From Rikenellaceae bacterium (lineage in GTDB: Bacteria; Bacteroidota; Bacteroidia; Bacteroidales; Rikenellaceae), in contig CABJAJ010000002.1 of assembly GCA_902363575.1 (NCBI GenBank), positions 614,154-678,153 of the forward strand: 64,000 bases of DNA, written 5' to 3'. How positions within the stretch are numbered: the first letter of the stretch is position 1; each line of letters begins with the position of its first letter. The notes beneath the pieces were generated by a model. It was given only the letters and a program-made list of their open reading frames with translations, had not been told where the DNA came from and made no database searches. The position numbers and the translations under genes are program-made. This document shows positions 1-64,000 of the stretch, in pieces.

Positions 1-46
1 ATTCTGGCCCATATCGAAAAATGTTTGACCGATTGTTCATAAATGA

Positions 47-69
47 CGGACCCGCAGGTCCGTTTTTTT
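47..69 (+). terminator. intrinsic terminator of an upstream gene outside the window
   Basis: A 6-bp stem CGGACC/GGTCCG with a CGCA loop is followed directly by seven T residues. It ends transcription coming from the left edge, just before the prs promoter. The 46 bases before it hold no recognisable gene. Confidence 0.75.
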
Positions 70-81
70 CATCCCTTATGC

Positions 82-89
82 TATCTTTG
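82..89 (+). promoter_or_regulatory. prs promoter, Bacteroidota -7 box
   Basis: TATCTTTG matches the Bacteroidota -7 consensus TAnnTTTG, 23 nt before the prs ATG. No convincing -33 TTG is seen; that position is occupied by the upstream terminator. Confidence 0.6.
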
Positions 90-112
90 TCGCACCAAAC
101 GCTCCAAATACC

Positions 113-1054
113 ATGGCCATCCACAAAATCAAATTCTTCACCGGTCGCAACTCGCAGTACCTCGCCGAAAAAATCGTCGCCAGCTACGGCACCTCGCTCG
201 GCAAGTCGGAAGTACTCCAGTTCAGCGACGGCGAATTCCAGCCCTGCTACAACGAATCCATCCGCGGCTGCACGGTCTTTATCATCCAATCGACGTTTCC
301 GCCGCTGGACAACCTCATGGAACTGCTGATGATGGTCGATGCCGCCCGCCGCGCCTCGGCCTACAAAGTCATCGCCGTCATGCCCTATTTCGGGTGGGCG
401 CGGCAGGACCGCAAGGACCGACCCCGCGTGCCGATCGGCGCGAAGCTGGTGGCCAACATGCTCGTCGCGGCGGGCGTGGACCGCGTGATGACCATGGATC
501 TGCACGCCGACCAGATTCAGGGTTTCTTCGACGTGCCGGTGGACACGCTCTACGCCAGCGGCATCTTCATCCCCTACATCCGTTCGCTCGGCATCGAGGA
601 CCTCTCGATCGCCGCCCCCGACATGGGCGGGGCGAAGCGGGCTAACACCTACGCCAAATGGCTCGAGACGCCCATCATCATCTCCCACAAGGAGCGGGCG
701 AAAGCCAACGTAGTCGGTAAGATGACCGCCATCGGCGAGGTCGAAGGGCGCAACATCATCATCGTGGACGACATGATCGACACGGCCGGCACGATCTGCA
801 TGGCCGCCGACATGCTCATGGCCCGCGGCGCCAAAAGCGTCCGCGCCGCCATCACCCACCCCATCCTCTCGGGCGAGGCCTACGAGAAGATCGCCGCCAG
901 CGCCCTGCAGGAGGTGATCGTAACGGACACCATTCCTCTGCGCGAAGGCAAGGACCTGAGCAAGTTCACCGTCCTCTCGGTGGCCGACCTGTTTGCCGAC
1001 GTGATCGAGCGGGTGCACAACTACAAAGAGATTTCGTCGATCTTCTTCAAATAG
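113..1054 (+). CDS. prs: ribose-phosphate pyrophosphokinase (PRPP synthase)
   Basis: Transfers pyrophosphate from ATP to ribose 5-phosphate to give PRPP, the cytoplasmic precursor of purines, pyrimidines, histidine, tryptophan and NAD. The 313-residue protein has the normal length of class I enzymes. The PRPP-binding loop VDDMIDTAGT lies at residues 218-227, the catalytic/flexible-loop region PYFGWARQDRKDRPR at about 91-105, and the MDLHADQIQGFF segment with its metal-binding histidine at 128-139. The ATG at 113 is used because the family-typical N-terminus (KIKFFTGRNSQYLAEKI) starts there. It stands alone between terminators, so it is probably a single-gene unit. Nothing unusual was seen in the coding sequence. 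Confidence 0.97.
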   Translation: MAIHKIKFFTGRNSQYLAEKIVASYGTSLGKSEVLQFSDGEFQPCYNESIRGCTVFIIQSTFPPLDNLMELLMMVDAARRASAYKVIAVMPYFGWARQDRKDRPRVPIGAKLVANMLVAAGVDRVMTMDLHADQIQGFFDVPVDTLYASGIFIPYIRSLGIEDLSIAAPDMGGAKRANTYAKWLETPIIISHKERAKANVVGKMTAIGEVEGRNIIIVDDMIDTAGTICMAADMLMARGAKSVRAAITHPILSGEAYEKIAASALQEVIVTDTIPLREGKDLSKFTVLSVADLFADVIERVHNYKEISSIFFK

Positions 1055-1115
1055 CGACCGCCCGTTTCCTGTCACCGGGGCAGCGGATTCCCGCAGGCGT
1101 GCACGGCTGAAAACC

Positions 1116-1207
1116 GCCGGGCATGACAGAAAGCCGGGCATGACAGAAAGCCGGGCATGGCAGAAAGCCGGGCGTGGCAGAAAGCCGGGCATGGCAGAAA
1201 GCCGGGC
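1116..1207. repeat. 17-bp tandem repeat, five copies plus 7 bp
   Basis: Five consecutive 17-bp units of the form GCCGGGCATGRCAGAAA begin at 1116, 1133, 1150, 1167 and 1184, followed by a 7-bp partial unit. Units differ only at one or two positions (A/G). The period is not a multiple of three and the array lies between two converging genes, so it is probably a non-coding minisatellite. The rest of 1055-1434 holds no gene I can support. Confidence 0.9.
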
Positions 1208-1383
1208 CGCAAGAAGAGGCGGGACACGATGTCAAGGCGGGAGAGAATCGGGGTGCATCGTCGGGGAGACGTCGGCGGCGAAGACGGCCGGCGCACGAAC
1301 GAACCGTGCAGCAACCCGGCACGGCAGAGAACTCGACCGTATCCCGGGATGCGAAACCGGCACCGCGCCAAGCCGATGAGAAC

Positions 1384-1417
1384 GAACGCTCCCCGCAGCA
1401 AGCGGCGGGGAGCGTTC
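1384..1417. terminator. shared terminator hairpin between prs and SDR genes
   Basis: A perfect 13-bp stem (1384-1396 with 1405-1417) and an 8-nt loop lie 18 bp beyond the stop of the minus-strand SDR gene and between two converging genes. T-runs are weak on both sides, so it may act in both directions. Confidence 0.65.
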
Positions 1418-1434
1418 CTGTTTCGGGCGGAACC

Positions 1435-2250
1435 CTATTTCAGCGGACTGTCCGGCTCACGCGACATGACCAGATAGAACATGCGGTCGAGGAATGCCGG
1501 AGCGAATTTCTTTACGAAATGGGTCGCGCGGCCTTCGCTCTCCATCAGACAGAGGCGTTTGCGGCGCAGAATACCCCGTGCGACGATGCGGGCCACCTGG
1601 TCGGCGGTCATCATCTTCCCCTCGTTGCGGGGGGTTTCGCCCTGGCTCGAACCGTCGGCGGTGAGGGCGGCGAATCGAACGTTCGACGCCGTGAATCCCG
1701 GGCAGGCGATCATTACGTGGAGTCCTTTTTTGAGGTTTTCGATGCGCACGGTCTCGAGGAACCCCGTCATGGCGAATTTCGATGCCGAGTACCCCGTGCG
1801 GCCGGGGAGACCGTGGAGCCCCGCCACCGAGGAGATGCCCACCAGCGAACCCTTTGCCCGCTGCAAATAGGGCAGCGCGTATTTCGTACAGTAAACCGTT
1901 CCCCAGAAATTGACGTCCATCAGCCGGTGCAGCACGGCGAGATCCACCTCGTCGAAGAGCGCACGCATCGAAAGCCCTGCGTTGCAGACAAGCACATCCA
2001 CCCCGCCGAAAGCCCGGACGGTCGTCTCGACCAACTCGCGGCACTCCTGCTCGCTCGTCACGTCGGTCGCGCAATATTCGGCCACGCCGCCCGTCTGCCG
2101 GATCGAGCCGGCGACGAGCTGCAATTTCTGCAAGCTGCGGGCCGCGAGCATCACCCGGGCTCCGCAGGCCGCAAAGTGGCGGGCCAGCGCCTCTCCGATC
2201 CCCGACGAAGCGCCGGTGACGATCACCGCTTTATCCCTGAAATCCTTCAT
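1435..2250 (-). CDS. short-chain dehydrogenase/reductase (SDR family)
   Basis: A 271-residue classical-type SDR, presumably an NAD(P)-dependent cytoplasmic oxidoreductase. The dinucleotide-binding motif TGASSGIG is at residues 12-19, the structural NAG at 90-92, catalytic Asn at 114, Ser at 141, and the YSASK motif with Tyr154 and Lys158. The C-terminal extension after residue 230 is basic and hydrophobic (ILRRKRLCLMES), as in SDRs that act on lipids or associate with membranes, so the substrate may be a lipid (inference only). Its ATG overlaps the TGA of the upstream MBL-fold gene (ATGA, 2247-2250), which indicates a two-gene operon with translational coupling. The substrate is unknown. Confidence 0.88.
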   Translation of the reverse strand: MKDFRDKAVIVTGASSGIGEALARHFAACGARVMLAARSLQKLQLVAGSIRQTGGVAEYCATDVTSEQECRELVETTVRAFGGVDVLVCNAGLSMRALFDEVDLAVLHRLMDVNFWGTVYCTKYALPYLQRAKGSLVGISSVAGLHGLPGRTGYSASKFAMTGFLETVRIENLKKGLHVMIACPGFTASNVRFAALTADGSSQGETPRNEGKMMTADQVARIVARGILRRKRLCLMESEGRATHFVKKFAPAFLDRMFYLVMSREPDSPLK

Positions 2251-3035
2251 CTATCTTCGTTTATGGTTACTTCGAGCATATCGTAGGCCAGATGCACCCC
2301 CGGCGGCAGCGCAGGCTCCGTCTCGGCATAGAGGCCGATTTCGTGGGACATGTGCGTCAGGTAGGCTTCGCGAGGGGCGACGCGGCGGATAAGCTCCAAC
2401 GCCTCGGCGACGTTGAAGTGGGAGTAGTGCGGCTCGAAACGCAGCGCATTGACCACCAGCACCTCGACGCCACGCAGCTTTTCGACCTCCGCGTCGGCGA
2501 TGGTCTTGAAGTCGGTCAGGTAGGCCAGCTTGCCGATCCGGAAGCCCGTCACCTCGAACCGCTCGGAGTGGTGCCCCGACACGGGGACCACCTCCACTCC
2601 CTTGACCCGAAAAGGCTTTCCCGGCACGATCGTGCGGAGCTCGATTTCGGGTACGCCGCGGTATTTGTCGGCCGCGAAAGCGTAGTCGAAATCCTTGCGC
2701 ACGCAGGCCAGCACGTGTTCCGTGCCGTAGAGGTCGATCCGGTGGATGACGGGAAAATCCACGAAGTTGAACGCCCTGACGTCGTCCAAACCTCCGATAT
2801 GGTCCTTGTGCTCGTGCGTGAGCAGGATGGCGTCGATATGTCGCACGCCCGTGCGGAGCATCTGGTAGCGGAAATCGGGTCCCGCATCAATGACGAGCCT
2901 CACCTCCCCGCACTCGATCATGGCCGAGGTGCGCAGGCGCCGGTCCCGCCGGTCGGCGGAGGTGCAGACCCGGCAGCGGCAGCCGATGATGGGCACGCCC
3001 TGCGAGGTGCCCGTTCCGAGGAAGGTGAGTTTCAT
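2247..3035 (-). CDS. MBL-fold metallohydrolase, PhnP-like
   Basis: A 262-residue metallo-beta-lactamase-fold hydrolase. The core metal motif HxHxDH is visible as THEHKDHIGGLDD, and the N-terminal GTGTSQGVPIIGCRCRVC with paired cysteines is typical of the PhnP-like branch (cyclic phosphodiesterases that bind an extra zinc). A later VSGHH and a final HMSHEIG supply further metal-binding histidines. The open frame extends further upstream, but the conserved family start MKLTFLGTGTSQG places the initiator at 3035; a -7 promoter box lies only 5 bp before it. It is followed by the SDR gene with a 4-bp overlap. The real substrate in Bacteroidota is not known to me. Confidence 0.88.
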   Translation of the reverse strand: MKLTFLGTGTSQGVPIIGCRCRVCTSADRRDRRLRTSAMIECGEVRLVIDAGPDFRYQMLRTGVRHIDAILLTHEHKDHIGGLDDVRAFNFVDFPVIHRIDLYGTEHVLACVRKDFDYAFAADKYRGVPEIELRTIVPGKPFRVKGVEVVPVSGHHSERFEVTGFRIGKLAYLTDFKTIADAEVEKLRGVEVLVVNALRFEPHYSHFNVAEALELIRRVAPREAYLTHMSHEIGLYAETEPALPPGVHLAYDMLEVTINEDR

Positions 3036-3040
3036 GTGCG

Positions 3041-3048
3041 CAAATGTA
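3041..3048 (-). promoter_or_regulatory. -7 box directly in front of the MBL-fold gene
   Basis: Minus-strand TACATTTG fits TAnnTTTG and lies 5 bp upstream of the ATG at 3035. Transcription would begin at or within a few bases of the start codon, giving a leaderless or nearly leaderless mRNA. Confidence 0.55.
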
Positions 3049-3090
3049 ACAAAAATCCCGCTACATCGGGATGCGAAATGCTGACAAACC

Positions 3091-3124
3091 GGCGGCCGGA
3101 CACCGTTTCCTGTGTCCGGCCGCC
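3091..3124 (-). terminator. terminator of the efflux operon
   Basis: A perfect 13-bp stem (3091-3103 with 3112-3124) and 8-nt loop lie 33 bp beyond the last gene of the efflux operon. The T-run on the minus strand is short (GGTTTGTC). Confidence 0.65.
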
Positions 3125-3156
3125 GCAAGCCACATAGGAAGCCGCCGGTTAGACGG

Positions 3157-3450
3157 CTACATGCCGCACTCGACGTTCCAGACGAAGGCCCGGGAACCCT
3201 GCATCCGCGTGGCCGCATCCATCTCGCGGAACGCATCGAGCAGCCCCGCAACCTGGTCGTCCTCGACCACGGCGAGGATCGACGCATTCATCGATGGCCA
3301 CGCATGCGTGCCGTAATGGGGTTCGCCGTCCACCGAGCCGCGCCCTTCGGTGAGGGCCCAGCGGGTGAAGCCACGGATGCCCCGCTCGTCCAGAATTCCG
3401 TTCACCCGGTCCGTCAATGCCTGGTTGTAGGATAAGAATACCGCTTTCAT
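3157..3450 (-). CDS. small PG0541-type protein associated with RND transporter
   Basis: A 97-residue soluble protein without signal peptide or membrane segment, beginning MKAVFLSYNQALTDRV. Its size, the ferredoxin-like alternation of strands and helices, and its place as the last gene of a Bacteroidota RND operon fit the family annotated as PG0541 family transporter-associated protein, a PII-like group of unknown role (family knowledge). It starts 4 bp after the pump stop codon, so it is certainly co-transcribed. A regulatory or sensory role for the pump is only inferred. Confidence 0.8.
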   Translation of the reverse strand: MKAVFLSYNQALTDRVNGILDERGIRGFTRWALTEGRGSVDGEPHYGTHAWPSMNASILAVVEDDQVAGLLDAFREMDAATRMQGSRAFVWNVECGM

Positions 3451-3454
3451 ACCA

Positions 3455-6400
3455 TTATTTATTGAAATTATCGGCCTGGTGACTGGCCTGAAGTTTTGCG
3501 ATGCGCTGGCGCTCCTTGCGCTGCGAACGATTGACCATCACCGAATAGAGAGCCGGCACGATGAACAGCGTGAGGATCGTCGAGCAGGTGAGGCCGCCGA
3601 TCACGGCGATACCCATGGGCTGCCAGGTCTCCGACCCGGCCCCCGTACCGATCGCCAGCGGCACCATGCCGAGGATGGTCGTAAAGGAGGTCATCAGCAC
3701 CGGACGCAGACGGCTCTTGCCGCCGGCGATCACGGCGTCGAAAACGCCTGCCCCGCGCTCGATCAGCAGGTTCATGTAGTCCACCATCACGATACCGTTC
3801 TTGGTGACGATGCCCACCAGCATGATCGCGCCGATCAGGGCGATGAGCGACAGGGGCGTCGAAGTCATCCAGAGGGCCACGAAGACGCCCGTGAAGGCGA
3901 ACGGGATGGTGAACATGATGATGAACGGGAACTTGAGCGACTCGAACTGCGTGGCCATGACGATATAGACCAGAATCACGATCAGGCCGAAGAGCATCAG
4001 CAGGTCGGAGAAGGCGTCGCCCTGATCCTCGACCGTGCCGCCCACCTCGAGATCGACCCCTTCGGGTGTCGGGTACTCGTCGATGAGCTGCTGCGCCTGG
4101 GCCACAACTTCGCCCAGGGCGACGCCGGCGCCCAGCGACGACTTGACGGTAATCACGCGCTGGCGGTTTTCGCGCTCGATGGTCGGGGCGGCGTACTCCT
4201 CCTGCACGAAGCCGACCTCGCGCAGTTTGACGGGCCTGCCGGCCCCATTGTAGAGCGTAATGTTCTCCACGTCCTCGATGCTCGTGCGGAAAGGCTCGCC
4301 GTAGCGCACCACGATGTCGTACTCGTCGCCGTCCTCCCGGTATTTGGAGGCCACCAACCCGTCGATGCGGTTGCGGACGAACTGCGAAGCCGTGGAGCTG
4401 TTCATCCCGTAATAGGAGAGGCGGTCGCGGTCGAACACCACGTTGAACTCGGGCCGCAGGTCGTCGCGCGAAAGCTGCACGTCGCGCGTGCCGGGAATCG
4501 CCGCCATCTTGGCCTTGAGGTCGTTCGCCACCGTGTTGGTCTCCTCCATATCATAGCCGAAGACCTTGATATCGACCGTGCTTGTGCCGCTCATACTTCC
4601 GGTCTGTCCGCCGGGAGTGACCGTGTACTGCCGCACTTCGGGAATCCGGTCGAGCTCCTCGCGCAGCAGGTCGGAAATCCGGTAGATCGAACGCTCGCGT
4701 TCGGTCGAGCGGGGCAGGCGCAGGTTGTAGTTGATGATATGCGAACCGGTCGTCTGCATCGCCGCGAAAGCGTTGTCCGAGGAGTTGGCGCCCGACGAGG
4801 CGGAAACGAGCACGATCTCGGGGAATTTCTCGTAGATGATGCTGTCGATCTGCCGCGCGACGCGGGCCGTGTATTCCACCGAAACGTTCTGCTCCAGTTC
4901 GACCGTGGCCGAAATGCGGCCGTTGTCAGAAGGCGGGAAAAACTCCGTCGGCACCCGCGTGAGCAGCAGCAGCGAGACCACAAAGAGTCCCATCATGGAG
5001 AAGATCGTGATGCGACGGTGGTGAACCACCCAGTCGAGCGCACGCCCGTAGGCGTTATCGAGCCACATGAGCGCCTTGTCGATCGGCTTGTAAACTATGC
5101 CGAGGCCTTTGTAGTCATGCTCCCCGCCCTCCAGTTTGAGGATATAGGCCGACATCATCGGGGTGAGCGAAATGGCGGCGAGCGTCGAGACGCAGACCAC
5201 GATCGAAACGATCCACCCCAGCTCGCGGAACAGGATACCCGCCATGCCCGGCACCATCGTCAGGGGCAGGAACACCGCTACGACCACCAGCGTAGTGGCG
5301 ATGACCGACAGCCACACTTCATTGGTCGCGTAAATGGCCGCCTCCTTGGGCGAAGAGCCCCGCTCGATGTGGGTCGTGATATTCTCCAGCACCACGATCG
5401 CGTCGTCCACGACCATACCGATAGCGATCGAGAGCGACGAAAGGGAGATGATATTGAGCGTCGATCCGGTGGCGAACAGGTAGATGAACGAACAGATGAG
5501 CGAGACGGGGATGGTCATGCAGATGATGAAAGTCGCCCGCCAACGCCCCAGGAAGGCCATCACCACCAGCACCACGAAGATGAAAGCGAACATGATGGTC
5601 TCGGAAAGCGAGCGGATGGAGTCCGTAATCTCCTGCGAGCCCTCGAAGATCAGCTCCATCTTCACGTCTTTGGGCAGCGTTTTGGCGATCTGCGGCAGCC
5701 GCCGTCCGATCTCCTTGACGATATTGACCGTATTGGAACCCGACTGCTTCTGGATCATCACGCGCACGCCCAACTGCCCGTTTACGCGCTCGTCCATGGT
5801 GGCCTTCTCGAGCGTGTCGCGGATTTGGGCCACGTCGCTGAGCATCACCGTACGGCCCCCGGCATTGGATATGACCACCCGGCGCAGGTCGTCCTCGCTC
5901 GAGGTGAACTCGCCGTCGGCCTTGATGTTGAACGTGTTGTTGCCGATGTCGATCGTGCCGCTGGGAATATTGACGTTTTCGGCGGCGATGATATTGCCCA
6001 ACTGCTCGACCGTCAGGTTGTAGGCTTCGAGCTTCTTGGGATCGACGTTTACCTGCACCTCCCGCTCGGGAGCGCCCATGATGGTCACGGCGCCCACGCC
6101 GTCCACGCGGTTGAGCACATTGACGAGCTTGTCGTCCAGGATTTTATTGAGCGCCGGATAGCTCTCGTCGGCGGTGATGGCGAGCATCATCACCGGAATC
6201 ATCGAGGTCGAGAACTTGAAAATGGTCGGATACTCCACGTCGTCGGGCAGCATCGAGAGGCTTCGGCTCACCACGTCGCGTATCTCATTGGCCCCTTCGT
6301 CCAGGTCGGAGCCGTACTCGAACTCCACGGTGATGAGCGACACGTTGTCCTGCGACTTGGAGGTGAGCTTCTTCAGGTTGCTCACCGTGTTGAGGTTATC

Positions 6401-6604
6401 CTCGAGCACACGGGTGATGTTGGTCTCGATATCCGCGGCATTGGCGCCCGGATAGGTCGTAATGACGCTGATCTGCGGAATCTCGATCTCCGGGTACTGG
6501 TCCACGGCCAGGTTGCTCAGCGAGAAGAGTCCGAAGACCATCAGGCCGACAAATATGAGGACGGTCGAAATGGGCTTCCGTACCGCGCTTTCGTAAATCT
6601 TCAT
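3455..6604 (-). CDS. RND multidrug efflux permease (HAE1/AcrB type)
   Basis: Inner-membrane proton-driven pump of a tripartite efflux system. The 1049 residues match the usual length. The N-terminus MKIYESAVRKPISTVLIFVG forms TM1; the proton-relay pair Asp400-Asp401 sits in the TM4 motif AIGMVVDDAIVVLENI; the second half repeats the layout with the MVGIVTKNGIVMVDY signature typical of TM10. Two large periplasmic loops carry the porter domains. It is preceded by the adaptor gene (12 bp) and followed by the PG0541-type gene (4 bp). The hydrophobe/amphiphile type is clear; the exact substrates cannot be read from the sequence. Confidence 0.96.
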   Translation of the reverse strand: MKIYESAVRKPISTVLIFVGLMVFGLFSLSNLAVDQYPEIEIPQISVITTYPGANAADIETNITRVLEDNLNTVSNLKKLTSKSQDNVSLITVEFEYGSDLDEGANEIRDVVSRSLSMLPDDVEYPTIFKFSTSMIPVMMLAITADESYPALNKILDDKLVNVLNRVDGVGAVTIMGAPEREVQVNVDPKKLEAYNLTVEQLGNIIAAENVNIPSGTIDIGNNTFNIKADGEFTSSEDDLRRVVISNAGGRTVMLSDVAQIRDTLEKATMDERVNGQLGVRVMIQKQSGSNTVNIVKEIGRRLPQIAKTLPKDVKMELIFEGSQEITDSIRSLSETIMFAFIFVVLVVMAFLGRWRATFIICMTIPVSLICSFIYLFATGSTLNIISLSSLSIAIGMVVDDAIVVLENITTHIERGSSPKEAAIYATNEVWLSVIATTLVVVAVFLPLTMVPGMAGILFRELGWIVSIVVCVSTLAAISLTPMMSAYILKLEGGEHDYKGLGIVYKPIDKALMWLDNAYGRALDWVVHHRRITIFSMMGLFVVSLLLLTRVPTEFFPPSDNGRISATVELEQNVSVEYTARVARQIDSIIYEKFPEIVLVSASSGANSSDNAFAAMQTTGSHIINYNLRLPRSTERERSIYRISDLLREELDRIPEVRQYTVTPGGQTGSMSGTSTVDIKVFGYDMEETNTVANDLKAKMAAIPGTRDVQLSRDDLRPEFNVVFDRDRLSYYGMNSSTASQFVRNRIDGLVASKYREDGDEYDIVVRYGEPFRTSIEDVENITLYNGAGRPVKLREVGFVQEEYAAPTIERENRQRVITVKSSLGAGVALGEVVAQAQQLIDEYPTPEGVDLEVGGTVEDQGDAFSDLLMLFGLIVILVYIVMATQFESLKFPFIIMFTIPFAFTGVFVALWMTSTPLSLIALIGAIMLVGIVTKNGIVMVDYMNLLIERGAGVFDAVIAGGKSRLRPVLMTSFTTILGMVPLAIGTGAGSETWQPMGIAVIGGLTCSTILTLFIVPALYSVMVNRSQRKERQRIAKLQASHQADNFNK

Positions 6605-6616
6605 CGTTTCGGATCG

Positions 6617-7630
6617 TTAGTTTTCCTTCACTTCCACCTGCACGCCGTCGCTCAGCTTCGACAGGGCCGTGACGGCCACCTGCTCGCCGGGTTCCAGCCC
6701 CGTGAGGATATCCACTTCGTCCCCCACCTGGCGGCCGACCTTCACGGCACGCCGCTCGGCCACGCCGTCACGGACCACATAGAGGTACTTTTCGGACGAT
6801 CCCACCTGCTTCTGCACGGCCACGTCGGGCACCAACACGCCCTGCTTGCGGCCCATGTCGAAAGTCGTGCGGGCGTACATGCCCGGACGCAGCGTTTCGG
6901 CGTCGTTGGGAACCTTCACCTCGACGGTAAAGGTGCGGGTTGCGGGATCCAGTGCCGGATAGATCAGCGACACCGTGCCCCTGAACTCCCGGTCGGGGAA
7001 GAGCTCCACATGCAGATCGACCGGCATGCCGACTTTCACGTCACGGAAATACTGTTCCGATACGTTGGCGATCACCTTGAGCGGATTGATCTGCATGACG
7101 TGCAGGATGGGGGTATTGGTAAACAGGTCGCCCGGCTCGTTGTTGCGGGCCGTCACCACCCCCGTCAGGGGCGAGCGCACCTCGATATTCTTCATCAGGT
7201 TGCCGACCACCTCGCGTTGCACGTCCAACGTGGCCTTGGCCTGCTCGATCTGCTGCGTCGAGATCCCGCCCGCCTCATAGACCGGCAACAGGCGGTTGTA
7301 GTCGTCCTCGAGCGTGCGCAACTGCACCATCTGCTGGTTGTACTGCGTGGGGTCGAGCGTGAGGAGCAGCTGGCCCTCCCTGACTTTGGAGCCGACATCG
7401 ACCAGGATGCGGTCGATGTGCACGCCCGATGCAGCCGGGGTGATGTCGTTCTCCTTGTAGGGCTGTATCTCGGAGGTATAGACCTCCGACAGGACGATTT
7501 CGGCCGAGCGCGCCGGAACGGTTTTGGTGAGCACGCCGGCCGGAGCCTGCGTTTCGACGACATTCCTGCCCTTACCCGAGCATCCGGCCAAAGCAGCTGC
7601 CACGGCCATGAATACGAAAACTCTTTTCAT
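6617..7630 (-). CDS. efflux RND transporter periplasmic adaptor (membrane fusion protein)
   Basis: A 337-residue lipoprotein adaptor that links the RND pump to the outer-membrane channel. The signal sequence ends in the lipobox LAGC (Cys17). The biotinyl-lipoyl halves are seen around residues 68-90 (SGVHIDRILVDVGSKVREGQ) and 150-165 (VRSPLTGVVTARNNEPGDL), separated by a short alpha-hairpin; the beta-barrel and membrane-proximal domains follow (RPGMYARTTFD, LEPGEQVAV). The short hairpin suits a TolC-like partner, whose gene lies immediately upstream. Confidence 0.94.
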   Translation of the reverse strand: MKRVFVFMAVAAALAGCSGKGRNVVETQAPAGVLTKTVPARSAEIVLSEVYTSEIQPYKENDITPAASGVHIDRILVDVGSKVREGQLLLTLDPTQYNQQMVQLRTLEDDYNRLLPVYEAGGISTQQIEQAKATLDVQREVVGNLMKNIEVRSPLTGVVTARNNEPGDLFTNTPILHVMQINPLKVIANVSEQYFRDVKVGMPVDLHVELFPDREFRGTVSLIYPALDPATRTFTVEVKVPNDAETLRPGMYARTTFDMGRKQGVLVPDVAVQKQVGSSEKYLYVVRDGVAERRAVKVGRQVGDEVDILTGLEPGEQVAVTALSKLSDGVQVEVKEN

Positions 7631-7660
7631 ACGTTCTTTCTATTTCTATTCTTTGCTTTC

Positions 7661-9019
7661 TTAGTTGCGTGTCCCGGAACGCCATTCGCGGCCCATGATC
7701 CGGTCGTATTCGGCCTTGGCCGACAGGTAGTCGTAGATGGCCTGCGAGAAGTTGAGCTGGGCCTGCGTCTGGGCGAGCTGCGCGGTGTTGAGCTCCAGGA
7801 TCGTCCCGGCACCGGCGCGGTAGCGCGTGTCGGAAATCGAGTAGGCCTTGGCAGCCTGTGCGACCGTCTTTTCCTGTGCGAACATGGTTTCGCGGGCGGT
7901 GAGCAGGTCGTTGATGGCCGAGCGCACCTGCACGTCGATCTGCTGTCGGGCATACTGGCGCTGCAAATCGAGCTGGGCCATCGTATTCTTGATCTCGCGC
8001 GAGCGGTTCATCTTCGTGAGGCCCGAGAAGAGGGGCACCGAAACCTGGATGCCGGCCGAAACGGGATGCTGCCACCAGAAGGGATTGCTGCCCGCCGGCA
8101 CCGACGCACTCCCCCCGGTCATATCCCCGAACGAGAAACGTCCCATGTCGTTGCCGGTGATGGTCACCGTTCCGAACGCCGACACGGTCGGCAGGCGGCT
8201 GGCGTTGGCGGTCCGAAGCTGGCGGTCGAGCAACTCGGCCTGGAGTTCGAGCGAGCGCAGCTCGGAGTTCTCCGAAAGATCGGTCGAAAGGTTGTCCACC
8301 CCGAGCAGCACCTCGTCGCGCAGGCTGTCCAGATCGCCCGCCACCTCGATCTCCACATCCTCCGGAATCGAGAGGTACATTTTGAGCATCAGCTTCGAGA
8401 GGGCGATCGAATTTTCGGTCTGGAGGATCGTCGGCCGCAGGTTGCTCAACTGCACCTCGGCCGTCAGCAGGTCGTATTCCGACATCAGGCCGTTTTCATA
8501 CTGCACGCGCGTGTCGTCCACCGTGCGCTGTACGTTGGCCTCCGACTCGCGCAGCACCTCGAGCGACTGCTCCGCCAGCAGGATATTGAAGAACGCTTTC
8601 CTCACTTCGGCCGTCAGGTCGATGCGCGATGCGCGGGCGCTCTCCACAGCGGCCTCGGCCTGCACGCGATTCATTTTGAGCGTGCGGTAAACGGCCGGTG
8701 CAAACAGCGGCAATGCCACGTCGCCCGTGGCGCTGAGCGTGTTGTCCGCACCGAACGAGATCCCCTTGGCCGCCTCCTGCTTGACGATCGAGCGTGTGTA
8801 GTTGCCGCTGACCGACACCTGGGGCAGCAACGCGCCCCACGTCTGGCGTTTGACATAATCGTACCGCTCCACCTCCAGTTCGGCGATCCGGATCGTCGGG
8901 TTTTCGCTCAGGGCGATTTCGAGCGCCTCGTCGAGCGTCAGGCGAAGTTGCGCCTGCGAGCCGGACAGCCCTGCGACGAGCGCGCAGGCCGCCAGCAGCC
9001 ATCGTTTCATACCTCTCAT
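7661..9019 (-). CDS. TolC family outer-membrane efflux channel
   Basis: A 452-residue outer-membrane factor with an N-terminal Sec signal peptide (WLLAACALVAGLSGSQAQ). The internal duplication of the OEP family is visible: helical segments beginning LTLDEALEIALSENPTIR near the N-terminus and a second long helical repeat beginning at about residue 240. The start overlaps the TetR stop (ATGA, 9016-9019); a second ATG nine bases later (MKRWLL) is also possible. With the downstream adaptor and pump it forms a complete tripartite exporter. Confidence 0.93.
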   Translation of the reverse strand: MRGMKRWLLAACALVAGLSGSQAQLRLTLDEALEIALSENPTIRIAELEVERYDYVKRQTWGALLPQVSVSGNYTRSIVKQEAAKGISFGADNTLSATGDVALPLFAPAVYRTLKMNRVQAEAAVESARASRIDLTAEVRKAFFNILLAEQSLEVLRESEANVQRTVDDTRVQYENGLMSEYDLLTAEVQLSNLRPTILQTENSIALSKLMLKMYLSIPEDVEIEVAGDLDSLRDEVLLGVDNLSTDLSENSELRSLELQAELLDRQLRTANASRLPTVSAFGTVTITGNDMGRFSFGDMTGGSASVPAGSNPFWWQHPVSAGIQVSVPLFSGLTKMNRSREIKNTMAQLDLQRQYARQQIDVQVRSAINDLLTARETMFAQEKTVAQAAKAYSISDTRYRAGAGTILELNTAQLAQTQAQLNFSQAIYDYLSAKAEYDRIMGREWRSGTRN

Positions 9020-9657
9020 ATTTCCTTGTTTTCTTCGTTGTTACTCGACAGATGATACCGCGTAAGGTAGTCGTCGATCAGCTCCAGTCCGCGGGCGGTC
9101 GAAATACCCCGGAAAAAGTTGCTCACGATCTGCACGAACGCCTCCCGCTCGGACATCCCTTTGGGGATAATCAGGTCGCGCCGCACCACCAGGGCCGACG
9201 CGGTGTAATAAAGCACCGATATGGCCAGTTCGATGTTGATGCCCCGCACGAACAAGCCGTCCGCGATTCCCTTTTCGAGCCGCAGCCGCAGCTCTTCCGT
9301 CCGCTTGCAGAGGTACGCCTCGGTCAGCTTGTCGTGCACCTCCGGGTAGAATTTCTTGAGGTTGGCCGCCATGCGGTTGGTCACCTCCGAGGAAGCCATC
9401 ACCTCGCCCAGCACCATGAACATTTCCTCGAGCACATTGCGGGCCGAAGCGGTCATCTCGGCGTAACGCTGCTGCATCCGCTCGAAGTAGCGGTTCATGG
9501 CCAGCAGGAGTAAACCCTGCTTGTCGCCGAACTGCTCGTAAAGCGTCCGCTTCGACACGCCCAGCGAACGGGCGATGTCGTCCATGCGCACGGCCTTGAT
9601 CCCCTGCGTCGCGAACATTTCCATCGCCTGATCGATTATATGGTCTCTTTGTATCAT
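9016..9657 (-). CDS. TetR/AcrR family transcriptional regulator
   Basis: A 213-residue one-component regulator and first gene of the efflux operon. The N-terminal helix-turn-helix spans about residues 8-50 (IIDQAMEMFATQGIKAVRMD, then RSLGVSKRTLYEQFGDKQGL); the rest is the all-helical ligand-binding and dimerisation domain. The open frame continues upstream, but the family start (MIQRDHIIDQAMEMFA) and the promoter at 9683-9712 place the initiator at 9657. As the promoter-proximal gene it probably represses its own operon and is relieved by pump substrates (inference from family and position). Confidence 0.92.
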   Translation of the reverse strand: MIQRDHIIDQAMEMFATQGIKAVRMDDIARSLGVSKRTLYEQFGDKQGLLLLAMNRYFERMQQRYAEMTASARNVLEEMFMVLGEVMASSEVTNRMAANLKKFYPEVHDKLTEAYLCKRTEELRLRLEKGIADGLFVRGINIELAISVLYYTASALVVRRDLIIPKGMSEREAFVQIVSNFFRGISTARGLELIDDYLTRYHLSSNNEENKEI

Positions 9658-9682
9658 AACTCGCTTCGCTTTGCATGCGGGA

Positions 9683-9712
9683 CAAAGGTACTGCAAAAAC
9701 TCGGAAAACAAA
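9683..9712 (-). promoter_or_regulatory. promoter of the tetR-efflux operon
   Basis: Minus-strand TTTG (9709-9712), 18 bp spacer, TACCTTTG (9683-9690): a good Bacteroidota promoter with a predicted leader of about 20 nt before the tetR ATG. Confidence 0.75.
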
Positions 9713-9839
9713 TAGAGTTTTTCGATTTTTCGCGTTTTCCTACAAAAATTTCGCCCGATCGGACTCCTTTCCGTCACATCCGAGTAACGAATTGAGAACC
9801 GAAGTATTGCATCCTGCCGGCGAAGCGGCGCAAAAGGCC

Positions 9840-9869
9840 GGTAAAACGACCGCCTGAAAAACCGGTCGT
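9840..9869 (-). terminator. possible terminator closing the Rhs array
   Basis: ACGACCG/CGGTCGT (7 bp) with a 10-nt loop, followed on the minus strand by TTTTAC. It would stop transcripts running out of the Rhs array towards tetR. The sequence between here and 10085 holds no gene I can support. Confidence 0.35.
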
Positions 9870-10084
9870 CCGCTTTTCGTCCGTTTTCGCCCGGTCTGCA
9901 TCCACCGCTCCGACGGAGTGCTTGCAACGGGAAACGAAGATAAAAGAAAATTCTGCCGTCTCGCATACAAGACGGTCGAAGAAAACCCGTTCCGGGGTTT
10001 GTCCATCACGTTGAATTTGTTGCCCGGACTCCACGCCGAAGGCGCATAGGTCTCGACGATGAACGGATGTCAGGCTTCGTCGCA

Positions 10085-10324
10085 ACCTCGCAGCGCCCTC
10101 ACCCGCTGCTCACGCGACGGACTTCCGCCCTCAATTCAGGTAATTATATCCGTAAGAGCAAGCGTTTTCGGGCGTCGGGCAAAGATTTGCCGACAAACTT
10201 TATCCGGATTGGGATCGGCTTGAACGACCGGGCGAGTCGTGGGCATGAGGAGAGCAGTAGATGTTTCCAAAGTAGAAAAATTCCGCCGAAATAGTAAATT
10301 CCGGCGGAAGAATTGACGCAATGG
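10085..10324 (-). pseudogene. decayed Rhs cassette junction (third copy)
   Basis: Positions 10137-10324 are the third copy of the junction repeat that follows each immunity gene in the array, including its hairpin. It continues into Rhs core sequence reading PENACSYGYNY, then degenerates: the codons equivalent to LNLVEEVRRN contain an in-frame TGA and another TGA follows soon after, while DNA resemblance (GCGACGGACTTCC) persists to about 10114. No toxin tip is recognisable beyond. It looks like the stub of a further cassette that has been lost or decayed. Confidence 0.75.
10276..10309 (-). terminator. terminator in junction copy 3
   Basis: TTCCGCCG (10281-10288) pairs with CGGCGGAA (10302-10309); on the minus strand the stem is followed by TTTTT. 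It ends the transcript of the distal cassette 24 bp after its last gene. Confidence 0.75.
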
Positions 10325-10332
10325 AAAGATTG

Positions 10333-10956
10333 TTAATTGGAATCCTCTGATGGATTCTCCGGATATAATTCTATCTCGAATTGTAAGGACATACCCTCTA
10401 CGGGCTCATATCTTCTAAAAGTAATCTCTCGATTACCTCTATTATAATAGTCCGAATAGGGTTGGGCATACAACCAGTTGATAAACTTCTCTGTCAGTTC
10501 ATACCATAAAAGAATTTTTTGAAATGGTTGCTGTTCTAAAGAATCAATAAGATCTAATTGACTTGCTACTATATCATTCCCGTCATATAAATTAAAAATA
10601 TCAATATATATCGGTTTGATCATTTTAGCGGTATCGCTCAGATCTCCATCGAAAAATAACTCGCAATCTAATTCAACGGTCATCGCCGAGTCAATAAACG
10701 GAACGTACATTTTCAGCGGTTCGTATTTCGAGTCACCCTCCTTTAACGGGATGAGGCGGGGTACATAATTAATGTCTCGACCAATCAATTCTATTCCGTG
10801 AGGGTAGCAATAAAACACTCCGGGATCAGAATTTTTGGTCTCTTTGTGAATGCGCACCGAGTCCGTTTCCCGGATCTGGGCATAACTATTTCGCATCATT
10901 CCGCTGTGCAGAATTATAAGCGAAAATAAAATCGTTAAAATAGTTGTACGTCTCAT
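10333..10956 (-). CDS. presumptive immunity protein of distal Rhs cassette (exported)
   Basis: A 207-residue protein of unknown family. The start at 10956 is chosen because it gives a clear signal peptide (MRRTTILTILFSLIILHSG, probable cleavage after SYAQ) and because its ATG overlaps the TAA of the toxin cassette as TAATG. Position directly behind a Rhs C-terminal module, tight coupling and AT-rich composition are the hallmarks of an immunity gene; no sequence motif identifies it. The export signal suggests that the cognate toxin is neutralised in the periplasm or at the outer membrane. It is separated from the next junction by 9 bp. Confidence 0.7.
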   Translation of the reverse strand: MRRTTILTILFSLIILHSGMMRNSYAQIRETDSVRIHKETKNSDPGVFYCYPHGIELIGRDINYVPRLIPLKEGDSKYEPLKMYVPFIDSAMTVELDCELFFDGDLSDTAKMIKPIYIDIFNLYDGNDIVASQLDLIDSLEQQPFQKILLWYELTEKFINWLYAQPYSDYYNRGNREITFRRYEPVEGMSLQFEIELYPENPSEDSN

Positions 10957-12134
10957 TAGTATTTCATTGGAGTCCAATATTTTTGTAGCATAGACTGAAG
11001 TTGTTTCGTTTTCGGATGAGCAGGATAATACTGAAGCTCATTATAAATTCCGGAAAGGTTAGCTTGCGATCCCTTTAGAAAATTTCTAACCGCTATTTGC
11101 ATATTCGTCCACGAATAATCCTCTATTAAAAGGGCATTAAATGCAGCTTCCCATTTGCGTCCTGCCAGGTTGTCATTTCCCATAGCACTGGATAAAGCCC
11201 CTAAAAAACTGTTTTGCAATATCCCACAACAGAACACATATGCTTCTACTTCATTGAAGATTGAAGCGCCGAACTGTCCGTTCATATGCTGAATCGCGTG
11301 GAATAATTCATGCGCTAAATAGGCAACAGTTAAGCAATTAATTTCTTTAATAAGTCCCGCTAAAAGGGCTCCTCTATAAGCTCCTGGTGGACTGAAAGAT
11401 GCTCCTGCCGCGGCATTCCCTAGAGTTGAACCATTTATTTCATAGATAAATTTTGTAGAACTCGTCAAATCATTCAATACCTTATAACCACCATTTTCAT
11501 ATATTGTATTAATTATCCTTATGATATTTGAAATTTGTGGGTTAGTGCCTGTATAGGTCATCCCTGGGATATAATTCAGTCGTTCATTTCCAAAATACAG
11601 GACAAGTATCCTTCCGTCGGGATCAACATAAAGCATCGGATTATTGTAGCAAAAGTGATAAGGATTCATAAACTGATACTTGGGGTCCTGAACCAGCCAT
11701 CTGCCCAGATTAGGATCGTACATCCGTGCACCGTAGTCCAGAAGATTGACCGCTCCGGTTGCCTGCCACTCCTTCCCGTTGAATAGGTATCGGTTGCCGG
11801 AGATCGGCAGATCGGCGGCGTCCCACCTCTTGCCGAAAGGATAGTAGTTGATCTTTTCCAATGCGCGGCCGTTCTGATCGGCGACCACGCGAACGCTACC
11901 CAGGTAGTCGGTCACATGGTACTGCACCTCGCTCCCGGCGCTCGTGCAGACGATACGGCCGCCGGTGAAACCCACGCTTTCGGGCGCATAGATGGTGCCC
12001 CGTTTGCTGTATATCAAAGAACCAAAATAGAGGAACCCGCAGCCCATCGCATCGCTCACCTCCAGCTTGGTGCCGTCGGCAAGGTACTTATATCGTGCGG
12101 AGACCGATCCGTTGCGACGGACTTCCTCCACCAA
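10956..12134 (-). CDS. silent Rhs C-terminal cassette with metallopeptidase tip (distal)
   Basis: An Rhs fragment: residues 1-150 are the end of the Rhs core, including the repeat-associated signature YLGSVRVVADQNGRALEKIN and GARMYDPNLGRWLVQDP; the remaining ~240 residues are a unique tip. The tip has a zinc-metallopeptidase motif HELFH (275-279) and a downstream NEVEAY (294-299) able to give the third, glutamate ligand, so a gluzincin-like peptidase is likely. There is no ATG: the frame can only begin at TTG (12134), and a conserved in-frame TAA lies 21 codons further upstream. No signal peptide and no clear promoter are present. It is best read as a silent donor cassette for the full rhs gene; expression on its own is doubtful. 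The tip is markedly AT-rich relative to the core. Confidence 0.8.
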   Translation of the reverse strand: MVEEVRRNGSVSARYKYLADGTKLEVSDAMGCGFLYFGSLIYSKRGTIYAPESVGFTGGRIVCTSAGSEVQYHVTDYLGSVRVVADQNGRALEKINYYPFGKRWDAADLPISGNRYLFNGKEWQATGAVNLLDYGARMYDPNLGRWLVQDPKYQFMNPYHFCYNNPMLYVDPDGRILVLYFGNERLNYIPGMTYTGTNPQISNIIRIINTIYENGGYKVLNDLTSSTKFIYEINGSTLGNAAAGASFSPPGAYRGALLAGLIKEINCLTVAYLAHELFHAIQHMNGQFGASIFNEVEAYVFCCGILQNSFLGALSSAMGNDNLAGRKWEAAFNALLIEDYSWTNMQIAVRNFLKGSQANLSGIYNELQYYPAHPKTKQLQSMLQKYWTPMKY

Positions 12135-12178
12135 ATTTAGGTAATTATATCCGTAAGAGCAAGCGTTTTCGGGCGTCG
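11710..12178 (-). repeat. Rhs recombination arm, distal copy (identical to 15959-16427)
   Basis: Base-by-base reading shows these 469 bp to be identical to 15959-16427 in the full rhs gene. The adjacent cassette's arm (about 13790-14256) matches the same stretch with some 20 or more differences. The identity stops at the base where junction sequence replaces Rhs coding sequence. Confidence 0.93.
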
Positions 12179-12324
12179 GGCAAAGATTTGCTGACGAACT
12201 TTAACCGGGTTGGGAGTCGGCTTGAACGACCGGGCGAGTCGTGGGCATTGGTTTGGCGAGGTATTCTTCTAAATAGAAACTTCCGCCGAAATAGCAAATT
12301 TCGGCGGAAGAATTGACGTAATGG
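12138..12324 (-). repeat. cassette junction repeat, copy 2
   Basis: Second copy of the ~190-bp junction (others 10137-10324 and 14215-14402). It carries the Rhs codons PENACSYGYNYLNL, a conserved in-frame TAA upstream of them, the block around GGCTTGAACGACCGGGCGAG, and a hairpin whose stem here extends to 12 perfect base pairs (12281-12292 with 12298-12309). This copy diverges from the other two between 12246 and 12280 and has a weaker T-run. Confidence 0.85.
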
Positions 12325-12377
12325 CTATGATATTAGGAAGGCTGTCTGGATTACAGATTAACTGCGGTGTAAACAAT

Positions 12378-12401
12378 ACTCCCGGTCAAGCGACCGGGAG
12401 T
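12378..12401 (-). terminator. terminator after the proximal cassette's immunity gene
   Basis: A perfect 10-bp stem ACTCCCGGTC/GACCGGGAGT with a 4-nt loop, 22 bp beyond the stop at 12423, followed on the minus strand by ATTGTTT. Confidence 0.65.
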
Positions 12402-12422
12402 AACATAATCTACAATTTCATT

Positions 12423-13010
12423 CTAATCGCCATCATAGATCCATAAAGTTGTTGGAAACTGGATTTGTCCGTCATGGATAATTATTCTATATGCACGGGA
12501 ATAAGGAGTATCGAAAATAATTCCGCGTCTGAGCGTCTCTTCTATCATTGCTTCAATATCACCAGTATAAACTAAACTTTCCGCGTATTTTTCTCGAATT
12601 GAAGCTTCCGTGTATTTTGAGGTAAACAACTCTTTATTGTAACCATCATATTCATACTTCAAATACGACTCCCTGGAATATGCACTGATATCAAATATGT
12701 TTTTCAGATCAGGAACAGCATGCTTAAAAACGAATAATAGCGTGTCATTTTGAAGGTTATACCTGAATCCTTTATCAACTAAGGCTTCTATAATGATCTT
12801 ATAATCTCCATTATGTAATTCTTGGCTTTCATCCGTCCTCCATTTATTAATTTCAATCTTATATTTCCCCTTCCTGTTCTTTACGCAACAATGAAATTGT
12901 TTACCTTCCACATCCGTTCTTGCTGCCAACCAAAGTTCATATAGCGTTTGTTGGGCTTGAATGCTGGTGCAACAAAAAATGCACGAAATTAGGATCAGAA
13001 TTTTTTTCAT
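12423..13010 (-). CDS. presumptive immunity protein of proximal Rhs cassette (exported)
   Basis: A 195-residue protein of unknown family with a signal peptide (MKKILILISCIFCCTSIQAQ). Its ATG overlaps the TGA of the preceding toxin cassette (ATGA, 13007-13010). The mature part is polar, rich in Lys, Glu and Tyr, and AT-rich at the DNA level. By position it should neutralise the M91-like metallopeptidase tip; export suggests that this occurs outside the cytoplasm. It is not visibly similar to the other two presumptive immunity proteins, as expected for specific pairs. Confidence 0.7.
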   Translation of the reverse strand: MKKILILISCIFCCTSIQAQQTLYELWLAARTDVEGKQFHCCVKNRKGKYKIEINKWRTDESQELHNGDYKIIIEALVDKGFRYNLQNDTLLFVFKHAVPDLKNIFDISAYSRESYLKYEYDGYNKELFTSKYTEASIREKYAESLVYTGDIEAMIEETLRRGIIFDTPYSRAYRIIIHDGQIQFPTTLWIYDGD

Positions 13011-14209
13011 AATGAATCTTTTGTTATGATAGAGGGTTGTTTGATAATAAATTGATACCTCCGATTTGGATTTAATATGTTATAGCTCGTTTTCTCGTTT
13101 CTGTTTATATAAAGGGCTCGTAGTTGTGAGTCAATAAGCAGACTTCCATTTCCGATTTCATGAAAATAATGTGTCCTGAGAGGGAGATTATGTTCAGCAC
13201 GAACTTTATTTTCCCAATGTGTTGCATATATTTCATCATAAGTAGCATAACTTTCGGATTTAGCATCTTTATATCTGATCCACTTATCTCCGTCTCTTAA
13301 TCCATCCAAATCGTGTAGCGCATGTGCAAGTTCATGCGCCAGACTTATAAATGGAATGTAATCATCTACGCCGTTTGTTGTTACTGCACAATACTTATTA
13401 TGCACTCTGTTAGGCAGCCAATATACTGTTTTTTCCAAATGTTCGTAATAAGACTTGTTGCTGAATTTTATTTCAATTTCTTTTTCTGAAGCTACTATCC
13501 GACATAAAAGCTGAAATCCAGCAGGGCCGCCTGTGATTAATTGCATTAAATTTGTTTGCAGTTTTAATATTTCCGGATCATTACCATCGTACAGTTGATC
13601 CCTCGAATCGTAAAATCCCCATTTATTATTTACTACTCTCCATTCATAATATCTTCCTTTATCTGCCGCCCAGACCTTGATTTTCCTTCCATCCGGATCG
13701 ATAAAACGCACAGGATTGTTGTAACAGAAAGCATACGGATTTGCGGATTGATACTCCGGGTCCTGCACGAACCAACGGCCCAGATTCGCATCGTACATCC
13801 GTGCACCGTAGTCCAGGAGATTGACCGCTCCGGTTGCCTGCCACTCCTTGCCGTTGAATAGGTATCGGTTATTGGTGAGTTGTTGATCGGCGGCGTCCCA
13901 CCTCTTGCCGAAAGGATAGTAGTTGATCTTTTCCAATGCGCGGCCGTCCTGATCGGCGACCACGCGAACGCTACCCAGGTAGTCGGTCACATGGTACAAC
14001 ACCTCGCTCCCGGCGCTTGTGCAGACGATGCGGCCGCCGGTGAAACCCACGCTTTCGGGCGCATAGATGGTGCCCCGTTTGCTGTATATCAAAGAACCGA
14101 AATAGAGGAACCCGCAGCCCATCGCATCGCTCACCTCCAGCTTGGTGCCGTCGGCAAGGTACTTATACCGTGCGGCGACCGATCCGTTGCGACGGACTTC
14201 CTCCACCAA
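13007..14209 (-). CDS. silent Rhs C-terminal cassette with M91-like metallopeptidase tip (proximal)
   Basis: Residues 1-152 repeat the Rhs core end (DYLGSVRVVADQDGRALEK, GARMYDANLGRWFVQDP); the tip of about 240 residues is unique. It contains HELAHALHDLDG with the zinc motif HELAH at 292-296 and, about 35 residues on, HWENKVRAEHNLPLRTHY. This pairing of HExxHxxxxxxG with ENxxRxExxLPxR resembles peptidase family M91 (NleD-like effectors, often Rhs-associated). As in the distal cassette there is no ATG, only TTG at 14209, with an in-frame TAA a few codons before the homology ends. No promoter or signal peptide is seen. It is probably a silent donor of an alternative toxin tip. Confidence 0.8.
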   Translation of the reverse strand: MVEEVRRNGSVAARYKYLADGTKLEVSDAMGCGFLYFGSLIYSKRGTIYAPESVGFTGGRIVCTSAGSEVLYHVTDYLGSVRVVADQDGRALEKINYYPFGKRWDAADQQLTNNRYLFNGKEWQATGAVNLLDYGARMYDANLGRWFVQDPEYQSANPYAFCYNNPVRFIDPDGRKIKVWAADKGRYYEWRVVNNKWGFYDSRDQLYDGNDPEILKLQTNLMQLITGGPAGFQLLCRIVASEKEIEIKFSNKSYYEHLEKTVYWLPNRVHNKYCAVTTNGVDDYIPFISLAHELAHALHDLDGLRDGDKWIRYKDAKSESYATYDEIYATHWENKVRAEHNLPLRTHYFHEIGNGSLLIDSQLRALYINRNEKTSYNILNPNRRYQFIIKQPSIITKDSL

Positions 14210-14214
14210 ATTTA

Positions 14215-14402
14215 GGTAATTATATCCGTAAGAGCAAGCGTTTTCGGGCGTTGGGCAAAGATTTGCCGACGAACTTTAACCGGGTTGGGAGTCGGCTTGA
14301 ACGACCGGGCGAGTCGTGGGCATGAGGAGAGCAGTAGGTGTTTCCAAAAACAGAAAAATTCCGCCGAAATAGTAAATTCCGGCGGAAGAATTGACGTAAT
14401 GG
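14215..14402 (-). repeat. cassette junction repeat, copy 1
   Basis: First copy of the junction, between the immunity gene of the full rhs and the proximal cassette. It is very close to copy 3, including GTGGGCATGAGGAGAGCAGTA, which copy 2 lacks. It carries the hairpin at 14359-14387 and the conserved in-frame TAA. The stretch 14403-14509 between this junction and the immunity gene is AT-rich and holds no feature I can support. Confidence 0.85.
14354..14387 (-). terminator. terminator in junction copy 1
   Basis: TTCCGCCG (14359-14366) pairs with CGGCGGAA (14380-14387), followed on the minus strand by TTTTTCTG. It should end the main rhs operon transcript before the silent cassettes. Confidence 0.78.
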
Positions 14403-14509
14403 CAGCAAATATGAATCTGAATATACGGTTTACATTGGTAGCTGAACTTGCAGATGTATATACATAACTCACTGATTTGATGGGAGTAAAAGATTTATTA
14501 AGGAGAAAC

Positions 14510-15178
14510 CTATATTAGTCGTTTATTCGCACGAATAGTTATGCTATTTGATTTATGTAAATTTGTTTTTAAGGACGAATAAAAACTTAAATCGCCACCA
14601 AATTCGGTTTGCATTGAATCAATCAATTGCATTATTTCCGCATCAGTTCTCAAATTGAGCTCGTTAATTAGCAGATCATGGATAATAAAACTGTAATCAG
14701 TCCCCATTGTATTAGAACTACTATTTATCTGATGGATTAAATTTGATTTATTCTCATTCAGGGTTTGATTTATAAGTTCTCTATTAGCAATATAAAATTT
14801 CCGCTTGTCTTTATCCGTTTCATTCATTTCAATGGCCTTGAATAAATTTAAATACATTTGACGTTGATACGGGTATAGGAAATTACTTTGATCTAATTTC
14901 TCGACAAATGAGAATCCCTCTTCCCACTTTCTTTCTGCCAACAATAATACAATTTTGACATCTACAAGAGCCCAGGTATATTCCCCTTCTTGAGCTTCCA
15001 CAGCCTTATCAACGTATTTTAACGCTTTTTTTAAGGTTGAATTCTTCGGGTTCTGTTCATATTTACCACAGAGCCGCCATGCTTCGGATGTATAATAAGT
15101 TGCATCTTTCTCCCTTGGCGTGCAGCCGATGGTGAGGCTGAAAACAAGTAGAAAATTTACTAATCTTTTACAAGTCAT
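14510..15178 (-). CDS. presumptive immunity lipoprotein of the expressed Rhs toxin
   Basis: A 222-residue predicted lipoprotein; the start at 15178 gives the signal MTCKRLVNFLLVFSLTIGC with lipobox TIGC. An earlier in-frame ATG (15223) would bury the signal and overlap rhs, so it is not preferred. The mature part is helical with TPR-like spacing (ALKYVDKAVEAQEGEYTWAL; a second similar segment follows). It begins 14 bp after the rhs stop, unlike the overlapping cassette pairs. The place directly behind the toxin tip and the AT-rich composition argue for immunity; the function is not otherwise shown. Confidence 0.68.
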   Translation of the reverse strand: MTCKRLVNFLLVFSLTIGCTPREKDATYYTSEAWRLCGKYEQNPKNSTLKKALKYVDKAVEAQEGEYTWALVDVKIVLLLAERKWEEGFSFVEKLDQSNFLYPYQRQMYLNLFKAIEMNETDKDKRKFYIANRELINQTLNENKSNLIHQINSSSNTMGTDYSFIIHDLLINELNLRTDAEIMQLIDSMQTEFGGDLSFYSSLKTNLHKSNSITIRANKRLI

Positions 15179-15192
15179 AGAATTTAAATAAT

Positions 15193-18100
15193 TTAATAAA
15201 TAACCGGATTCTGAAATACCCATGTAAAAATTATTGGTTTAACAGCAAAAGGATTAAGAAAACCTCTTGTAACAGTAACATATGCATAAGAACTATTATA
15301 TCCAAAGATTGGAAAAGTAATCGTCGCTTTACTGAACGTTTTTGTCGGTGAAATCTCTGTTGCAGGTATCAATATACTTCCGTCGAGATATAGCCCCTTA
15401 CTACCTATAAATGAAGATGTAGGTTGCAGTACAACACGATAAGATTTACTTCCATACGAAAATGTTAAATATGCCATCCCACGTAAAAAAGCTCCTGTAG
15501 TACTATGAAAATCATATCCAAAATTACCCCCTATTTTTATCCCATTAAAAGTTATTCCCGACTGATTGATTACACTTCTATTTTCAGGAGATATAGAAAT
15601 ATCTGGAGTAATAGAAATTAATCCAAATCCAGTAATCAACATTTGGCTTCTGGACTTATCATCCTCCGTTAGCCAACCATAGAATGATCTATATGCATAT
15701 TGTCTGAAACTTTTTGGGAAATATATACCTAACGCTCTCAAAATATCATCAATACTTGGTCCTAAATAAGAATAACCTGGAGGTGTAGTCTCCGGTGAGA
15801 TAGCATTATCTATCCATAAAATTTCTCCACTATCATTATCTTGAACCCAATCTGTCATCATTCCATTAGGGTCAATCTTATTAACAGGGTCAGATGCGCA
15901 AAATGTATACGGATTGTGCATTTGATACATAGGGTCCTGCACGAACCAACGGCCCAGGTTAGGATCGTACATCCGTGCACCGTAGTCCAGAAGATTGACC
16001 GCTCCGGTTGCCTGCCACTCCTTCCCGTTGAATAGGTATCGGTTGCCGGAGATCGGCAGATCGGCGGCGTCCCACCTCTTGCCGAAAGGATAGTAGTTGA
16101 TCTTTTCCAATGCGCGGCCGTTCTGATCGGCGACCACGCGAACGCTACCCAGGTAGTCGGTCACATGGTACTGCACCTCGCTCCCGGCGCTCGTGCAGAC
16201 GATACGGCCGCCGGTGAAACCCACGCTTTCGGGCGCATAGATGGTGCCCCGTTTGCTGTATATCAAAGAACCAAAATAGAGGAACCCGCAGCCCATCGCA
16301 TCGCTCACCTCCAGCTTGGTGCCGTCGGCAAGGTACTTATATCGTGCGGAGACCGATCCGTTGCGACGGACTTCCTCCACCAAATTTAGGTAATTATATC
16401 CGTAAGAGCAAGCGTTTTCGGGCGTCGATATGACATTTCCGTTCAAATCATAGCCATAGGTTGTCGTACGGCCGTTGTCGGTGGTCGAGATCAGGCGGTT
16501 TCCGTCGTAAACATACTGAATATCGTTTACGATCCGCTTATTACCGTAGCGGGTCAGCGACAGTATATTGTCGTTGTGGTCGTATTTCAGATCCATTTCC
16601 GCATACGATGCGACCTGCAACTGTCCGTTACGATACGTTCTCGCATCCTGCAACTGCCCCATCGGGGTGTAGCGGTATCCATAGCTGGTAAAATAGCCGT
16701 CGCCGGCAAAGGACCAGGAACATTCTCCGATTTGCCCGGCATAGTTTTTCGGGATGCCGGCGAGCGTCGGTTTGTCGGTTGCGAGGGTCATGCGGAAAAG
16801 CTCGTTCTGCTGTTCGGTCGTCCGTCCGGCTATGTCGTACTTGTACGAGGTGTTGATTTTCCCTGCCCCCTGGATCATCGTGGAAACCCGTCCGAGGGCA
16901 TCGTACCGGTAGCTCACTTTGGCAATAGGGCCGTTACCGAGGCGTTTCTGCTCGGTGAGCACGCGGCCGAAGTCGTCGTAAGTCATGCGCGTTTGCAGGA
17001 TGTCGGGAGACACGCCCGGTCCCGTTGCGCGGGATTCATAGCTGATGAGCTGGTTGCCCGCATCATCGTATCTATTCGAGAGGCGGTTTATGCCGCCCAG
17101 GTGGTTGCGGATGACGGTCTGAACGAGCAATCCGTCTTTGTCGTAGTAGAAAGCCCGCTCGATGTAGGCGGTACTGTCTGTGAGGACATCGGGCAGGACG
17201 GCGACTTTCTCGTAGGTTTTCAATCCGGTGTTGTTGGCATAGAGTTCGTCCGCCGTTACCATGCCGGAAACGGAGACGAATGCCAACGAGGAGGGAATGG
17301 CAAACGGCCGGTAGGATTTCTTCATTCCCCCTGCCGGATCGGATACCCAGTCATAATCCTCGTATCCGTCGTAATGTACCTGCGTGAGCAAGACATCTAC
17401 CTGATAGAGCTCTTCGACGATTTTGTGGAGTTCCGCTCCGCACTTGTCCCGAAACAGGGTCTGAAGGAAAGAAGCCGGCACAGGCCTCATCAAAAGGTGT
17501 GTTTCGAGTATGCGGTCGAAGTCGTCGTATTTGACATAGAACCATAACTGCGACTTGCGCTGGTTGCCGTCCTGTGTGAGAACTGCCCGGCCGCGGCAGT
17601 CGTAGACACGCTCGATGCGATTGCGTCCCGGTCGTAACGTCAGGATTTCATTGCCCCGCGTGTCGTAACGGTGATAGGTGCAATACTTCCCGAGTTCCGA
17701 GGGCGAATAGCGGGCGCCGACCGTTGTGATGAGCTTGTCCTGGATCGAGGGAATCTCGTAACGCAGTTTCCCGAAATCGTCATAGACGTAATAGGCGAAA
17801 TGCTCGCTGCGATCGTTCACTCGAACCTCCTTGGCCACAAGGTGTTCGTCCTGATCGTAGTATTCCAGCACCTTCACACTTAGCGTGTCGGTCGTTTGGC
17901 TGGTCTTTTCCCGCACCAGCAGCCGGCTCGGCGGGTAGAACCCCTTATAGACCAGCATGGAATCGTCCGCAATCCGGTAGTTTTTCACCTTGTCCGTTTT
18001 CGCCGGCTGTATGCCGATACCGGCAGCCGCAGGCGCTGCCAACGGATAAGGCGTTACGGAGATCTGATTGTGGTAGTTCAACCGGTAGTCGAAGCGGATG

Positions 18101-18627
18101 GGATGGCCTTTCGTGGAGGCGAGGCTGTGGTTGAAGCCGGGCTCGTCGGTAAATTTCACCAGATTGAGCGGCGTGTTGTCGTACACGGTTCGCGTGGCGG
18201 CAAACCGGGCATCGGGATCGTTGTCGAGCAACTGCCGGTAGAACCTCACGCATCGCGCATTGGCAGTGGCGAGGGTCATGCCTATGCTGTCGGGGACGTA
18301 GGGAAGGTAGGCGATCGAATCGCGGCCCATGCAGTCGAGCGTCCGTTCCGTTACGATATTGCCGCCGGCGGGCGAAGCTGCGACAACGACGGTTTTCACT
18401 TCGCGGCCCAGGCCGTCGTAATGATGTTCGGTGGTGGTGTATTTGTCGCCCTGATAGGTGCGCTCCAGGACCAGTTTCCCCTCGATGGTATTGGATACGG
18501 GATACGGAATAACCTGTCCGGGATAGCCCGGCAGCATCGTGCCGACGCCTTGCGGCTCCTGGGCGGCAAGGGGCGTGACGGCGGCAAGCAGATAGGCCGC
18601 TATGACGGTCAAAAGGTTCGTTTTCAT
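15193..18627 (-). CDS. secreted Rhs/YD-repeat protein with variable C-terminal tip
   Basis: An 1144-residue Rhs protein with a Sec signal peptide (LLTVIAAYLLAAVTPLAAQ). Many YD repeats run through residues ~90-870 (YDCRGRAVLTQDGNQ, YDDAGNQLISYESR, YDDFGRVLTEQ, YDIAGRTTEQQN), building the Rhs shell, and the core ends with DYLGSVRVVADQNGRALEK and GARMYDPNLGRWFVQDP. The C-terminal ~235 residues (from about DPNGMMTDWVQDNDSGE) are an AT-rich, beta-rich tip of unknown activity with no HExxH or other toxin motif. Its ATG overlaps the stop of the upstream partner gene (ATGA, 18624-18627). Residues ~734-890 are the arm shared with the silent cassettes. Probably a contact-dependent or envelope toxin; the delivery route is not evident. 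Confidence 0.88.
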   Translation of the reverse strand: MKTNLLTVIAAYLLAAVTPLAAQEPQGVGTMLPGYPGQVIPYPVSNTIEGKLVLERTYQGDKYTTTEHHYDGLGREVKTVVVAASPAGGNIVTERTLDCMGRDSIAYLPYVPDSIGMTLATANARCVRFYRQLLDNDPDARFAATRTVYDNTPLNLVKFTDEPGFNHSLASTKGHPIRFDYRLNYHNQISVTPYPLAAPAAAGIGIQPAKTDKVKNYRIADDSMLVYKGFYPPSRLLVREKTSQTTDTLSVKVLEYYDQDEHLVAKEVRVNDRSEHFAYYVYDDFGKLRYEIPSIQDKLITTVGARYSPSELGKYCTYHRYDTRGNEILTLRPGRNRIERVYDCRGRAVLTQDGNQRKSQLWFYVKYDDFDRILETHLLMRPVPASFLQTLFRDKCGAELHKIVEELYQVDVLLTQVHYDGYEDYDWVSDPAGGMKKSYRPFAIPSSLAFVSVSGMVTADELYANNTGLKTYEKVAVLPDVLTDSTAYIERAFYYDKDGLLVQTVIRNHLGGINRLSNRYDDAGNQLISYESRATGPGVSPDILQTRMTYDDFGRVLTEQKRLGNGPIAKVSYRYDALGRVSTMIQGAGKINTSYKYDIAGRTTEQQNELFRMTLATDKPTLAGIPKNYAGQIGECSWSFAGDGYFTSYGYRYTPMGQLQDARTYRNGQLQVASYAEMDLKYDHNDNILSLTRYGNKRIVNDIQYVYDGNRLISTTDNGRTTTYGYDLNGNVISTPENACSYGYNYLNLVEEVRRNGSVSARYKYLADGTKLEVSDAMGCGFLYFGSLIYSKRGTIYAPESVGFTGGRIVCTSAGSEVQYHVTDYLGSVRVVADQNGRALEKINYYPFGKRWDAADLPISGNRYLFNGKEWQATGAVNLLDYGARMYDPNLGRWFVQDPMYQMHNPYTFCASDPVNKIDPNGMMTDWVQDNDSGEILWIDNAISPETTPPGYSYLGPSIDDILRALGIYFPKSFRQYAYRSFYGWLTEDDKSRSQMLITGFGLISITPDISISPENRSVINQSGITFNGIKIGGNFGYDFHSTTGAFLRGMAYLTFSYGSKSYRVVLQPTSSFIGSKGLYLDGSILIPATEISPTKTFSKATITFPIFGYNSSYAYVTVTRGFLNPFAVKPIIFTWVFQNPVIY
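15959..16427 (-). repeat. Rhs recombination arm in the full-length gene
   Basis: This stretch codes for the last part of the Rhs core in the full gene and is identical to 11710-12178 in the distal silent cassette. Upstream of 16427 the full gene continues in Rhs coding sequence, while the cassettes switch to junction sequence. Homology to the cassettes fades just below 15959, where the tips begin. Confidence 0.93.
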
Positions 18628-21600
18628 AATGCAGGGATCGTGATGTTGGGGTTGTAGTGATCGTAGGAGTAGGTTTTGAGCGGCTGTCGTTCGTTGTCCA
18701 GCACGCGGGTCGGCAGTCCGAAGCCGTTGTATTCGTAGTAGAGCGAGCGGCCGCGTGTGTCGGTTTCCGAGATCGTCCCCAGCCCGGGAACAGAAACCTG
18801 GGATTTCAGCGTCGCATTCGGCGGCAGCAGGCTTACGTCATCGACAGCGACCGCACCCGCAGGGAACAAGACCGTATAGTTATCCATCGTGTCGGTAACG
18901 GTAATCCGGGACCGATGCTGGAACCACCGGTCGCTGTCATTGGTCAGATACCAGTAGGACAGGATGTAAGTTCCGGGCGTGAAATTCGATACGGGAATGG
19001 TCAGGGGCGTGGTTATGCGGCCCCGTGTGCCCGACTTGGCAGGTCCCAGATCCGGCCAGACCCAGGAGCAGAAATCGTCCCGCTCGAAGTCGTCGAACCA
19101 CACCTCATTTACTCTTTGCGTCGCTTCGGGAGCATACCGTGCATTGGCGACATAGGCCAGCGGCATGCTTCGCCCCGGATGATAGACGATGCTCATAGGC
19201 ATGTTATCCGCTTTGTGGTAGCTGGTCATATTCCCCGCGGCGTCGTAATCGTCGAAACTGATGGCCTCTTTGTAGCGTTCGTCGTATTGCAGCTCCCCCC
19301 GGAAGGTGCGGGACGAAATCCGGAAAGAGGCGGAATCGATGCCCTCGTAAGGGGCTTCGAGTTGAAGAGCGGAGGCAAGGAGAAACCGGTCGGGAGTAGC
19401 ACGATAGACGGTCAGAGCTGCGCTTTTGACCTTTCCGTTTCTGTAAACTATTTGCTCGATGGGAATGTACTTGTATTTCGGTTGCCTGATTTCGAAATTG
19501 ATTTTGTTGTAATATTCGTAATTGTATTTGGTATAGGCGGTGGTGCGGGTGCCGTCGGCATATCGCTTTATTTCGTGCGTAGGCAGATGTCGGTCGTTAT
19601 ACAGGTAGTCCGTGCGGCAGTAAAGGTTTGTCTTGCCGGAATATTCGATCCTGGTTTTCGGCAGGACGGGACAGCTTATATGAAAGTACCGGGCAAGGCA
19701 GGTTCTGTTGTGCCCTTCGACCCTGCTGTGGTACGGCACGAGACCCGGAATACGGACTGCGGCAGCCGTATCGATCAGGTATTCGTAGGATGTACGTTTC
19801 ACGATATTGCCATCCGCATCGAACGCTGTTTCCTGCTGCAAGAGGTTGCGGCCCCAGGCCCGGATGGTTTTCGGCAGGTCCTGGTCGTCCTCGAAACCCA
19901 GATAACGAACCGTATCCTCCGCAATGAGGTATTTTTCGGGATACAGATCATCGTACTTTTCGAGCGGAACGTAATCGTATTTGACCGAGGATCCGTTGGG
20001 AAGGCGCTCCGTGACGGACGAATAGACCACGGGCGAACCATAGTAGTCGTTAATTGTGCTCTGGCAATGGGAGGATATTATATAATATATATTATCGCCC
20101 TCCACTGTATTGCCATAACCCATCTTTTCATAGTTGAAGCGCTCGGCATAGACCACGCCGCCCTCGTAGGTATATCGGTATTCGGCCGGCTTGGAGCCGG
20201 AAGCATCCCGTTCGAGGATCCGCTCAACGCGCAGACCGCCCCCGATCATCATCATCGGCTGATCCCGCAGTTTACCTTGATGCAATTCGTAAACGATCTC
20301 CTTGCTGCCGCCGCCCGGATAGTGAATACCTTTGAGGCTCTGTGCTCGCGTACGCTCCAGGTCGGATGCCCTGCCGGTGCCGAAATCCGGATAGATTCCA
20401 CCGATCGGAACGAACGGACAACCGATCAGATCCTCCCCGTCCTGGTTCCAGTAGCCCCAATGGTCGAACCCCTTGTGCATGTGTCCGGGCATTACAGGGT
20501 CCTCGAAATAGACAAACGAGGCGATCGGCCGCTTGTGTCCTGCTTTGGCCTGCTCGTAAACCTGCTTGAGACGGTGGTTTCCATTGGGAAACGTGTCGCG
20601 TTCAAAGCAGATCGTTTTCTGTGTTTCACCCATACAACCTATTTCAATACGGCTGAGACGGGTATTTGAATAATGATGGTATTTATCAATATCGCGGTCA
20701 TAAACAAACTCGATTTTCTGATCCTTATAGGTAATTTCTCTCGGGTATAAACTATTGTGTGTTTCCATACGGTAGAAATCACCGTACATAAAATCTTCTT
20801 TGATATATGTTAATGTATTGCCGGACTTCCTGACCATAGAAGTACCATAGTAGGACATGCAACTGCTGCCCGCCGAATCGTATTTGATTTCGACCGTATT
20901 GCCATTTGGGTAGATGATCTCATTCAGATACCATTCACTGTAAGTTTTCCATGTATTTTTCGCAAAATAGTCGTTTTTCGATATAAAGGAATGGTTCTCT
21001 GTGCTTTCTCTGAACTTATATTGCACACCTTGAGGATCTAATATTGTAAAACTATTCTTTAAGGTGTCGATTTGAATTTCCACCGGCTGGTAAGGGCAGG
21101 TATGAGCTACAAGGTCGGGGTCGAGGACGAAACTGCCCGACATACCGGGAAGATCGAACGTGTAGAGGTCCGGCTGGCTGTCGTAATCGAATTGATGGAA
21201 TTTCTTATAATAGGTGTCGCTTTTCCATATCGACATATCTTCATAAGTATCCTTCAAATTGGGGAAATTATCGATGTTGCCCTGTATCACCCGGGTTATT
21301 CTTCCGCCGGCCGACAAATCCCAGCCCAAACCTATCGGCGTATGGATATCGCTGAGCTTGACTCCCGACCCGGAGTAATTCAGGGTGATCGGCAGTTTCC
21401 CACCGTCGGTTTGCAGTTCATACAGGGGAATCCGGACATGTAAGGTGCCGGTGTATTTATCGACCGTGACATCGGCATTGTTTATCGTGATGTAGGGTTC
21501 GGTGGAGATCGCGGCCTCGTTGTTCATCCAGGCCAGATCGGGCAGCTCCGGATCGTCGGCGTAGAGGGAGCTCTTGTTTACGGCCGGAGGCGTGGTTGCC

Positions 21601-21671
21601 TCGGGTTCTTGCGCATGGGAAAGTGTGCAGGAGATGCCGCATAACAGCAGCATGGTGATAAAAATTCGCAT
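18624..21671 (-). CDS. secreted Rhs-type partner protein
   Basis: A 1015-residue exported protein (signal MRIFITMLLLCGISCTLSHA). Its N-terminal third has the pattern LPITLNYSGSGVKL followed by PIGLGWDLSAGGRITRVIQG, common at the start of Bacteroidota Rhs-like proteins and reminiscent of SpvB/TcB N-termini. Further on there are degenerate YD-type repeats and, near the C-terminus, a carbohydrate-binding-like beta region (about residues 850-960, SNFTPGTYILSYWYLTNDSD). The last 55 residues resume YD repeats (ETDTRGRSLYYEYNGFGLPT), so it flows naturally into the downstream Rhs protein. First gene of the operon; the ATGA overlap suggests that the two proteins act as a complex, comparable to split TcB/TcC shells (inference). 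Confidence 0.83.
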   Translation of the reverse strand: MRIFITMLLLCGISCTLSHAQEPEATTPPAVNKSSLYADDPELPDLAWMNNEAAISTEPYITINNADVTVDKYTGTLHVRIPLYELQTDGGKLPITLNYSGSGVKLSDIHTPIGLGWDLSAGGRITRVIQGNIDNFPNLKDTYEDMSIWKSDTYYKKFHQFDYDSQPDLYTFDLPGMSGSFVLDPDLVAHTCPYQPVEIQIDTLKNSFTILDPQGVQYKFRESTENHSFISKNDYFAKNTWKTYSEWYLNEIIYPNGNTVEIKYDSAGSSCMSYYGTSMVRKSGNTLTYIKEDFMYGDFYRMETHNSLYPREITYKDQKIEFVYDRDIDKYHHYSNTRLSRIEIGCMGETQKTICFERDTFPNGNHRLKQVYEQAKAGHKRPIASFVYFEDPVMPGHMHKGFDHWGYWNQDGEDLIGCPFVPIGGIYPDFGTGRASDLERTRAQSLKGIHYPGGGSKEIVYELHQGKLRDQPMMMIGGGLRVERILERDASGSKPAEYRYTYEGGVVYAERFNYEKMGYGNTVEGDNIYYIISSHCQSTINDYYGSPVVYSSVTERLPNGSSVKYDYVPLEKYDDLYPEKYLIAEDTVRYLGFEDDQDLPKTIRAWGRNLLQQETAFDADGNIVKRTSYEYLIDTAAAVRIPGLVPYHSRVEGHNRTCLARYFHISCPVLPKTRIEYSGKTNLYCRTDYLYNDRHLPTHEIKRYADGTRTTAYTKYNYEYYNKINFEIRQPKYKYIPIEQIVYRNGKVKSAALTVYRATPDRFLLASALQLEAPYEGIDSASFRISSRTFRGELQYDERYKEAISFDDYDAAGNMTSYHKADNMPMSIVYHPGRSMPLAYVANARYAPEATQRVNEVWFDDFERDDFCSWVWPDLGPAKSGTRGRITTPLTIPVSNFTPGTYILSYWYLTNDSDRWFQHRSRITVTDTMDNYTVLFPAGAVAVDDVSLLPPNATLKSQVSVPGLGTISETDTRGRSLYYEYNGFGLPTRVLDNERQPLKTYSYDHYNPNITIPAL

Positions 21672-21772
21672 GGGGAAGTGGTTTTAGGATTAGACGGAAG
21701 AGTAGTCAGGTGGCGGATGCAAGTTCAGGTGGATCGATGTTTCATACGCATGGAGGTTAGTTGGTTCAAAAT

Positions 21773-21803
21773 CAAAGATACGGTCGGAGCTTCCCCATAG
21801 CAA
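21773..21803 (-). promoter_or_regulatory. promoter of the Rhs operon
   Basis: Minus-strand TTG (21801-21803), 20 bp spacer, TATCTTTG (21773-21780). The predicted leader is about 97 nt. It is the only strong promoter found upstream of any rhs reading frame in the locus. Confidence 0.72.
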
Positions 21804-22137
21804 GAAATCCGGCCGGAATCCAGCCTTACGAAATTTGCGCATCTATCTGATAATCAGAGCCGACAGAAATAAAAATCTTATCTCCGACTTTCAAATGTCC
21901 AGACACTCTCTATCAGCCTGTTATAGCTGCCTGCATGCTTGCCTCCGAACAAGACAGGCGGGCCCGCGAACCATGCGAATCCACATCCGACAAGGCGCTT
22001 TAACGGGATTTGCACGAACGGTAGTCAAGTCGTCCGCCACCTTATTTTCCAATGTGTACGATCTTTCGAATGATCGTACCGCCGGGACAAACCGGCGTGG
22101 TGGAGATAAGAGGATGCTGGGCTGCAAAGCAGGCGAC
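21804..22137. other. gene-free spacer between Rhs operon and transporter
   Basis: This stretch holds short open frames on both strands but none with a family signature, a promoter or credible composition. I see no gene here. Confidence 0.5.
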
Positions 22138-22173
22138 AAAAAAATTCCGCCGTCCCACATGGGAACGGCGGAA
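22138..22173 (-). terminator. terminator of the POT transporter gene
   Basis: TTCCGCCGT pairs with ACGGCGGAA, the stem being extended by CCC/GGG around an ACAT loop (22145-22173). On the minus strand it is followed by seven T residues. It lies 28 bp beyond the stop codon. Confidence 0.8.
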
Positions 22174-22200
22174 TAAGGGAATCCGAAGACAACCCAGGCC

Positions 22201-23895
22201 TTACGCGGAGGCCGTGGCGCTTTCGAGTTTGCGCATCACCGAGAAGATGAACAGGGCCGACAGGAGGCACAGCACGATCAGCACGCTCCAAACCATCCAC
22301 AGGGCCATGCCGCTGCCCCACAGGTATCCGATAAGCGAAGTGGCGTAGTTGCCCACGGCCGTAGCCGCGAACCAGCAACCCATCATCATACCCTTGTATT
22401 TGGGAGGCGCCACCTTGGAGACGAACGAAATACCCATCGGCGAGAGCAGCAGCTCCGCGAACGTAAGCACCAGGTAGGTCGAGATCAGCCAGTTCTGCGA
22501 TACGAAATGGTCGCTCGCACCCACGGCCTTCACCTCGGCGGGCGACATCAGGCCGAACGAGCCGAGCGTGAGGATCAGGAAGCCGCCGGCGGCGATAATC
22601 ATGCCCATACCGATCTTACGGGGAGCCGAAGGCTCCTTGCCCTTGCGGGCCAACGACGAGAAGAGGGCGATCGAGAAGGGGGTGAGGGCCACCACGTAGA
22701 ACGGGTTGAACTGTTGGAACTGCTGGGGCAGGATATGCACGGGGTCGGGCGTCTGGGTCCACTGATAGTAGAGCGCGCCGACCACGGCCAGGAAAATCAG
22801 ACCGCTGATGGTCTTGCCTTTGGCTTTGGCGGACTGGAAGAACCCGAAGGCCGCATACACGCCGATCACCACCAGCAGCAGGTTGCCGATATTGAAGCCC
22901 ATCCGGGTCAGGCCCGTGGCTTCGGAGGTGGTGTAGTCGCGGGCGAAGAAAGTCATCGTGGAGCCGTTCTGGTGGAAAGCCATCCAGAAGAAGATCACCA
23001 CGGCGAAAACCAGCATCAGCGCCGTGATGCGCGAGCGGGTCTGGGCGGGGGTGAGCTGCACCTGAGCGGCGGCGCCGGTCGTGGCCGCAGCCGCCTGCTG
23101 CTGGCGTGCCGTCACGTCGGCATGACGGAACGTCTTGCGGAAGCCGACATAGATCAGGTAGGAGAGAACGAGCGAGATGCAGGCCACGCCGAAGCCCATG
23201 TTATAGGCCGTCGAGAGCTTGTCGATATAGTGGCGCGAGAACTCCATCAGATCGGCCGTGCTGCCGCCGACCTGCACGGCCAGCTCCTGCAGCTTGGCGA
23301 GCGGCTCGCCCGCGAGCTGCCCCGCCGAGTCGATGTACTGGTGCGCCAGCGCCGGAATCTGCCCGTTATAGGTCAGACCGTCCTGTCCGAGAAAATAGTT
23401 GGTGATACGGGTTGCCATCGAGGGGGCGAACATGGCCCCGATATTGATGGCCATATAAAAAATCGAAAAGGCATTGTCCCGCTTGCTGGCATAGGCCGGG
23501 TCGTCGTAGAGGTTGCCGACGAGCACCTGAAGGTTGCCCTTGAAGAGTCCCGTACCGCAGGCGATCAGCGCGAGGGCGCCGAACATCATGGCCTGGGCGC
23601 CGAAGCCTGTGCCCGACGGGATGGAGAGCAGGGCGTAACCGCCGAACATGACGAAAATACCCAGGGTCACCATCCGACCGAAACCGAATTTGTCGGCCAG
23701 CACGCCGCCGAAGAAAGGCATAAAATAGACGGCGGCCAGGAAGATTCCGTAAATCTGGGTGGTCACCGCTTCGGTGTAGCCGAACTTGGCCTGCAGAAAC
23801 AGGGTAAAGATCGCAAGCATGGTGTAGTACCCGAAACGCTCGCCCGTGTTGGCCAGCGAGAGGGCATACAATCCTTTGGGTTGGTCTTTGAACAT
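22201..23895 (-). CDS. POT/PTR family proton-coupled oligopeptide transporter
   Basis: A 564-residue, 14-helix-type MFS transporter that imports di- and tripeptides with protons across the inner membrane. The PTR2 signature FYMAINIGAMFAP lies at about residues 150-162, and an extra hydrophilic loop follows TM6. The N-terminal helix shows NTGERFGYY at 16-24; the canonical POT motif is ExxERFxYY, so the first glutamate of the proton-coupling motif is Asn16 here, while Glu19-Arg20 are kept. The size and a long periplasmic or cytoplasmic insertion (about 180-235) are typical of Bacteroidota members. It is divergent from the branching-enzyme gene. Confidence 0.92.
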   Translation of the reverse strand: MFKDQPKGLYALSLANTGERFGYYTMLAIFTLFLQAKFGYTEAVTTQIYGIFLAAVYFMPFFGGVLADKFGFGRMVTLGIFVMFGGYALLSIPSGTGFGAQAMMFGALALIACGTGLFKGNLQVLVGNLYDDPAYASKRDNAFSIFYMAINIGAMFAPSMATRITNYFLGQDGLTYNGQIPALAHQYIDSAGQLAGEPLAKLQELAVQVGGSTADLMEFSRHYIDKLSTAYNMGFGVACISLVLSYLIYVGFRKTFRHADVTARQQQAAAATTGAAAQVQLTPAQTRSRITALMLVFAVVIFFWMAFHQNGSTMTFFARDYTTSEATGLTRMGFNIGNLLLVVIGVYAAFGFFQSAKAKGKTISGLIFLAVVGALYYQWTQTPDPVHILPQQFQQFNPFYVVALTPFSIALFSSLARKGKEPSAPRKIGMGMIIAAGGFLILTLGSFGLMSPAEVKAVGASDHFVSQNWLISTYLVLTFAELLLSPMGISFVSKVAPPKYKGMMMGCWFAATAVGNYATSLIGYLWGSGMALWMVWSVLIVLCLLSALFIFSVMRKLESATASA

Positions 23896-23940
23896 AGTTT
23901 TTTAAGTTAGTAATAGGTGTTTTTCCGAATTTACTGCGGA

Positions 23941-23948
23941 CAAATATA
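23941..23948 (-). promoter_or_regulatory. -7 box of the POT gene
   Basis: Minus-strand TATATTTG, about 46 bp before the ATG at 23895. It lies only 13 bp from the plus-strand -7 box of the divergent gene, so the two promoters share DNA. Confidence 0.65.
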
Positions 23949-23961
23949 ACAAAAAAATCCA

Positions 23962-23969
23962 TATTTTTG
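23962..23969 (+). promoter_or_regulatory. -7 box of the branching-enzyme gene
   Basis: TATTTTTG fits TAnnTTTG, 18 bp before the ATG at 23988. A TTG inside this box (23967) could be mistaken for a start codon. Confidence 0.65.
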
Positions 23970-23987
23970 CAGAAATCGAAACAAGCG

Positions 23988-26015
23988 ATGGGAAATTCGA
24001 CGGCCCCCCTTGCAATCCTCGCCGACGAGTGGCTGCAACCCTCCGCCGGGGAGATCCGCTACCGGCACGACCTTTACCTGGAGGCCCTGAGCGAGATCGG
24101 CCGGGGCGCCGGCACGATCGCGGACTACGCCAACGGCTACCGTTACTTCGGCTGGCAGCGCGACCGGACGTTGTGCGGCTGGTGGTTCCGCGAGTGGCTG
24201 CCGGGGGCGCAGGACGTCTATCTGTTCGGGGATTTCAACGGATGGCAGCGCACTCAACTGCGGCTGCACAAAAATCCCGACGGGGTGTGGAGCGCCTTTT
24301 TCCCCGACGCCATGTACCGCGAGCGGCTCACCCACGGCTCGCTCTACAAGCTGCACGTCCACGGCGCGAACGGCTGGCTCGACCGCATCCCGGCCTATGC
24401 CACGCGCGTGGTGCAGGACGAGACGACCAAAGACTTCACGGCCCAGTTCTGGAATCCCGCCCCTTTCGACTGGCAGGGTGACCGGTTCGACGCCACGGCG
24501 CTCGGCGACCTGCTCATCTACGAAGCCCACGTCGGCATGGCGCAGCAGCGGGAGGGTGTGGGCACCTACCGCGAATTCGCCGACACCGTCCTGCCGCGCA
24601 TCAAGGCCGACGGTTATACGGCCGTGCAATTGATGGCCGTTGCAGAGCACCCCTACTACGGCTCGTTCGGCTACCACGTCTCCAGCTTCTTCGCCCCCTC
24701 GTCCCGCTTCGGCACCCCCGAGGAGCTCAAGGAGCTCGTCCGGCGGGCGCACCGGCTGGGGCTGGCCGTCATCATGGATCTCGTGCACGCCCATTACGTA
24801 AAGAACCTCAACGAAGGGATCGCCGAACTCGACGGCACCGACCACCTCTATTCGCCGCCGGGCGAGGCGGGCAACCAGCCCTACTGGGATTCCAAACTCT
24901 TCGACTACGCCAAGCCGCAGGTGCGCCATTTCCTGCTATCGAACGTCAAATACTGGCTCGACGAGTTCCATTTCGACGGCTATCGCTTCGACGGGGTGAC
25001 CTCGATGATCTACCGTCACCACGGGTACGCCGAACTCGAAAGCCGCGAGCTCTTCTTCGGCGAGGGGGTCAATCGCGACGCCCTCACCTACCTCACGCTC
25101 GCCAACCGGCTCGTCCACGACTTCCGCCCCTGTGCGCTGACCGTCGCCGAGGAGGTCAGCGGGATGCCGGGCATCTGCACCCCGATCCGGGACGGGGGCG
25201 TCGGCTTCGACTACCGCCTCGGCATGGCTATTCCCGACTTCTGGATCCGCATGCTCAAGGAGGTGCCCGACGAGCAGTGGAACATCGGGGAGATCTGGCA
25301 TGTGCTGACCGATCGGCTGCCGGGCGTAAAAACCGTAGCCTATGCCGAATCGCACGATCAGGCGCTCGTGGGCGACAAGACCCTCGCCTTCCGACTGATG
25401 GACAAGGAGATGTACGACAAAATGGACCGTGCGTCCGAGAGCGTGGTGATCGACCGGGGCATGGCGCTGCACAAGATGATCCGTCTGGTGACCATCGCCG
25501 CCGGGGGCGACGCCTACCTCAACTTCATGGGCAACGAGTTCGGCCACCCCGAATGGATCGACTTCCCGCGCGAAGGCAACGGCTGGAGCTATGCCCATGC
25601 CCGCCGCCAATGGTCGCTCGCCGACGACGGGCTGCTGCGCTATGCCCAGTTGGGAGCTTTCGACCGGGCGATGCTCGCGCTGGTGAGCGACTACCGGGTG
25701 CTGCACGACGGCTACCCCTACAACCTGCGGATGGACGACGCCAACAAGACGATGGCCTTTTCGCACGGCGACCTGCTTTTCGTCTTCAACTGGCATCCTT
25801 CGGCGTCGATTCCCGACTATACGCTGCCGGTGCGGGAGGCAGGGAAATACGTTCCCCTGCTTTCGACCGACGAGGAGCGCTTCGGCGGCCCCGGCCGTAT
25901 CGCCATGAACTCGGAACACTTCTCCTTCCCGGTCGCAGAGGCCGAAAGCGATCGTCCCCACATCCGCATTTACAACCCGTCGCGCGCAGCTACGGTCTAT
26001 CTGAGGCGGAAGTAG
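23988..26015 (+). CDS. glgB: 1,4-alpha-glucan branching enzyme (GH13)
   Basis: Cuts alpha-1,4 glucan chains and rejoins them as alpha-1,6 branches in glycogen. The 675-residue protein has an N-terminal CBM48-type domain (GWWFREWLPGAQDVYLFGDF, ~64-83) and a GH13 barrel. Catalytic residues are visible: nucleophile Asp335 in GYRFDGVTSM, acid Glu388 in TVAEEVSGMP, and Asp457 in YAESHDQAL; the first GH13 region is VIMDLVHAHY. The layout resembles the eukaryote-like branching enzymes common in Bacteroidota. The start was placed at 23988, downstream of a -7 box, rather than at an in-frame TTG within that box. Confidence 0.93.
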   Translation: MGNSTAPLAILADEWLQPSAGEIRYRHDLYLEALSEIGRGAGTIADYANGYRYFGWQRDRTLCGWWFREWLPGAQDVYLFGDFNGWQRTQLRLHKNPDGVWSAFFPDAMYRERLTHGSLYKLHVHGANGWLDRIPAYATRVVQDETTKDFTAQFWNPAPFDWQGDRFDATALGDLLIYEAHVGMAQQREGVGTYREFADTVLPRIKADGYTAVQLMAVAEHPYYGSFGYHVSSFFAPSSRFGTPEELKELVRRAHRLGLAVIMDLVHAHYVKNLNEGIAELDGTDHLYSPPGEAGNQPYWDSKLFDYAKPQVRHFLLSNVKYWLDEFHFDGYRFDGVTSMIYRHHGYAELESRELFFGEGVNRDALTYLTLANRLVHDFRPCALTVAEEVSGMPGICTPIRDGGVGFDYRLGMAIPDFWIRMLKEVPDEQWNIGEIWHVLTDRLPGVKTVAYAESHDQALVGDKTLAFRLMDKEMYDKMDRASESVVIDRGMALHKMIRLVTIAAGGDAYLNFMGNEFGHPEWIDFPREGNGWSYAHARRQWSLADDGLLRYAQLGAFDRAMLALVSDYRVLHDGYPYNLRMDDANKTMAFSHGDLLFVFNWHPSASIPDYTLPVREAGKYVPLLSTDEERFGGPGRIAMNSEHFSFPVAEAESDRPHIRIYNPSRAATVYLRRK

Positions 26016-26065
26016 TTTGCAATTGACATAAATATATCCGTTAATTCACAGATAAACAAACAATT

Positions 26066-26104
26066 CATATAAAAACCGAAAACAGCGCGCCGGAATGGTG
26101 CGCT
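26066..26104 (-). terminator. terminator of the C10 protease operon
   Basis: An 8-bp stem with one G-U pair (26084-26091 with 26097-26104) is followed on the minus strand by GTTTTCGGTTTTTA. It lies 12 bp beyond the last lipoprotein gene. Confidence 0.65.
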
Positions 26105-26116
26105 GCTTCGTTCCAG

Positions 26117-26710
26117 TCAAAGCGTCGGACAGGGAAGCTCGACCTGCGAGAGGGGTATCGCATCCTTGAAAAACGCCTCTGCGACAGCCTTGTCCCGTAT
26201 GCGGAACACCGCAAGATCGAATTCGCCTTCCAGCACGGAAAAAATGACCGGACATTCCACCCAAAATTCGCTCTCCGACACCTGCGTCACCGTCATCGGG
26301 CCCCGAGGAACTCCGTCATACCCATCCAAAGTCAAAACACAAGTCGTTTCGTCGTACGAAAAAGCGTGATCCGTATAGACGGGTACGTTACCATATTTAT
26401 CCCAGAATATGGGATCGTCGATCGATCCGTAAACCCGCACGGTGCCGTCGCCCTGAAAATAGAATATACTCTGACTCCAGCCCACGACGGAATGCCACAA
26501 ATCATCCGTGAGCCGGACGGTTTGCCCGTCCACCCTTTTGCAGGTGTACAATTCTTCATTAACCCAATACTGCTCCATTACGATTTCCAGCCAGTCCGGA
26601 TTCCCGGGACATATTGGGATATTCGGATCGGGGCCCGGTTCCGGTTTCGACGACGAACAGGCGGCACAGAAAAGAGCCGTGAAAAGGATTGCGATCCGGA
26701 TTGTTTTCAT
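26117..26710 (-). CDS. lipoprotein, lipocalin-like, paralogue 2
   Basis: A 197-residue lipoprotein; the start at 26710 gives the signal MKTIRIAILFTALFCAAC with lipobox CAAC. The mature part (~175 residues) has a run of short beta strands beginning MEQYWVNEELYTCKRVDGQT and including SIFYFQGDGTVRVYGS, recalling the small lipocalin-like lipoproteins of Bacteroidota. It is clearly paralogous to the next gene upstream (matching YWVN, NLW/DLW, SIF.F..DGT.R.Y, RGPMTV/RSPMSV, ECPV/ECEV). It is the last gene of the C10 protease operon, 82 bp after its paralogue. A role as protease inhibitor or chaperone is possible but not shown. Confidence 0.78.
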   Translation of the reverse strand: MKTIRIAILFTALFCAACSSSKPEPGPDPNIPICPGNPDWLEIVMEQYWVNEELYTCKRVDGQTVRLTDDLWHSVVGWSQSIFYFQGDGTVRVYGSIDDPIFWDKYGNVPVYTDHAFSYDETTCVLTLDGYDGVPRGPMTVTQVSESEFWVECPVIFSVLEGEFDLAVFRIRDKAVAEAFFKDAIPLSQVELPCPTL

Positions 26711-26792
26711 AGCAGGAAGTTTGAGGGTTAGTTTACATTCAGAGTAATGAAATAGCACGAAGTGAGCCGACTTCTGCCGCCACGTTAGTCTT

Positions 26793-27371
26793 CTAAGGAA
26801 AGACTACCTCGTCCAACGAAATCGCACCCTCGATCAATGCCTCCGCCTTTGCACGATCCGGTTTGCGGAAAATGACCTGGGTGAATTCATCCTCGTCTGT
26901 AATGGCCTGCACGACCTCGCACTCGACCGTAAACGACTCCTCCTCGACGCCGACTACAGACATGGGACTTCGGGGAATCCTTGTCATCGCGTCCATTTCC
27001 AGCCGGTTGTCCGACTCCTCGTACCGATAGGTGCCATCTTTGTAAACCAACGCCTTACCATATTTTTCCATAAAGCGCGGATCGCTACTGTAAGAGATGT
27101 ATTCCCGGAAAGTTCCGTCGGCATGAAAACAGAAAATACTTTGTCCCGAGCCTCCATCCAATCTACCCCACAGATTTTCGGTCAGACGCTCCACCGTTCC
27201 GTTGATCTCCCGACAATTATATGCCTCCGTATTGACCCAATAACCATCGACTACCATTTTTATAAAATCCTTTTCAGTGATAGGAGGAACAGATCGCTCA
27301 GGTGCATCCTTATCAGAACATGCGCAAACGGACAAAACCACAGACAATATTAATAAATTTTTTATTTTCAT
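26793..27371 (-). CDS. lipoprotein, lipocalin-like, paralogue 1
   Basis: A 192-residue lipoprotein with signal MKIKNLLILSVVLSVCAC and Cys18 as the lipid site. It is beta-rich, with the segments VDGYWVNTEAYNCREINGTV and QSIFCFHADGTFREY aligning with the downstream paralogue. It starts 5 bp after the stop of the C10 protease gene, so the two are co-transcribed and possibly translationally linked. Family and function are unknown to me; linkage with a C10 protease recalls the inhibitor genes next to C10 proteases in Bacteroides fragilis, but the protein is larger than those staphostatin-like inhibitors. Confidence 0.78.
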   Translation of the reverse strand: MKIKNLLILSVVLSVCACSDKDAPERSVPPITEKDFIKMVVDGYWVNTEAYNCREINGTVERLTENLWGRLDGGSGQSIFCFHADGTFREYISYSSDPRFMEKYGKALVYKDGTYRYEESDNRLEMDAMTRIPRSPMSVVGVEEESFTVECEVVQAITDEDEFTQVIFRKPDRAKAEALIEGAISLDEVVFP

Positions 27372-27376
27372 AACAT

Positions 27377-28666
27377 TTAAGAATATGTAATGAGCATTAA
27401 ATTATAGTCGTAAATATATCCGTTCGGATTATCAATCGGATACTCCCGCAAATCGTCATCCACTTCAGCAGCCGGTTTTGACAGATCAAATATACCGGAA
27501 TAATAGAACCCATTATATTCGCCTCCCCAACCAAAATCGCAGTGCACTAATAATTCTTCATCGGCCATTTGACCCTCAAAAATTCGACCGCCACTCCCGG
27601 AATCGCGGCACACTGTAAAATAACGACGAATACCGCCGTCAATAACCCAGGCATGTCCACTCCCTACAAATAATCCATCAGTCATATTCGCACGACAATA
27701 GATTGGTTTATTTCTTTTGAAAATCATTTCTTTTACATCAGCATCGCTATATTGACCTATTTCAACATCTCTATAACCCAGTTCTTTCATAAAAAATGCA
27801 GCATTGTCAATACTAGATGAACTTCCCTGACGATCTTCAATCGCACCATACGTCATATCTACCCCTAATCCGATATAATGAATGAAATAGGCCACCTCCA
27901 TGATACCCTCATCCGTATAGGTTGTTGCATCCACCGTCCATTGTCCCAGCAAATACCAGTCGAAGCGGTAATTATCGATCACCTCGGGGAAATGGTTTAA
28001 GTAGAATATCTGCCCCAATGCAATCGCGACACACCCAGCATAAGCATTACGGCCGTCATCCGTATAACACAGTTCATTATAAGGTGATTGCTGATTCCAT
28101 TTCGTCCGCATCATCGGGGGCACATACTCCTCCCATTCCCGGTACCAGGAACGGAACCCCCGACTCGAAACCTGGTAATCGATGTAATTTTTCACCAGGC
28201 TTATGATCGTTCTTCCGACCGTATCCACCGGGCCGGTACCGATCCGGGTGATATCGAAATCGACCAGTTCCCGTTTCCAGTCGATCGGAGACTCCGTAAC
28301 CGTCACCACCGCCGGCAGCCGATTGTCGGCCCCCAGGATGGCCGATCCGCGGTCGTCGGCGAAATCCACGAAATAGAGGATGCTGTCCAGGTCGGCCGGG
28401 TAGCCGCTTTCGGAACGTGTCGCCGCCAGGTCGCACCGTCTCAGCACACGCACACGCTCCACGCTGCGGCGGGATGCCCGGGTCGTCGGACCGTCGATCA
28501 TAGCGAGCAGCCCGTCGAGCTGGCCCAGCGCCTCATCGACAGGTATGGTTCGCCGTGCAGCCATCGGCCGGAAATTCTGCTGCGGCCGCACCGTTTCGGA
28601 CTCCTGCAGGCACCCACACAGCAGTCCGATCAATAACAAGGGCAAGAATCGTCGAAATGCAATCAT
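27377..28666 (-). CDS. C10 family cysteine protease (streptopain-like), lipoprotein
   Basis: A 429-residue secreted protease precursor. The start at 28666 gives a lipoprotein signal (FLPLLLIGLLCGC, Cys19). Residues ~40-125 form the prodomain (IPVDEALGQLDGLLAMIDG, ILYFVDFADDRGSAILGAD). The mature papain-fold part has the catalytic Cys212 in AYAGCVAIALGQI and His338 in VGSGHAWVIDG, with DFGWGGEYNGFYY near 377-389 as in SpeB relatives. An N-terminal lipid anchor would tether the zymogen to a membrane and possibly expose it on the surface. It is the first gene of an operon with two paralogous lipoproteins. Targets are unknown; family members attack host or bacterial proteins. Confidence 0.9.
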   Translation of the reverse strand: MIAFRRFLPLLLIGLLCGCLQESETVRPQQNFRPMAARRTIPVDEALGQLDGLLAMIDGPTTRASRRSVERVRVLRRCDLAATRSESGYPADLDSILYFVDFADDRGSAILGADNRLPAVVTVTESPIDWKRELVDFDITRIGTGPVDTVGRTIISLVKNYIDYQVSSRGFRSWYREWEEYVPPMMRTKWNQQSPYNELCYTDDGRNAYAGCVAIALGQIFYLNHFPEVIDNYRFDWYLLGQWTVDATTYTDEGIMEVAYFIHYIGLGVDMTYGAIEDRQGSSSSIDNAAFFMKELGYRDVEIGQYSDADVKEMIFKRNKPIYCRANMTDGLFVGSGHAWVIDGGIRRYFTVCRDSGSGGRIFEGQMADEELLVHCDFGWGGEYNGFYYSGIFDLSKPAAEVDDDLREYPIDNPNGYIYDYNLMLITYS

Positions 28667-28733
28667 AACCGTAATAGTTAAGTCAAAGGACAGGAAACGT
28701 CTTATCCGAACAACACGGCACAAAAATCATAAG

Positions 28734-28765
28734 CAAATATAAAACCATTTCAATTCATTTCCAAA
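28734..28765 (-). promoter_or_regulatory. promoter of the C10 protease operon
   Basis: Minus-strand TTTG (28762-28765), 20 bp spacer, TATATTTG (28734-28741), in an AT-rich region. The predicted leader is about 63 nt. Confidence 0.72.
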
Positions 28766-28817
28766 TAAATTATTCACAATCAACAATAAAATTACCTATC
28801 AAATCGTAAGCCGAACA

Positions 28818-28845
28818 CAAAAAAAGAGACGCCCCGAAAGGCGTC
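28818..28845 (-). terminator. terminator of tpx
   Basis: GACGCC/GGCGTC (28828-28845) with a 6-nt loop, followed on the minus strand by TCTTTTTTTT. It lies 36 bp beyond the tpx stop. Confidence 0.8.
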
Positions 28846-28881
28846 CCGCAGCCACGGCACCGCACGAAGCGGCCCCGGCAG

Positions 28882-29391
28882 CTATCCGACCAGCTCGCGT
28901 GCCACGGCGAGGGCCTTGTCGTAATCGGGTTCGTGGGTCACTTCGGGCACGTATTCGATGTAACGGATCACGTCGTCGCGATCCACCACAACCACGGCCC
29001 GCGTGAGCAGCCGCAGCCCCTCGATCACCATGCCGTATTTCATGCCGAAATCCAGATCGCGGTGGTCGGAATAGACATAGACGCGGTCGATGCCCTCGGC
29101 GGCACAGAAACGTTTCTGCGCGAAGGGCAGATCTACCGAGATCGAAAGCACGGCCACTCCGTCGCCAAGAGCCGAAGCCTCGCGGTTGAACCGCTTGTTC
29201 TGCAACGAGCAGACGGGCGTATCCACCGAGGGAAAGACGCTGTAAATACGCACCTTCCCGTCGTACTGCCGCGAGGATACGGGTTGCAGGTCAGCTCCCA
29301 CAACCGTGAATTCGGGCGCTTTGTCGCCTGCCTTGAGATGGGTTCCCGCCAACGTGACGGGGTTCCCGCCGAAATTTACTTTTGTCTCCAT
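28882..29391 (-). CDS. tpx: thiol peroxidase (atypical 2-Cys peroxiredoxin)
   Basis: Reduces hydrogen peroxide and alkyl hydroperoxides using thioredoxin. The 169-residue protein has the Tpx layout: peroxidatic Cys61 in SVDTPVCSLQNKRFN with its Thr/Pro neighbours, and resolving Cys96 in QKRFCAAEG, nearly the same positions as in the E. coli enzyme. The start METKVNFGGNPVTLAG at 29391 matches the family; a longer frame upstream is not supported. It lies 47 bp downstream of the deaminase gene and may be read as the end of that operon. No signal peptide, so cytoplasmic. Confidence 0.95.
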   Translation of the reverse strand: METKVNFGGNPVTLAGTHLKAGDKAPEFTVVGADLQPVSSRQYDGKVRIYSVFPSVDTPVCSLQNKRFNREASALGDGVAVLSISVDLPFAQKRFCAAEGIDRVYVYSDHRDLDFGMKYGMVIEGLRLLTRAVVVVDRDDVIRYIEYVPEVTHEPDYDKALAVARELVG

Positions 29392-29438
29392 AACTTTATC
29401 CTGTTTAAAGGTTTGCAATGTCAAATTATCCGAAGTCT

Positions 29439-30743
29439 CTACCGGCTCCTGATGGCTTCGGCCGCGGCCTGTATGCGCTGCATCAGATCGGCCGTATCGA
29501 CGCCCCTCACGCGGCGCTCCTCCACGACGATTTCGCCGTTTACGATCACCGTCTCCACGTCCGACGCCTTGCCGCAGTAAACCAGGTTGGAAACCAGGTC
29601 ATGCACGGGGCAGAGGTGCGGCTTGCGCATGTCCACCAGGATCAGGTCGGCGATGGCTCCTTCGCGCACCACCCCCAACTCCCCGCCGTATCCGATGGCC
29701 CGGGCCGCATTGACCGTCGCCATCTTCAGGATTTCATAGGCGGGCACGGCGCAGGGATTCTGCGTAGCGCTTTTCTGGAGGAACGACGCCGAACGCATCT
29801 CCTCCCACATATCCAGGTCGTTGTTCGAGCAGGGGCCGTCGGTGGCGATTGTGCAGCAGACCCCTGCGCGGCGCATCGCCTCGACGGGTGCCACGCCGCT
29901 CGAGATCTTCATGTTGCTCTGGGGGTTGTGGGCCACGGCCACGCCCCGGTCACGCAGCACGGCGATATCCTCCTCGCTCACGTGGACGCAATGGGCACCG
30001 ATGGTTCGGTCGTCCAGCACGCCCAGCGCATCGAGGTGGGCGACGGGCGTGCGGCCGTACCGCTCGCGGATGATGCGGCTTTCGTCGTGCGTCTCGGCGA
30101 TGTGCGTGGTGTAGTGCAGGCCGTATTTACGGGCCAGCTCCTTGCCGTACACCAGATTTTCGGGCGAACAGGTGTAACCCGAATGGGGTGCGACGGCGAT
30201 GCGCACCCGCTCGCAGCCGCGCGTCTTATCGAGCGCGTCGCACAGGTCCCGCTCGAAAGTCTCCATGTTCGTATCGAGATAGCATGCCCCCAACAGGGCG
30301 CGGATGCCGAGCCGCTGCACGGGATCGGCGATGGCGGCCTCCGACCAGTACATATCCACGAACGAGGTCGTGCCCCCCAGCAGCATCTCCACCACCCCGA
30401 GCTCGGCGCCCAGGGCGATCTCGGCCGGAGTTTGCTTGGCCTCGAAAGGCCAGATGTAGTCGTGCAGCCACTCCATCAGCGCGATGTCGTCGGCATAGCT
30501 GCGCTGGAGGGTCATTGCCGCATGGCAGTGGGTATTGATCAGGCCGGGCATGAGCACGCGGCCCGTGCAATCGATCTCCCGCACGCCGGGATGCGCGGCA
30601 CGAAAGGCCTCGGCCGCTGCGCCCTCGCGGGTCACCAGCGCGATGCGGTTGCCCGCGATGCCGACCGAGCCCGTAAAGGAACGGGACCCATCGGCCGCTT
30701 CGGTCATCGGCAGAATCGTACAGTTGTTGAGTAAAAGCGTCAT
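29439..30743 (-). CDS. amidohydrolase, methylthioadenosine/S-adenosylhomocysteine deaminase type
   Basis: A 434-residue cytoplasmic metal-dependent deaminase of the amidohydrolase superfamily. The metal motif HxH appears in MPGLINTHCHAAMTL (~64-78); later metal and substrate residues are in THIAETHDE (~213-221), GAHCVHVSEED and ATDGPCSNNDLDM. This combination is typical of the MtaD/TrzN-like branch that deaminates S-adenosylhomocysteine, methylthioadenosine or related purines. The ATG overlaps the stop of the DUF1573 gene (ATGA). The substrate is inferred at family level only. Confidence 0.88.
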   Translation of the reverse strand: MTLLLNNCTILPMTEAADGSRSFTGSVGIAGNRIALVTREGAAAEAFRAAHPGVREIDCTGRVLMPGLINTHCHAAMTLQRSYADDIALMEWLHDYIWPFEAKQTPAEIALGAELGVVEMLLGGTTSFVDMYWSEAAIADPVQRLGIRALLGACYLDTNMETFERDLCDALDKTRGCERVRIAVAPHSGYTCSPENLVYGKELARKYGLHYTTHIAETHDESRIIRERYGRTPVAHLDALGVLDDRTIGAHCVHVSEEDIAVLRDRGVAVAHNPQSNMKISSGVAPVEAMRRAGVCCTIATDGPCSNNDLDMWEEMRSASFLQKSATQNPCAVPAYEILKMATVNAARAIGYGGELGVVREGAIADLILVDMRKPHLCPVHDLVSNLVYCGKASDVETVIVNGEIVVEERRVRGVDTADLMQRIQAAAEAIRSR

Positions 30744-31192
30744 AATTCGTTGTTTTCAATCGAGTTGCCGCGGACACTCAGCACATGCCTCCCGTCCGCG
30801 GAGTTGGAATAGACCTGGATCACTTTGCTGAAAGCGCCCGGCTCGTTCTTATGGGGTTCGTAAATAACGCGAATCGTTCCCCGTCCGCCCGGTTCGACCG
30901 GCCGCCGGGAATAATCCGTCTTGAGGCAGGTGCAGGAGGTGACCACGCGCGTGAGTACCAGCGGCACGTCGCCCTCGTTCCGGTAGCCGAATTCCCACAC
31001 CAGGTCACCGCCCCGGCGGGGCACATCGCCGAAGTCGTGGCTGACGGTGTCCATGCGCAGCAGGGCTCCGCGGGACTCCGCAGGACCGTCGCCCGGCGCG
31101 GGTTTGCGGGCCGGAGCCGGCCACGCGAGAAGCAGGGCGGCGGCGAGCAGCCCGGCGGCACGATTCATTCGATAGAGGTTCAAAAGTCGCAT
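30740..31192 (-). CDS. DUF1573 domain protein, exported
   Basis: A 150-residue protein with an N-terminal hydrophobic signal (GLLAAALLLAWPAPA) and one DUF1573 Ig-like domain: SHDFGDVPRRGGDLVWEFGY, then SCTCLKTDYSRRPVEPGG and FSKVIQVYSNSADG. The domain is related to ASPM/SPD-2/Hydin modules and abundant in Bacteroidota secreted proteins; its molecular role is unknown. It sits 1 bp after tonB and overlaps the deaminase gene by 4 bp, so it belongs to the exbBD-tonB operon. Confidence 0.83.
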   Translation of the reverse strand: MRLLNLYRMNRAAGLLAAALLLAWPAPARKPAPGDGPAESRGALLRMDTVSHDFGDVPRRGGDLVWEFGYRNEGDVPLVLTRVVTSCTCLKTDYSRRPVEPGGRGTIRVIYEPHKNEPGAFSKVIQVYSNSADGRHVLSVRGNSIENNEL

Positions 31193-31193
31193 A

Positions 31194-32006
31194 TCAGTTC
31201 ATTCGGAATATATAGGTGATCGTGCCCCCCTGCACGATCGTTTCGCTCTCCGAGAAGCGGGCTTTCAGCGCGGCTTCCACTGCCGCCGCCACCAGCTCGG
31301 AGTTGTTGGTGGTCGAGCCCTGCGAACGGTAGGCCGCCGTCGTCACCCGGCCCGCGGCATCGACGGTGACGTCCACGATCACCTTGCCCGTTTCGTCGGC
31401 CTTGTAGCGCGGCTTGGGCAGCGCCCCCACGACCGACCGACCCGACAGGTCGTAGGAGAGTCCCGAGTCCGCCTGTCCCGTTCCTTCACGGCTGCCGTCG
31501 GGCGACCCGGCCGGATCTCCCTCGTTGCCGGCTCCGGCGGTCGTTCCCGCCGACTCCGGTGCGCTGGCGGCGGTGCGGCCCGGGAAAAGGGCCCGCCGAT
31601 TGACGGTCTGCCGTCCGCTCTCCGTCCCGTCGGCGGGAGCCGGGTCGGACACGGCCGTGCTCTGCCGCTGCGTCTCACGCTCCGGCTTCCGGTCGCGCAC
31701 CATGACGTCGCTTTGCTCGACGGTCACGAACTCCGGCTCCGGCGCGGTTGCGGCCTCGGTCTCCCTCTCCGGCGCCCGAGCAGCATCCGCAGCCTGCACA
31801 TCCTTCGCCCCCGACGCTTCGTCGGTCGTGCCGAACGCGATCAGCAGCCCTTGTCCGGGCAGTTCCTTCCGCGTGAAATCGAACGTCACGAGCAGGAAAG
31901 CCAGCATAAGCAGCAGCACATAGGCCGCCGCTGCCGCCGCTGCCCACCGCACAGGTCTCTTGTCTTCCGGGTCGTAATAGTGCATAAGTTTCCGCATTTC
32001 GGCCAT
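31194..32006 (-). CDS. TonB family energy transducer
   Basis: A 270-residue protein with one N-terminal membrane anchor (VRWAAAAAAAYVLLLMLAFLL), a long low-complexity periplasmic linker rich in Ala, Glu, Pro, Thr and Ser, and a C-terminal TonB-like domain (KPRYKADETGKVIVDVTVDAAG, AALKARFSESETIVQGGTITY). It should pass proton-motive force from ExbBD to outer-membrane TonB-dependent receptors. It is located directly after exbB-exbD, which supports one complex. The exact initiator (MAEMRKL, MRKL or MHYYDPEDKR) is uncertain. Confidence 0.85.
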   Translation of the reverse strand: MAEMRKLMHYYDPEDKRPVRWAAAAAAAYVLLLMLAFLLVTFDFTRKELPGQGLLIAFGTTDEASGAKDVQAADAARAPERETEAATAPEPEFVTVEQSDVMVRDRKPERETQRQSTAVSDPAPADGTESGRQTVNRRALFPGRTAASAPESAGTTAGAGNEGDPAGSPDGSREGTGQADSGLSYDLSGRSVVGALPKPRYKADETGKVIVDVTVDAAGRVTTAAYRSQGSTTNNSELVAAAVEAALKARFSESETIVQGGTITYIFRMN

Positions 32007-32022
32007 CGCACGCCTGCCGCCG

Positions 32023-32427
32023 CTATTCGGGCGACGTGGCGGCGATCAGGGTGAATCCGTTGGCCTTGGCCATGCGCATCATGGCGACCACCTCGTCGAA
32101 AGCCACCGTCTTGTCGCAGTGGAGCGAGACGGTCGGGTTCTCCTGCCCCTCGAGCCGCGTGCGCAGCGTCCGTTCGACCCCGTCGAGCGAGCCGACGTCC
32201 TCGGTTTCGACGTAGTAGCGGTATCCGCTTCCGGTGTCCTGGATCGACACGGTGGTCATCGCCTTGTCCTTAAGCTGATTCGAGCTCTTGGGCAGGATGA
32301 GCCGGATGGCGTTCGGGTTGATGAGCGTCGTGGCGATAAGCATGAACAGCAGCAGCAGGAACATCAGGTCGGTCATCGAAGCCGCCGAAAACGACTTGTC
32401 CACCTTCGATCCGTGTTTGATTGCCAT
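32023..32427 (-). CDS. exbD: ExbD/TolR biopolymer transport protein
   Basis: A 134-residue inner-membrane protein with one N-terminal helix carrying the essential aspartate (SMTDLMFLLLLFMLIATT, Asp20) and a small periplasmic domain. It works with ExbB as the proton-driven motor for TonB. It starts 6 bp after exbB and ends 16 bp before tonB. Confidence 0.92.
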   Translation of the reverse strand: MAIKHGSKVDKSFSAASMTDLMFLLLLFMLIATTLINPNAIRLILPKSSNQLKDKAMTTVSIQDTGSGYRYYVETEDVGSLDGVERTLRTRLEGQENPTVSLHCDKTVAFDEVVAMMRMAKANGFTLIAATSPE

Positions 32428-32433
32428 AGCGCG

Positions 32434-33105
32434 TTACTTTTGGACGGGTTGGTTCAGGATATCCATGAAAGCGATCGAGTTGGCCTCCATCTGGAACACC
32501 AGCTTCTCGATGCGGGCCACCAGGTAGTTGTAGCCGAAGTAGGCCGGAATACCGACGATCAGGCCGGCCACGGTGGTCACCATCGCCACGTACATACCCC
32601 CCGACAGGAGCGACATATCCACGGTGCCGCCCGCCGCGGCCATATCCATGAAGGTGCGCACCATGCCGAGCACCGTTCCCAGGAAGCCGATCATGGGCGC
32701 ACCCCCCGCGATGGTGGCCAGAAACGGCAGGTTGGTTTCGAGCTTCGACACCTCGAGGTTCGCCACGTTCTCGATGGCCGTCTGAATATCGCCCATGGGC
32801 CGTCCGATCCGCTCGATGCCCTTCTCGATCATGCGGGCGATGGGGGTGTCGGTCTTGCGGCACAAATCGACCGCCTTGGCGATATCCCCATCGGAGATGT
32901 AGTCGCGGATGCGGTTCATGAAGTTCATATCCAGCACCGAAGCCTTGCGGATGGCCACGAAGCGTTCCACGAAGATGAAGATCGTCACCCCGCCCAGAAT
33001 CAGCAGGGGCCACATCAGCCATCCCCCCTTGGAAAAGAGTTCCCACAATCCCATGCGGGTCTGTTCGGCAACCGCCGCGTCGGCGGCCTGCAAAAGTGTA
33101 ATCAT
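32434..33105 (-). CDS. exbB: ExbB/MotA/TolQ proton channel protein
   Basis: A 223-residue inner-membrane protein with three helices: ~28-48 (GGWLMWPLLILGGVTIFIFV), ~129-150 (GGAPMIGFLGTVLGMVRTFM, the MotA/ExbB signature) and ~172-195. With ExbD it forms the proton channel energising TonB. It follows tamB by 33 bp, so the tamB-exbB-exbD-tonB-DUF1573-deaminase genes may be transcribed together. Confidence 0.93.
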   Translation of the reverse strand: MITLLQAADAAVAEQTRMGLWELFSKGGWLMWPLLILGGVTIFIFVERFVAIRKASVLDMNFMNRIRDYISDGDIAKAVDLCRKTDTPIARMIEKGIERIGRPMGDIQTAIENVANLEVSKLETNLPFLATIAGGAPMIGFLGTVLGMVRTFMDMAAAGGTVDMSLLSGGMYVAMVTTVAGLIVGIPAYFGYNYLVARIEKLVFQMEANSIAFMDILNQPVQK

Positions 33106-33138
33106 TGTCGGTTCGTTTTATTTAAGTCACTCGTTTGC

Positions 33139-36100
33139 TCATTGGTACGACTCCCCCGGCAGGTCGTCGGTTTCCCTTTCAACGTCCGAAGCGGGCGTTT
33201 CAGTATCCCCGCGCTCCATCGCCTCCCGCCTCGCCGCGCGGCGGGCCTCCCTGCGGGCACGGCGCTCCTTGTTGGTGAAGCGGGCCTTGATGCGCTGGCG
33301 CAGGTCCTTAAAATTATTGAAATCCTCCTTGTAATAGATGCCGATGCCGGTCTCCTGCAACCCCTGGTTTTCGTCGAAGCGGTCGATGGTCTGGGTAAAA
33401 ACCTTCAGCCGTAGGTTGCCCGAGCGGTCGATCATCCAGGTCAGGTAGGCCTCGCCCATGAAGTTGGAGACGTTGTTGTTGGCCGAATACTTGGGGTCGA
33501 TCACATAGTTGCCCTCCAGCTCGATGAAAAGCCGGTTGTCGATCAGGTTCTTGGAAAAGCCGATATCCAGCTCGTCGCTCGCGATGTCCGACTTGGGCCG
33601 GTAACCGATGCGGATGTTGTATTCGTCGGTGGAGATCAGGTTGCTCAGGTAGTTCGAGAGCATCTCGATGCCGCTGCCGACCGTGGCCGAAACCCCCAGG
33701 TTGGACGAGGAGGAGACGCTGCCGTCGGAGATGAAGCTCCCGAAGAGCAGCAGCGCGGCGAACTGCTGCTGGGCCGAGCTCTCGGTGTTGAGCGCATTGG
33801 CCACGGCCGCCTGCGTCTCCTGGTCGGCGTCGGGCACCCGGACGCTGAAGGTGAGCTGCGGGTTGGTCAGCCGGCCGCCGATGTGGATGACACATTCGAC
33901 GGGCACCGGGCGGCTGTAATCGTTGCCCGCATAGGCCGCCCCGCCGTCCGGAGACTGGTCGTCGCCTCCCGTTCCGGAACTGCGGGTCGTGCCGCCCCCG
34001 AGCAGGGGTTGCAGGGAGGCTTTCAGCCGATATACCGCATCGATGTTGAGCAGCGCATCGACCGGCTCGCCCGTCCACTGGATCATCGAACCGCTCTCGA
34101 TGATGAATTTCTTGCTGATGATGTTCTCCAGCGACAACTGGTAGCTGCCCTCCGAAATCGTGTAGTCGCCGTACATTTCGAAGATGTTGCGCCGGGGATT
34201 GATCCGCAGGTTGAGCAGCCCCTCGCCGCGGCCGCGCACCACGTCGCCCCGCATCGGGTCGATCACCAGTTGGAAATCCACATTGGGCCGCACATTGAGC
34301 GCCATCGTAATGTCCATCGACCCGCCGCCGGAGGTTTTCTGCTTCCGCCGCCGCTCGAACATGAGCTTCTTGCGCACCAGGTAATTCACCGTATCGGGCT
34401 TCTCGGCCGACTCGAAGGTGACGAAATCGGCCGTCTTGGCGTTGGTACTCCCCGACAGGGGCATGAAGAACTGGGAGTTGTCGTCGGTGGTCGCCACGAT
34501 GTCCATGTTCACCCCGGCCTTGCTCCCGGTGATGGTCGCGGCGCCCGAGGCGAAGATGCGGCCGTAGAACAGATCGCTGTTGCGCTTGGTCGTGTTGAGC
34601 ACCATCATCCGCTCGGGATCGATGCGCACGGCATAGGCGATGTTGGAAAGATGCTCCAGGTTGAGATCCAGGTCGAACAGCCCCCGGTTGCCGTCGGGGT
34701 CGAAGACAGGCACCCGCCGGGCGATGAAATGGTTGTCCTCCACGCGCAGCTCGGCGCGGGGCATCGAATAGGTGACCTGCGTGAAATCGACCGTGGTACG
34801 CAGGTCGCGCACTCCGATATGGCCCGAAAGGGCGGCCTGCCGCCCCTCGCCGGTCAGGGTGACGTCCACCGTCGCCTTGCCCGACGTGTTCCCGATCACC
34901 CCCTTGAGCACCGGATCGAGCAGCCCCATGTCGAGGCTGTCGATGGTGGCCCGGGCATAATAGCGGCCTTTCGAGGGGGCGTAAAATCCCCACAGCAGCG
35001 TATCCCTGTCGAGCCGGTTCTGGAGGATGAAGCCGGCGCGGTTGCGCTCGAAATCCCACTTGGAGCTGAACCGCAGCGGCGGTGCCTTGAGCCGGTTCAC
35101 AGCCATGCTGTCGATGGTGATTTCGGCCGTGATCTCGCTCTCGTGCAGGGCCGACTTGACCACCGCATAGCCGTTGGTGCGCCCCTCGATCGCATACCCC
35201 ATGCTGCCGGCGATCTGCGTCAGGGCCGCCAGGTCGAAGTTGCTGAGCCGGATATCGACCGAGTCGCGGCGGCTGCGCGAGGCGATGCCGTCGATGAGCA
35301 GCTCCTGATCGGCGTTCATCATGCGAAACCGGTCGATCTCGACCGCCGCACTATCGACCACGATGCGGCGTGCGCCGATCTGCCAGGTTTTATTCCCCCG
35401 CGTGATGTGAGAGGGCGTGAGCCGGATATCCACGGCGCGCCCCCGCCCCGGCTGTGCAGGAGCAGGCCGGGCGCGGAAGCCGATCAACCCCGAAAGCCGG
35501 CTCGTGGAGTCGCGGAACCCTGCCGACAGAAGCACCCGGTTGTCCCGGGCTCCGCCCATGACCGAAATTTCGTTCATATGTACCGCCCCCAGATAGAAAT
35601 CCTCGGTCGAGGCGTAGAGGGTGAGCGAGTCCCCCTCGTTGGTCACGTTGATGCGCAGCATCGTCGCGAGCAGCCTGCCCCGTTCGACATAGTCCGAGGA
35701 GACCTTCAGCGAGAGTTTGTCGCCGACCGGATTGAAAAGCAGCCGCAGCTGGGAGCTGTCGGCCACCTGCAGGCCGTCGGCCACGGCGTCGGTAATCGGG
35801 GTGAGGTGTTTGACGCTGACCGTAAGCAGCGAATAGTCGTCGGTCGCGGCCACCGTCTCGGGCGCGGCGCGGGAAGCGCCGGGGTTGTCGTACAGCACCG
35901 GCAGGTAGTCGCGCAGACTCGAGCGGAGGTAGTCGATCACCTCCCGGTAGCTGGTCCGGCTGCGGAAGGTGACGTCCGCAAAGTCGGAGGTCAGCTCCAG
36001 GTACTTGCTCTCGGGCGTGTTGCGTCCGACCACGGTGATCCCTTCGGAACGCACCTCCCGGTCGTTGTAGCGGTAGGAGGCGTCGCGGATGCGGATGATG

Positions 36101-37791
36101 CCGTTCAGGTCGTCGGGCGAACGGCCCGACGCACGGGCGTCGAGGCGGGCCGCCAGCACCGAAACCGAATCCCGGCGGTTGAAGCCGAGCGCCGCAAGGT
36201 CGGCCCGCTCCAGGTCGAGGCGGAAGTCGTAGCGCGGTGTGCGACCGTTCAGGTCGATCAGGCCGTCGAAATCCAGCCGCAGGTTGGGGTCGCCGACCGT
36301 CAGTCTGCCGCTGAACTCCTTGTCCGTAAGGTGTCCGTCGTAACGGATCGAGTCGTAGTCATATCCCCGGAATTCCAACTGGGAAACGCTGCCCGAAACA
36401 TTGGCGTCGGCGGACCCTTTGCCTACCGATCCGCTGACGTATCCACGGGCCGTGAGACGCCCCAACTGCCGGTTTCCGAGCAGCTCGCCCAGCCGCAGCG
36501 ACCGGGTCGAAACATTCCCTTCCAGGCCGCTCATGCCGTTGCGGAGCGGACGCACCTTCAGATCGGCGGACGCCTCCCCGATCGGGGTGCCGAGCACGGC
36601 GTCGAGGCTGAAATCCGAAAGCGTCCCCCGGAATCGGCCGCTCAGGGCGATGCGGCCCGCATTGTCCAGTATGCTCACGGCCTTGCCGGGAAGCTCTTTC
36701 CCCGTAACGCGGGTTGCAAGCTCATCGGCGTCGGCGGCCGTGGTCGTCAGTCGCGCAAGGCGGACGTCGAAGCGGGTGTGCCGGATGTCGGGCAACCCCC
36801 GGGCGGTCATATCGAGCGCAAGAGAGGTTTCCGCTCCCAGGTCGGCATTGGCAAGCCGTACCGTGAGATCCGCCACGGATCCCTGCGCGGTAAGCTCCAC
36901 GCCGTACAGCTCCGTATGCCAGCTCCTCAGCCCCGGCGAGAAATAGGCCAGCTCGTCGGTCGAAAGGCGCGTATGGGTAACTACTCCGTCGATTTCGACG
37001 GCGTGGACGAAATCCTTGTAATCGGCCCATGACTCCCCGACGAGCGAGAGTCGCGAAAGCCCCACGTCGGAGCGGCCGGCGCGGATGCGCGCCTCTTCGA
37101 TGCCGATGCAGCCATTGACCAGATAGAATCGGCCGTTCAGGTCGTCGAGCACGAAGCCGCTCCGCTCACGCGCGGAGAAACGGTCGATGACGGCATAGAT
37201 CGCGGGGCCGTCGATGACGAAGTCCGTGAATGCGGCCTGCTCGACGTGCATGCGCAGGTTCGAGAAATCGATCCCGTAGGGCGGTTTGCGGTGTTCCAGT
37301 TTCTCCAGGCAGAAGTCAAGCCCCTCGGCCCGCAGCCGCTCCATCGTCAGGCGGAACTTTCCGCTCCCGTCGCCTTTCCTGCGGACCAGCCGATCTACGA
37401 GCTGCTTGACGTTCATCTCCCCCTCGGGGGTTTCGCGCAGGCAGAACCGGGCGTTCTGCAACACCCCTTCGCTCATCACGATCCCTCCGCCGAAAAGGCC
37501 GAGGGCCGAAAACGAAGCGTCGAGCCGCCCGGCGTAGAGGAGCGTGTCGTGCTGGAAATCCTCCACATAGAGCTCCTCGATGCGCACGCGGCTGAACAGG
37601 CCGATATCGACCCGCCCGATACGGACGGTGGTGCCCAGCCTGCGCGAAATCTGCTGCGCGGCCTTGTGTACCACCATGTTCTGAACGGCCGGAATGTCGA
37701 GCAGCAGGGCGGCGAGAACAGGCAGCATGACCAGCAACAAAACGATTGCCGAGAGCACCTTTCCCAATATTTTTATACCTTTGCGCAACAT
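33139..37791 (-). CDS. tamB: TamB/YdbH-like AsmA-family envelope protein
   Basis: A 1550-residue protein anchored by one N-terminal helix (VLSAIVLLLVMLPVLAALLL) and otherwise filled with the repetitive beta-strand groove of the AsmA/TamB group, ending in the conserved TamB C-terminal domain (about 1130-1480; ISEGSYQLSLENIISKKFII, IRIGYRPKSD). It bridges inner and outer membrane and is thought to move phospholipids or aid outer-membrane protein assembly. The extreme C-terminus is a highly charged Arg/Glu-rich tail (ERRARREARRAARREAME). No TamA homologue lies nearby. It is divergent from tsaD with a shared promoter. Confidence 0.9.
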   Translation of the reverse strand: MLRKGIKILGKVLSAIVLLLVMLPVLAALLLDIPAVQNMVVHKAAQQISRRLGTTVRIGRVDIGLFSRVRIEELYVEDFQHDTLLYAGRLDASFSALGLFGGGIVMSEGVLQNARFCLRETPEGEMNVKQLVDRLVRRKGDGSGKFRLTMERLRAEGLDFCLEKLEHRKPPYGIDFSNLRMHVEQAAFTDFVIDGPAIYAVIDRFSARERSGFVLDDLNGRFYLVNGCIGIEEARIRAGRSDVGLSRLSLVGESWADYKDFVHAVEIDGVVTHTRLSTDELAYFSPGLRSWHTELYGVELTAQGSVADLTVRLANADLGAETSLALDMTARGLPDIRHTRFDVRLARLTTTAADADELATRVTGKELPGKAVSILDNAGRIALSGRFRGTLSDFSLDAVLGTPIGEASADLKVRPLRNGMSGLEGNVSTRSLRLGELLGNRQLGRLTARGYVSGSVGKGSADANVSGSVSQLEFRGYDYDSIRYDGHLTDKEFSGRLTVGDPNLRLDFDGLIDLNGRTPRYDFRLDLERADLAALGFNRRDSVSVLAARLDARASGRSPDDLNGIIRIRDASYRYNDREVRSEGITVVGRNTPESKYLELTSDFADVTFRSRTSYREVIDYLRSSLRDYLPVLYDNPGASRAAPETVAATDDYSLLTVSVKHLTPITDAVADGLQVADSSQLRLLFNPVGDKLSLKVSSDYVERGRLLATMLRINVTNEGDSLTLYASTEDFYLGAVHMNEISVMGGARDNRVLLSAGFRDSTSRLSGLIGFRARPAPAQPGRGRAVDIRLTPSHITRGNKTWQIGARRIVVDSAAVEIDRFRMMNADQELLIDGIASRSRRDSVDIRLSNFDLAALTQIAGSMGYAIEGRTNGYAVVKSALHESEITAEITIDSMAVNRLKAPPLRFSSKWDFERNRAGFILQNRLDRDTLLWGFYAPSKGRYYARATIDSLDMGLLDPVLKGVIGNTSGKATVDVTLTGEGRQAALSGHIGVRDLRTTVDFTQVTYSMPRAELRVEDNHFIARRVPVFDPDGNRGLFDLDLNLEHLSNIAYAVRIDPERMMVLNTTKRNSDLFYGRIFASGAATITGSKAGVNMDIVATTDDNSQFFMPLSGSTNAKTADFVTFESAEKPDTVNYLVRKKLMFERRRKQKTSGGGSMDITMALNVRPNVDFQLVIDPMRGDVVRGRGEGLLNLRINPRRNIFEMYGDYTISEGSYQLSLENIISKKFIIESGSMIQWTGEPVDALLNIDAVYRLKASLQPLLGGGTTRSSGTGGDDQSPDGGAAYAGNDYSRPVPVECVIHIGGRLTNPQLTFSVRVPDADQETQAAVANALNTESSAQQQFAALLLFGSFISDGSVSSSSNLGVSATVGSGIEMLSNYLSNLISTDEYNIRIGYRPKSDIASDELDIGFSKNLIDNRLFIELEGNYVIDPKYSANNNVSNFMGEAYLTWMIDRSGNLRLKVFTQTIDRFDENQGLQETGIGIYYKEDFNNFKDLRQRIKARFTNKERRARREARRAARREAMERGDTETPASDVERETDDLPGESYQ

Positions 37792-37800
37792 AAGGTCGTT

Positions 37801-37816
37801 TAAATTTGCAAATTTA
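37801..37816. promoter_or_regulatory. palindromic divergent promoter tsaD / tamB
   Basis: TAAATTTGCAAATTTA is a perfect 16-bp palindrome made of two abutting -7 boxes, TAAATTTG on each strand. The plus box serves tsaD (38 bp before its ATG), the minus box tamB (17 bp before its ATG). The two polymerase sites overlap fully. Confidence 0.65.
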
Positions 37817-37846
37817 ACGATTCCCGGTCAAAAAACGAAACAAAAT

Positions 37847-38881
37847 ATGGATATTACCATCCTGGGCATCGAATCTTCCTGCGACGACACGTCGGCTGCG
37901 GTCATCCGCAACCGCACGCTCCTGTCGAACGTCATCGCGTCGCAGGCCGTCCACGTCAAATACGGCGGCGTCATCCCCGAGCTCGCCTCCCGCGCCCACC
38001 AGCAGAACATCGTCCCGGTGGTCGATGCGGCTCTGCGCGATGCGGGCGTCGGCCCCGACGCGCTGGATGCCATCGCCTTCACCCGGGGGCCCGGCCTGCT
38101 GGGGTCGCTGCTCGTGGGGGTTTCGTTCGCCAAGGGGCTGTCGATCGCCCACGGCGTTCCGATGGTGGAGGTAAACCATTTGCAGGGGCATATCCTCTCC
38201 CATTTCCTCGACCTTCCGGACAGAACGCTGCCTCATCCCGATTTCCCGTTTCTCTGTCTGCTCGTAAGCGGCGGCCATACCCAGATCGTGCGGGTGGATT
38301 CTCCCCTCGACATGGAGATCATCGGCACAACCATCGACGACGCCGCCGGGGAAGCCTTCGATAAATGTGCCAAAGTCATGGGGCTCCCCTATCCGGGCGG
38401 GCCGGTGATCGACCGGCTGGCCAAAGAGGGCGACCCGCGTGCGATCCGCCTGGCCCGGCCGCGCGTGGAGGGATACGACTACTCCTTTTCGGGGCTCAAG
38501 ACCTCGTTCCTCTATACCCTGCGCGACGAGATGGCCGCCGACGCCACTTTCCTCGAACGCCGCCGCGCCGACCTGTGCGCTTCGTTGCAGACGACCATCG
38601 TCGAAATCCTGCTCGACAAGCTGGTGCGGGCCTCCCGCGACACGGGCATCCGCGACATCGCCATCGCCGGCGGCGTCTCAGCCAACTCCGGCCTGCGGAA
38701 CGCCGTCGCGGAGCAGGGGCGCAGACGCGGCTGGCGGACGTTCATCCCCGAATTCAAGTTCACGACGGACAATGCGGCCATGATCGCGATGGCGGGATAT
38801 TTCCGCTACCGCGAGGGATTGATCTCCCCGCTCGACACGGCCCCCGTCGCCCGCATCGGACAAATGGAAGGGCCCCGGTAA
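37847..38881 (+). CDS. tsaD: tRNA N6-threonylcarbamoyladenosine transferase subunit TsaD
   Basis: Catalytic subunit for the t6A modification at position 37 of ANN-decoding tRNAs. The 344-residue protein has the ASKHA signature ESSCDDTSAAV (9-19), the metal-binding His111 and His115 in VNHLQGHIL, and the late GGVSANSGLR nucleotide-binding motif. Lengths and histidine positions match the E. coli protein. The start at 37847 (MDITILGIESS) follows the promoter palindrome; the earlier in-frame ATG lies inside antisense tamB and is rejected. Confidence 0.96.
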   Translation: MDITILGIESSCDDTSAAVIRNRTLLSNVIASQAVHVKYGGVIPELASRAHQQNIVPVVDAALRDAGVGPDALDAIAFTRGPGLLGSLLVGVSFAKGLSIAHGVPMVEVNHLQGHILSHFLDLPDRTLPHPDFPFLCLLVSGGHTQIVRVDSPLDMEIIGTTIDDAAGEAFDKCAKVMGLPYPGGPVIDRLAKEGDPRAIRLARPRVEGYDYSFSGLKTSFLYTLRDEMAADATFLERRRADLCASLQTTIVEILLDKLVRASRDTGIRDIAIAGGVSANSGLRNAVAEQGRRRGWRTFIPEFKFTTDNAAMIAMAGYFRYREGLISPLDTAPVARIGQMEGPR

Positions 38882-38932
38882 AAATAACCGGAACAAACCG
38901 GCCGAAAAATGCGCAACGGGGCTATTTTTTGC

Positions 38933-39000
38933 TACCTTTGCAACGACGGTCGGTTGAGAACATCTGCCTTTCGGCGGATGTTTTTTTGTACCGACCCGTG
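38933..39000 (+). promoter_or_regulatory. promoter and terminator-like leader before the NMO-type gene
   Basis: TACCTTTG (38933-38940) is a -7 box. It is followed by a 10-bp hairpin with one G-U pair (38959-38968 with 38973-38982) and seven T residues (38981-38987), i.e. an intrinsic terminator before the gene start at 39022. Flanking bases 38945-38953 and 38991-39000 can pair around it with one bulge. It may be the tsaD terminator, an attenuator, or the end of a ~45-nt RNA. Confidence 0.6.
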
Positions 39001-39021
39001 GAATACATACCTTTTCATACC

Positions 39022-40119
39022 ATGAAAACACTCAAAATCGGGAATCTGCTCGCACGTATTCCCATCGTCCAGGGGGGCATGGGCGTCGGCGTTTCGCTCT
39101 CGGGACTCGCTTCGGCGGTCGCCAGCGAAGGCGGCATCGGGGTCATCTCCTCGGCCGGGCTGGGCGTCATCTACCACGACTACTCGTCCGACTACGATAA
39201 AGCCAGCATCTGGGGACTGCGCGAAGAGCTCCGCAAGGCGCGCGAACGCACGCGGGGCATCATCGGCGTGAACGTCATGGTGGCCATGTCCAATTTCGCG
39301 GATATGGTCCGCACGGCCATCGCCGAAAAGGCCGACATCATCTTCTCGGGGGCCGGGCTGCCCCTCAACCTGCCCTCGTTCCTGACCGAGGGCAGCCGCA
39401 CCAAGCTCGCGCCGATCGTCTCCTCGGCCCGCGCAGCCCGGCTGCTCTGCGAAAAATGGTTCGGCAACTACGGCTACATCCCCGATGCCGTGGTGGTCGA
39501 AGGGCCCAAAGCCGGCGGACACCTCGGCTACAAGGAGGAGCAGATCGGCGACGCGCATTACGCGCTCGAGACGCTCGTGCCGCAGATCGTCGCCGAAGTC
39601 CGCGACTTCGAGACGGCGCACGGCTGCCATATCCCCGTCATCGCCGCAGGCGGCATCTACACCGGCGAGGACATCTACCGCATCATGGAGCTGGGGGCCG
39701 ACGGCGTGCAGATGGGTACCCGCTTCGTCACCACCGACGAATGTGACGCCGACCCGGCTTTCAAGCAGAGCTACATCGACGCCACCGAACAGGACATCGA
39801 GATCATCCGCAGCCCGGTCGGCATGCCCGGACGGGCCATCCGCAACTCGTTCCTCGACCGGGTGCGCGACGGACTGAAACGCCCCAAAAACTGCCCGTTC
39901 AACTGCATCCGAACATGCGACGTGACCCACAGCCCCTACTGCATCATGCTGGCGCTCTACAACGCTTTCCTGGGCAAGCTGCGCAACGGCTACGCTTTCG
40001 CCGGAGCCAACGCATGGCGGGCCGAGAAGATCCAGAGCGTCAAGGAGCTGATCGGCGGCCTGAAGCGGGAGTACGACGAATTTTCGCTCCGCGACAAGCT
40101 CTTCGGCGCAAAACAGTAG
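39022..40119 (+). CDS. FMN-dependent nitronate monooxygenase / FabK-like enoyl reductase family
   Basis: A 365-residue TIM-barrel flavoprotein of the 2-nitropropane dioxygenase family. Visible motifs are IPIVQGGMGVGVSLSGLASA at the N-terminus, EGPKAGGHLGY (residues ~157-167, with the family histidine), IPVIAAGGIYTGEDIYR and GADGVQMGTRFVTTDEC for FMN phosphate binding. A C-terminal cysteine cluster (CPFNCIRTCD near residues 293-302) is unusual for simple nitronate monooxygenases and recalls metal or Fe-S ligands. Whether it oxidises nitronates or reduces enoyl-ACP cannot be decided. The start MKTLKIGNLLARIP is chosen by family alignment. Confidence 0.87.
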   Translation: MKTLKIGNLLARIPIVQGGMGVGVSLSGLASAVASEGGIGVISSAGLGVIYHDYSSDYDKASIWGLREELRKARERTRGIIGVNVMVAMSNFADMVRTAIAEKADIIFSGAGLPLNLPSFLTEGSRTKLAPIVSSARAARLLCEKWFGNYGYIPDAVVVEGPKAGGHLGYKEEQIGDAHYALETLVPQIVAEVRDFETAHGCHIPVIAAGGIYTGEDIYRIMELGADGVQMGTRFVTTDECDADPAFKQSYIDATEQDIEIIRSPVGMPGRAIRNSFLDRVRDGLKRPKNCPFNCIRTCDVTHSPYCIMLALYNAFLGKLRNGYAFAGANAWRAEKIQSVKELIGGLKREYDEFSLRDKLFGAKQ

Positions 40120-40327
40120 CCCTCCCCGCGGCACAGCGGCCCGCGTCGGCACGCTCCATCGGAACGGAGGCCGGGCCGCTGCGCTCCCGCTCCGGCCCGC
40201 ACGACAGGCCGCGACATCCGGATACCGGGAACGAAAACCATCGGCAACGGTCGATTCATGCGCCTGCCCGCTCAGCCGTGTTTCCGCAGCCCCCTACCCG
40301 GCGCAGAGATTCCATACGGCCATTCAT
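40120..40327. other. gene-free spacer after the flavoenzyme
   Basis: No gene is supported. A 9-bp inverted repeat AGCGGCCCG/CGGGCCGCT (40135-40143, 40172-40180) with a 28-nt loop is present but lacks a T-run. Together with 40353-40533, which likewise holds no supported gene, it forms a ~410-bp gap. Confidence 0.4.
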
Positions 40328-40352
40328 GCCCGGTCTTCGGACCGGGCTTTTT
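40328..40352 (+). terminator. terminator of the NMO-type gene
   Basis: GCCCGGTC-TTCG-GACCGGGC, a perfect 8-bp stem with a stable UUCG-type loop, followed by five T residues. Confidence 0.85.
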
Positions 40353-40533
40353 CGTGTTCTCCCCAGCTTTTTCATCCCTTCGGTCGAATAATTTCCGTCC
40401 ATTCTTCCTATCTTCGGATACGGGTTACGCCCGGAATCGCCGACTTGCCGGGATTCGGTCCTCCGCTGTCCGCCCCTTGCGCGGTCTTCCGTCGAAGCAC
40501 TCGCATGTTCATTCACCCTTAAATCATTCCGCC

Positions 40534-41934
40534 ATGAAGAAACTGTCGCTTTGTTTGTTCGCATGCTGCAGCCTGTTGCTCGCTCTCACGGCCTGCAACG
40601 GCGACAATCCCTCACCGGTGAATTACACCCTCTCCCTCGACCGGCCGACGCTCGGTCTGCAGGTCGGCGAATCGTTCCGGCTCGTGGCGACTCTTACGCC
40701 CGCAGCCGAGGGCGGGGCACCTTTCGTCTGGACCTCGGACAACGAACCCGTCGCAACGGTCGCCGACGGGCTCGTGGAAGCCCGCGCCGTCGGCACAGCC
40801 ACCATCACCGTCCGCTGGTCGGATGCGGCGCAGGCCGACTGCCGGGTCACGGTCAGCGAAAACGCCGTAGCCGTCACCGGCATCGCGCTCGACCCGACGA
40901 CCCTCACCCTCGAAATCGGCGACATTCGCACCCTTACCGCCACCATAAAACCCGACGATGCGACCGACAAAACCGTCGCATGGAGCTCCTCCGACCCGAC
41001 AATTGCCTCGGTAAACGACGGCGTCGTTGCGGCGCTCGCCCCGGGCAATGCGACCGTCACCGCCACGGCGGGCGGTTTCTCGGCCGCCTGCCGGATCACG
41101 GTCGAAGCCCCGCAGCCGGCAGCGCCCAAAATCGGCGACTACTTTTACTCCGACGGCACCTGGTCGGACGGCGGCCTGGTGAGCATCGACGCCGACGGAC
41201 TCAATCCCGTCTGGGCCGAGCAGAAACCCGCCCCCGAATCCGGCAAAACGGTCGTCGGCATCGTCTTCCAGACCGCTTCGGAACGCATCGCCGAGAGCGA
41301 CCGGGCAAACGGCTTCACCCGCGGCTATGTCGTGGCGGTCAAGAACGCCCACGGCCCCAACAAGCCGACGACCTCCTGGTCGTTCGACGACCAGTTCGAC
41401 TGCCTGAAAAACGCCAAGACCTCCGACGTCTGGTACTGGAACGTAAACGGCTACTACGAAACCATGACCGTACGCGACACCTACGGTGCCTCCATCACGC
41501 AATGCCCCGCTTTCGATTGGACGCTCAACGACTTCCCGCTCACGGCACCGGAGGGCACGAGCGGCTGGTTCCTGCCGAGCACCGGCCAGCTTTGGGACAT
41601 GGTGGCCAACCTCTGCGGTCACGAAGTGGCCGCCGCCATGAAGGAGTGGAGCACGCAGGCGCTCAACGCCGGCTGGGGTTATGCGTCGGAAACCGTCTCC
41701 TACGACGTGATCGGACGCTTCAACGAGAGCCTCGCGCAGCTTCCGGCCGACGCGAAGGAAGAGCTTTTCGTCACCTCCTCGGAGTATTACAGCACCTGCT
41801 CGCTGTGGGCCTCGACCCCTTGTACGGCCGGCGAGACGGCCTGCATCATCAACATCGGCACCAAAGGCACGATCGAGCTTTACGAGGAATACATCGACGG
41901 CGACTGTGTCGCCCGCCCCATCCTCGCATTCTGA
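40534..41934 (+). CDS. Big_2 (bacterial Ig-like) surface lipoprotein
   Basis: A 466-residue lipoprotein (signal LCLFACCSLLLALTAC, Cys21). Two Ig-like group 2 domains follow: residues ~32-108 (LSLDRPTLGLQVGESFRLVA, VATVADGLVEARAVGTATIT) and ~112-190 (IALDPTTLTLEIGDIRTLTA, IASVNDGVVAALAPGNATVT). The C-terminal ~270 residues resemble the DUF1566/FISUMP-type module of Bacteroidota surface proteins (GTSGWFLPSTGQLWDMVANL). Probably exposed on the cell surface, as an adhesin or glycan/protein-binding factor. The start at 40534 is fixed by the signal peptide. It is a single gene between terminators. Confidence 0.86.
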   Translation: MKKLSLCLFACCSLLLALTACNGDNPSPVNYTLSLDRPTLGLQVGESFRLVATLTPAAEGGAPFVWTSDNEPVATVADGLVEARAVGTATITVRWSDAAQADCRVTVSENAVAVTGIALDPTTLTLEIGDIRTLTATIKPDDATDKTVAWSSSDPTIASVNDGVVAALAPGNATVTATAGGFSAACRITVEAPQPAAPKIGDYFYSDGTWSDGGLVSIDADGLNPVWAEQKPAPESGKTVVGIVFQTASERIAESDRANGFTRGYVVAVKNAHGPNKPTTSWSFDDQFDCLKNAKTSDVWYWNVNGYYETMTVRDTYGASITQCPAFDWTLNDFPLTAPEGTSGWFLPSTGQLWDMVANLCGHEVAAAMKEWSTQALNAGWGYASETVSYDVIGRFNESLAQLPADAKEELFVTSSEYYSTCSLWASTPCTAGETACIINIGTKGTIELYEEYIDGDCVARPILAF

Positions 41935-41954
41935 AACACGCTGCACACCGCAAC

Positions 41955-41991
41955 AAAACGCCCCGCCGCATGCACTGCAGCGGGGCGTTTT
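41955..41991. terminator. bidirectional terminator
   Basis: AAAACGCCCCGC pairs with GCGGGGCGTTTT (12 bp) around a 13-nt loop, with T-runs on both strands. It ends the Big_2 gene from the left and the terminase gene from the right. Confidence 0.85.
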
Positions 41992-42089
41992 CCGATATGC
42001 CGTCCTTGCCGTGCTCCCCCAATCGCTCCGTTTCGGCAGCACATCCGCCCGCTCCGACCTCCCGTCGCGTCCCCGTTTCATCCGGCGGA

Positions 42090-43547
42090 TCAGAGGAAAG
42101 CGACCCGCCGGAGCCGGCCGCCGCGCAGGGCTTCCCGTTCGACGATGCCGGTCAGCACATCGGCGGCGTCGTGCCACCGATTCGTCGTAAAACGACGCCG
42201 GTAGGTGGTCAGGTGGGCGTAAAGCTCCGGCCAGCGTTGCGGCCAGCCGGCGGGAAAGCGCACGAGCTGCATCACGGTCGCCGAGTTGGAGAGGATGCGG
42301 GCCTCCTTGTTGGCCCCCTGGTGGAACCACTCCACCCGTACGGCCGGAGCCAATTCCTGCACGCGGCGGGCGAAACCCCGTCCGCCGTTGTTGCTCTCGA
42401 CGGCGGCTTCGCGCGTGTCGGACCGCACGAGCATCTCGGCCACCAGCCGCTCGGTAACCTCCATCGGTTCGCGCGTATAGACCGCGTCCGTCACGTAGAT
42501 CAGGCCGTCGGAATCGACCGCATAGCTGAGCGAACAGAGGTAATCATCGCCCGTATCGGCCGTGTCGGTGTAGTTGGCCCGGCGGAAGATGCGCTCGGGC
42601 AGCCGGTCGTAAACCGCCAGACGATCGCCGTAGAGCAGCCCCTCCCGCACGGTCGGCCGCCCCTGATACATGCACTCGAAACGCAGCGGATCGAGCGCAC
42701 GCCGCCGGGCGAGCAGCTCCCCGCTCTGCCGCTCCCCCCAGAGAGCCTCCCCCGGCGCCCGCCGATCGATCTCCATCGGCGCCCCCGTGCGGATCGCCTC
42801 GAAATTCAGGTGCAGCCACTCTTCCGGCGGATGCCCGTCCAACTGGCTCCACGCCGTCAGCTCCCGCACCGTTTCGCGCCGTCGCAGCTCGCCGATCAGA
42901 TCCTCTTCGTGCCAGCGGGTAAAGACCACCAGTTCGCGCGAAGCGTTGTGCAGGCGCGTGCGCACCACCGACACATACCACTCCCAGCAACTCTCCCGGA
43001 TGCGGGGCGAGTCCCCCTCCATCGCATTCTTGTAGAGGTCGTCCAGGATCAGGCAATCGACCCGGTTGCCGGTCAGCGACCCGCCGCGCCCCACCGACAG
43101 GAGCCCGCCCGCGTGCCCGACGATCTCCACCTCGCTGCCCGTGCGCAGGTATCCGAGCGGCCGCGAGCCCTGCTTGATGGTCGTGTCGGGAAAAAGCCCG
43201 GCATACTCCGGCGTCTCGATCATCCGCTGCACGCGCCGGTTGAAGCGCGAGGCCAGCGACGCCGAATAGCAGGCGATGGCGATTCTCAGGTCGGGATCGC
43301 ATCCCAGCAGGTAGGCGGGCAGCAGGGTCGAAGCCCCCAGGCTCTTCCCGTGCTGGGGAGGTATGGTGACGATCAATCGCCGCACACGCCCGTCGGCAAA
43401 CGCGGCGAGCACCCGGTAGTAGGCTGCGTGGAAAGGCGTCAGATCAAGATAGGGCGCCACCGTCGATGCGAACTGCACGAACGGCGGCACGGCACCGGCA
43501 CCCGTTGCGGGTGGCGGTGCCGGCTCGGCGATTTTTTTCATCGGCAA
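42090..43547 (-). CDS. phage terminase large subunit (TerL)
   Basis: A 485-residue DNA-packaging motor of tailed-phage type. Walker A IPPQHGKS (62-69), coupling region after it, Walker B CLILDD (165-170), and the C-terminal RNase H-like nuclease with YAVDSDGLIYVTD and the late DAADVLTGIVE aspartates are all present, so both ATPase and nuclease look intact. The N-terminus (MPMKKI or MKKI) is Pro/Ala-rich. No portal, capsid, tail or small terminase gene lies nearby; the only companions are the repeat-rich protein and the S24 repressor. GC content is like that of the chromosome, so the acquisition is not recent or is well ameliorated. Confidence 0.92.
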   Translation of the reverse strand: MPMKKIAEPAPPPATGAGAVPPFVQFASTVAPYLDLTPFHAAYYRVLAAFADGRVRRLIVTIPPQHGKSLGASTLLPAYLLGCDPDLRIAIACYSASLASRFNRRVQRMIETPEYAGLFPDTTIKQGSRPLGYLRTGSEVEIVGHAGGLLSVGRGGSLTGNRVDCLILDDLYKNAMEGDSPRIRESCWEWYVSVVRTRLHNASRELVVFTRWHEEDLIGELRRRETVRELTAWSQLDGHPPEEWLHLNFEAIRTGAPMEIDRRAPGEALWGERQSGELLARRRALDPLRFECMYQGRPTVREGLLYGDRLAVYDRLPERIFRRANYTDTADTGDDYLCSLSYAVDSDGLIYVTDAVYTREPMEVTERLVAEMLVRSDTREAAVESNNGGRGFARRVQELAPAVRVEWFHQGANKEARILSNSATVMQLVRFPAGWPQRWPELYAHLTTYRRRFTTNRWHDAADVLTGIVEREALRGGRLRRVAFL

Positions 43548-43628
43548 TCAGGAAACAGGCCCGGAATAAAGCGGTCGGGCGGAGTGAGGAATAAGAGGCG
43601 GTGCAACCCCGCATACGGGGTCGCTCGT

Positions 43629-44276
43629 TCAGGCCGCCGCATTCATGCAGCGAGCGAGCCCCTCTTTCATGCGGGCGAAAGAGAAGTCGTTGAGCGTCTC
43701 CCCGAGATCGTCCCAGGTATGAAACTCCCACCACACCGGCACCAGATCGACGATCGGGTCCGCCCCGACCGGCGTAAACCCTGCTTCGGCACCGGCAGCC
43801 GGGCAGGTTCCGACCACCTGCGCCGCGACCGGCTCAGACGACTCCTGCGAATCCGCCGCCCCGACAGGCTGCGGGGATTCCGATGAGTCCGTCGATCCGC
43901 AAGAGATGGTCGCCCGTGGCAACTCCTGCGATTTTGGCAATTCCGGCAACTCCTGCGAATCCGCCGCTCCGACCGGTTCGGGCGATCGCGTCGCGCGGAA
44001 AGAGGCGGGCGATCCAGATGTTCCCGCTAATCCCGTGCATGCTGAGGATGCAACGGCCTCCGGTAATCCCGGCATCCGATCGGCTATGGCATGTGCGACA
44101 GCGGGATGGCCCGTCACCGTCCCTCCGCCATTCCGTCTCGTAACGAATACCGTCGCCGTCAGGCGCCACGAACCGTCCGGCGCGGCCACCGAACCCGAAA
44201 AAAAATCCGCATGCCCGATCGCCCGGCACAGAGCGCGGAGCGCCGTTTCGTATAATTCCGCAGAAATAACCCGCAT
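43629..44276 (-). CDS. hypothetical protein with repeat-rich linker, phage-type module
   Basis: A 215-residue protein that I cannot assign to a named family. The N-terminal ~60 residues (VISAELYETALRALCRAIGH, GSWRLTATVFVTRR) and the C-terminal ~45 residues (VDLVPVWWEFHTWDDLGETL, NDFSFARMKEGL) look folded and conserved-like. Between them (~75-165) is a low-complexity linker with direct repeats PVGAADSQE and SQELP, matching repeats CTCCTGCGAATCCGCCG in the DNA. It is transcribed away from the S24 repressor and towards terL, 81 bp away, so it probably belongs to the same unit. Confidence 0.6.
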   Translation of the reverse strand: MRVISAELYETALRALCRAIGHADFFSGSVAAPDGSWRLTATVFVTRRNGGGTVTGHPAVAHAIADRMPGLPEAVASSACTGLAGTSGSPASFRATRSPEPVGAADSQELPELPKSQELPRATISCGSTDSSESPQPVGAADSQESSEPVAAQVVGTCPAAGAEAGFTPVGADPIVDLVPVWWEFHTWDDLGETLNDFSFARMKEGLARCMNAAA

Positions 44277-44309
44277 ATCCGTAAATTTTTAGCGATTCCC
44301 GGCCGAAGA

Positions 44310-44341
44310 TTTGCTGACGACCGGTAAATTGTTTAACTTTG
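44310..44341 (+). promoter_or_regulatory. promoter of the S24 repressor gene
   Basis: TTTG (44310-44313), 20 bp spacer, TAACTTTG (44334-44341): a canonical Bacteroidota promoter for the repressor gene. Confidence 0.72.
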
Positions 44342-44355
44342 CAGGACAAAATTAG

Positions 44356-44368
44356 TTCAATTTTTGAA
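44356..44368. promoter_or_regulatory. candidate operator, TTCAA-N3-TTGAA
   Basis: A short inverted repeat in the leader of the repressor gene, just beyond the predicted transcription start, between two divergent phage-type genes. This is a natural site for autoregulation. The assignment rests on position and symmetry only. Confidence 0.35.
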
Positions 44369-44421
44369 TCACCTGCGGCGGATACCGACTATCTGCCATC
44401 AATATTTCTGATAGCAAAAAA

Positions 44422-45093
44422 ATGGGAGAACGGGTAAAAGCGATCCGAAAGGCATTGGGGCTGACGCAGGACCAGCTGGCCGGAAGGCTGGGCATCGGCA
44501 AGGCGGCCCTCTCGATGATCGAGACCGGTCGGGCGGCCCTCTCGTCCCGCAACCGCAACATCCTGATCCAGGAGCTGAACGTCAATCCCGACTGGCTCGA
44601 CTCGGGACGGGGGGAACTCTTCAACGCCGCTCCCGACCTGCAGGCCTTCATGCGCCGCTCCGACCGCACGCTGCCCCTGCAAAGCGTGCCGCTCTACTCG
44701 ATCGAGGCGACGGCCGGCCTGGCCCCCCTCTTCGCCGAGCGGCCCGAAACGCAGCCCGGCAACTTCATCCACATCCCCAACCTGCCCAAGTGCGACGGTG
44801 CGGTGTATGTGGCGGGGGATTCGATGTATCCGCTGCTCAAAAGCGGCGACATCGTCCTTTACAAGCAGCTGCACGACATCCGCGACATTTTCTGGGGAGA
44901 TATGTACCTGCTCTCGGTCGAGATCGACGGCGAGGAGTACATCACCGTCAAATACGTCCGGCAGTCCGAGCGCGAGGGCTTCGTGCGGCTGGTGAGCGAG
45001 AACCCGCTCCATGCCGACAAAGAGGTCGAGATCGGCCGCATCCGGGCCATCGCTCTGGTAAAAGCCAGCATCCGGATGAACGCCATGCACTGA
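44422..45093 (+). CDS. XRE/S24-family (LexA-like) transcriptional repressor
   Basis: A 223-residue repressor of phage C2/LexA type. The helix-turn-helix occupies residues ~4-60 (LGLTQDQLAGRLGIGKAALS). The peptidase S24 domain follows, with Ser134 in VAGDSMYPLL and Lys177 in YITVKYV as the Ser-Lys dyad, and an Ala98-Gly99 pair (IEATAGLA) 36 residues before the serine, the spacing expected for self-cleavage. It should be inactivated by RecA filaments on DNA damage (family knowledge). It is divergent from the repeat-rich protein and terL, which it probably controls. Confidence 0.88.
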   Translation: MGERVKAIRKALGLTQDQLAGRLGIGKAALSMIETGRAALSSRNRNILIQELNVNPDWLDSGRGELFNAAPDLQAFMRRSDRTLPLQSVPLYSIEATAGLAPLFAERPETQPGNFIHIPNLPKCDGAVYVAGDSMYPLLKSGDIVLYKQLHDIRDIFWGDMYLLSVEIDGEEYITVKYVRQSEREGFVRLVSENPLHADKEVEIGRIRAIALVKASIRMNAMH

Positions 45094-45269
45094 CCGCCTG
45101 CCGCGGGCGACGATTCCCCTCCGGCGGCCCGGAACGCGCGGGTGACGCTCCGCCCCGCGGCTTCTTGTCGTCCTATCTTATCCTCTCCCGCACAGCCCGT
45201 CGCAATCCATCCATTTTCCGTTATCGTCCGACAATCCCGCGCCACCTCGGTGCATGACCCCGACCACCA

Positions 45270-45620
45270 TTCATCGTATCTTGCCCCTTCCATACGCTGA
45301 AACAGCGCCAAAGGACTCCTCCCATCAGGCTCATCCGGTCGTCCGTTCGCTCCCGCCTCTTGTGTTCGCACCGCCTGCCGTTCGTATCTTACCCCTTCCA
45401 CCCTCTGAAACAGCCCCAAACGGCTCCGCCCATCAGGGCTCATCTGTTCGTCCGTCAGTTCCCGCCTCTTGTGTTCGCACCGCCCCGCCGTTCGTCGTAT
45501 CCAGCCCCTTTCACACCCTGAAGAGTGCCGCCGGCACCTCCCGTCCGTGTTATTTGTTTGTCCTTGCTCCCTTGTGCGAGTACCGCCCCCGGTTCGTCGC
45601 ATTTCGGCCATCCCATTCCA
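45270..45620. repeat. degenerate ~108-bp tandem repeat
   Basis: A unit containing TATCTTRCCCCTTCCA, then CTGAAACAGC, CATCAGG.CTCAT, TCCGT and GCCTCTTGTGTTCGCACCG begins near 45277, 45385 and (more diverged) 45498, with a trace near 45600. Spacings are about 108, 113 and 104 bp. They are not all multiples of three, so coding is unlikely. The whole 45094-45709 gap holds no gene I can support. Confidence 0.75.
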
Positions 45621-45735
45621 GCCGGATTCCGAAGCCCTGCAACCGGGCCGGGAAGTCCGCCTTGCAGCGGATTCATAAGCGATCCGACGGTCGCCGCGCA
45701 CAATTATTAAAAAATGTGCATAAATTTAATTACGA

Positions 45736-45755
45736 ATTGTGATTGGATTCACAAT
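45736..45755. promoter_or_regulatory. CRP/FNR-family binding palindrome before korA
   Basis: ATTGTGA-N6-TCACAAT, perfect over both 7-bp halves, contains the CRP-type core TGTGA-N6-TCACA; HcpR-like CRP/FNR regulators use closely similar sites. It abuts the first -7 box, a position that favours repression over class II activation. Confidence 0.65.
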
Positions 45756-45770
45756 ATATTTGTATATTTG
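45755..45770 (+). promoter_or_regulatory. tandem -7 boxes of the korAB operon
   Basis: Two directly adjacent TATATTTG boxes (45755-45762 and 45763-45770), 56 bp before the korA ATG, may give two start sites 8 nt apart. The leader is AT-rich and shows no hairpin. Confidence 0.65.
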
Positions 45771-45826
45771 TAATACAAACTATAAAACTTTGTTTTTGTT
45801 CACACTATTAATTTCAAATTAAGGCA

Positions 45827-47671
45827 ATGAATAAAACCAATGTACAAGAGCTGCACGACGTCGTGATCCGGTTCTCGGGAGACTCGGGCGACGGAATGCA
45901 GCTCACAGGTACACTCTTCTCGGACACGTCGGCGCTGTTGGGCAACGGCATTTCGACCTTCCCCGACTATCCCGCCGAGATCCGCGCCCCGCAGGGCACC
46001 GTCGCGGGCGTTTCGGGTTTCCAGGTTCACTTCGGCTCCCACAGGGAGATCAACCCCGGCGATTTCTGCGACGTGCTGATCGCCATGAACCCGGCAGCCC
46101 TCAAAGCCAACCGCAAATGGCTCAAGCCGGGCGCGACGGTCATCATCGACGGGGATTCGGTGACCGAGGAACACCTCAAGCGGGCGGGCTTCGCCACGCT
46201 CGATCCCATTGCGGAGCTCAACCTGAAGGACTACAACGTCGTGGTGCCCGACATCACCTCGATGACCCGGGAGGCGCTCGCCGACATGGGACTGGACAAC
46301 AAGTCGGTGGTCAAGTGCAAGAACATGTTCGCGCTGGGCATCTGCTTCTACCTCTACAACCGCCCCGAGGATCACGCCAAACGTTACCTCGACTCCAAAT
46401 TCGCCAAGAAAAACCCCGTCGTCGCCGAGGCCAACAAACGGGCCATCGACGCGGGCTACAACTACGCCGCCAATACCCACCAGTTCGCCAATACCTACAC
46501 GATCGCTCCGGCTCCGCTCGAAAAGGGCACCTACCGCTCGATCAGCGGCAACGTGGCCACCGCATGGGGCCTCTGCGCCGCCAGCGAGAAGAGCGGTCTT
46601 CCGCTGTTCTGCGGCTCCTACCCCATCACCCCCGCCACGGTCATCCTCGAAGAGCTGGCCAAGCGCAAGGACCTGGGCGTAAAGACCGTGCAGGCCGAGG
46701 ATGAAATCGCCGGCATCTGCACCGCCATCGGCGCAGCCTATGCGGGCAACTTCGCCGTGACCACCACTTCGGGCCCGGGTCTTTCGCTCAAGAGCGAAGC
46801 CCTCGGTCTGGCCGTGATGACCGAGCTGCCGCTCGTGGTTGTGGACGTGCAGCGCGGCGGTCCCTCGACCGGCCTGCCGACCAAGACCGAGCAGAGCGAC
46901 CTGGCGCAGGCCCTCTACGGACGCAACGGCGAATGCCCCGTCGTAGTGATGGCCGCCTCCTCCCCGAGCGACTGTTTCCACTATGCGTTCGAGGCGGGAC
47001 GCATCGCCATGGAGCACATGACCCCCGTGCTGCTGCTGACCGACGGCTTCATCGCCAACGGCTCCGAGCCCTGGCGCATCCCCTCGATGAAGGACTATCC
47101 GACGATCAACCCGCCGATCGCCCAACCGAGCGAAGAGATGAACTTCATGCCCTATGCCCGCAACGAAAAACTGGTGCGCAGCTGGGCTTTCCCCGGCCGG
47201 CAAGGGCTCGAGCACCGCGTCGGCGGTCTGGAAAAAGACTGCCTGAAAGGGTGCATATCGCACGATCCGAAGAACCACCAGCTGATGGTTGACACCCGCG
47301 CCGCCAAGGTAGCCAAGGTAGCCGAGGACATTCCCGTACAGGAGGTTTGGGGCGACCGGGAGGGCGACCTGCTCGTCGTGGGCTGGGGCGGCACGCGCGG
47401 CCACCTGCAGACCGCCGTGGAGCAGATGCGCGAAGCGGGCGACCGGGTTTCGCTGTGCCACTTCAACTACATCAACCCGCTGCCGCGCGGGGTGCGCGAA
47501 ATCTTCAGGGGCTTCCGCCGTATCGTGGTCTGCGAGCTCAACGAAGGACAGTTCGCCAACTACCTGCGTCAGAACTTCCAGGAGTTCACCTACGAACAAT
47601 ACAACAAATGCGAAGGTCTCCCCTTCACGGTGGCGGAGCTGGTCGCGAAGTTTCAAACCTTACTGAAATAA
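45827..47671 (+). CDS. korA: 2-oxoacid:ferredoxin oxidoreductase subunit alpha (gamma-alpha fusion)
   Basis: Catalyses, with KorB, the CoA-dependent oxidative decarboxylation of a 2-oxoacid (probably 2-oxoglutarate) with ferredoxin, or the reverse carboxylation. The 614 residues comprise a gamma-type domain (residues ~10-190; DVVIRFSGDSGDGMQLTGTL) fused to the alpha pyrimidine-binding domain (from ~225; GSYPITPATVILEELAKRKD, TTTSGPGLSLKSEALGLAV) and the transketolase C-like domain II. korB starts 4 bp after its stop. Substrate preference is assigned from the two-subunit architecture usual for Kor in Bacteroidota; another 2-oxoacid is possible. Confidence 0.9.
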   Translation: MNKTNVQELHDVVIRFSGDSGDGMQLTGTLFSDTSALLGNGISTFPDYPAEIRAPQGTVAGVSGFQVHFGSHREINPGDFCDVLIAMNPAALKANRKWLKPGATVIIDGDSVTEEHLKRAGFATLDPIAELNLKDYNVVVPDITSMTREALADMGLDNKSVVKCKNMFALGICFYLYNRPEDHAKRYLDSKFAKKNPVVAEANKRAIDAGYNYAANTHQFANTYTIAPAPLEKGTYRSISGNVATAWGLCAASEKSGLPLFCGSYPITPATVILEELAKRKDLGVKTVQAEDEIAGICTAIGAAYAGNFAVTTTSGPGLSLKSEALGLAVMTELPLVVVDVQRGGPSTGLPTKTEQSDLAQALYGRNGECPVVVMAASSPSDCFHYAFEAGRIAMEHMTPVLLLTDGFIANGSEPWRIPSMKDYPTINPPIAQPSEEMNFMPYARNEKLVRSWAFPGRQGLEHRVGGLEKDCLKGCISHDPKNHQLMVDTRAAKVAKVAEDIPVQEVWGDREGDLLVVGWGGTRGHLQTAVEQMREAGDRVSLCHFNYINPLPRGVREIFRGFRRIVVCELNEGQFANYLRQNFQEFTYEQYNKCEGLPFTVAELVAKFQTLLK

Positions 47672-47675
47672 AACC

Positions 47676-48707
47676 ATGGCAGCATACAACTACACTCCGG
47701 CAGATTTCAAGAGCGACCAGGAGGTGCGCTGGTGCCCGGGCTGCGGCGACCACGCCATCCTGAACGCCGTGCAGCGGGCGCTTCCCGAAATCGCGGACGC
47801 CACCGACACGCCCCACAACATGTTCACGTTCATCTCGGGCATCGGCTGTTCGTCGCGTTTCATCTACTACATGAAGACCTTCGGATTCCACTCGATCCAC
47901 GGGCGCGCCAATGCGGTCGCCACGGGCGTCAAGGTGGCCAACCCGCGGCTCAACGTGTGGGTCACCACGGGCGACGGCGACTCGCTGGCCATCGGCGGCA
48001 ACCACTTCATCCACGCCATCCGCCGCAACGTCAATCTCAACGTGATCCTCTTCAACAACGAGATCTACGGCCTGACCAAAGGCCAGTACTCCCCGACCTC
48101 GAAGCTGGGCAAGATCACCAAAACCTCGCCCTACGGCACGGTCGAAAAACCGTTCAATCCGGGTGAGCTGGTTATCGGCGCCCGCGGCACGTTCTTCGCC
48201 CGCTCGATCGATATGGAGGTGAACCTCACCAAAGAGTGTCTGGTGGCCGCAGCCATGCACGACGGCATGTCGGTCACGGAAGTACTCCAGAACTGCGTGA
48301 TCTTCAACGATAAGACCCACGCCGCCTATGCCGGTGACAAAACCACGCGCCAGGAGCACACCATCACCCTGCGCCACGGCGAGAAAATGCTCTTCGGCGC
48401 CGACCGGAAAAAGGGTCTTGCGCTCGACGGCATGAAGCTCAAGGTCGTGACGGTCGGCGAGGACGGCTACACGATGGACGATATCCTCACGCACGACGCG
48501 CACGAAAAGGACACCACGCTCCACGTGATGCTCGCCGCGATGAAGTACCCCGAATACCCCGTTGCGCTGGGCGTGATCCGCTCGGTCGAGGACGCCACGG
48601 TCTATGACGAGGCCGTCGAGCGGCAGGTAGAGGACGTGCGCAAGCAGAGCCTCATCCACTCGGTGGACGACCTGCTGCACTCGGGGGCTACCTGGGAGGT
48701 GAAATAA
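47676..48707 (+). CDS. korB: 2-oxoacid:ferredoxin oxidoreductase subunit beta
   Basis: The 343-residue TPP-binding subunit. The CPGCGDH motif (20-26) supplies cluster cysteines, and the TPP-Mg motif runs GDGDSLAIGGNHFIHA (99-114) to ILFNNEIYGLTKGQ. It forms the catalytic unit with KorA. No separate ferredoxin-like delta subunit is encoded nearby, consistent with a two-subunit enzyme using soluble ferredoxin. The operon ends in a strong terminator 22 bp downstream. Confidence 0.93.
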   Translation: MAAYNYTPADFKSDQEVRWCPGCGDHAILNAVQRALPEIADATDTPHNMFTFISGIGCSSRFIYYMKTFGFHSIHGRANAVATGVKVANPRLNVWVTTGDGDSLAIGGNHFIHAIRRNVNLNVILFNNEIYGLTKGQYSPTSKLGKITKTSPYGTVEKPFNPGELVIGARGTFFARSIDMEVNLTKECLVAAAMHDGMSVTEVLQNCVIFNDKTHAAYAGDKTTRQEHTITLRHGEKMLFGADRKKGLALDGMKLKVVTVGEDGYTMDDILTHDAHEKDTTLHVMLAAMKYPEYPVALGVIRSVEDATVYDEAVERQVEDVRKQSLIHSVDDLLHSGATWEVK

Positions 48708-48728
48708 TCACAGCCGTTTTGCACGAAA

Positions 48729-48765
48729 ATCCGGCGACTGTTTTCCCAGTCGCCGGATTTATTTT
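48729..48765 (+). terminator. terminator of korAB
   Basis: A perfect 12-bp stem ATCCGGCGACTG/CAGTCGCCGGAT with a 6-nt loop, followed by TTTATTTTA. Confidence 0.87.
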
Positions 48766-48904
48766 AGCCTTTGGAAAATCCTTGCCGCAAGAGGCTCCCT
48801 CTCCCGCTCGACAAAAACCCCTCCGTCGCAAAGACCGGAGGGGAACAGCGCGAGGGATCGCTGTTTTTGAAAACGGGAGAGGCCGGATGTCCCGGTTTTC
48901 GCCG

Positions 48905-49369
48905 TCACCGGCTGCCGAGCAGCGTGCTGTCGATGATCCCGCGCATCTGCTCGATTCCCATTGCGCCGTTGGCATGCTGCGGATTTCCCGCCGCAGGGAT
49001 GAAGATAAAGGTCGGGATGCTCCTTACGCCGAACAGCGCAGCCAGCCGCTTCTCCTTATCCACGTCCACTTTGTAAATATGCACCCGTCCCGCGTATTCT
49101 TCGGCAAGGGTCTCCATCACGGGGGCCATCGCCTTGCAGGGGCCGCACCACGTGGCGTAAAAGTCGATCACGGCGGGCAGGTCGCCCTCGTATTTCCACT
49201 CGGAATTTTTCGTATAGTCGAAGACTTGCTTCTGAAACGCTTCGGCTGTCAGTTCGATTGCTTTCATGGCTTGTTGGTTTTTAGATTCTGAACGGTTTTC
49301 CGCCCCGACGGTCGTTCCCGTGAGCAGCAGCGCCGCCGTCAGGATGGTCGATTTTACTTGTCTGTTCAT
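48905..49369 (-). CDS. exported thioredoxin-fold protein
   Basis: A 154-residue protein with an N-terminal signal sequence (STILTAALLLTGTTVGA) and a thioredoxin domain. The active site FYATWCGPCKAMAP has Cys75 and Cys78, and the cis-proline loop reads VRSIPTFIF. A fully standard WCGPCK motif combined with export suggests a periplasmic reductant or oxidase partner. An internal ATG (MKAIELTAEAF) would give a cytoplasmic thioredoxin of normal size, so a second start cannot be excluded. It is a single gene, convergent with korB. Confidence 0.88.
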   Translation of the reverse strand: MNRQVKSTILTAALLLTGTTVGAENRSESKNQQAMKAIELTAEAFQKQVFDYTKNSEWKYEGDLPAVIDFYATWCGPCKAMAPVMETLAEEYAGRVHIYKVDVDKEKRLAALFGVRSIPTFIFIPAAGNPQHANGAMGIEQMRGIIDSTLLGSR

Positions 49370-49560
49370 GGCTTACCGGATTTATGGTACAAAGATCCTT
49401 ATTTCCGTCCGCATCGGAAATAGCCGAACGACAGGATATGATGGCAATTCTTCCCGCAGGGCACCAATCCCGTGCCACTGTCGTTGTCGGCCTGTACTCC
49501 GGCAGAGTTCACCGCTCAGGCAAAAAAATCGCGCAACCCGTATTTTTTCTCCGGACGGTA

Positions 49561-49591
49561 TTGCGGGAATAAAAAATTCCGCTTATCTTTG
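49561..49591 (+). promoter_or_regulatory. promoter of tRNA-Ala
   Basis: TTG (49561-49563), 20 bp, TATCTTTG (49584-49591), ending 10 bp before the mature tRNA. Confidence 0.78.
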
Positions 49592-49601
49592 CACCCGCAT
49601 C

Positions 49602-49678
<77 letters not shown>

Positions 49679-49718
49679 CAAAAACCGGCTCCACACGCAT
49701 ACAGGGGCGATATTTGAA

Positions 49719-49752
49719 GAAAACCACCCGGAAAGGCGGTTTTCTTTTTTTT
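49719..49752 (+). terminator. terminator of tRNA-Ala
   Basis: GAAAACC(A)CC pairs with GG(C)GGTTTTC (one mismatch) around CGGAAA, followed by eight T residues. Confidence 0.8.
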
Positions 49753-49974
49753 GTAAAAAACAGGGCATTTCAGTCCCTTTTCGTCCGGTTGTTTGGCGAT
49801 AGTTTGGCCAAACTCACGACCTCAACCGAAAAAAATCGGGAGCGAACAGGCTGCCGGAGAGCAAACCGTCCGGAGCGGATCGTCATGCCGACGCAAGACC
49901 CTTCGTGTCAAACCGCATCGGCGTCGCCAATGCGCCGCACCTCTGCCAACCGGTACGACATGCGAGTCCGCACG
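49753..49974. other. gene-free spacer with a 14-bp perfect palindrome
   Basis: No gene is supported between the tRNA terminator and the antiporter stop. AGTTTGGCCAAACT (49801-49814) is a perfect palindrome of unknown meaning; it could be a protein-binding site or a chance occurrence. Confidence 0.4.
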
Positions 49975-51471
49975 CTACCCCAGGTGCACCACGTCGTCGA
50001 TGCCCATATCCTTATAGGTGGATTGCAGCTCCTCGCTGCGGTTGGAAATCACCAGCAGCTTGTCCCCGACGAGCAGATCGGTTTTGCCCTGCGGCACGAA
50101 GTAGTCGCCGTCGCGGTAAACCATCACCACCAGCGTATTTTCGGGCAGCGTGATCTGGCACAGCAGCGAGCCGTTCTGGAGCATCGCTTCATTGACCTCC
50201 ACCTCCGTAAGGGCCGCATTGACGTTGTCGCGCATATTCACGTCGAAAGCCGTCTCCCGCTCTTCGTAAGCCAGTCCGAGCAGGTTGGCCATGCCGCTGA
50301 CGGTGGTGCCCTGCACGAGCAGCGAAATGATCGTCACCAGGAAAACCACATTGAAAAGCAGGTTGCCCTCCTGAATGTCGGCCATCAACGGATAGGTGGC
50401 GAAGATGATCGGCACGGCGCCCCGAAGCCCCACCCACGAAACGTAAAGCCGCGCCTTAGCGGAAAACCGCCGGAAAGGGGCCATGCAGACGAACACCGCC
50501 GCAGGACGCGCCACCGCAATCAGGAACACGCTCACCAGTCCGCCCAGCAGCAGCACGTCGGGCTGCAACAGTTCGTCGAGATTGACGAATAACCCCAGCG
50601 TGAGGAACAGCACGATCTGCAAAAGCCAGGTGAAACCGTCGAAAAAGGTCATCGTCGCATGTTTCTGTTCGATGCGGTTGTTGCCGACCACCAGTCCGGC
50701 AATATAAACGGCCAGATAGCCGTTGCCCCGAAGCAGGTCCGTAAAGGCGAAGGCGAAGAACGCGAAGGCGAGCAGCAGCACCGCATAGAGCGAATGGGTG
50801 CTCAGGTTGATGCGGTTGATCGTCCATACGGCGATCCGCCCCAGCAGGAAGCCCGACAGCGCGCCCACGACCATCTCGACGACGAACAAAAGGATCGAAC
50901 GCCCGAGGTTCACATCGCCCGCAGTTCGGGTCACGATGCCGATAAGCAGGATCGTCAGGATGTAGGCCATCGGGTCGTTACTGCCGCTCTCGAGCTCCAG
51001 CAGCGGCCGCAGATTTTCCCGCAACCCCTGTTTTTTGCTGCGCAGGATCGAAAACACCGAAGCCGAGTCGGTCGAGGACATGGTGGCCGCGAGCAGCAGC
51101 GCCAGCGTGAAAGGCATCGCCAGGCCGAGGCCCGGGGCGACCAGGTAGATGAACCCGCCGAGCAGCAGCGCCGTGAGCATCACGCCGACGGTCGCCAGCA
51201 CCACCCCCGGCCCCGCCACGGGGCGTATCTCGGAATATTTGGTCTCCATGCCGCCCGTAAAGAGGATGATGCAGAGCGCGATCATGCCGACGAACTGCGT
51301 CATTTCGACCGAATGGAACGAGATGAAGTTGATGCCGAACAGGATGCCGACCCCCAGAAAAAGGAGCAAGGCGGGCGCACCGAAACGGTACGCCACCTTG
51401 CCAGCGAGCACTGATATGAAGAGCAGCAAAGCTCCGACCAGCACGAAATTCTCTCCGCTGATGAAGATCAT
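49975..51471 (-). CDS. potassium/proton antiporter (CPA1/NhaP2-CvrA type)
   Basis: A 498-residue inner-membrane antiporter with about 12 helices in residues 1-390 and a cytoplasmic TrkA-C-like regulatory domain at ~405-490 (SLLCQITLPENTLVVMVYRD, LLVGDKLLVISN). The transport motif SSTDSASVFSIL and LESGSNDPMAYILT, which carries the conserved Asn-Asp pair, match the CPA1 family; the TrkA-C tail places it with NhaP2/CvrA potassium/proton antiporters. It is preceded by a small membrane protein gene (3 bp), forming a two-gene unit. The cation is inferred from the domain architecture. Confidence 0.9.
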   Translation of the reverse strand: MIFISGENFVLVGALLLFISVLAGKVAYRFGAPALLLFLGVGILFGINFISFHSVEMTQFVGMIALCIILFTGGMETKYSEIRPVAGPGVVLATVGVMLTALLLGGFIYLVAPGLGLAMPFTLALLLAATMSSTDSASVFSILRSKKQGLRENLRPLLELESGSNDPMAYILTILLIGIVTRTAGDVNLGRSILLFVVEMVVGALSGFLLGRIAVWTINRINLSTHSLYAVLLLAFAFFAFAFTDLLRGNGYLAVYIAGLVVGNNRIEQKHATMTFFDGFTWLLQIVLFLTLGLFVNLDELLQPDVLLLGGLVSVFLIAVARPAAVFVCMAPFRRFSAKARLYVSWVGLRGAVPIIFATYPLMADIQEGNLLFNVVFLVTIISLLVQGTTVSGMANLLGLAYEERETAFDVNMRDNVNAALTEVEVNEAMLQNGSLLCQITLPENTLVVMVYRDGDYFVPQGKTDLLVGDKLLVISNRSEELQSTYKDMGIDDVVHLG

Positions 51472-51474
51472 AAC

Positions 51475-51978
51475 TTACGCTTTATCCATAACTTTCATTT
51501 CGCACAACGGTTTGTACTCCAGTTCCGCGTACTCGAACGCCTGGCAGGCGGCCAGCGCGTTGTCGCGCGTGCGGCACACCATCACCGCAACCGCCGGAAT
51601 CGACTGCCTCGGCATGCGGAGCAACCCCTCCAGATCGCCGTCGGCGATCCGGCCGGTCACTTCGCCACGAAGCGAGCGGTCGAAATAGAGCTCCTCGAAA
51701 CGCATGAACGACCGCGACGGCCGGTGGTAGGGCGTTCCCTGCGAACCGCTCAGACGCGCCAGCGCCCAGACTGCGCCGATCACCAGCAGCGTGCCGCCGA
51801 CCAGCGCGATCGCCGACTTGAGGTTGTTGAGTGCCGCATCCTCCAAAAAAGCGTTCAGTCCGAGCAACCCTGCGCCCGCCGCCGCCAGCAGCAGCGGCAC
51901 GAGCAGGGGTTTGCGATGTTTGACCACAATATCTCCGGGCAGGGCGTAAAGCGCCGTGCATAATCTGTTCTTATCCAT
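51475..51978 (-). CDS. small membrane protein of unknown function
   Basis: A 167-residue protein with two hydrophobic segments (~26-44, PLLVPLLLAAAGAGLLGLNA; ~56-75, SAIALVGGTLLVIGAVWALA) and a C-terminal cytoplasmic-looking domain of ~90 residues with two cysteines. I do not recognise the family. It begins with MDKNRLCTALYALPGDIVV and ends 3 bp before the antiporter gene, so it may modulate antiporter assembly or activity (inference from linkage only). Confidence 0.65.
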   Translation of the reverse strand: MDKNRLCTALYALPGDIVVKHRKPLLVPLLLAAAGAGLLGLNAFLEDAALNNLKSAIALVGGTLLVIGAVWALARLSGSQGTPYHRPSRSFMRFEELYFDRSLRGEVTGRIADGDLEGLLRMPRQSIPAVAVMVCRTRDNALAACQAFEYAELEYKPLCEMKVMDKA

Positions 51979-52062
51979 TTGTTTGTTTATTTAGCGTTTG
52001 TAATCGGTCGAGATCTCTCCCGGCGGGCGATACCCGACCGCCCGGCCGGATTCCGGCCGACG

Positions 52063-52452
52063 CTAAATAAGAAGCCGTCGCAGCAGATAGACATAGTAGT
52101 CCGCCGCCCGCGATCCGGCAGGTAACAAATGTAAAATATGCGCCTCGCAGCCGCCGCGCCCTCGCGCAGCCGCCTGCCACGCTCCGTGCAACAACGCCAT
52201 CCGCTCCGAAACCTCGAAGCCGCTCACCCTGTCCCGAACGCGCGGAACTGCGATACGAGCCGGTGCCGGCAACTGCAAATCGGAGTTGCAGATCCGTTCG
52301 CAGGCGAACCGGTCGATCGTCCGGTTCAGCTCGGGCGAGCATCCGGAAACCGTCTCTATGCGCCTGGGCACGGCATCGGCCGGGATCGCCCCACCCGCTC
52401 CGAGGAGCAAATAGAGTACCACGCCCAGCAGGATGAGAACCGTTTTCCGCAT
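52063..52452 (-). CDS. small exported protein of unknown function
   Basis: A 129-residue protein with a signal sequence (TVLILLGVVLYLLLGAGGAI) and a mature part containing three cysteines and a C-terminal AADYYVYLLRRLLI motif, which resembles the ends of small exported Bacteroidales hypothetical proteins I have seen. The start at 52452 is supported by a canonical promoter 21 bp upstream, which leaves a short leader. The longer frame from 52512 would bury the signal. No function can be assigned. The mature region is Arg/Ala-rich. Confidence 0.6.
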   Translation of the reverse strand: MRKTVLILLGVVLYLLLGAGGAIPADAVPRRIETVSGCSPELNRTIDRFACERICNSDLQLPAPARIAVPRVRDRVSGFEVSERMALLHGAWQAAARGRGGCEAHILHLLPAGSRAADYYVYLLRRLLI

Positions 52453-52472
52453 ACGTCCGATCAAAATTCGTT

Positions 52473-52504
52473 CAAAGATAATACAAACCCGGTGCAAATG
52501 CAAA
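52473..52504 (-). promoter_or_regulatory. promoter of the small exported protein gene
   Basis: Minus-strand TTTG (52501-52504), 20 bp, TATCTTTG (52473-52480). Confidence 0.72.
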
Positions 52505-52584
52505 CGAGGCAATGCAGTTTATTTTACCGCTTCGCCCTCGCCGCCCGGAAGAGGACAGGATCGGATGAGCGGCCGCAGGAAGAT

Positions 52585-53406
52585 TCAATAGAAATTCAAT
52601 CCGAATGGCTTGATGGCGATACCGACCCGGAGCATGGCCGTATAACGGTCGTAATCGATCATGCTCTCGGCATAGCCGCTGTACGCCTGCACGAAAAGGC
52701 AGGGCAGGCTGCCCGGCTTGCGCGAAAGGCGCCAATAGCACTCGCCCGTAAGATTGAACGAGGTGAAACGCCCCGTCGGATTGACGACCAGTGCGGCCTC
52801 CCACCGTCCGTTGCGCGAGGTATATACGGCCGACAACTGCCCGTAACCGCGATACCGGAACCAGTTCGGATTCCCTTCGCGGTCGTAGATGCCGTACCAG
52901 ATGCGGGCCGCAAACTGCCACCGGGGCACGGCGAAACAGGTGTAGGAGACCGTCGCGTAGTTCCATGCACGCGAGGCCGCGCCGTCGCGTCCGTTGGATT
53001 CGTGCTCCACGCCGCCGAGCAGCACCCCGCGCAGCCCGTCACCGCGCACCACGGGCCACACGACCCACAGCCCGGGATTGAAATTGGTATCCCGGAAGGG
53101 TGCGGATTGCTCGTAGATGTTCCAGAAGGATTTTTGCGAATAGGTGAAAAGCAGCGTGGTCGATGCGCTCATCTGCCAGCACTTGAGGTAGATGCTGATG
53201 CGGAACGCGGCATCGGCCGTCCTGCTGCCGACCGGCCGGTCGAGCGGAATCCCCGTGACGAAATAATTGGAACGGAACATCCCGAACACCGGGGCGTCGG
53301 CAATCATCGTACGGATGCTGTCGCGGGCCGCCGCCGGCTGCGCGGACGCGGCGCCCACGGGCCACGCCAAACACAGGAGCAACATGCAGCGGAGCCGGCG
53401 CATCAT
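52585..53406 (-). CDS. pldA: outer membrane phospholipase A (OMPLA/PldA)
   Basis: A 273-residue beta-barrel phospholipase with a signal peptide (MLLLCLAWPVGAASAQ). The OMPLA catalytic triad is clear: His135 and Ser137 in GGVEHESNGRDG and Asn149 in SRAWNY, with the same H-x-S and S-12-N spacing as the E. coli enzyme. The N-terminal NYFVTGIP and YSQKSFWNIYEQSAPFRDTN segments are also family-typical. It degrades outer-leaflet phospholipids when outer-membrane asymmetry is lost. Its start overlaps the stop of the TonB-like gene (ATGA), linking it to an envelope operon. Confidence 0.93.
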   Translation of the reverse strand: MMRRLRCMLLLCLAWPVGAASAQPAAARDSIRTMIADAPVFGMFRSNYFVTGIPLDRPVGSRTADAAFRISIYLKCWQMSASTTLLFTYSQKSFWNIYEQSAPFRDTNFNPGLWVVWPVVRGDGLRGVLLGGVEHESNGRDGAASRAWNYATVSYTCFAVPRWQFAARIWYGIYDREGNPNWFRYRGYGQLSAVYTSRNGRWEAALVVNPTGRFTSFNLTGECYWRLSRKPGSLPCLFVQAYSGYAESMIDYDRYTAMLRVGIAIKPFGLNFY

Positions 53407-54206
53407 TGCGGAATAAAGACGTAGGTGATCGTGCCGCGCTGCCGTGCGGGTGCCGCGCCGTTGATGTCGAACAGCGAGTTGCGGGCCGCCCCGAGCGCGG
53501 CTTCGCGCATGCTTTCGTCCCCGCCCGAGACAACTTTCGCATCGACGACCTCACCGTTGCGGTTGAGCGTCGCTGCAACCACCACCCGACCACCGGTCTG
53601 ACACAGGTAAGCGGGGTTTTCGAGGTAGCGTCCCTGTCGCACAGGGTCGGTGAAGGAGTAGGATACCGTTACGGTCCCTTCATAGCGCCGGTCTTGCCGC
53701 TCGTCCGCCTCGCCCTCCGATCCCGCACGCTGCCCCAGCGCCCTGGCCTCGGCCAACCCCCGTTCATAGGCATCGCGGTTGGCGCGCATGCGCTCCTGCG
53801 CTTCGCTCGCCGATTCGTTGAGCTCGGCCGTGCGGGTTCCCCGGTCGTCCCGCAGCGCTTCGTTGAGGGCCTGCTCGTTGGAGGTGCGGTTGCGGATGCT
53901 GCCCCAGTCGATTCGTTCCTGCTCCTGCTGCCGCTCGCGCACCTCCTGCTCCAGCCGGTCGCGCTCCTGCCGCAGCTGCTCGGCCGTGCGCAGGTCGATT
54001 ATGACCTCCTGACGGGACGGTCCCGTTCCGATCGCGATTTTGGCCCCGACGAAAGCGATGGCCAGCACCAGATAGACGATCAGCGTGATGCAGAGCCCCA
54101 CGCGATGATCGTAGGCCCACTCCCCGACGTCCGTCCGGCTCTTCTCGAAAGGCAGGCGGATACGCGGACGGCGTGGCGGCGTAGGGTTCGGATCGGGTGT
54201 GCTCAT
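53403..54206 (-). CDS. TonB-like energy transducer with coiled-coil linker
   Basis: A 267-residue protein with a cytoplasmic N-terminus, one membrane helix (~38-57, LCITLIVYLVLAIAFVGAKI), a charged coiled-coil linker of ~100 residues (QLRQERDRLEQEVRERQQEQ) and a C-terminal TonB-like domain (GGRVVVAATLNRNGEVVDAK, ALGAARNSLFDINGAAPARQ). It has no ExbBD genes beside it; it may use the set at 32.0-33.1 kb or serve as a structural link to the outer membrane. Co-transcription with pldA by a 4-bp overlap suggests an envelope-stress or lipid-homeostasis setting (inference). Confidence 0.8.
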   Translation of the reverse strand: MSTPDPNPTPPRRPRIRLPFEKSRTDVGEWAYDHRVGLCITLIVYLVLAIAFVGAKIAIGTGPSRQEVIIDLRTAEQLRQERDRLEQEVRERQQEQERIDWGSIRNRTSNEQALNEALRDDRGTRTAELNESASEAQERMRANRDAYERGLAEARALGQRAGSEGEADERQDRRYEGTVTVSYSFTDPVRQGRYLENPAYLCQTGGRVVVAATLNRNGEVVDAKVVSGGDESMREAALGAARNSLFDINGAAPARQRGTITYVFIPQ

Positions 54207-54231
54207 GCGGGCTCCAAGTCACAAATTCGCA

Positions 54232-54239
54232 CAAAAATA
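54232..54239 (-). promoter_or_regulatory. -7 box of the tonB-like/pldA operon
   Basis: Minus-strand TATTTTTG, 25 bp before the ATG at 54206; no clear -33 element at the right distance. Confidence 0.55.
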
Positions 54240-54261
54240 GGTTTTTTCAACCAAAATTTAA

Positions 54262-54269
54262 TATCTTTG
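54262..54269 (+). promoter_or_regulatory. -7 box of lpxC/fabZ
   Basis: TATCTTTG, 29 bp before the ATG at 54299, in the divergent interval shared with the tonB-like gene. Confidence 0.65.
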
Positions 54270-54298
54270 CGTGCAAATATATTTAAGAATCTTTCGTT

Positions 54299-55687
54299 AT
54301 GTCCACGAAACAGCAAACCCTCAAGGCCCCTATTTCGTTTTCGGGCAAGGGACTTCATACGGGCGTCCGGGTCACGATGACCATCAAGCCGGCTGCCGAG
54401 GACCACGGCATCGTCTTCCGGCGCATCGACCTGGAAGGCGCCCCCACGGTACCGGCGCTGTGCGATTACGTCGTCGATACCTCGCGCGGCACGACCGTCG
54501 AAAAGGACGGTGTGCGGGTAGCCACCATCGAGCACGTCATGTCGGCGCTCTGGACGCTCGGCGTCGATAACGCCGAAATCGACATCGATGCCGCCGAGAC
54601 CCCCATCATGGACGGCTCGGCCAAGGAGTATGCCGAACGGATCGTCGAAACGGGGCTGACCGACCAGGATTCGGAGCGCCGCTATTACCACGTGACCGAG
54701 AAGATGGTCTATACGATTCCCGAAAAGGGGGTGGCGATCATCATTTATCCCGACGACGAGTTCTCCGTTTCGCTGCACGTGGACTACAATTCCAAAATCA
54801 TCGGCAACCAGTACGCCACTTTCGTGCCGGGCGACAACTATGCGGGCAAAATCGCCCCCTGCCGCACGTTCGTCTTTCTGCATGAGCTGGAGCCGCTTAT
54901 GAAGATGAACCTCATCAAAGGCGGAGACCTGGACAACGCGATCGTGGTGGTCGAAAATCCCGTTTCCGACGAGCAGCTCGAACACCTCAAGCAGGTATTC
55001 GACAAACAGGACATCCGCATCACGGGAGGCTACCTGAACAACCTCGAGCTGCGCTTCAACAACGAGCTGGCCCGCCACAAGCTGCTCGACCTGCTGGGCG
55101 ATTTCGCCCTGCTGGGCATGCGCATCAAAGGACGGGTCTGGGCGACCCGCCCGGGGCACTTCGCCAACACGCAGTTCATGCAGCAGCTCAAGCAGACGAT
55201 CCGCCGCGAGGGTGAAAAACCCCGTTACAAGTACGACTGCCGCAAGCCGCCCCTGTACGACATCAACGCCATCCGGCGGATGCTGCCCCACCGTCCGCCC
55301 TTCCTGCTGGTGGACCGTATCTTCCACATGGACGCGGTTTCGGTCGCCGGCATCAAGAACGTCACCATGAACGAGCCGTTCTTCGTGGGACACTTCCCCG
55401 AAGAACCCGTCATGCCGGGCGTGCTGATCGTCGAGGCGATGGCCCAGTGCTGCGGCATCCTGGTGCTCGGCACCGTGCCCGACCCGGAGAACTACTCGAC
55501 CTATTTCATGAAGATCGACGGCGTAAAATTCAAGCGCAAAGTCATCCCCGGCGACACGCTCCAGTTTGAGATGCACCTGCTCGAACCGATCCGCCGCGGC
55601 GTGGCCGTATGCGAAGGCAAGGCGTTCGTGGGCGAAACGCTCGCATGCGAGGCCGTGATGATGGCGCAGATCGCCAAAAGAAAGTAA
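54299..55687 (+). CDS. lpxC/fabZ: bifunctional LpxC deacetylase / FabZ 3-hydroxyacyl-ACP dehydratase
   Basis: A 462-residue fusion typical of Bacteroidota. Residues 1-305 are LpxC, the zinc enzyme committing UDP-3-O-acyl-GlcNAc to lipid A: zinc ligands His79 (TIEHVMSAL), His260 and Asp264 (HKLLDLLGD), plus SGKGLHTG near the start. Residues ~320-462 are FabZ, the hot-dog dehydratase of fatty-acid elongation: LPHRPPFLLVDR and GHFPEEPVMPGVLIVEAMAQ with catalytic His365 and Glu379. The fusion couples two enzymes competing for 3-hydroxyacyl-ACP. lpxA follows 18 bp downstream. Confidence 0.97.
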   Translation: MSTKQQTLKAPISFSGKGLHTGVRVTMTIKPAAEDHGIVFRRIDLEGAPTVPALCDYVVDTSRGTTVEKDGVRVATIEHVMSALWTLGVDNAEIDIDAAETPIMDGSAKEYAERIVETGLTDQDSERRYYHVTEKMVYTIPEKGVAIIIYPDDEFSVSLHVDYNSKIIGNQYATFVPGDNYAGKIAPCRTFVFLHELEPLMKMNLIKGGDLDNAIVVVENPVSDEQLEHLKQVFDKQDIRITGGYLNNLELRFNNELARHKLLDLLGDFALLGMRIKGRVWATRPGHFANTQFMQQLKQTIRREGEKPRYKYDCRKPPLYDINAIRRMLPHRPPFLLVDRIFHMDAVSVAGIKNVTMNEPFFVGHFPEEPVMPGVLIVEAMAQCCGILVLGTVPDPENYSTYFMKIDGVKFKRKVIPGDTLQFEMHLLEPIRRGVAVCEGKAFVGETLACEAVMMAQIAKRK

Positions 55688-55705
55688 ACAAACCCCCAAT
55701 ACGAG

Positions 55706-56497
55706 ATGATCAGCAATTTGGCATTCATACATCCCGATGCCCGACTCGGCCGCGACGTCACCGTCGAGCCGTTCGCCTACATCGCGGGCGACGTGGTGAT
55801 CGGCGACGGCTGCTGGATCGGGCCGGGCGCGGTGATCCACGACGGGGCCCGCATCGGTCGCGGCTGCCGCATCCATACGGCGGCCTCCATCGCCTGCCTG
55901 CCCCAGGACCTTAAATTCCAGGGCGAATATTCGACCGCCGAGATCGGCGACAACAACGACATACGCGAATACGTGACCATCAGCCGCGGCACCCGCTCGC
56001 GCGGAAAGACCGTCGTGGGCGACAACAACCTGCTGATGGCCTACGTCCACATCGCCCACGACGACGTGGTCGGAAGCAACTGCGTCATCGCCAACCGCGT
56101 CTCGCTTGCGGGCGAAGTGGAGGTCGGCGACTGGTGCGTCATCGGCGGCCATGCGGCCGTCCACCAGTGGGTGCGCATCGGCGACCACGCCATGATCCAG
56201 GGCGGCTCGCTCGTGGGCAAGGACATCCCGCCCTATGCCACCGTGGGCAACGAGCCCCTGCGCTTCGCAGGCGTGAACAAAATCGGCCTCAGCCGCCGGG
56301 GATTCAGCGCGGAGCAGATCGGGGTGATCCACGACGCCTGCCGCATCCTTTTCCAGAGCGGGCTGAACTACCTGACCGGCTGCGAGGAGGTGGAGCGCCA
56401 GATTCCGCAAACGCCCGAGCGGGACAAGCTCGTAACATTCATCCGCGAATCGAAGCGCGGGGTCTGCAAACCCTCCCTCACGGCGATCGAAGAGTAA
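55706..56497 (+). CDS. lpxA: acyl-ACP--UDP-N-acetylglucosamine O-acyltransferase
   Basis: First enzyme of lipid A synthesis, adding a 3-hydroxyacyl chain to UDP-GlcNAc. The 263-residue protein is a left-handed beta-helix with hexapeptide repeats (VVIGDGCWIGPGAVIHDGAR and onward) and the catalytic histidine His118 in YVHIAHDDVVG, equivalent to His125 of E. coli. The C-terminal helical domain begins near residue 195. It follows lpxC/fabZ closely and forms a lipid A operon. Confidence 0.96.
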   Translation: MISNLAFIHPDARLGRDVTVEPFAYIAGDVVIGDGCWIGPGAVIHDGARIGRGCRIHTAASIACLPQDLKFQGEYSTAEIGDNNDIREYVTISRGTRSRGKTVVGDNNLLMAYVHIAHDDVVGSNCVIANRVSLAGEVEVGDWCVIGGHAAVHQWVRIGDHAMIQGGSLVGKDIPPYATVGNEPLRFAGVNKIGLSRRGFSAEQIGVIHDACRILFQSGLNYLTGCEEVERQIPQTPERDKLVTFIRESKRGVCKPSLTAIEE

Positions 56498-56533
56498 AAT
56501 CCGGACTTTTTGCGAATTAATTCGGGAATGAAG

Positions 56534-56563
56534 TTGGCGTATCGGATTTTTTCACTATATTTG
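56534..56563 (+). promoter_or_regulatory. promoter of rimP-nusA-infB
   Basis: TTG (56534-56536), 19 bp spacer, TATATTTG (56556-56563): a canonical Bacteroidota promoter giving a leader of about 80 nt. Confidence 0.8.
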
Positions 56564-56589
56564 CATTGTCGTAAGACACGATGAGCGGG

Positions 56590-56615
56590 ATAAGGGGACG
56601 AAAGAGTCCCCTTAT
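56590..56615 (+). promoter_or_regulatory. leader hairpin of the rimP-nusA-infB operon
   Basis: A perfect 10-bp stem ATAAGGGGAC/GTCCCCTTAT with a GAAAGA loop lies in the leader, 35 bp before rimP. It lacks a long T-run (TTCGTAG follows), so it is more likely a regulatory or stabilising structure than a full terminator. In other bacteria NusA controls its own operon through leader termination. Confidence 0.6.
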
Positions 56616-56650
56616 TTCGTAGTACAACCCAACCGATAAGGCATCGCACG

Positions 56651-57118
56651 ATGATAGACTGCAACAAAATCAAAGAGATCGCCCAGGCGCAACTCGCGGA
56701 CACGGACCTGTTCGTGGTGTCGTGCACCTGCTCGCCCGCCAACGAAATCGAACTGCTCGTGGACAGCGACACGTCGGTGTCGATCGACGCCTGCGCCGCT
56801 CTGAGCCGCGCCGTCGAAACGGCTTTCGACCGCGAAGCCGAGGACTTCTCGCTTACGGTGGCCTCGGCGGGCATCGGCTCCGAGCTCCGCTGCCTGCGCC
56901 AGTACCGCAAGCTGACGGGCCGTCCGGTGGAGGTGCTGCTCACGGGCGGCACCAGGCTGCTGGCCACGCTGCTCGGGGCCGACGCCGAAGGCATCGACCT
57001 CTCCTACCCCGAAAAACAGGCCGTGGAGGGGAAGAAGCGCCGTCAGACCGTCGAAGTGACCCGCCGTTTCACCTACGACGAGATCAAATGGACGCGCGAA
57101 CACCTGGATTACAAATAG
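56651..57118 (+). CDS. rimP: ribosome maturation factor RimP
   Basis: A 155-residue cytoplasmic factor for 30S subunit assembly. The N-terminal alpha/beta domain (IELLVDSDTSVSIDACAALS) and the small SH3-like C-terminal domain (LTGRPVEVLLTG) are recognisable though divergent, as usual in Bacteroidota. The order rimP-nusA-infB is strongly conserved across bacteria and confirms the assignment. nusA starts 27 bp downstream. Confidence 0.92.
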   Translation: MIDCNKIKEIAQAQLADTDLFVVSCTCSPANEIELLVDSDTSVSIDACAALSRAVETAFDREAEDFSLTVASAGIGSELRCLRQYRKLTGRPVEVLLTGGTRLLATLLGADAEGIDLSYPEKQAVEGKKRRQTVEVTRRFTYDEIKWTREHLDYK

Positions 57119-57144
57119 CATAAAATCAAAACAGCATAACGACA

Positions 57145-58374
57145 ATGGACAATCTGAACCTGATCAGCAATTTCGCCGAATTCAAGGAGCTCAAGAACAT
57201 CGACAAGAGCACGATGATCGGCGTTCTGGAGGATGTTTTCCGCCACGCCCTGCAGAAGCAGTACGAGACGGACGAGAATTTCGACGTCATCATCAACCCC
57301 GAGAAGGGCGACCTGGAGATCTGGCGCAACCGCACGGTCGTCGAGGACGGAGCGGTCGAGGATCCCAATGCGCAGATCGCCGTGTCGGAAGTCAAAGCCA
57401 TCGACGCGACCTACGAGGTAGGCGACGAATACGCCGACGAGATCAAGCTCTCGTCGTTCGGCCGCCGCGCCGTGCTCTCCCTGCGTCAGAACCTCGCCTC
57501 GCGCATCCTCGACCTGGAGAAAGCAAGCCTCTACGAGAAATATTCGGAGAAGGTCGGCGAGATCATTTCGGGCGAAGTGTACCAGGTCTGGAAAAAAGAG
57601 GTCCTCATCCTGGACGACGAGGACAACGAGCTGGTGCTCCCCAAGGCCGAGCAGATTCCCAACGACTTCTACCGCAAGGGCGACACGATCAAGGCGATCG
57701 TCAAGAGCGTTGAGATGAACAACAACCAGCCCCGCATCGTCCTTTCGCGCACGGCCAACGAGTTCCTCGAGCGGCTCTTTGAACAGGAGGTGCCCGAGAT
57801 CTTCGACGGACTCATCACCATCAAGAAGATCGTCCGCATCCCCGGCGAGCGGGCCAAGGTAGCCGTCGAATCCTACGACGAACGGGTCGATCCCGTGGGG
57901 GCGTGCGTGGGCATGAAAGGTTCGCGCATCTATACCATCGTCAAGGAGCTGCGCAACGAGAACATCGACGTGGTCAATTACACGACTAACCCGCAACTGA
58001 TGATCCAGCGCTCGCTCAATCCGGCCAAGATTTCGAGCATCACCATCGACGAGGAGCGCAAGACCGCCTCGGTTTACCTCAAGCCCGACCAGGTATCGCT
58101 GGCCATCGGCAAAGGGGGCCTGAATATCCGTCTCTCGAAGATGCTCACCGGCTACGACATCGACGTTTACCGCGAGGTCGAGGAGGAGGACGTGGCGCTC
58201 ACCGAGTTCTCGGACGAAATCGAAGGCTGGATCATCGACGCCCTGAAAGCCGCCGGCTGCGACACGGCCAAGAGCGTGCTGGAGCTCTCCGTGGAGGAGA
58301 TCGCCGCCCGCGCCGACCTCGAGATGGAACAGGCGCAGAAGGTCGTCGAGATTCTGAAGGCCGAATTTGAATAG
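57145..58374 (+). CDS. nusA: transcription termination/antitermination factor NusA
   Basis: A 409-residue RNA polymerase-binding factor. Order: N-terminal domain (1-125), S1 domain (~133-200, GEIISGEVYQVWKKEVLI), KH1 (~230-290, VGACVGMKGSRIYTIVKEL) and KH2 (~300-345, SLAIGKGGLNIRLSKML), followed by an acidic ~60-residue C-terminal helical segment. It lacks the two long acidic repeats of the E. coli protein, which is normal outside Gammaproteobacteria. Middle gene of the rimP-nusA-infB operon. Confidence 0.97.
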   Translation: MDNLNLISNFAEFKELKNIDKSTMIGVLEDVFRHALQKQYETDENFDVIINPEKGDLEIWRNRTVVEDGAVEDPNAQIAVSEVKAIDATYEVGDEYADEIKLSSFGRRAVLSLRQNLASRILDLEKASLYEKYSEKVGEIISGEVYQVWKKEVLILDDEDNELVLPKAEQIPNDFYRKGDTIKAIVKSVEMNNNQPRIVLSRTANEFLERLFEQEVPEIFDGLITIKKIVRIPGERAKVAVESYDERVDPVGACVGMKGSRIYTIVKELRNENIDVVNYTTNPQLMIQRSLNPAKISSITIDEERKTASVYLKPDQVSLAIGKGGLNIRLSKMLTGYDIDVYREVEEEDVALTEFSDEIEGWIIDALKAAGCDTAKSVLELSVEEIAARADLEMEQAQKVVEILKAEFE

Positions 58375-58413
58375 GTATCAATCACCACTTTAACATAAAC
58401 GAGGAGAATAAAT

Positions 58414-61341
<2,928 letters not shown>

Positions 61342-61366
61342 CACGAAAGGCTAACCTATAAATGCA

Positions 61367-62689
61367 ATGATGAATACGCAAATCAAATTTACCACAGCGC
61401 AAGAGGCCGTCAAGGTAATCAAATCCGGCGACCACATTCACCTGAGCTCGGTGGCATCCGCGCCGCAAATTCTCATTAAGGCGATGTGCGAGCGGGGCGC
61501 CAACCACGAATTCCGGGACGTCCATATCCATCACCTCCACACCGAGGGGCCGGCGCCCTACGCCGATCCCCAATTCGAGGGCATCTTCCAGCTCGACTCA
61601 TTCTTCGTCGGCGGCAACGTCCGCAAGGTGACCCAGAGCGGCTATGCGGATTACATCCCCGTTTTCCTGAGCGAGACGCAGAAGCTCTACCGCGCGGGCG
61701 TGGTTCCCTGCAACGTCGCCATGATCCAGGTTTCGACCCCCGACAAGCACGGCTACGTGTCGCTTGGCACCTCGGTTGACGCGACCCTCGCCGCCGTCGA
61801 AACGGCCGAGCATGTGATCGCCGTTGTAAACAAGCACGTCCCCCGGTCGTTCGGCGACGCGATGATCCACACCTCGCAGATCGATATGTTCGTGCAAGAC
61901 GACACGCCGCTCGAGGAGGCCCATTTTACTGAGCCGAACGAGACGGAGACAGCGATCGGCAAGCACTGCGCAGCGCTGATCGAGGACGGCGCGACGCTCC
62001 AGATGGGCATCGGGGCCATTCCCAATGCGGTGTTGGCGCAGCTCGGCGGCCACAGAAACCTCGGTATCCACACCGAGATGTTCGCCGACGGCGTGCTGCC
62101 GCTGGTCGAGAGCGGGGTCATCAACGGCGCTGCCAAGAACATCGACAAAGGCAAGATGGTTTCGACCTTCCTGATGGGTTCGCAACGGGTTTACGACTTC
62201 ATCGACGACAACCCGGGCGTGCTGATGATGGACGTGGGCTATACGAACGATCCGTTCATCATCGCCAAGAACGACCGCGTGACAGCCATCAATTCGGCTC
62301 TCCAGGTCGATATTACGGGTCAGGTCTGCGCCGATTCGCTCGGCACCAAATTCTACTCGGGCGTCGGCGGCCAGATCGACTTCATCTACGGCGCTTCGCT
62401 CTCGAAAGGGGGCAAGGCCATCATCGCCATGCCGTCGATCACCAACAAGGGCGTATCGAAAATCGCTCCCGAGCTGACGTGCGGAGCGGGCGTCGTCACC
62501 ACGCGCAACCACATCCACTGGTTCGTCACCGAGAACGGCGCTGTAAACCTCTATGGCAAGAGCCTGCAGGAGCGTGCGCGGCTGATTATCTCCGTCGCCC
62601 ATCCCTCGGCACAGGAGGCCCTCGACCGGGCCGCTTTCGAGCGCTACGGCGAGCATCACCACTATGTGAAAGGCTACATGACCAAATAA
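61367..62689 (+). CDS. acetyl-CoA hydrolase/transferase family CoA-transferase
   Basis: A 440-residue class I CoA-transferase of the Cat1/AbfT type (4-hydroxybutyrate, butyrate, propionate or succinate with acetyl-CoA). The catalytic glutamate is Glu237 in GIHTEMFADGVLPL, and the CoA-binding GGxGGQ-like motif is YSGVGGQIDF. The family start KFTTAQEAVKVIKSGDHI is intact. It probably moves CoA between short-chain acids in fermentation; the acid is undetermined. Two adjacent ATGs (61367, 61370) make the exact start uncertain. Being 25 bp after infB, it may be read through from that operon. Confidence 0.88.
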   Translation: MMNTQIKFTTAQEAVKVIKSGDHIHLSSVASAPQILIKAMCERGANHEFRDVHIHHLHTEGPAPYADPQFEGIFQLDSFFVGGNVRKVTQSGYADYIPVFLSETQKLYRAGVVPCNVAMIQVSTPDKHGYVSLGTSVDATLAAVETAEHVIAVVNKHVPRSFGDAMIHTSQIDMFVQDDTPLEEAHFTEPNETETAIGKHCAALIEDGATLQMGIGAIPNAVLAQLGGHRNLGIHTEMFADGVLPLVESGVINGAAKNIDKGKMVSTFLMGSQRVYDFIDDNPGVLMMDVGYTNDPFIIAKNDRVTAINSALQVDITGQVCADSLGTKFYSGVGGQIDFIYGASLSKGGKAIIAMPSITNKGVSKIAPELTCGAGVVTTRNHIHWFVTENGAVNLYGKSLQERARLIISVAHPSAQEALDRAAFERYGEHHHYVKGYMTK

Positions 62690-62706
62690 CCTGCGGTCGG
62701 TACGAC

Positions 62707-62740
62707 AAACGGCGCTTCCTTCGCGGGAGGCGCCGTTTTT
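62707..62740 (+). terminator. terminator of the infB/CoA-transferase unit
   Basis: AAACGGCGC pairs with GCGCCGTTT (9 bp), followed by TTTTTATTT, 18 bp after the CoA-transferase stop. Confidence 0.85.
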
Positions 62741-63193
62741 ATTTCGATGCGGGCCTCCATTCCGGCCGGTCGAACAGGGCAGGCACGGGAACTCCCTTAT
62801 TGTATAACCGGTTTTTTCGGAAAACCTCAGCGAGCGTGTCGCGCCCGAACCACCACCATAACCAATAACCGGGCCCCTGCCTGCTGCTCACCGCTTTTCC
62901 TATTCTTTTCCGTTGTGTTCCATCCAACCGGTTTTCGGCCAACTATTTGCCCTATATTGTCCACTGGCATGTCGTTCTGCCGATACTCCCATACAATTCT
63001 CCTGCTGCTGCCTCCTTCGGCTCGCTTTACCTTCTCCCATTTACCGAACCGCCACACCTGTACTACGCTTCCATCCGTCTTTATTGTCCCAATTATGCCC
63101 GCCGTCTCTACCGGGTTATTCTTCGGGAGCAAGTGCCGTCAGACGTCCCGGAGTGGAAAAAACGTGCTGCCATCAAAATAAGCGACGAAAAAG
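62741..63193. other. gene-free stretch of lower GC
   Basis: A ~450-bp stretch, visibly lower in GC than its neighbours. Open frames exist on both strands, including a 101-codon minus-strand frame at 62827-63132 (VVQVWRFGKWEKVKR), but none has a family motif, a promoter or a sensible start. It could be a decayed gene. Confidence 0.4.
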
Positions 63194-63222
63194 TTGGGGG
63201 GGGGAATTGTTTGCTATCTTTG
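63194..63222 (+). promoter_or_regulatory. promoter of the zinc-ribbon gene
   Basis: TTG (63194-63196), 18 bp, TATCTTTG (63215-63222). The predicted start of transcription near 63228 supports translation from 63245. Confidence 0.72.
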
Positions 63223-63244
63223 CGCATACATAAAACCATGCTCC

Positions 63245-63643
63245 ATGAAAAACCGCCTGCTGCAAAGAGCCTTTCTGCTCGCCGCCATAATCCCCGCCTG
63301 CGCACTCGCGCAGGCACCGGCCCTGCAAAACACCTCACCACAAATGCAAAATACGCCAAAGATGGAAAACGAAACGATCCGCTACTGCCAGAGCTGCGGC
63401 ATGCCGCTCACGAAACCCGAAGACCTCGGCACCGAAGCCGACGGGACGGCCAACGACGAATACTGCACCTACTGCTACCGCGACGGTCACTTCACGTGGG
63501 ACTGCACGATGGAAGAGATGATCGAACAATGCGCCCAATTCCACGACCAATTCAAGGACGAGAGCGGACGCAGCTTCACGCGCGAGGAGGCCGTTGCCGC
63601 CATGCGTGCTTACTTCCCCATGCTCAAACGCTGGCAGCGGTAA
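63245..63643 (+). CDS. zinc-ribbon protein, apparently exported
   Basis: A 132-residue protein. Residues ~42-132 match the putative zinc-ribbon family of small bacterial proteins: IRYCQSCGMPL with Cys48/Cys51 and YCTYCYRDG with Cys74/Cys77, then WDCTMEEMIEQC and a helical tail ending FPMLKRWQR. The first ~23 residues (LLQRAFLLAAIIPACALAQ) look like a signal peptide, unusual for this family, which is normally cytoplasmic. A start at 63363 (MENETIRYCQ) would give the usual short form, but the promoter 23 bp before 63245 favours the long form. Confidence 0.8.
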   Translation: MKNRLLQRAFLLAAIIPACALAQAPALQNTSPQMQNTPKMENETIRYCQSCGMPLTKPEDLGTEADGTANDEYCTYCYRDGHFTWDCTMEEMIEQCAQFHDQFKDESGRSFTREEAVAAMRAYFPMLKRWQR

Positions 63644-63705
63644 ACCCTGCGACACACTGCCACAACGCCCGGCAAGGTCGTGACGGCAACAGCCATGACC
63701 GACGA

Positions 63706-63740
63706 AGTCCGGAGACTCTTGCAGTCTCCGGACTTTTCTT
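63706..63740 (+). terminator. terminator of the zinc-ribbon gene
   Basis: A perfect 12-bp stem AGTCCGGAGACT/AGTCTCCGGACT with a 5-nt loop, followed by TTTCTTT. Confidence 0.87.
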
Positions 63741-64000
63741 TCGCACGTCGCAGTGGAGACACGGGACGGTCAGGACACGATGAGAAATCCTTGAATGGCG
63801 GTGCCAAAAGTGGCACTCTTTGAGTAGCGGTTCCCAGGCAATGCTCTGACCCATCCGGCAAGGGGTGAGGCGAAGCCTGTTCCAACACCTGCGGACACCG
63901 GCAGCGCGTCGTGGTGCGTCCGTCAGGCTCCTCCTGCAAAAGCAGTCGGCCCCCCCCCTCACACCTCGATCGCACCTTGACTCATACACACACAAAAGCC
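63741..64000. other. right-edge sequence without supported gene
   Basis: No gene can be supported. A 6-bp hairpin GTGCCA-AAAG-TGGCAC (63801-63816) is present. Any gene here would continue outside the window. Confidence 0.4.

Follow-up and report, generated by a model that had tools for sequence, protein, structure and literature searches.

Rhs loci in which a full gene is accompanied by orphan tip/immunity modules, often start-less, are described in Serratia, E. coli, Salmonella and Snodgrassella in the sections of the papers cited here. The section on such arrays in Jackson 2009 (PMC2935791) proposes that core-tip circles are excised and inserted by homologous recombination, and the passages of Koskiniemi 2014 (PMC3967940) used here report evidence for recombination between main and orphan genes in evolved Salmonella lines. 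Recombination with standalone toxin cassettes is also treated in the cited excerpt of Zhang 2012, which lists many toxin families in Bacteroidetes. Here we compare with these systems an rhs array in a window of 64,000 nucleotides, the whole stretch of DNA analyzed, from a genome of the Rikenellaceae (Bacteroidales). An earlier note on this DNA had read the locus as a full rhs gene followed by a reservoir of silent tips, and had held such an ordered array in a Bacteroidales chromosome to be little described. Its anatomy and its reservoir reading were supported by our analysis; the novelty was overstated in view of the systems named above.

As judged by sequence likeness, the window probably comes from Alistipes, near A. 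putredinis: the closest named relatives among the matches listed were Alistipes proteins (P0006 and P0011), and P0128, named Alistipes putredinis, was 98% identical to the module-core query across 90% of its length. The array runs along the minus strand (Table 1) in the order 1015-aa gene, full rhs gene with tip T1 and its partner, module 2 and module 3. The 1015-aa gene overlaps the rhs start by 4 nt and is likely the first gene of an operon with rhs; a PDB search with its protein gave no credible relative. In the head Rhs protein, a domain search identified DUF6443, RHS repeats and Rhs_assc_core, and an N-terminal signal sequence was recognized by eye. RHS/YD repeats and the Rhs-associated core are followed by a variable C-terminal tip, as in Rhs polymorphic toxins. 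The GC content of the core (57%) contrasts with that of the tips (35% to 39%). A Pfam scan found no PAAR domain in the head protein, tblastn of the head against the whole window returned no further Rhs core, and PADLOC and Rfam searches gave no match.

Table 1. Features of the rhs array, in their order along the minus strand
Feature	Position in window	Strand	Basis and remarks
1015-aa protein gene	18624..21671	-	signal sequence by eye; no Pfam match; weak YD repeat only
Full rhs gene (array head), 1144 aa	15193..18627	-	DUF6443, RHS repeats, Rhs core, T1
Part of head core repeated in modules	15955..16427	-	comparison with module cores
Tip T1, 253 aa including shared first ~35 residues, 35% GC	15193..15954	-	no family match
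T1 partner, likely lipoprotein	14510..15178	-	signal and Cys by eye; no Pfam match
Junction 1: terminator-like hairpin and spacer with in-frame TAA	14243..14410	-	alignment, folding
Module 2 core	13781..14251	-	422/441 bp identical to head
Tip T2, Peptidase_M91-like, HELAH	13007..13780	-	PF14891, E 2.5e-8, above cut-off
T2 partner, exported	12423..13010	-	signal sequence by eye; start overlaps T2 stop
Junction 2	12168..12328	-	alignment, folding
Module 3 core	11706..12178	-	441/441 bp identical to head, silent sites included
Tip T3, HELFH metallopeptidase-like motif	10956..11705	-	no tip family in Pfam
T3 partner, exported	10333..10956	-	signal sequence by eye; start overlaps T3 stop
Junction 3 (~10168-10328) with an altered core start of ~64 bases (end of array)	10114..10328	-	alignment

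The presence of a full rhs gene followed by an array of start-less modules was confirmed. As the earlier note had claimed, two same-strand modules of core, tip and exported partner gene stand behind the head; this was borne out by the open reading frames and the core identity, with the export signals recognized by eye. The two module ORFs (module 2, 14209..13007, 400 aa; module 3, 12134..10956, 392 aa) have no internal stop. Their reported lack of an ATG and of a signal peptide was likewise found: the in-frame 5' starts are TTG and GTG codons that lie within the core, and the junction upstream carries a TAA in the same frame. Like orphan rhs-CT genes, the modules have no usual translation start or export signal, and they join a downstream core near-identical to that of the head to different tips (T2 and T3 being distantly alike). 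Core fragments of varying length, a trait of the Serratia arrays that is not essential, were not seen. Instead, homology to the head starts at one point, within two bases, in module 2, in module 3 and in the array-end remnant, which share one border. Module 2, sited between the head and module 3, differs from both at 19 positions. Eight of 53 database proteins (P0121, P0123, P0125, P0126, P0127, P0130, P0131 and P0132) start at the residue that matches the module GTG. In the head, the next in-frame starts upstream of the matching position are TTG codons at 1 and 22 codons and an ATG at 72 codons, so that the orphan starts fit one border common to two core lineages (72-76% identical to each other), an indirect fit, as the start is the gene caller's choice.

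Each of the three partner genes is followed by a junction that consists of a 12-13 bp hairpin and a spacer of ~110 nt. Repeated junctions with terminators had been reported, and we found three copies, each with a terminator-like hairpin: the 61-nt hairpin pieces folded at -20, -22.4 and -20 kcal/mol (z -4.5, -4.4 and -4.9). The region as a whole held 12 such sites against a shuffle mean of 12.5, that is, no excess. Junction 1 was identical to junction 3 at 152 of 168 positions and to junction 2 at 136 of 168, with 131 of 163 for junctions 2 and 3; the junction behind T1 is thus nearer to the one behind T3 than to the one behind T2. Past junction 3, there is only a decayed core start of ~64 bases. 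The closeness of junctions 1 and 3, together with the identity of the head and module 3 cores, would be expected if T1 or T3 had moved recently, or if the head and module 3 had been converted.

T1, T2 and T3 resemble one another in the ~35 residues that directly follow the core. The description of each tip as unique fits T1, which showed no likeness to T2 or T3 past this shared start, but not T2 and T3, which are 29% identical over 163 aa, HExxH region included, and may at best be distant metallopeptidase-like kin. Sequence comparison showed that the T2 partner is unlike the T3 partner. Pfam placed an M91-like domain, among the tips, in T2 only, and domain searches gave no family above the cut-off for the partners. 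The structure model of T1 was beta-rich and of low confidence (mean pLDDT 63.7), and had no PDB match at E<=0.001; we therefore claim no fold for T1. The other four models had pLDDT values of 29-43 (T3, 42.9), and PDB sequence matches of the T3 set lay in the final part of the Rhs core and the first tip residues. From family knowledge, the tips would be antibacterial toxins and the partners their immunity proteins.

Of 7993 candidates scored in a protein search with head residues 1-910, 421 proteins reached E<=1e-50, and 120 of these were listed; the first ten listed relatives were 58-99% identical to the head. All cross-strain evidence is at the protein level and comes from clustered databases, in which the number of members does not give the number of strains. 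P0001, a full-length gene whose core is 97% identical, has another M91-like tip, which recurs (100% over 215 aa) in the orphan module P0126. T3 occurs on the long core of P0010, which starts at an internal Met (tip identity 95% over 218 aa, 96% over 249 aa with the shared first residues). The check proposed in the earlier note, a search for silent tips on the main gene elsewhere, was therefore positive at the protein level, for T3 on P0010 and for the tip of P0001 and P0126; one and the same tip is attached in one protein and dissociated in another. T1 (100%) is carried by P0007 on a core without its N-terminal half. The first residues of P0007 match intergenic sequence upstream of the operon in the window, at ~22.05 kb, and P0007 seems to be the same locus with a deletion. 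T2-like tips are borne by the long cores of P0009 and P0124, and P0122 (long core) shares with the orphans P0121 and P0123 a short tip (100% over 42 aa) that stops after 73 aa, a sign of decay. The N-terminal half is absent from P0007, P0009, P0010 and P0122, and such long heads may not be secreted and may perhaps be dead genes. In the close group, five different tips (T1 and those of P0001, P0009, P0010 and P0122) are thus found on long or full cores, and two of the five sit on full-length genes (in this window and in P0001). With the T3 tip of P0010 as query, a search that covered proteins of ~388-1235 aa returned P0010 and P0132 only, and no full-length T3 gene. P0131 (M91 tip) and P0132 (T3 tip) both have a longest listed contig of 6203 bases; the two are perhaps on one contig, and a similar array would hence exist in a sister lineage. 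P0128 ends within the repeat, and the end residues of P0124 look like what we take to be adapter sequence. Misassembly at near-identical repeats of ~470 bp is possible in short-read data, and could join wrong tips. Scans of genome contigs and of viral contigs found no relatives, and plasmid and phage records contained distant Rhs proteins only (23-29% identity for the 15 listed of 247 plasmid records; 25% for the one phage record).

Cores and tips appear in different combinations among these proteins. Across 14 cores, including the three of the window, all four gametes were present at 29 of the 45 pairs formed by 10 informative sites, P0128 being left out as too short for this test. A block of five residues (107-111) failed the four-gamete test against sites 10, 48, 69 and 86. 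The core of P0010 is a mosaic: it agrees with module 2 at sites 10, 107-111 and 139, but with module 3 at sites 69 and 86. The last 100 core residues were at least 90% identical in 129 of 630 protein pairs, and 84 of these 129, which are not independent pairs, had tips less than 35% identical (P0140, which lacks a border, is excluded, as are pairs with under 40 tip residues). Conversely, the T3 tip is 89% identical on the 72% identical core of P0132, and the tip of P0005 is 88% identical on the 59% identical core of P0139. Such similar tips on diverged cores point to tip transfer across lineages.

The locus is, in our judgement, likely to be a C-terminal-displacement array, that is, an orphan rhs-CT reservoir for tip exchange. 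This reading draws on the observed anatomy, the identity of the repeats, the occurrence in relatives of tips shared by long or full cores and orphan modules, and the shuffled core variants. The head would encode one secreted Rhs protein bearing the current toxin tip, and the tip/partner cassettes behind it, each with its own last ~470 bp of core, would be displaced or waiting. Homologous recombination, which we infer as the route, between the head core and a module core, or through the core at one end of a cassette and the junction at its other end, would place a cassette on the head. The old cassette would go into the array, each cassette travelling with its antidote gene, and the modules would be silent as toxins. 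A more specific version, a silent-cassette switching system in Alistipes, seems to us rather doubtful. It notes that every cassette, that of the head too, is flanked by repeats on both sides (~470 bp of core before it; junction and core after it), and supposes that a single gene-conversion tract swaps tip and antidote while array length is kept, that module promoters keep the antidotes of unused tips expressed, and that the secreted Rhs protein has no need of a T6SS.

Other explanations fit parts of these data. If the modules arose by tandem duplication and then decayed, they would be unselected relics of rhs ends, rarely or never reused, which agrees with their lack of a usual start codon and signal, with the decayed last core, with the short tip of P0121-P0123 and with the several long heads that have lost the N-terminus. 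The codon differences between head and module 2 (9 replacement, 7 silent) can be added to this list, although five of the nine replacements fall in one block and the numbers say little about selection. We nevertheless hold the relic explanation to be quite improbable: both module ORFs run without a stop, through 392 and 400 codons, the same tips are found on heads and on modules, and the head and module 3 cores are identical at 441 of 441 bp, silent sites included. A site-specific cassette system, with the junction or the core start as recombinase site as in integrons or rAID arrays, would explain the fixed 5' border and the conserved junction at every unit and behind the last. It is highly unlikely, in that no recombinase was found among the 8 window genes Pfam-scanned besides the locus, the border is simply the end of the head homology, and the mosaic breakpoints lie inside the core.

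The modules could also be independent units, each transcribed from a promoter where the core begins to a terminator within the junction and yielding a short GTG/TTG-initiated protein, or the partner only (an antidote stack). The earlier note had seen no recognisable promoter; a match to CTTG-N20-TAAATTTG, with 1 mismatch of 10 to what we take to be the Bacteroides-type promoter consensus, is in fact present at the first codons of each module, with hairpins at each end, and gene callers begin the eight database orphans at the matching residue. However, the match proves nothing, because in the head this stretch is part of the coding sequence, and it may only mirror conserved YLNL codons. Allowing no more than 1 mismatch gives 9 promoter-like sites (Markov mean 2.7), three of which are this one repeat, and the 48 sites with at most 2 mismatches are inside the control range (mean 36.5, 26-53). 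The modules, moreover, have no signal peptide. Independent expression, which is compatible with the displacement array, is in our view unlikely.

If the displacement array is the correct reading, tip switching by homologous recombination would extend beyond Proteobacteria to a genus common in the human gut and would be used by an Rhs protein of another secretion type. The locus would be a natural one in which to read switching in metagenomes, as one head joined to several tips, and the array would predict the antidotes that a strain carries. In the cited part of PMC4714493, a T6SS is listed for none of nine Alistipes genomes, A. putredinis included, and a search of the open-access literature returned no paper that describes an Alistipes array of this kind.

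The orphan rhs-CT/rhsI arrays of Serratia, E. coli and other Enterobacteriaceae, as described in the sections of PMC2935791 cited, resemble this one in that the full gene comes first and is followed by near-identical partial cores with unrelated tips of low GC content, mostly start-less. In Serratia, however, the core fragments differ in length and two of the three are degenerate, whereas here there is one border, both modules are open and a junction follows each partner gene. The Salmonella rhs-main/rhs-orphan pair shares a 522-bp core (95% identical), has an orphan without start and export signals, and, according to the same passages of PMC3967940, has orphan tips that also occur on full-length genes of other strains. 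It has a single orphan, thought to be exported by a T6SS, unlike the two orphans behind a DUF6443 Rhs protein with a signal sequence described here. The rhs loci of Snodgrassella alvi have the same gene order, but the cited text of PMC5727410 presents them as T6SS-linked, with many orphans transcribed. The rAID arrays of gut Bacteroidales, in the portion of PMC12247911 cited, are also co-oriented, with conserved intergenic motifs and in the same bacterial order; they consist of orphan antidote genes with a predicted tyrosine recombinase, in contrast to the tip/partner pairs behind an rhs head found here. Compared with these known arrays, what looks new is the host group, the fixed borders and the homology that flanks each cassette on either side.

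The related Rhs protein P0007, found in protein database searches, begins in a sequence that is intergenic in the window and passes directly to a point halfway along the rhs core. Read from the protein alone, this fusion implies that other strains have lost approximately 4.7 kb, including the gene for the 1015-aa protein and the N-terminal half of Rhs. The same loss may be common to three further related proteins (P0009, P0010, and P0122). One tip resembling Peptidase_M91 ends early, at 73 aa, and was found both on a long rhs core without the N-terminal half (P0122) and on orphan modules, in which the tip follows a short core piece (P0121 and P0123). Because the same shortened tip occurs in both settings, this decayed tip seems to have been moved or copied. 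The final residues of another database protein, P0124, resemble translated sequencing-adapter sequence, and therefore call for caution about assembly quality in this Rhs protein family.

Features in and upstream of the rhs operon (window positions)
Feature	Position	Strand
Gene for the 1015-aa protein	18624-21671	-
Intergenic sequence joined to the rhs core in P0007	about 22055-22020	
Terminator-like hairpin upstream of the operon	22144-22174	

The 1015-aa protein coupled to rhs was without a Pfam family, and may serve as a partner in delivery or in forming a shell. The stem arms of the hairpin upstream of the operon, TTCCGCCG / CGGCGGAA, are nearly identical to those of the hairpins in the junctions behind the partner genes, so the junction hairpin may descend from a common local terminator type.

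Distant Rhs matches were also present in phage and plasmid records. The 7.7-kb record MT837108.1, unannotated, deposited as phage and sourced from human faeces, contains one such match (25%, covering 75% of the query) and may be a bacterial contig. The Bacteroides finegoldii 'plasmid' NZ_OY725916.1 carries metG, an acetate-CoA ligase gene, and an rhs gene, and may be a chromosome fragment; on it, a large hypothetical gene precedes the rhs gene.
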